From contig JAGBWT010000104.1 of NCBI GenBank assembly GCA_017629615.1, forward strand, positions 1-13,223: DNA of 13,223 nt. Reading direction: 5' to 3'. Source of the stretch: Alistipes sp. (GTDB lineage: Bacteria; Bacteroidota; Bacteroidia; Bacteroidales; Rikenellaceae). The notes below the pieces were generated by a model. That model saw only the letters and a program-made list of their open reading frames with translations, searched no databases and had not been told where the DNA came from. This document shows, piece by piece, positions 1 to 13,223 of the stretch (position 1 is the first letter of the stretch; every line of letters begins with the position of its first letter). The position numbers and the translations under genes were made by a program.

Positions 1-434
1 AGCACCTCGCGCAACCAATTTATAAGTATCTCCGACAGCGAAACTTCATCGTGAGGTATAATCGAGTAGGCATCGATATAGGTTTGGAGTTGTTCGAGTG
101 GTTGTTGGATATTCGATAGTGCCGAGCGAAGGTCGAGCGATGCCAACGACTTTACCTTCTTGACGACAAGTGGAACAATCAACATACATAGGCCCACTAT
201 CGCCACCCACATAAGTACCAACGTAACCATTGCAGAGGCCCATCTCGGCACACGGAACTTACCAACGTGAAGCGACGAGAGTGCATTGACAACCGGGCGA
301 CCGATAATAGCCAACACGGCCGATGCAAGGATATAGACTACAACCGAGCGGAAATACCACATCAAACCACAAATGAGGGCCGCAATAGCGACCCCCACAA
401 ACCAGCGGTATATCATACGCGATGTGGTATCCAT
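1..434 (-). CDS. AI-2E/PerM-family membrane permease, N-terminal part (cut by left window edge)
   Basis: The minus strand is open from an ATG at 434 to the window edge (144 codons, no stop reached). The start reads MDTTSRMIYRWFVG and is followed by hydrophobic segments at about residues 10-25, 29-47 and 67-92, with the stretch YFRSVVVYILASAVLAIIGR and then a loop containing RVPRWASAMVTL. This layout (two short helices, a P-R-W loop, a longer helix ending in IVPLV, then a soluble helical stretch) is that of the N-terminus of the AI-2E transporter family (PF01594, PerM-like). The family covers small-molecule and Na+/H+ exporters, so the substrate cannot be named. It begins 30 bases after psd in the same direction and is probably the last visible gene of the rsfS-ftsH-cdsA-psd operon. 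The family is fairly sure; the function is not. Confidence 0.8.
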   Translation of the reverse strand, partial: MDTTSRMIYRWFVGVAIAALICGLMWYFRSVVVYILASAVLAIIGRPVVNALSSLHVGKFRVPRWASAMVTLVLMWVAIVGLCMLIVPLVVKKVKSLASLDLRSALSNIQQPLEQLQTYIDAYSIIPHDEVSLSEILINWLREV

Positions 435-464
435 TTCTGAATTTTTGAAGAGCGTGCGACTCGA

Positions 465-1160
465 CTACTCCTCGTCGGTTGCTGTAAAGTCACCAATACG
501 GGCAATCGGAGTCTGCGTACCAACTACGCGGTCGCCAATCTCGACAAGCAGCTTTGCATCTTTTGGCAACAATATATCAATACGCGAGCCAAACTTGATA
601 AAACCACACTTATCGTTTTGGGTTACAGTCTCACCCACTTTGACATACGAAACGATACGACGAGCCACCACACCGGCAATCTGTCGGAACAGCACCTCAA
701 CACCCTTACGAGTCTCGACAACGGTGGTTGTACGCTCGTTTTCGGTCGATGATTTAGGGTGCCAAGCAACCAAGAAACGGCCCGGGTGATACTTGAAATA
801 CTTAACCAAGCCACCAACAGGGAACCAGTTGATATGGACGTTGGTCACCGACATAAATATCGAAACCTGCATACGCTCCTCGCCAAAATACTCCTCGTCC
901 TTCACAATCTCGGTAACAACCACTCGGCCATCACACGGAGAGAAGACCAAATCGTCGTCGTGAATCTTTACACGACGTGGCTCGCGGAAGAACGAAACCA
1001 CAAAAAACCAAAATGCAACAAGCAGTGCCGACAACACGATTAAGAGCCACATACGGTCTTGGTCAGCCTTTGTAAGCATATAGTAGAGCAACACCCAGAT
1101 TGCTGTACAACAAAGGCCCGACACGGCAATAATTCGATAACCCTCTTTATTGATTTTCAT
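465..1160 (-). CDS. psd: phosphatidylserine decarboxylase, short (PSD-A type) proenzyme
   Basis: Converts phosphatidylserine to phosphatidylethanolamine at the inner membrane, using a pyruvoyl group made by self-cleavage. The 231-residue length matches the short bacterial/archaeal-type enzymes rather than the roughly 300-residue E. coli form. Two hydrophobic segments lie near residues 9-29 and 38-57. The catalytic core then shows SPCDGRV (D77), NVHINW (H109) and KFGSRIDI, where cleavage between G191 and S192 should give the beta chain and the pyruvoyl-bearing alpha chain. The motif is FGSR instead of the LGST of E. coli, which is usual for this subfamily. The gene starts 21 bases after cdsA, so CDP-diacylglycerol synthesis and the last step of phosphatidylethanolamine synthesis are coexpressed. 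The phosphatidylserine synthase between them is not in the window. Confidence 0.95.
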   Translation of the reverse strand: MKINKEGYRIIAVSGLCCTAIWVLLYYMLTKADQDRMWLLIVLSALLVAFWFFVVSFFREPRRVKIHDDDLVFSPCDGRVVVTEIVKDEEYFGEERMQVSIFMSVTNVHINWFPVGGLVKYFKYHPGRFLVAWHPKSSTENERTTTVVETRKGVEVLFRQIAGVVARRIVSYVKVGETVTQNDKCGFIKFGSRIDILLPKDAKLLVEIGDRVVGTQTPIARIGDFTATDEE

Positions 1161-1181
1161 AAGTAAATAGTTTTATTCGAT

Positions 1182-2021
1182 TTATAAGGTTAGTAACAAA
1201 TATGCAACGGCATAAGGAATGGAGAGAATAAGCGCATCGAAACGGTCGAGGAAACCTCCGTGACCCGGCATAATCGCACCCGAATCTTTGACCTGCGCCG
1301 AACGTTTGAACATCGACTCAACAAAGTCGCCCGCAACGCCTGTAATAGCAACCACAGCAGCCAAACCTCCCCACACGAGCAGGTCGCCACCCAACAAGTG
1401 ACCACACAAAAGGCCTGCACCTATGGCTGCGATAACACCGCCGAAAAAGCCCTCCCACGACTTCTTTGGCGAGATACGCTCACACATACGATGACGGCCA
1501 ATAGCTACACCCACCAAATAGGCAAACACATCGTTTACCCAAATGAGGGCTATATAACACAACACCGTAGTTGCCTCCCATTTGCCCGACAAAAGTTGCG
1601 GAATAAAGAGCAACAGCGTCATAGGCAAGGCAACATACAACAGGGCTGCGAAGGTTGTTGCAACATTGGCAATCGGCGTCTCGCTACGATGCCACAACTC
1701 GCTAACAAGCACGGTCGGGATTATCAGCAACAGAAAGAGCAATCCGCCCGTAACCAACGTGCCGATTTCGAGAGTCACGCCACTGCCCATACAGATAAAT
1801 ACGGCAAAGCCCAAGCCAAAGAGAGCAACCGACGATGCAAGGCCGATACCAATCATCGGTGCATAGCCGCGAGCGCGACAAAGTTTATAGAACTCAACTA
1901 CGCAACCTATCATTATGATAAGCAACAACGCGCCGAAGCTCCATTTCGACCACAGCGTAGCTCCCACCACCACTGCGAGGAGCACCAAACCGCTCAATCC
2001 TCTTACGATTAGATTCTTCAT
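1182..2021 (-). CDS. cdsA: phosphatidate cytidylyltransferase (CDP-diacylglycerol synthase)
   Basis: Makes CDP-diacylglycerol from phosphatidic acid and CTP, the branch-point precursor of bacterial phospholipids. The 279-residue protein is almost wholly hydrophobic, with about eight membrane segments. It ends with the full family signature at residues 236-262: S-M-F-K-R, then K-D-S, then PGHGGFLDRFD, including the metal-binding K-D and D-R-x-D residues. An earlier conserved stretch, RISPKKSWEGFFGG (residues 183-196), is also typical. The ATG at 2021 lies 32 bases after the ftsH stop and the gene ends 21 bases before psd, so cotranscription is very likely. No promoter of its own is seen in the short gap. 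Confidence 0.96.
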   Translation of the reverse strand: MKNLIVRGLSGLVLLAVVVGATLWSKWSFGALLLIIMIGCVVEFYKLCRARGYAPMIGIGLASSVALFGLGFAVFICMGSGVTLEIGTLVTGGLLFLLLIIPTVLVSELWHRSETPIANVATTFAALLYVALPMTLLLFIPQLLSGKWEATTVLCYIALIWVNDVFAYLVGVAIGRHRMCERISPKKSWEGFFGGVIAAIGAGLLCGHLLGGDLLVWGGLAAVVAITGVAGDFVESMFKRSAQVKDSGAIMPGHGGFLDRFDALILSIPYAVAYLLLTL

Positions 2022-2053
2022 ATATCTTTAAGTTCGTGTTATTAGGTTAGTCT

Positions 2054-4036
2054 TTATGCTTGCGCTACCTCGACTTCGTCGGGTTGCACATCGGCAACAG
2101 CAGCCTCGGCCGCCTCACGCTCTATATCCTTCTTGCGCTTACCGAATATGCGCTCGACATCTTCGGTAAATACAACCTCTCTTTCGAGCAACAACTCGGC
2201 CAGACGCTCCAAGCCTTCGCGGTTCTCGTTGATAACGCGCTCGGCCATAGCATAGGCCTCGGCAATAAGTGTCTTAACTTCGTTGTCGATACTCTGGGCA
2301 GTCTCCTCCGAATATGGTTTGGTGAAGGCCATATCGCTCTGACCCGTCGAGTCGTAGTAGCTGATTGTGCCGACCTTGTCGCTCATACCATAATATACAA
2401 CCATAGCGTAGGCCTGCTTGGTAACACGCTCCAAATCGTTGAGCGCACCCGTCGAGAGGTGGCCGAAGAAGATTTGCTCCGAGACACGACCCGCAAGCGT
2501 CGAGGCCATCTCGTGCATCATCTGGTCGCGCGTCGTCAAGTGACGCTCCTCGGGCAGGTACCACGCAGCACCCAAAGCCTTGCCGCGCGGAATGATTGTC
2601 ACCTTAACAAGCGGATTGGCGTGCTCCAAAAGCCAGCTAACCGTTGCGTGACCAGCCTCGTGGTAGGCTATCGTACGACGCTCGTAAGGGGTAACAACCT
2701 TATTCTTACGCTCCAAACCGCCGATGATACGGTCTACGGCCGCAAGGAAATCCTCCTTCGAAACAAAACTCTTGTTATGACGTGCCGCAATCAGCGCAGC
2801 CTCGTTACAAACATTTGCAATATCGGCTCCCGAAAAACCAGGAGTCTGCTTTGCCAAGAACTCGCGGTCCAAATCAGGGTCGAGTTTCAAGCGACGCAGA
2901 TGCACGTCGAAAATCTCCTTTCGCTCGTGCAACTCGGGCAGGCCAACCTCGATTTGGCGGTCGAAACGACCTGCTCGCATCAGGGCCTTATCCAATATAT
3001 CGGCTCGGTTGGTAGCCGCCAAAATTATCACACCCGCATTGGTTTGGAAGCCGTCCATCTCGGTCAGCAACTGGTTGAGCGTATTCTCTCGCTCGTCGTT
3101 ACCCGAGAAGCCTGCATTCTTGCCACGCGCACGACCTATGGCATCAATCTCGTCGATAAAGACGATGCACGGAGCCTTCTGCTTGGCTTGGTCAAAGAGG
3201 TCGCGCACACGCGATGCACCGACACCAACAAACATCTCGACAAAATCGGAACCCGAAATCGAGAGGAATGGCACATTCGCCTCGCCCGCAACAGCCTTGG
3301 CAAGCAGGGTCTTACCCGTACCCGGAGGGCCTACAAGCAGTGCGCCCTTCGGAATCTTGGCACCAAGTTCGCGATATATATTGGCATTTTTCAGAAAATC
3401 GACAATCTCCATAACCTCGACCTTTGCCTCCTCCAAGCCTGCAACATCTTTGAAGGTGATGCGACGCTGCGGGTCGGATTGGTCGAACTCCTGGGCACGC
3501 GCCTTGCCGACATTCATCAAGCCTCCTGCACCACCGCCTCCGCGCGAAAACATACCACGCATAAGGAATATGGTTAGGCCAACAAAGAAGAGCCACGGAA
3601 GCCACTGCATAACCACATCGACCCAATTCTCTTGGTGGTTGTCGTATGTCAGCAAAACTCGCTCGTTACGCGGAAGTGAGGACTGAATATCCTTGATAGC
3701 ATTCTCGAACGTATCGACCGAGCCAATCTCAAAGACCAACTGATAGCCGTGCGACGGAAGATTACGCAACGATTCCGGCGCTGCACTATCCTCGTGCAGA
3801 CGCTCCGCCACGCCCTCTTTGAGGTAGACCTGCACCTCGTCGCGATTGACAATATGGATTCGCTCCACATCGCCGGCCTCGACAAGAGCCTCGACCGTAC
3901 GAGAATCGCTCTCGACAGGCTCGGCCACATCGTCACTCATCAGCGACGTAGCAACAATAACGGCAAACACCAGCACCCAAAACCACATAATGTTTGGACG
4001 CCAGATGCCACCTTTCTTGGTTTTATTACTCTGCAT
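2054..4036 (-). CDS. ftsH: ATP-dependent zinc metalloprotease FtsH
   Basis: Membrane-anchored AAA+ protease that extracts and degrades misfolded membrane proteins and short-lived regulators. Layout of the 660 residues: cytoplasmic start, membrane helix at about 16-34, periplasmic domain to about 142, second helix at 143-160, glycine-rich linker, AAA+ domain, then protease domain. Walker A is GPPGTGKT (236-243), the pore loop is MFVGVG (268-273), Walker B is IVFIDEID (291-298), and the second region of homology carries the arginine fingers in RAGRFDR (354-360). The zinc site is HEAGH (459-463), with D534 in LNDLERVT as the likely third ligand. The C-terminal tail is acidic. An 81-base gap separates it from rsfS; it holds a one-mismatch box TTAATTTG (4069-4076) with TTG 22 bases upstream, so a weak extra promoter is possible. 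It is the best-supported gene in the window. Confidence 0.98.
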
Positions 4037-4117
4037 AATACTGTTTACTTTTACCTAATGCATAACGCCAAATTAACGATTCTATTATTCGGCCTCTGCA
4101 ATTTTGACACAACACGC

Positions 4118-4471
4118 CTACTCTTCGCTCTCGTAGCGAACGGCAGGAGCGTCGGCCCACAACTCTTCGAGGCGATAGTAGTCGCGCAGGTCACTCTGGA
4201 AGATATGGACCACAACGTCGATATAGTCCATAGCTACCCACAAGCCCGTCTGCTTACCCTCGACGCGCCACGGATTTTCGTGAAGCTGTTCAAACACCTT
4301 CTCTTCGATGCTATCGGCAATAGCCGCAACCTGCGTTGTAGAGTCGGCGTTGCAGACCACAAAATTGCCACATATTGCGCCATCAAATCCGGTCAAATCG
4401 AGCGATACGATATTCTTACCCTTCTTATCTTGAATCGCCCCAACGATTGTATCTATCAATTTCTTCTCCAT
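4118..4471 (-). CDS. rsfS: ribosomal silencing factor RsfS (Iojap family)
   Basis: RsfS binds ribosomal protein uL14 on the large subunit and blocks subunit joining when nutrients are scarce. From the ATG at 4471 the protein is 117 residues (MEKKLIDTIVGAIQDKKG...), normal for the family. Conserved stretches are GKNIVSLDLTG, FVVCNADSTTQVAAIADSIE, NPWRVEGKQTGLWVAMDYID and the C-terminal VVHIFQSDLRDYYRLEELWADA. The frame is open to a TTG at 4492, but that codon lies inside the TATCTTTG promoter box (4490-4497), upstream of any transcript start, so the ATG at 4471 is chosen. It heads the operon rsfS-ftsH-cdsA-psd, an arrangement I regard as common in Bacteroidales. Confidence 0.95.
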   Translation of the reverse strand: MEKKLIDTIVGAIQDKKGKNIVSLDLTGFDGAICGNFVVCNADSTTQVAAIADSIEEKVFEQLHENPWRVEGKQTGLWVAMDYIDVVVHIFQSDLRDYYRLEELWADAPAVRYESEE

Positions 4472-4489
4472 AATATTCTTATATTCGTA

Positions 4490-4497
4490 CAAAGATA
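4490..4497 (-). promoter_or_regulatory. -7 box of the rsfS-ftsH-cdsA-psd promoter
   Basis: The minus strand reads TATCTTTG, an exact match to the Bacteroidota -7 consensus TAnnTTTG. A transcript would start about 10-15 bases before the rsfS ATG. No clear TTG -33 box lies 19-21 bases upstream, because that place is taken by the hairpin of the oxyR terminator. The box also settles the rsfS start codon. Confidence 0.65.
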
Positions 4498-4510
4498 CAA
4501 AATATAATCG

Positions 4511-4528
4511 AAAAACCTCGTCCGAGGT
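4511..4528 (-). terminator. intrinsic terminator after oxyR
   Basis: On the minus strand ACCTC-GGAC-GAGGT forms a 5-bp stem with a 4-base loop and runs directly into TTTTT (4515-4511). It lies 36 bases past the oxyR stop. The stem is short, so termination may be partial. The plus strand has no gene to terminate here. Confidence 0.5.
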
Positions 4529-4564
4529 CCATATTTTTTACTTTTTACACCATTTAAGACACGA

Positions 4565-5449
4565 TTAGATGCACTCCATTATCGTTTTCTGCAACGCATC
4601 GACAATCGAGCGCTTGACGTAGGTGCGACGTACGGCCAATGAAATCTTGCGCGACGAAGCGCCTTTGAGCAGCGTCTTTACCTGGCGCTTGCGCTTCTCG
4701 GGAACATAATCGACCGCCATCGCAGGTATGATGGTCATACTCGACGTGCAATCGACAATACGCATCAACGTATCGAGCGACCCCGACTCAAACGAGTAGC
4801 GCGACGGGTGTTGATGGCGCGCCAAACACAACTCCAAAACCTGGTCACGCATACAGTTTCCGACCGACAACAAAACCAAGTCCTTCATATCGATATCCGA
4901 TATCTGAACATTACTCTTGTTGTAGAGCGGATTTTGAGGCGAAACATAGGCAAAGAAGCGGTCGTCGAACAGCTCGATTTCGGTTATCGACTCGCCGCAA
5001 GTTCCACCCGCAACAAGGGCCACATCGAGGCTGTCACGATTCAGAGCCTCAACGATTTGCGCCGTATGCATCTCGCGCACCTCCAACTCGACTTTCGGGT
5101 AACGCGCCACAAATTCGGGAATAAATTTATGGAGCATATAAGGGGCTATCGTAGGTATCACACCAAGACGGATTTTACCCGCAATCTCGCCCTTCATCTG
5201 CTGCACCATCTCCTTGATGGCGTTGTACTCCTTCAACGCCTCTCGCGCTTGGGCCAAAACCGCCTCTCCCGCGACGGTCGGAACAACGGGTTTCTTGGAG
5301 CGGTCGAGCAGTATCACGTCCAACTCCGATTCGAGTGACTTAATCTGCATACTCAACGACGGCTGCGTCACAAAACAATGCTCGGCAGCAATCGAGAAAC
5401 TGCCATAGTTGGCTACCGCCAAAAGGTATTCGAGCTGAATAATAGTCAT
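4565..5449 (-). CDS. oxyR: LysR-family hydrogen peroxide sensor OxyR
   Basis: Transcription factor that senses H2O2 through a reversible disulfide and activates peroxide defence genes. The 294-residue protein has an N-terminal winged helix (about 1-60, with FVTQPSLSMQIKSLE as recognition region), a linker helix and a periplasmic-binding-like sensor domain. The redox pair falls at C199 and C208 in GNCMRDQVLELC, the same numbers and spacing as in E. coli OxyR. T100 (VIPTIAPY) and T129 (EMHTAQ), which help bind peroxide in studied OxyR proteins, are kept. Residues corresponding to E. coli H198 and H130 are N198 and A130, which may change reactivity. The gene has its own promoter (5473-5504) and terminator and is monocistronic. 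No catalase or peroxidase target is in the window. Confidence 0.9.
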   Translation of the reverse strand: MTIIQLEYLLAVANYGSFSIAAEHCFVTQPSLSMQIKSLESELDVILLDRSKKPVVPTVAGEAVLAQAREALKEYNAIKEMVQQMKGEIAGKIRLGVIPTIAPYMLHKFIPEFVARYPKVELEVREMHTAQIVEALNRDSLDVALVAGGTCGESITEIELFDDRFFAYVSPQNPLYNKSNVQISDIDMKDLVLLSVGNCMRDQVLELCLARHQHPSRYSFESGSLDTLMRIVDCTSSMTIIPAMAVDYVPEKRKRQVKTLLKGASSRKISLAVRRTYVKRSIVDALQKTIMECI

Positions 5450-5472
5450 AGATTTTCGTTTATTATTTGCGA

Positions 5473-5504
5473 CAAAGGTATAAATAATTTCTATAAAAGC
5501 AAAA
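5473..5504 (-). promoter_or_regulatory. oxyR promoter (TTTTG-N19-TACCTTTG)
   Basis: Minus strand: TTTTG at 5504-5500, exactly 19 bases, then TACCTTTG at 5480-5473. Both boxes match the Bacteroidota consensus (TTTG, 19-21 bases, TAnnTTTG). The expected start is near 5466, giving a leader of about 16 bases. The -33 box lies within the U-rich tail of the upstream terminator. Confidence 0.8.
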
Positions 5505-5529
5505 CACCCTCCGCAGATTTTGCGGAGGG
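5495..5529 (-). terminator. intrinsic terminator after the SUMF1-domain lipoprotein gene
   Basis: CCCTCCGCA (5507-5515) pairs perfectly with TGCGGAGGG (5521-5529) around a 5-base loop. On the minus strand the hairpin is followed by TGTTTTGCTTTT. It is 155 bases past the stop at 5685, so the transcript would have a long 3' tail crossing the C-rich and repeat sequence. The plus strand has no U-tract after the hairpin, so it is one-directional. Confidence 0.65.
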
Positions 5530-5542
5530 CGCGAACTATAAC

Positions 5543-5565
5543 GGGGGTTAGGGGAAGGGTAAGGG
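5543..5565 (+). other. G-rich run with G-quadruplex pattern
   Basis: Four G runs (5, 4, 3 and 3 long) are separated by TTA, AA and TAA, which meets the usual G-quadruplex rule of four runs of at least three G with loops of 1-7. It resembles telomeric repeat sequence. The run is on the plus strand; the minus-strand transcript of the upstream lipoprotein gene would carry the C-rich complement, with the G-rich strand displaced as the coding strand. Confidence 0.55.
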
Positions 5566-5599
5566 CGTTAGAGGCGTTAGAGGCGTTAGAGGCATTAGA
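5564..5599 (+). repeat. 9-base tandem repeat, four copies of GGCGTTAGA
   Basis: Three perfect copies of GGCGTTAGA (5564-5572, 5573-5581, 5582-5590) are followed by one copy with a single change, GGCATTAGA (5591-5599). It directly continues the G-rich run. It is noncoding and likely to vary in copy number between strains. Confidence 0.9.
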
Positions 5600-5654
5600 G
5601 TTTATAGCCCACCCAATCTACCCAACAAAACCCAGAATACCCAGCCTCCTTATT

Positions 5655-5674
5655 GGTTATTTGATTAAATAACC
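5655..5674. other. perfect 8-bp hairpin just after the lipoprotein gene
   Basis: GGTTATTT (5655-5662) and AAATAACC (5667-5674) pair around GATT. It starts 11 bases past the lipoprotein stop. Neither strand has a U-tract directly after it, so it looks more like a 3' end stabiliser or an arm of a second weak hairpin (TTTGGAA/TTCCAAA around 5678-5697, overlapping the stop codon) than a terminator. Confidence 0.45.
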
Positions 5675-5684
5675 CCCTTTGGAA

Positions 5685-7163
5685 TTATTTTTCCAAAACC
5701 AGACGAAAACCTATAAAATTAAAAGCACTATTTGGCAGCGCACTTTCGCGATTTGTCAATCGCAAGTTATTCTCAAATGTAACATACGCACCACCTCGGG
5801 CAACTCTATCAGAGCCATCGTTAGGACCTGTTGGATTTGTCTGCATTGCGCTATCATAACCAGCATATCTATCCTGACACCACTCCATAACATTTCCGGT
5901 CATATCATAGAGACCCAACTCATTTGGTTGTTTTTGACCGACCTTATGTGTTTTTCGGCCGCCATTTTTATAATACCACGCAACCTCATCAACATTGTTG
6001 CTTCCGCTACATTTATAGCCATTGCTTTTACGACCTCCACGAGCAGCATACTCCCATTCAGCCTCGGTTGGCAAGCGATATGTTTTACCACTCTTTTGAT
6101 TCAACTTTGCAATGAATTTCTGAACCTTATCCCAACTAACATTCTCAACAGGAAGATTATCATCACCCTTGAAATAGCTTGGCTTTTCGTTCATAATTGC
6201 TCTCCATTGCGCTTGTGTGATTTCGTACTTACTCATATAGAAATCCGAAACAACAACGTCGTGTATTGGAGCCTCATCTTGTGCTCCATCTGTCGCTCCC
6301 ATTGCAAATTTACCGCCTTCGACATACACCATTTCAAACAATGCATTGATGGCGTCCATCTCTTTTTGAGTCTCGGCATTTTGGGCAGCAATCTTTTGGT
6401 TATCTGCCGCCTGCTGTCGAGCGGCCGCTGCCGACCTTCTGGCCTCATCTTTAGCCTTTGCCGACTGCAATTTAGCCTGCTTCGCCTCTCGCTTAGCAAT
6501 CGTTTTGGAGAGCGAGCCGTGTACTACTTTGAACACTTTCAATCGTTTAGCCAACTTCTTTTCCGGCGTTTGAAGAGAATTATTCCAATTATCGAGAGCC
6601 TCAATTTTTTCTCCTATCACTTTCACCTCTTCCGAGCTCATTGCTGCGCGTAAATTATAGTATATCTCATTAACCATATCTCTCTTATAACGCCCAATTT
6701 GTCGTGGCGACATCTTCTTGATATCTCCCGAAACAAATATATCCAACAGAGTTCTATCAAGAATCGAATTTACAAATTCTGCAGCCTCCGCGTTATCCGA
6801 ATCCCAATCTATTATATTGATAACCTTGTAATAGCCACCAGACTGAATAACTACACCATTACCACCTTGTTTATACGCTTTTCTAACCGCATTGTCGTAA
6901 AACCTTTTATGATACTGGTATTTACGGCTCAACAATAATGGAATCCTAAAAGGATTGTAAATATTATATGAGATAACCTCATATTTCCCAGGTATTTCGG
7001 CATCAGAGGTAAACAAGCGCACCTTACCTTTAATCTCCAACTTTTCTGGTGTATTCATACGAATATCGTAATTGGCGCGCATAACTCTGGCATCGTAAAC
7101 CGTATGACAAGATGTAGCCACACACGCGACACACACTATCAGCAATAAATAAATCTTCTTCAT
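5685..7163 (-). CDS. lipoprotein with C-terminal SUMF1/formylglycine-generating-enzyme-like domain
   Basis: A 492-residue predicted lipoprotein: MKKIYLLLIVCVACVATSC gives a signal peptide with a lipobox and C19 as the lipidated residue. Residues 20-220 are a globular region I do not recognise, including KYEVISYNIYNPF and AVRKAYKQGGNGVVIQ. Residues 220-270 are Ala/Lys/Arg/Gln-rich, probably a coiled coil. Residues 277-491 are a clear FGE-sulfatase fold: MVYVEGGKFAMG, PVENVSWDKVQKF, YRLPTEAEWEYAARGG, LYDMTGNVMEWCQDRY, RVARGGAY and GFRLVLE. True formylglycine-generating enzymes need a cysteine pair after the R-V-x-x-G-G motif; here the place reads GGAYVTFENN with no cysteine, so sulfatase activation is unlikely. 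Such degenerate domains occur in cell-surface proteins such as GldK/GldJ. Its base composition is by eye more AT-rich than its neighbours. It has a long, structured leader upstream. Confidence 0.85.
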   Translation of the reverse strand: MKKIYLLLIVCVACVATSCHTVYDARVMRANYDIRMNTPEKLEIKGKVRLFTSDAEIPGKYEVISYNIYNPFRIPLLLSRKYQYHKRFYDNAVRKAYKQGGNGVVIQSGGYYKVINIIDWDSDNAEAAEFVNSILDRTLLDIFVSGDIKKMSPRQIGRYKRDMVNEIYYNLRAAMSSEEVKVIGEKIEALDNWNNSLQTPEKKLAKRLKVFKVVHGSLSKTIAKREAKQAKLQSAKAKDEARRSAAAARQQAADNQKIAAQNAETQKEMDAINALFEMVYVEGGKFAMGATDGAQDEAPIHDVVVSDFYMSKYEITQAQWRAIMNEKPSYFKGDDNLPVENVSWDKVQKFIAKLNQKSGKTYRLPTEAEWEYAARGGRKSNGYKCSGSNNVDEVAWYYKNGGRKTHKVGQKQPNELGLYDMTGNVMEWCQDRYAGYDSAMQTNPTGPNDGSDRVARGGAYVTFENNLRLTNRESALPNSAFNFIGFRLVLEK

Positions 7164-7197
7164 TACTCTACTTTTAATTATTTACAAATGAATATCT

Positions 7198-7391
7198 ATT
7201 CAGTCCGATAATTCGTTTGGGAGGGGTGGGAACTAAACAAAAAAAGTGCGGACTAAATTCGTCTATTGGAAATTGAGGTCTTCGACTACCTATGCACCCA
7301 AATATACGGAATAAAGCCCACACCAAGTATGATGTGAGCGTCAAACCTTATTCCACGGGTGCAATTTGAAAGTGTCGAAGTTTCAATTTCC
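7198..7391 (-). ncRNA. candidate structured RNA, family unknown (6S-like rod or cis-acting leader)
   Basis: Nested helices are visible directly. P1 is 7268-7276 with 7383-7391 (9 bp); P2 is 7280-7286 with 7374-7380 (7 bp); P3 is 7293-7299 with 7357-7363 (7 bp); P4 is 7308-7314 with 7348-7354 (7 bp, extendable); P5 is 7316-7324 with 7331-7339 (9 bp, 6-base loop). A second hairpin has P6, 7198-7207 with 7249-7258 (10 bp), and P7, 7212-7218 with 7235-7241 (7 bp). Six positions in or at the ends of these helices are A.C on the plus strand but G.U on the minus strand (7300/7356, 7315/7347, 7318/7337, 7323/7332, 7201/7255, 7214/7239), so the minus strand is the likely RNA. The largest bubble, between P2 and P3, has 10 and 6 unpaired bases. 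The element ends 34 bases before the lipoprotein ATG. A free RNA and a leader element are both possible; the exact ends are unknown. Confidence 0.6.
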
Positions 7392-7479
7392 CGAAATAAA
7401 ACTAACGCTTTTTATGTCTATATGTTCCTATTGTCTGTTATTCTACCATAGGCATTATCGGTTTTAATATTCACAATCG

Positions 7480-7510
7480 CAAAATTAGAATTTTATTTCA
7501 AAAAATGCAA
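7480..7510 (-). promoter_or_regulatory. leftward promoter (TTG-N20-TAATTTTG) for the structured RNA and lipoprotein gene
   Basis: Minus strand: TTG at 7510-7508, 20 bases, TAATTTTG at 7487-7480, both matching the Bacteroidota consensus. The start would be near 7474, about 80 bases before the first helix of the structured RNA and about 310 bases before the lipoprotein ATG. It is divergent from the trpS promoter, with about 80 bases between the two. Confidence 0.65.
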
Positions 7511-7587
7511 GAGTTATGTAGAGTTGTGGAGGCGTAGCGATGGCAATGAAAGCATAGTTTGCCCGAAAAACAAAGTTTTCTGCCGAG

Positions 7588-7605
7588 AATTGACAATAGT
7601 CAATT
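7588..7605. promoter_or_regulatory. perfect inverted repeat over the trpS -33 box (possible operator)
   Basis: AATTGAC (7588-7594), AATA, GTCAATT (7599-7605): 7-base arms with no mismatch and a 4-base centre. The left arm contains the TTG used as the -33 box of trpS. Its size and place fit a binding site for a dimeric regulator, but no regulator is identified. Confidence 0.45.
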
Positions 7606-7621
7606 ATTTTTTGTATTTTTG
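7590..7621 (+). promoter_or_regulatory. trpS promoter (TTG-N21-TATTTTTG)
   Basis: TTG at 7590-7592, 21 bases, then TATTTTTG at 7614-7621, an exact TAnnTTTG. The start should be near 7627, giving an untranslated leader of about 95 bases before the trpS ATG. I see no convincing leader peptide, terminator hairpin or other known riboregulator in that leader. Confidence 0.7.
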
Positions 7622-7724
7622 TCGATTATGCGCGTATGTACCCCTAACCTTTCAGCAGGCGGAACATTCGCAACATAAGAGCAAACCGATTTTGAAGAGA
7701 TAAAACAAATAAAGAGATAGAACT

Positions 7725-8855
7725 ATGGCAAAAATTATCCTCACAGGCGACCGTCCGACCGGACGACTCCATTTGGGCCACTTTGTCGGCTCGTTGCGCC
7801 GTCGCGTAGAGTTGCAGAACTCGGGCGAATTCGACAAAATCTTCATTATGATTGCCGATGCGCAAGCCTTGACCGACAATGCCGACAACCCCGAGAAGGT
7901 GCGTCAGAACATTATCGAGGTAGCATTGGACTACCTCTCGTGCGGTCTCGACCCCGAGAAATCGACAATTTTCATTCAGTCGCAGGTGGCCGAGTTGTGC
8001 GAGTTGGCTTTCTACTATATGAACCTTGTGACGGTGCAGCGTCTGCAACGCAATCCGACCGTGAAGACCGAGATTAAGATGCGCGGTTTTTCGGAGGAGG
8101 CGGCCGAAGGCGACACAACACAGCGTCAGGGCATACCTGTCGGTTTCTTCACCTACCCTATTTCGCAGGCCTCGGACATCACGGCCTTCCGTGCCACGAC
8201 CGTACCTGCGGGTGCCGACCAAGAGCCAATGATTGAGCAAGCGCGCGAGATTGTCCACAAATTCAACACAACATACGGCGAGACACTTGTCGAGCCTTCG
8301 ATACTTCTGCCGAACAACGCCGCCTGTATGCGACTTCCGGGTACCGACGGCAAGGCAAAGATGTCAAAATCGCTCGGCAACTGCATCTACCTATCGGATA
8401 CACCAAAAGAGGTTAAGCAGAAGGTGATGTCGATGTACACCGACCCCGACCATCTTCGCATCGAAGACCCGGGTAAGGTCGAGGGCAACTGCGTATTTAC
8501 CTATCTCGACGCATTCTGTCGCGACGAGCATTTCGAGAAGTATCTGCCCGACTACAAGAACCTCGACGAGATGAAGGAGCATTATCGCAGAGGTGGCTTG
8601 GGTGACGTAAAGTGCAAGAAGCTCTTGATTGCCGTATTGGAGGAGATGTTGGAGCCTATTCGCGCACGCCGCAAGGAGTGGGAGCAGAAGATTGAGGCCG
8701 TATATGCCATTCTCGAAGAGGGAACACGCGAGGCTCGTGCCACGGCTGCCGCAACGCTCCACGATGTACGCGAGGCTATGCGCATCAACTACTTCGAGGA
8801 CAAGGCCCTGATTGCCGAGCAGGCCGAGAGATACCGCGCGACTAACGCAAATTAA
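7725..8855 (+). CDS. trpS: tryptophanyl-tRNA synthetase
   Basis: Class I aminoacyl-tRNA synthetase that charges tRNA-Trp in the cytoplasm. The 376-residue protein starts [20 protein letters not shown], with the HIGH-type motif as HLGH at residues 16-19. The KMSKS loop is exact, in [11 protein letters not shown] (212-216 for KMSKS). Other family stretches are [19 protein letters not shown] and [17 protein letters not shown]. Its length is slightly above the 330-340 residues of E. coli-type TrpS because of an insertion around 110-135 and a long C-terminal helical part. It has its own promoter at 7590-7621 with an inverted repeat over the -33 box. The stop codon is built into the first copy of the AT-rich repeat that precedes the next gene. 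Confidence 0.97.
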
Positions 8856-8885
8856 AAATTAAGAATTAAGAATTAAAAATTATAA
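8850..8885 (+). repeat. AT-rich 7-base repeat block, left flank of the four-helix-bundle gene
   Basis: Consecutive copies of AATTAAA or AATTAAG, overlapping the trpS stop codon. The matching block at 9322-9354 carries the reverse complement (TTTTTAA units), so the two bracket the small gene as inverted repeats about 0.5 kb apart. Confidence 0.7.
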
Positions 8886-8897
8886 TCTTCTTGATTT

Positions 8898-9284
8898 ATG
8901 GAGGTTAATAGTAGCAACCTGATTGAAATTAAGAGTTTTGACTTCGCTGTTCGCATAGTTAATCTATACAAGCACATACTCAAAACTCATCACGAGCTAA
9001 ACCTCTCAAAACAAATATTGCGTAGCGGAACAAGTATTGGAGCCAACATCTGCGAGGCTACTCGCGCCCAATCGCGTAAGGACTTCATTGCGAAGATGAA
9101 TATCGCTCTAAAAGAGTCATACGAAACGGAGTATTGGTTGCGTTTACTACTCAAAACCGAATATATTTCAGAAACCGAATTTACAAGTATTCACACCGAC
9201 AACCACGATATTTCCAATATAATTGCGAGAATATTGATTACGAGCAAGAATAATCAAAAAGACGATACGTCTGACAACCCCTAA
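8898..9284 (+). CDS. four-helix bundle protein (23S rRNA intervening-sequence protein family)
   Basis: A 128-residue, all-helical protein of the family PF05635/TIGR02436, first met inside 23S rRNA intervening sequences and common as a stand-alone gene in Bacteroidota. Typical stretches are IKSFDFAVRIVNLYKHI, the conserved turn LRSGTSIGANICEATRAQSRKDFIAKM and ALKESYETEYWLRLL. The molecular role of the family is unknown; members form pentamers in known structures, as I recall. The gene sits between trpS and the ClC gene, has no clear promoter of its own, is more AT-rich by eye than both neighbours and is bracketed by inverse AT-rich repeats, which suggests an inserted cassette. No rRNA sequence surrounds it here. 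Confidence 0.9.
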   Translation: MEVNSSNLIEIKSFDFAVRIVNLYKHILKTHHELNLSKQILRSGTSIGANICEATRAQSRKDFIAKMNIALKESYETEYWLRLLLKTEYISETEFTSIHTDNHDISNIIARILITSKNNQKDDTSDNP

Positions 9285-9321
9285 ACACAACAAAGAGAGA
9301 GATAAAATAGTTGTAAAAACC

Positions 9322-9354
9322 ATTTTTCATTTTTAATTTTTAATTTTTAATTAT
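9322..9354 (-). repeat. AT-rich 7-base repeat block, right flank of the four-helix-bundle gene
   Basis: Copies of ATTTTTA in a row, the reverse complement of the units at 8850-8885. Together they could be the ends of an insertion, or simply AT-rich spacer sequence of a kind seen often in Bacteroidota intergenic regions. Confidence 0.65.
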
Positions 9355-9368
9355 CTTTTCAAAGATAA
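9351..9368. promoter_or_regulatory. 18-base palindrome just before the ClC start codon
   Basis: TTATCTTT-TC-AAAGATAA is perfectly symmetric apart from its 2-base centre and ends 3 bases before the ATG at 9372. On the plus strand it contains TATCTTTT (one mismatch to the -7 box TAnnTTTG); on the minus strand it contains an exact TATCTTTG. It may be a core promoter, an operator or a hairpin covering the start of the message. No -33 box is evident. Confidence 0.45.
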
Positions 9369-9371
9369 GAT

Positions 9372-11207
9372 ATGATTGAAAACTCGAACTACATAAACAA
9401 AGTAAACCGAGAGAAAATCTATCGCTGGTTTTTGCGCATAACGCAACGGTTTAGTGAGCGCCAAATGCTCGCTATCCTCGCTGTTGTGGTCGGTGCATTA
9501 GCCGGTATAGGCACCTACCTGTTCGAGGTTTTGTTACACCTCATCAAGGCGGCATTGGTTAATTGGTTTGATGTCGATACCTTCCATTTCCTATACTTCA
9601 TCTACCCTGCCATCGGTATTATTTTGGCGACTCTCTTTGTCAAATATATCGTCAAGGACAACATTTCGGAGGGTGTCACACGAGTTCTCTATGCCATGTC
9701 GAGTCGCGGCTCACGCATTGCGGGCCACAACTGTTGGACCTCGATTGTCGGAGGTGCTACGACCATCGGTTTCGGTGGTTCGGTTGGTCCCGAGGCACCT
9801 ATCGTATTGACGGGTGCAGCCATAGGCTCGAATGTCGGCAAGCTCGCACAGCTCAACTACCGCAACATCACGCTGTTGCTCTGCTGTGGTGCGGGTGCGG
9901 CGGTAGCCTCGATTTTCAAAGCACCAATCACGGGCGTAGTCTTCGTATTGGAGATTTTGATGCTCGACATAACCTCGGCCTCGGTCATTCCGTTGCTCAT
10001 ATCGTCGATTACGGCCACGACCATAGCAATCGTTTTGCGCGGTTTTGACCCGATAATATCGGTGACACTAACCCCTGCCGACGTATTCCAAATCAAGCAT
10101 ATTCCGCTATTTATACTACTCGGAGGCTTGTGCGGTCTGATGTCGTACTACTTCACACGCACCAACTCTTCGATTGGCCAAAGTATTGGTCGCATCAAGA
10201 GCCAATATACGCGCTGGGTTGTTGGCGGACTGATACTCGGTGTGCTGATATTCATCTTCCCTCCGCTCTATGGCGAGGGTTACGAGGCCTTTGTATCGCT
10301 TATGCACGGCAACAAAGAGAGTATCTTCGACCACTCACTCTTCTACGATTTCCGCAATATCGAGTGGGTCGTATTGCTATACGTCGTAGCGGTTATGCTC
10401 TTTAAGGTTATCGCAACGGCAACGACCAACGCTTCGGGAGGTGTCGGAGGAACATTTGCCCCTTCACTCTTTGTCGGAGCATTTACGGGCGCAGCCCTGG
10501 CACTACTCTACAACCTCTGCATCGGCTACTTCAACGAGTGGTTTGGTTGGGAGGCACAAGCCGTATCGATAACAACCTTTACGCTGGTCGGTATGTCAGG
10601 TGTGATGGCAGGAGTAATGAAAGCTCCTCTCACGTCGATATTCCTTATCGCCGAGCTGTCGAATGGCTATGGGTTGTTTATTCCGCTGATGATTGTAGCC
10701 TGTATTGCATTTGCCGTCGGCCACTACCTCGACCCGGACTCGATATACACCAAGCGTCTGCGCGCACGAGGCGAGTTGCTCACCCACGACAAGGACCAAT
10801 CGGTACTCGTATTCCTCAAACTTGCCGACTTGATGGAGACCGACTTTATACGAATCCGCGAACACCACACGTTGGGCGACATCGTGAATATCATCGCCTC
10901 GGCACGACGCAACATCTTCCCCGTTATTGACGACTTTGGTCGCTTGGTCGGCATCGTTCAACTCGATGACCTGCGCGAAGATATGTTCAAGCGCGAAAAG
11001 TGGGGTCTGCCCGTCTCGTCGTATATGATTCAACCACCCGACAAAATCCTCGAAAAGGAGCAAATCCAAGAGGTTCTGCCCCGTTTCGAGAACAACAATA
11101 CCTGGATGCTGCCTGTCGTAGACAAGGAGAATCGCTATCTCGGCTTCATATCGAAGTCGCGTATCCTCAACTCCTACCGCGAGCAGTTGGTTAAAATTTC
11201 GCAATAA
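9372..11207 (+). CDS. ClC-family chloride channel/antiporter with two C-terminal CBS domains
   Basis: Inner-membrane anion transporter of the ClC family. The 611 residues hold the membrane domain (about 30-460) and a CBS pair (about 483-535 and 545-605) that usually binds adenine nucleotides and gates transport. Selectivity-filter segments are visible: GFGGSVGPEAPIV (133-145), where E141 corresponds to the gating glutamate E148 of E. coli ClC-ec1, and SGGVGGTFAPSLFVGA (355-370), matching the GGxFxP region. The GSGIP segment is replaced by NISEGVTRV (97-105). In PITGVVFVLEI (185-195), the position of the inner proton glutamate E203 is I195, as in channel-type members. It is followed 5 bases later by the HAD gene and then rnhA, probably in one transcript. 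Confidence 0.93.
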   Translation: MIENSNYINKVNREKIYRWFLRITQRFSERQMLAILAVVVGALAGIGTYLFEVLLHLIKAALVNWFDVDTFHFLYFIYPAIGIILATLFVKYIVKDNISEGVTRVLYAMSSRGSRIAGHNCWTSIVGGATTIGFGGSVGPEAPIVLTGAAIGSNVGKLAQLNYRNITLLLCCGAGAAVASIFKAPITGVVFVLEILMLDITSASVIPLLISSITATTIAIVLRGFDPIISVTLTPADVFQIKHIPLFILLGGLCGLMSYYFTRTNSSIGQSIGRIKSQYTRWVVGGLILGVLIFIFPPLYGEGYEAFVSLMHGNKESIFDHSLFYDFRNIEWVVLLYVVAVMLFKVIATATTNASGGVGGTFAPSLFVGAFTGAALALLYNLCIGYFNEWFGWEAQAVSITTFTLVGMSGVMAGVMKAPLTSIFLIAELSNGYGLFIPLMIVACIAFAVGHYLDPDSIYTKRLRARGELLTHDKDQSVLVFLKLADLMETDFIRIREHHTLGDIVNIIASARRNIFPVIDDFGRLVGIVQLDDLREDMFKREKWGLPVSSYMIQPPDKILEKEQIQEVLPRFENNNTWMLPVVDKENRYLGFISKSRILNSYREQLVKISQ

Positions 11208-11212
11208 CAGCT

Positions 11213-11863
11213 ATGGCACGATATAATTGTGTTCTATTCGATTTCGACGGCACGACAGCCGACACTATCGGGAGCGTACTGCACACCTTCCACCACGTCT
11301 TTACCAATGGAGGCTTCGAAATCGACGACGAGTTTATCTCGACAAATATGGGCTTCTCGTTGCGCGAGGCCTTCACCTATATCATTGGCGACGACAAGGA
11401 GAGGGTGGCCGAGTGCATACGACAATACGAAGCCTTCTACACAAGCGAAGCGTGGCGATTGATTCGACTCTTTCCGCACGTCCTCGAAACTCTGGCCCGA
11501 CTCAAAGAGGCTGGTGTTACGCTCTGCATCGCAACCAACAACCTGCATCGCATCGTCGACCGCATCTCGGAGCATCTCGGTATGGCGACCTATATGCAGA
11601 CAATCGTATGCCTCGACGATGTAGTCAATGGCAAACCTGCTCCCGACATCGCTTTGGAGGCTCTACGCCGAACGGGCTACACTGCGGCCGAGACTTTGGT
11701 TGTGGGCGACTCGACGTTCGACGTGGGAATGGGCCAAGCAGCGGGCATCGACACCTGTGCCGTAACCTATGGCAGCCACGACCGCGCGACATTGAGCGAA
11801 GCGGGCGCTACCTATATTATAGACTCATTCGACAAACTTGTCGATATTGTTTTGAACGATTAA
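11213..11863 (+). CDS. HAD-superfamily phosphatase, phosphoglycolate phosphatase-like (subfamily IA)
   Basis: A 216-residue cytoplasmic hydrolase with all four HAD motifs: I, FDFDGT with nucleophile D10 and acid D12; II, CIATNN with T108; III, NGKPAPD with K141; IV, VVGDSTFD with D166 and D170. The helical cap between about 18 and 85 marks subfamily IA (Gph/PpaX-like). Motif I reads DFDGTTADT where most relatives have DFDGTLxDS. The physiological substrate cannot be read from sequence; phosphoglycolate, pyrophosphate or a sugar phosphate are all possible. It starts 5 bases after the ClC stop and ends 3 bases before rnhA, so it is cotranscribed with both. Confidence 0.9.
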   Translation: MARYNCVLFDFDGTTADTIGSVLHTFHHVFTNGGFEIDDEFISTNMGFSLREAFTYIIGDDKERVAECIRQYEAFYTSEAWRLIRLFPHVLETLARLKEAGVTLCIATNNLHRIVDRISEHLGMATYMQTIVCLDDVVNGKPAPDIALEALRRTGYTAAETLVVGDSTFDVGMGQAAGIDTCAVTYGSHDRATLSEAGATYIIDSFDKLVDIVLND

Positions 11864-11866
11864 ATT

Positions 11867-12322
11867 ATGCCACAAATCACGATATACACCGACGGCTCTT
11901 CGCTCGGCAACCCTGGTGCGGGAGGCTATGGTGTTGTACTTATCAGCGGTCCTCACCGCAAGGAGCTATCGGCAGGCTTTCGCCTTACGACCAACAACCG
12001 TATGGAGTTGATGGCGGTATGCGTCGCGCTCGAAACGCTCAAATTCGAAGGCTCGGACGTTACGCTCTACTCCGACTCTAAATATGTGGTCGATGCCGTC
12101 GAGAAACGATGGGTGTTCGGCTGGGAGCGCAAGGGTTTTTCGGGCAAGAAGAACCCCGACCTTTGGGCGCGTTTTCTGCGCGTATATCGCCGACACAACG
12201 TTCGATTTGTATGGGTTAAAGGGCACGCCGAGACGGTCGAGAACAACCGTTGCGATGCGCTTGCCGTAGCCGCAGCCAATGGCCCTGCACTCAAAGAGGA
12301 CGTTGGGTATCAACCCGAATAG
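11867..12322 (+). CDS. rnhA: ribonuclease HI
   Basis: Degrades the RNA strand of RNA-DNA hybrids, removing R-loops and primers. The 151-residue length is normal. The DEDD active site is complete: D9 in [12 protein letters not shown]47 in [10 protein letters not shown]70 in LYSDSKYV and D130 in NNRCDALA; the assisting histidine is H120 in VKGHAE. The basic protrusion that grips the hybrid is present ([16 protein letters not shown], 80-95), as in the E. coli enzyme. It is the last gene of the ClC-HAD-rnhA set, starting 3 bases after the HAD stop, and is followed by a strong terminator. Confidence 0.97.
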
Positions 12323-12375
12323 GCGACACACCTATATATAATATCGGCCACCCACTTTGGGCAAGTGCCAAAGAA

Positions 12376-12417
12376 AAATAGCAGGGTGCATACGTCAAAG
12401 TATGCACCCTGCTATTT
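12376..12417. terminator. bidirectional terminator between rnhA and valS
   Basis: An 18-bp perfect stem (12376-12393 with 12400-12417) around a 6-base loop. The plus strand has five A before it and TTATTAT following the stem; the minus strand ends in T-rich sequence too. It lies 53 bases past rnhA and 21 bases past the convergent valS stop, so it should end transcripts from both sides. Confidence 0.9.
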
Positions 12418-12438
12418 ATTATCAGTGGAGCAATCGCT

Positions 12439-13223
12439 CTATTTCAAAGCTGCGAGTTGCGCCTGAATAGCGGCAATCTTTGCCTCGGCATCGGACTGCT
12501 TCGCACGCTCGTTGGCTACCACCTGCGCAGGGGCCGACGAGACAAAGCGCTCGTTCGACAACTTCTTCATAACCGACGCAAGGAAGCCCTCGTAGTAGGC
12601 CAAATCCTTCTCCAACTTGGCAATCTCCTCCTCAACATTGAGATTATCGCCAAGCGGAATAGAGTATTGCGTCGTCTTAACGATAAAGGCGGCGTCCATA
12701 GGATTCTTCTCCCCGACGAATGTCACAGCCGAGAGGTTGGCCATCTTTGCGATGACTGCCTCGTACTCCGACGGATAGTTCTCGTCGCGAACGACCTTCA
12801 ACTCCAAAGCCTCCTTTTGTGGCAAATTCTTCTGCTTACGAACATTACGCACAGCCGAAACAACCTCCTGCGCCAACGCAAAGCGAGCCAACGCAGCCTC
12901 ATCGACAGCGCCCGCCTTCGGCATCAGAGCAACGCAGATAGATTCGCCCTCCTTACGCTCGGCCAAATCCTGCCAAATCTCCTCGGTCACGAATGGCATA
13001 AATGGGTGGAGGAGCAACATCAGCTGCTCGAACATCTGCTTGGTTGCAGCCATCGTCGCAGCGTCGCAAGGCGAGCCGTATGCCGGCTTAATCATCTCCA
13101 AGTACCAGCCGCTGAAATCGTCCCAGAAGAGTTTGTAGGCAACCATCAGGGCCTCCGAGATGCGGTAGTTGGTGAAGTTATCCTCGATTTCGGCCAATGC
13201 AGCGTTGAAGCGGTTGGTAAACC
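12439..13223 (-). CDS. valS: valyl-tRNA synthetase, C-terminal part (cut by right window edge)
   Basis: The minus strand is open from the right edge to a TAG at 12439. The visible part covers the anticodon-binding domain and the C-terminal arm of ValS. Family stretches are NRFNAALAEIE, FTNYRISEALMVAYKLFWDD, GWYLEMIKP, LLHPFMPFVTEEIWQDL and RNVRKQKNLPQKEAL. The end is the typical Val-tRNA synthetase coiled-coil arm: NVEEEIAKLEKDLAYYEGFL, then KLSNERFVSSAPAQVVANER, and a terminal helix ending AALK. The catalytic core (HIGH and KMSKS) is outside the window. Valine identity rests mainly on this arm and on the K-L-x-N-x-x-F-x-x-x-A-P pattern. It converges on rnhA and shares its terminator. Confidence 0.93.
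   Translation of the reverse strand, partial: FTNRFNAALAEIEDNFTNYRISEALMVAYKLFWDDFSGWYLEMIKPAYGSPCDAATMAATKQMFEQLMLLLHPFMPFVTEEIWQDLAERKEGESICVALMPKAGAVDEAALARFALAQEVVSAVRNVRKQKNLPQKEALELKVVRDENYPSEYEAVIAKMANLSAVTFVGEKNPMDAAFIVKTTQYSIPLGDNLNVEEEIAKLEKDLAYYEGFLASVMKKLSNERFVSSAPAQVVANERAKQSDAEAKIAAIQAQLAALK

Follow-up and report, generated by a model that had tools for sequence, protein, structure and literature searches.

Positions 7198-7490 on the minus strand of the 13,223-nt stretch of Alistipes sp. DNA analysed here (contig JAGBWT010000104.1; below, the window) are best explained as a member of a new family of structured RNAs, found across the phylum, that serve as 5' leaders of genes for exported proteins. 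On balance we favour a model in which a mini-ORF, a basal stem and a pseudoknot of this leader act on translation, possibly in a shunt-like manner. That the RNA is a cis leader of exported genes appears very likely, because the order of its parts, from promoter box through mini-ORF, basal stem and rod to pseudoknot and exported gene, is shared among the copies. It is likely, with somewhat less assurance, that translation of the mini-ORF matters, while shunting or reinitiation as the specific mechanism is a tentative proposal. The structure and its association with a promoter box, a mini-ORF and an exported gene are established by sequence comparison; we infer that the RNA has a cis effect on how the gene behind it is translated. 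An earlier note on this DNA had picked out the rod and P6 but overlooked the outer stem, the exported-protein gene into which the RNA leads and, upstream of the RNA, both the promoter box and the mini-ORF at 7438-7449. The features are listed below in transcript order.

7198-7490, minus strand: RNA leader unit, one copy of the structured RNA family
7480-7487, minus strand: promoter box TAATTTTG, matching TAnnTTTG
7438-7449, minus strand: mini-uORF AUG GUA GAA UAA, with a further in-frame AUG at 7453-7455
7424-7428, minus strand: 5' strand of the outer basal stem P0, GGAAC, 9 nt past the mini-uORF stop
7239-7413, minus strand: modelled core of the RNA
7406-7413, minus strand: AAAAAGCG, nearly invariant core start (from alignments)
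7268-7391, minus strand: rod P1-P5 (predicted fold and covariation)
7383-7391/7268-7276, minus strand: rod helix of 9 bp (fold)
7374-7380/7280-7286, minus strand: rod helix of 7 bp (fold)
7356-7363/7293-7300, minus strand: rod helix of 8 bp (fold)
7330-7339/7316-7325, minus strand: apical rod helix of 10 bp (fold)
7249-7258, minus strand: 5' strand of the P6 pseudoknot, AUUUAGUCCG, conserved GUCC with compensatory variants
7239-7245, minus strand: conserved U-run (from alignments)
7235-7241/7212-7218, minus strand: P7, 7 bp (fold)
7229-7233, minus strand: 3' strand of P0, GUUCC, pairing with 7424-7428
7198-7207, minus strand: 3' strand of the P6 pseudoknot, CGGACUGAAU, pairing over 10 bp with 7249-7258
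5685-7163, minus strand: downstream gene, 492 aa, lipoprotein-like N-terminus, FGE-sulfatase domain (PF03781)

Fold, covariation and pseudoknot

The region 7190-7420 was refolded on each strand and compared with 200 shuffles. The minus strand folds at -70.8 kcal/mol (z -5.64), a value equalled by none of the shuffles; the plus strand reaches -62.1 (z -3.42), equalled by one. Besides the rod helices listed above, the minus-strand fold of the rod contains a 4-bp helix and short steps of 2-3 bp. The earlier note had drawn seven helices of 7-10 bp by eye; the fold has six of that length, and the note's continuous rod P1-P5 was recovered both by refolding and by covariation. It had also argued for the minus strand from the asymmetry of G.U pairs. 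The strand is right, and the argument is weak alone, since the folding program permits no other mismatch; of the eight G.U pairs in the minus-strand fold, one belongs to a small additional hairpin that is not part of the rod.

The real support for the predicted RNA is covariation. In a structure-free MAFFT alignment of five copies, 16 of the 76 predicted pairs are changed on both sides, with a slightly unfavourable RNAalifold covariation term (+2.8); the copy at locus L082 has a different P1 with its pairing kept. The larger alignments (A4-A7) were, unlike that one, fitted to the model structure and so favour it. With that bias, the covariation term is favourable for 92 copies (-8.93; 28 of 34 pairs), and among 101 copies double-sided changes occur in 41 of 46 pairs, which 0 of 500 shuffles match. 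The same 101 copies have 925 double-changed cells versus 267 in shuffles (0/500), and 94.4% of cells pair versus 36-45% when the partner is slid by 1-3 columns. The model for A7 was given 100 sources, some near-duplicates being left out. These alignments of 5, 92 and 101 copies rule out a chance fold, and they supply the homologues with compensatory changes that the earlier note had proposed to look for. Its multi-helix RNA on the minus strand is real.

P6 and P7 had been drawn as a second hairpin. P6 does belong to the RNA, and the comparisons identify it as a conserved pseudoknot strand pair tied to the outer stem rather than an independent hairpin: its 5' strand (GUCC) lies within the outer stem and its 3' strand (GGAC) past it. 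For P7, no counterpart was seen by eye in other copies. Among 119 copies, the P6 helix scores 15.45 with its own partner versus 13.42 with swapped partners (sd 0.23, 60 swaps), and the 27 copies that do not have GUCC still score 14.35 versus 12.16 (0/200). Compensatory variants include GUUCCACG/CGUGGAAC in L167 and GGUUCCA/UGGAACC in L189 and, judged by eye in phylum-wide loci, GUUCC/GGAAC in L220 and AACCC/GGGUU in L225. The outer stem P0 behaves similarly (own 15.43, swapped 13.63, sd 0.24, 60 swaps, 119 copies). Both swap tests, on 119-120 copies, include the weak divergent copies L004, L083, L085 and L088 and exclude L136, which failed the U-run rule. A strong outer helix was assigned in 40 of 93 copies, leaving 53 without one. 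We infer that AAAAAGCG at 7406-7413 can also pair with CUUUUU at 7241-7246; it is too invariant to covary.

The 5' strand of the outer stem has, in many copies, an alternative partner in the mini-ORF region. In the window, CCUAU/AUAGG competes with GGAAC/GUUCC; in L087, GUACGC pairs either with GCGUAU at the stop codon or, within GGUACGCACAU, with AUGUGCGUAUU after the U-run. An overlap of 2 nt or more between the two alternative helices was counted in 49 of 81 copies. In 63 of 82, the local hairpin is better than its shuffles are on average. On these figures a pairing switch between outer stem and mini-ORF region is only suggestive, and we treat it as plausible.

Promoter box, mini-ORF and downstream genes

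The sequence TAnnTTTG, which we take to be the -7 promoter box of Bacteroidota, occurs within 200 nt upstream of the RNA in 83 of 91 copies (L117, with a short upstream sequence, was excluded), versus 11% of shuffled upstream sequences; in background 200-nt pieces, mostly coding, it occurs in 83 of 1980. A box of the GCC.AUG type stands ahead of the RNA in 83 of 92 copies and is absent in nine (L144, L147, L148, L156, L158, L160, L161, L170 and L172). All 83 boxed copies have an in-frame stop after 0-5 codons, as compared with 28 and 36 of the 83 in frames +1 and +2. Two codons precede the stop in 64 copies, one in eight, four in six, three in two, five in two and none in one. Once extra loci were added, the mini-ORF was present in 94 copies with varied codons, AAA being the commonest, followed by CAT, GTA, AAG and others; neither a conserved peptide nor regulatory codons were found in it. 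In three order-wide copies (L190, L191 and L196) the AUG is followed immediately by a stop. The fixed place of the mini-ORF together with its free codon content suggests that initiation and termination on it matter, not its peptide.

From the promoter box to the AUG of the mini-ORF the median distance is 28 nt (74 copies). This spacing is compatible with translation beginning at the transcript's first ORF, given that most mRNAs of B. thetaiotaomicron have a 23-nt 5' UTR according to the accessible part of PMC7366714. From the stop of the mini-ORF to the outer stem the median is 9 nt (range 0-29), with 5-10 nt in 25 of the 40 copies that have a strong outer helix (of 93); the window has 9 nt and a 5-bp helix. 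Among nine phylum-wide loci a short frame (AUG, 0-4 codons, stop) near the RNA start is found only in L219 and L227, where it follows the promoter box, and the mini-ORF may therefore belong mainly to the order.

A co-directional ORF starts within 160 nt of the RNA in 80 of 92 copies, at a median of 62 nt, and is absent in 12. The minimum ORF was 60 aa or open-ended in the copies and 75 aa in the background. By a crude home-made rule, applied identically to copies and background, 77 of these 80 ORFs have a signal-peptide- or membrane-like N-terminus versus 109 of 311 background ORFs (p ~1e-25), the three others being at L147, L148 and L156; a lipobox is present in 41 of 80 versus 32 of 311 (p ~2e-14). 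When 20 downstream proteins were scanned with Pfam, nine had no family at E 1e-3 and the remainder were varied (LysM, PEGA, BACON with LRR, outer-membrane barrel, WG repeats and others); no metabolic or ligand theme was seen among the 20. In L089-L091, which are close to the window copy, a short hydrophobic ORF (MCTICLVSFVSSFAYA-like, by eye) lies downstream instead of a long gene.

On the transcript we propose, the promoter would be followed by about 20 nt (from a presumed start site), the mini-ORF of a start, 0-5 codons and a stop, the basal stem some 9 nt past that stop and the rod P1-P5. The pseudoknot GUCC/GGAC would then close over the basal stem, and the gene would start about 60 nt past the core. 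A ribosome would start and end on the mini-ORF at the foot of the stem. Where the basal-stem strand pairs with the mini-ORF region instead, as it can in many copies, loading of the mini-ORF would be coupled to closing of stem and pseudoknot. The small subunit might then be handed over the rod to the gene start, by shunt or reinitiation, or be kept from it.

The main rival to this translational model remains a ligand- or protein-sensing leader, in which the highly conserved rod tip and the asymmetric loops would bind a ligand, an envelope-stress protein or a metabolite, and the mini-ORF would supply ribosome traffic only. We regard it as unlikely, though as the best placed of the alternatives. 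The rod has long near-invariant stretches, more than pairing requires, as a binding site might; diverse downstream genes with the single theme of export would fit a global envelope signal; and a cis-regulatory candidate, DUF805b, adjoins some copies. A terminator scan also flags the apical hairpin 7316-7339, followed by TTTATT, as terminator-like (one site, 0.3 expected), which leaves room for attenuation inside the rod. Against a sensing leader stand the lack of a metabolic theme among the 20 scanned proteins and the conservation of the mini-ORF, which requires a reason.

Distribution of copies and the trpS locus

Whole genomes of five named relatives were searched and two contain clear copies (89, 79, 72 and 72% identity). 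A covariance model, R1, was built first and a broader one, R2, from 101 copies. At an E limit of 0.01, R1 recognises the RNA in 136 of the 151 genomes searched from the genus of a close relative, G005; at 0.001 it does so in 81 of 247 from the order of that relative. R2, at an E limit of 1e-4, recognises it in 51 of 395 genomes from across the phylum. For these genus, order and phylum surveys at most 18, 11 and 7 candidates per genome were scored, and copy numbers there are lower bounds. Eight genomes, chosen as rich or well assembled and with 150 candidates scored in each, have 37, 26, 24, 21, 19, 14, 11 and 6 copies (E limit 0.001), and four more copies lie within 400 kb of background from such genomes. 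The sample is not blind, since copies were found by similarity to that of the window. In the set of 92 the partial copy L114 was left out, and L081 and L082, which are the same places as L089 and L093, were counted once. In four genomes (G168, G222, G199 and G326) several copies lie within about 1 kb of a contig start, like assembly-breaking repeats.

The nine phylum-wide loci are less uniform in what follows the RNA. L220, L224 and L225 precede exported ORFs of the MK.. type (124-281 aa) and L223 a lipoprotein-like ORF of 41 aa; L222 and L227 have ORFs of 38 and 93 aa that do not have an exported-type start, and in L219, L221 and L226 no ORF of 25 aa was found within 200 nt. These last five thus lack an exported-type ORF within 200 nt, as would be expected of a free small RNA, 6S-like or base-pairing, that has its own promoter and stands before genes by chance. 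Its own promoter box, the U-run past the rod and a rod plan that recalls 6S would suit such an RNA as well. It is nevertheless an improbable reading of the family: a co-directional ORF follows so regularly and so closely (80 of 92 copies, 77 of them exported-type), the scan reported no terminator at the U-run 7239-7245 of the window, and the eight genomes counted in depth hold 6-37 copies each, none of the copies scanned matching 6S. Four of the phylum-wide loci (L219, L221, L226 and L227, at about 1501-1659) form a sub-class with a GCUGAG-type sequence ahead of the U-run, which in three of them pairs by eye with a downstream CUCAGC-like strand. Directly downstream of these copies there is no gene of the exported type, and the sub-class may represent a free RNA.

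The excess of signal-peptide- or membrane-like starts across unrelated families could also mean that the RNA is a targeting signal by which messages for exported proteins reach the membrane or the Sec/SRP machinery. This is a more doubtful reading still. No finding here ties the RNA to the membrane, and with 37 copies in the richest genome most exported genes must do without it.

In the window, the element lies between trpS on the plus strand (7725-8855, identified by eye; best identity 93%, to Alistipes and Rikenellaceae MAG proteins) and the minus-strand FGE-domain gene, after which comes a lysR-type gene (4565-5449). The lysR gene is present in 54 of 80 trpS loci of relatives. Across these 80 loci the FGE protein has no tblastn match at E 1e-5, and blastn of 7161-7500 gave short matches only, none significant (E 0.14 or worse), so that RNA and FGE-domain gene look like a unit inserted at the trpS locus. 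With model R2, L004 is the sole locus of the 80 with a copy, a divergent one, between lysR and trpS, and that copy precedes a lipoprotein different from that of the window; no copy was found between lysR and trpS in the remaining loci, 53 of which have lysR. L053 has a weak R2 match on the other side of trpS.

Two further features of the window were noted. Between trpS and a CLC channel gene (by eye) lies a gene for a protein of the 23S rRNA-intervening-sequence type (8898-9284, PF05635), which has tblastn matches in just 3 of the 80 related trpS loci. A near-perfect inverted repeat at 12369-12425, flanked by an RNase H gene (by eye, 11867-12322) and an opposite-strand gene ending at 12439, is perhaps a bidirectional terminator; it has sub-threshold miRNA matches in Rfam. 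The nearby FGE-domain and PF05635 proteins raised the question of a diversity-generating retroelement. It was rejected: no reverse transcriptase was recognised by eye in the ORF list, of which four proteins were scanned with Pfam, and other copies of the RNA head many different kinds of genes.

A mobile element at the DNA level (attC-like or a MITE), its hairpin acting as single-stranded DNA and spreading with a cargo gene, would account for an RNA-gene pair in the lysR-trpS interval of the window and of L004 (where the gene is a different one) that model R2 did not find in that interval at the other trpS loci, for copies dispersed at sites unrelated to trpS, and for one copy with an exported-type ORF on a 44-kb viral contig (L198:857-1020, a model match). 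It is hardly credible, since covarying structure, promoter box and mini-ORF agree on one strand and the conserved sequence extends far beyond that of attC. Searches of plasmids and phages with blastn found no copy.

Comparison with known RNAs and leaders

The RNA had been called unclassified, and the Rfam search proposed with that description bears it out: nothing in the window matches at E up to 5, and with Rfam 15 the rod is unmatched at E up to 1 in 36 copy-bearing loci. This covers 6S (RF00013) and 6S-flavo (RF01685), which the rod with its asymmetric internal loops recalls. The resemblance to 6S remarked on in the earlier note is superficial. 6S RNA is encoded by one or two free-standing genes per genome, whereas the present RNA has 6-37 copies in each of eight genomes and occupies a leader position, with promoter box, mini-ORF and gene on one strand; we therefore rejected 6S.

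The nearest recognised RNAs are DUF805b (RF02914) and DUF805 (RF03081), cis-regulatory candidates in Rfam with models of 35 and 68 nt. DUF805b lies shortly past the rod in L189 (1705-1740, E 1.4e-8, above gathering) and, below gathering, in L182, L139, L122 and L120; L182 has the DUF805 RNA as well (L182:1700-1858 is the DUF805b/DUF805 region). These matches, in five of the 36 copy-bearing loci and none in the window, fall outside the rod. DUF805b and DUF805 are separate short motifs, and they place the RNA in a setting already suspected to be cis-regulatory. Our literature search found no paper on either, and among the titles and abstracts retrieved none describes the rod RNA; supplements (e.g. 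that of PMC8040213, with its thousands of RNA candidates, or that of PMC2864571) may still do so.

With copies in 136 of the 151 genomes sampled from a gut-associated genus group and a spread through the phylum, a family whose scanned copies go unrecognised by Rfam 15 would amount to a regulon, in common gut bacteria, of proteins that are secreted or lie on the surface. Even as an ordinary riboswitch, it would be an entry point for studying how these bacteria control the expression levels of dozens of lipoproteins. Because a conserved start-stop mini-ORF stands at a fixed place ahead of a structured RNA, it also raises a testable question: can a bacterial ribosome pass across structure from a mini-ORF to a gene?

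Among bacterial leaders, the uORF candidates ilvB, odc1 and fthC have, in the accessible text of PMC11109978 and PMC8632094, a structured 5' leader and a conserved in-frame start and stop before the main ORF. The present RNA likewise has a conserved in-frame start and stop before the main ORF, on what is presumably a single transcript. As described in those same portions, each of these motifs belongs to one gene or operon type and one taxon; here the genes are many, unrelated and exported, the copies per genome are many, and there is no conserved peptide. Ordinary bacterial reinitiation is discussed for far shorter distances (10-11 bp in the accessible part of PMC4833913).

The layout also resembles that of the shunt leaders of plant viruses. 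The part of PMC5902531 available describes a 5'-proximal short uORF, which may be as small as a start and a stop codon, with 7 nt in RTBV and 8 nt in RTSV separating its stop from the basal stem, and an AU-rich landing ahead of the next start. The leader described here also has a 5'-proximal short ORF (83 of 92 copies, a median of 28 nt past the promoter box), and its stop-to-stem distance, a median of 9 nt (range 0-29) in the 40 of 93 copies with a strong outer helix, can be set beside the viral values. The viral leaders covered in that text are eukaryotic, whereas this one is bacterial and contains a pseudoknot. The broadest reading, which we hold to be somewhat less probable than shunting itself, is that throughout Bacteroidota tens of mRNAs per genome for unrelated exported proteins share a leader in which a start-stop mini-ORF is read first and the rod and pseudoknot come next, a bacterial counterpart of viral shunting in which initiation, and not a peptide or a metabolite, would coordinate the proteins of the cell surface.
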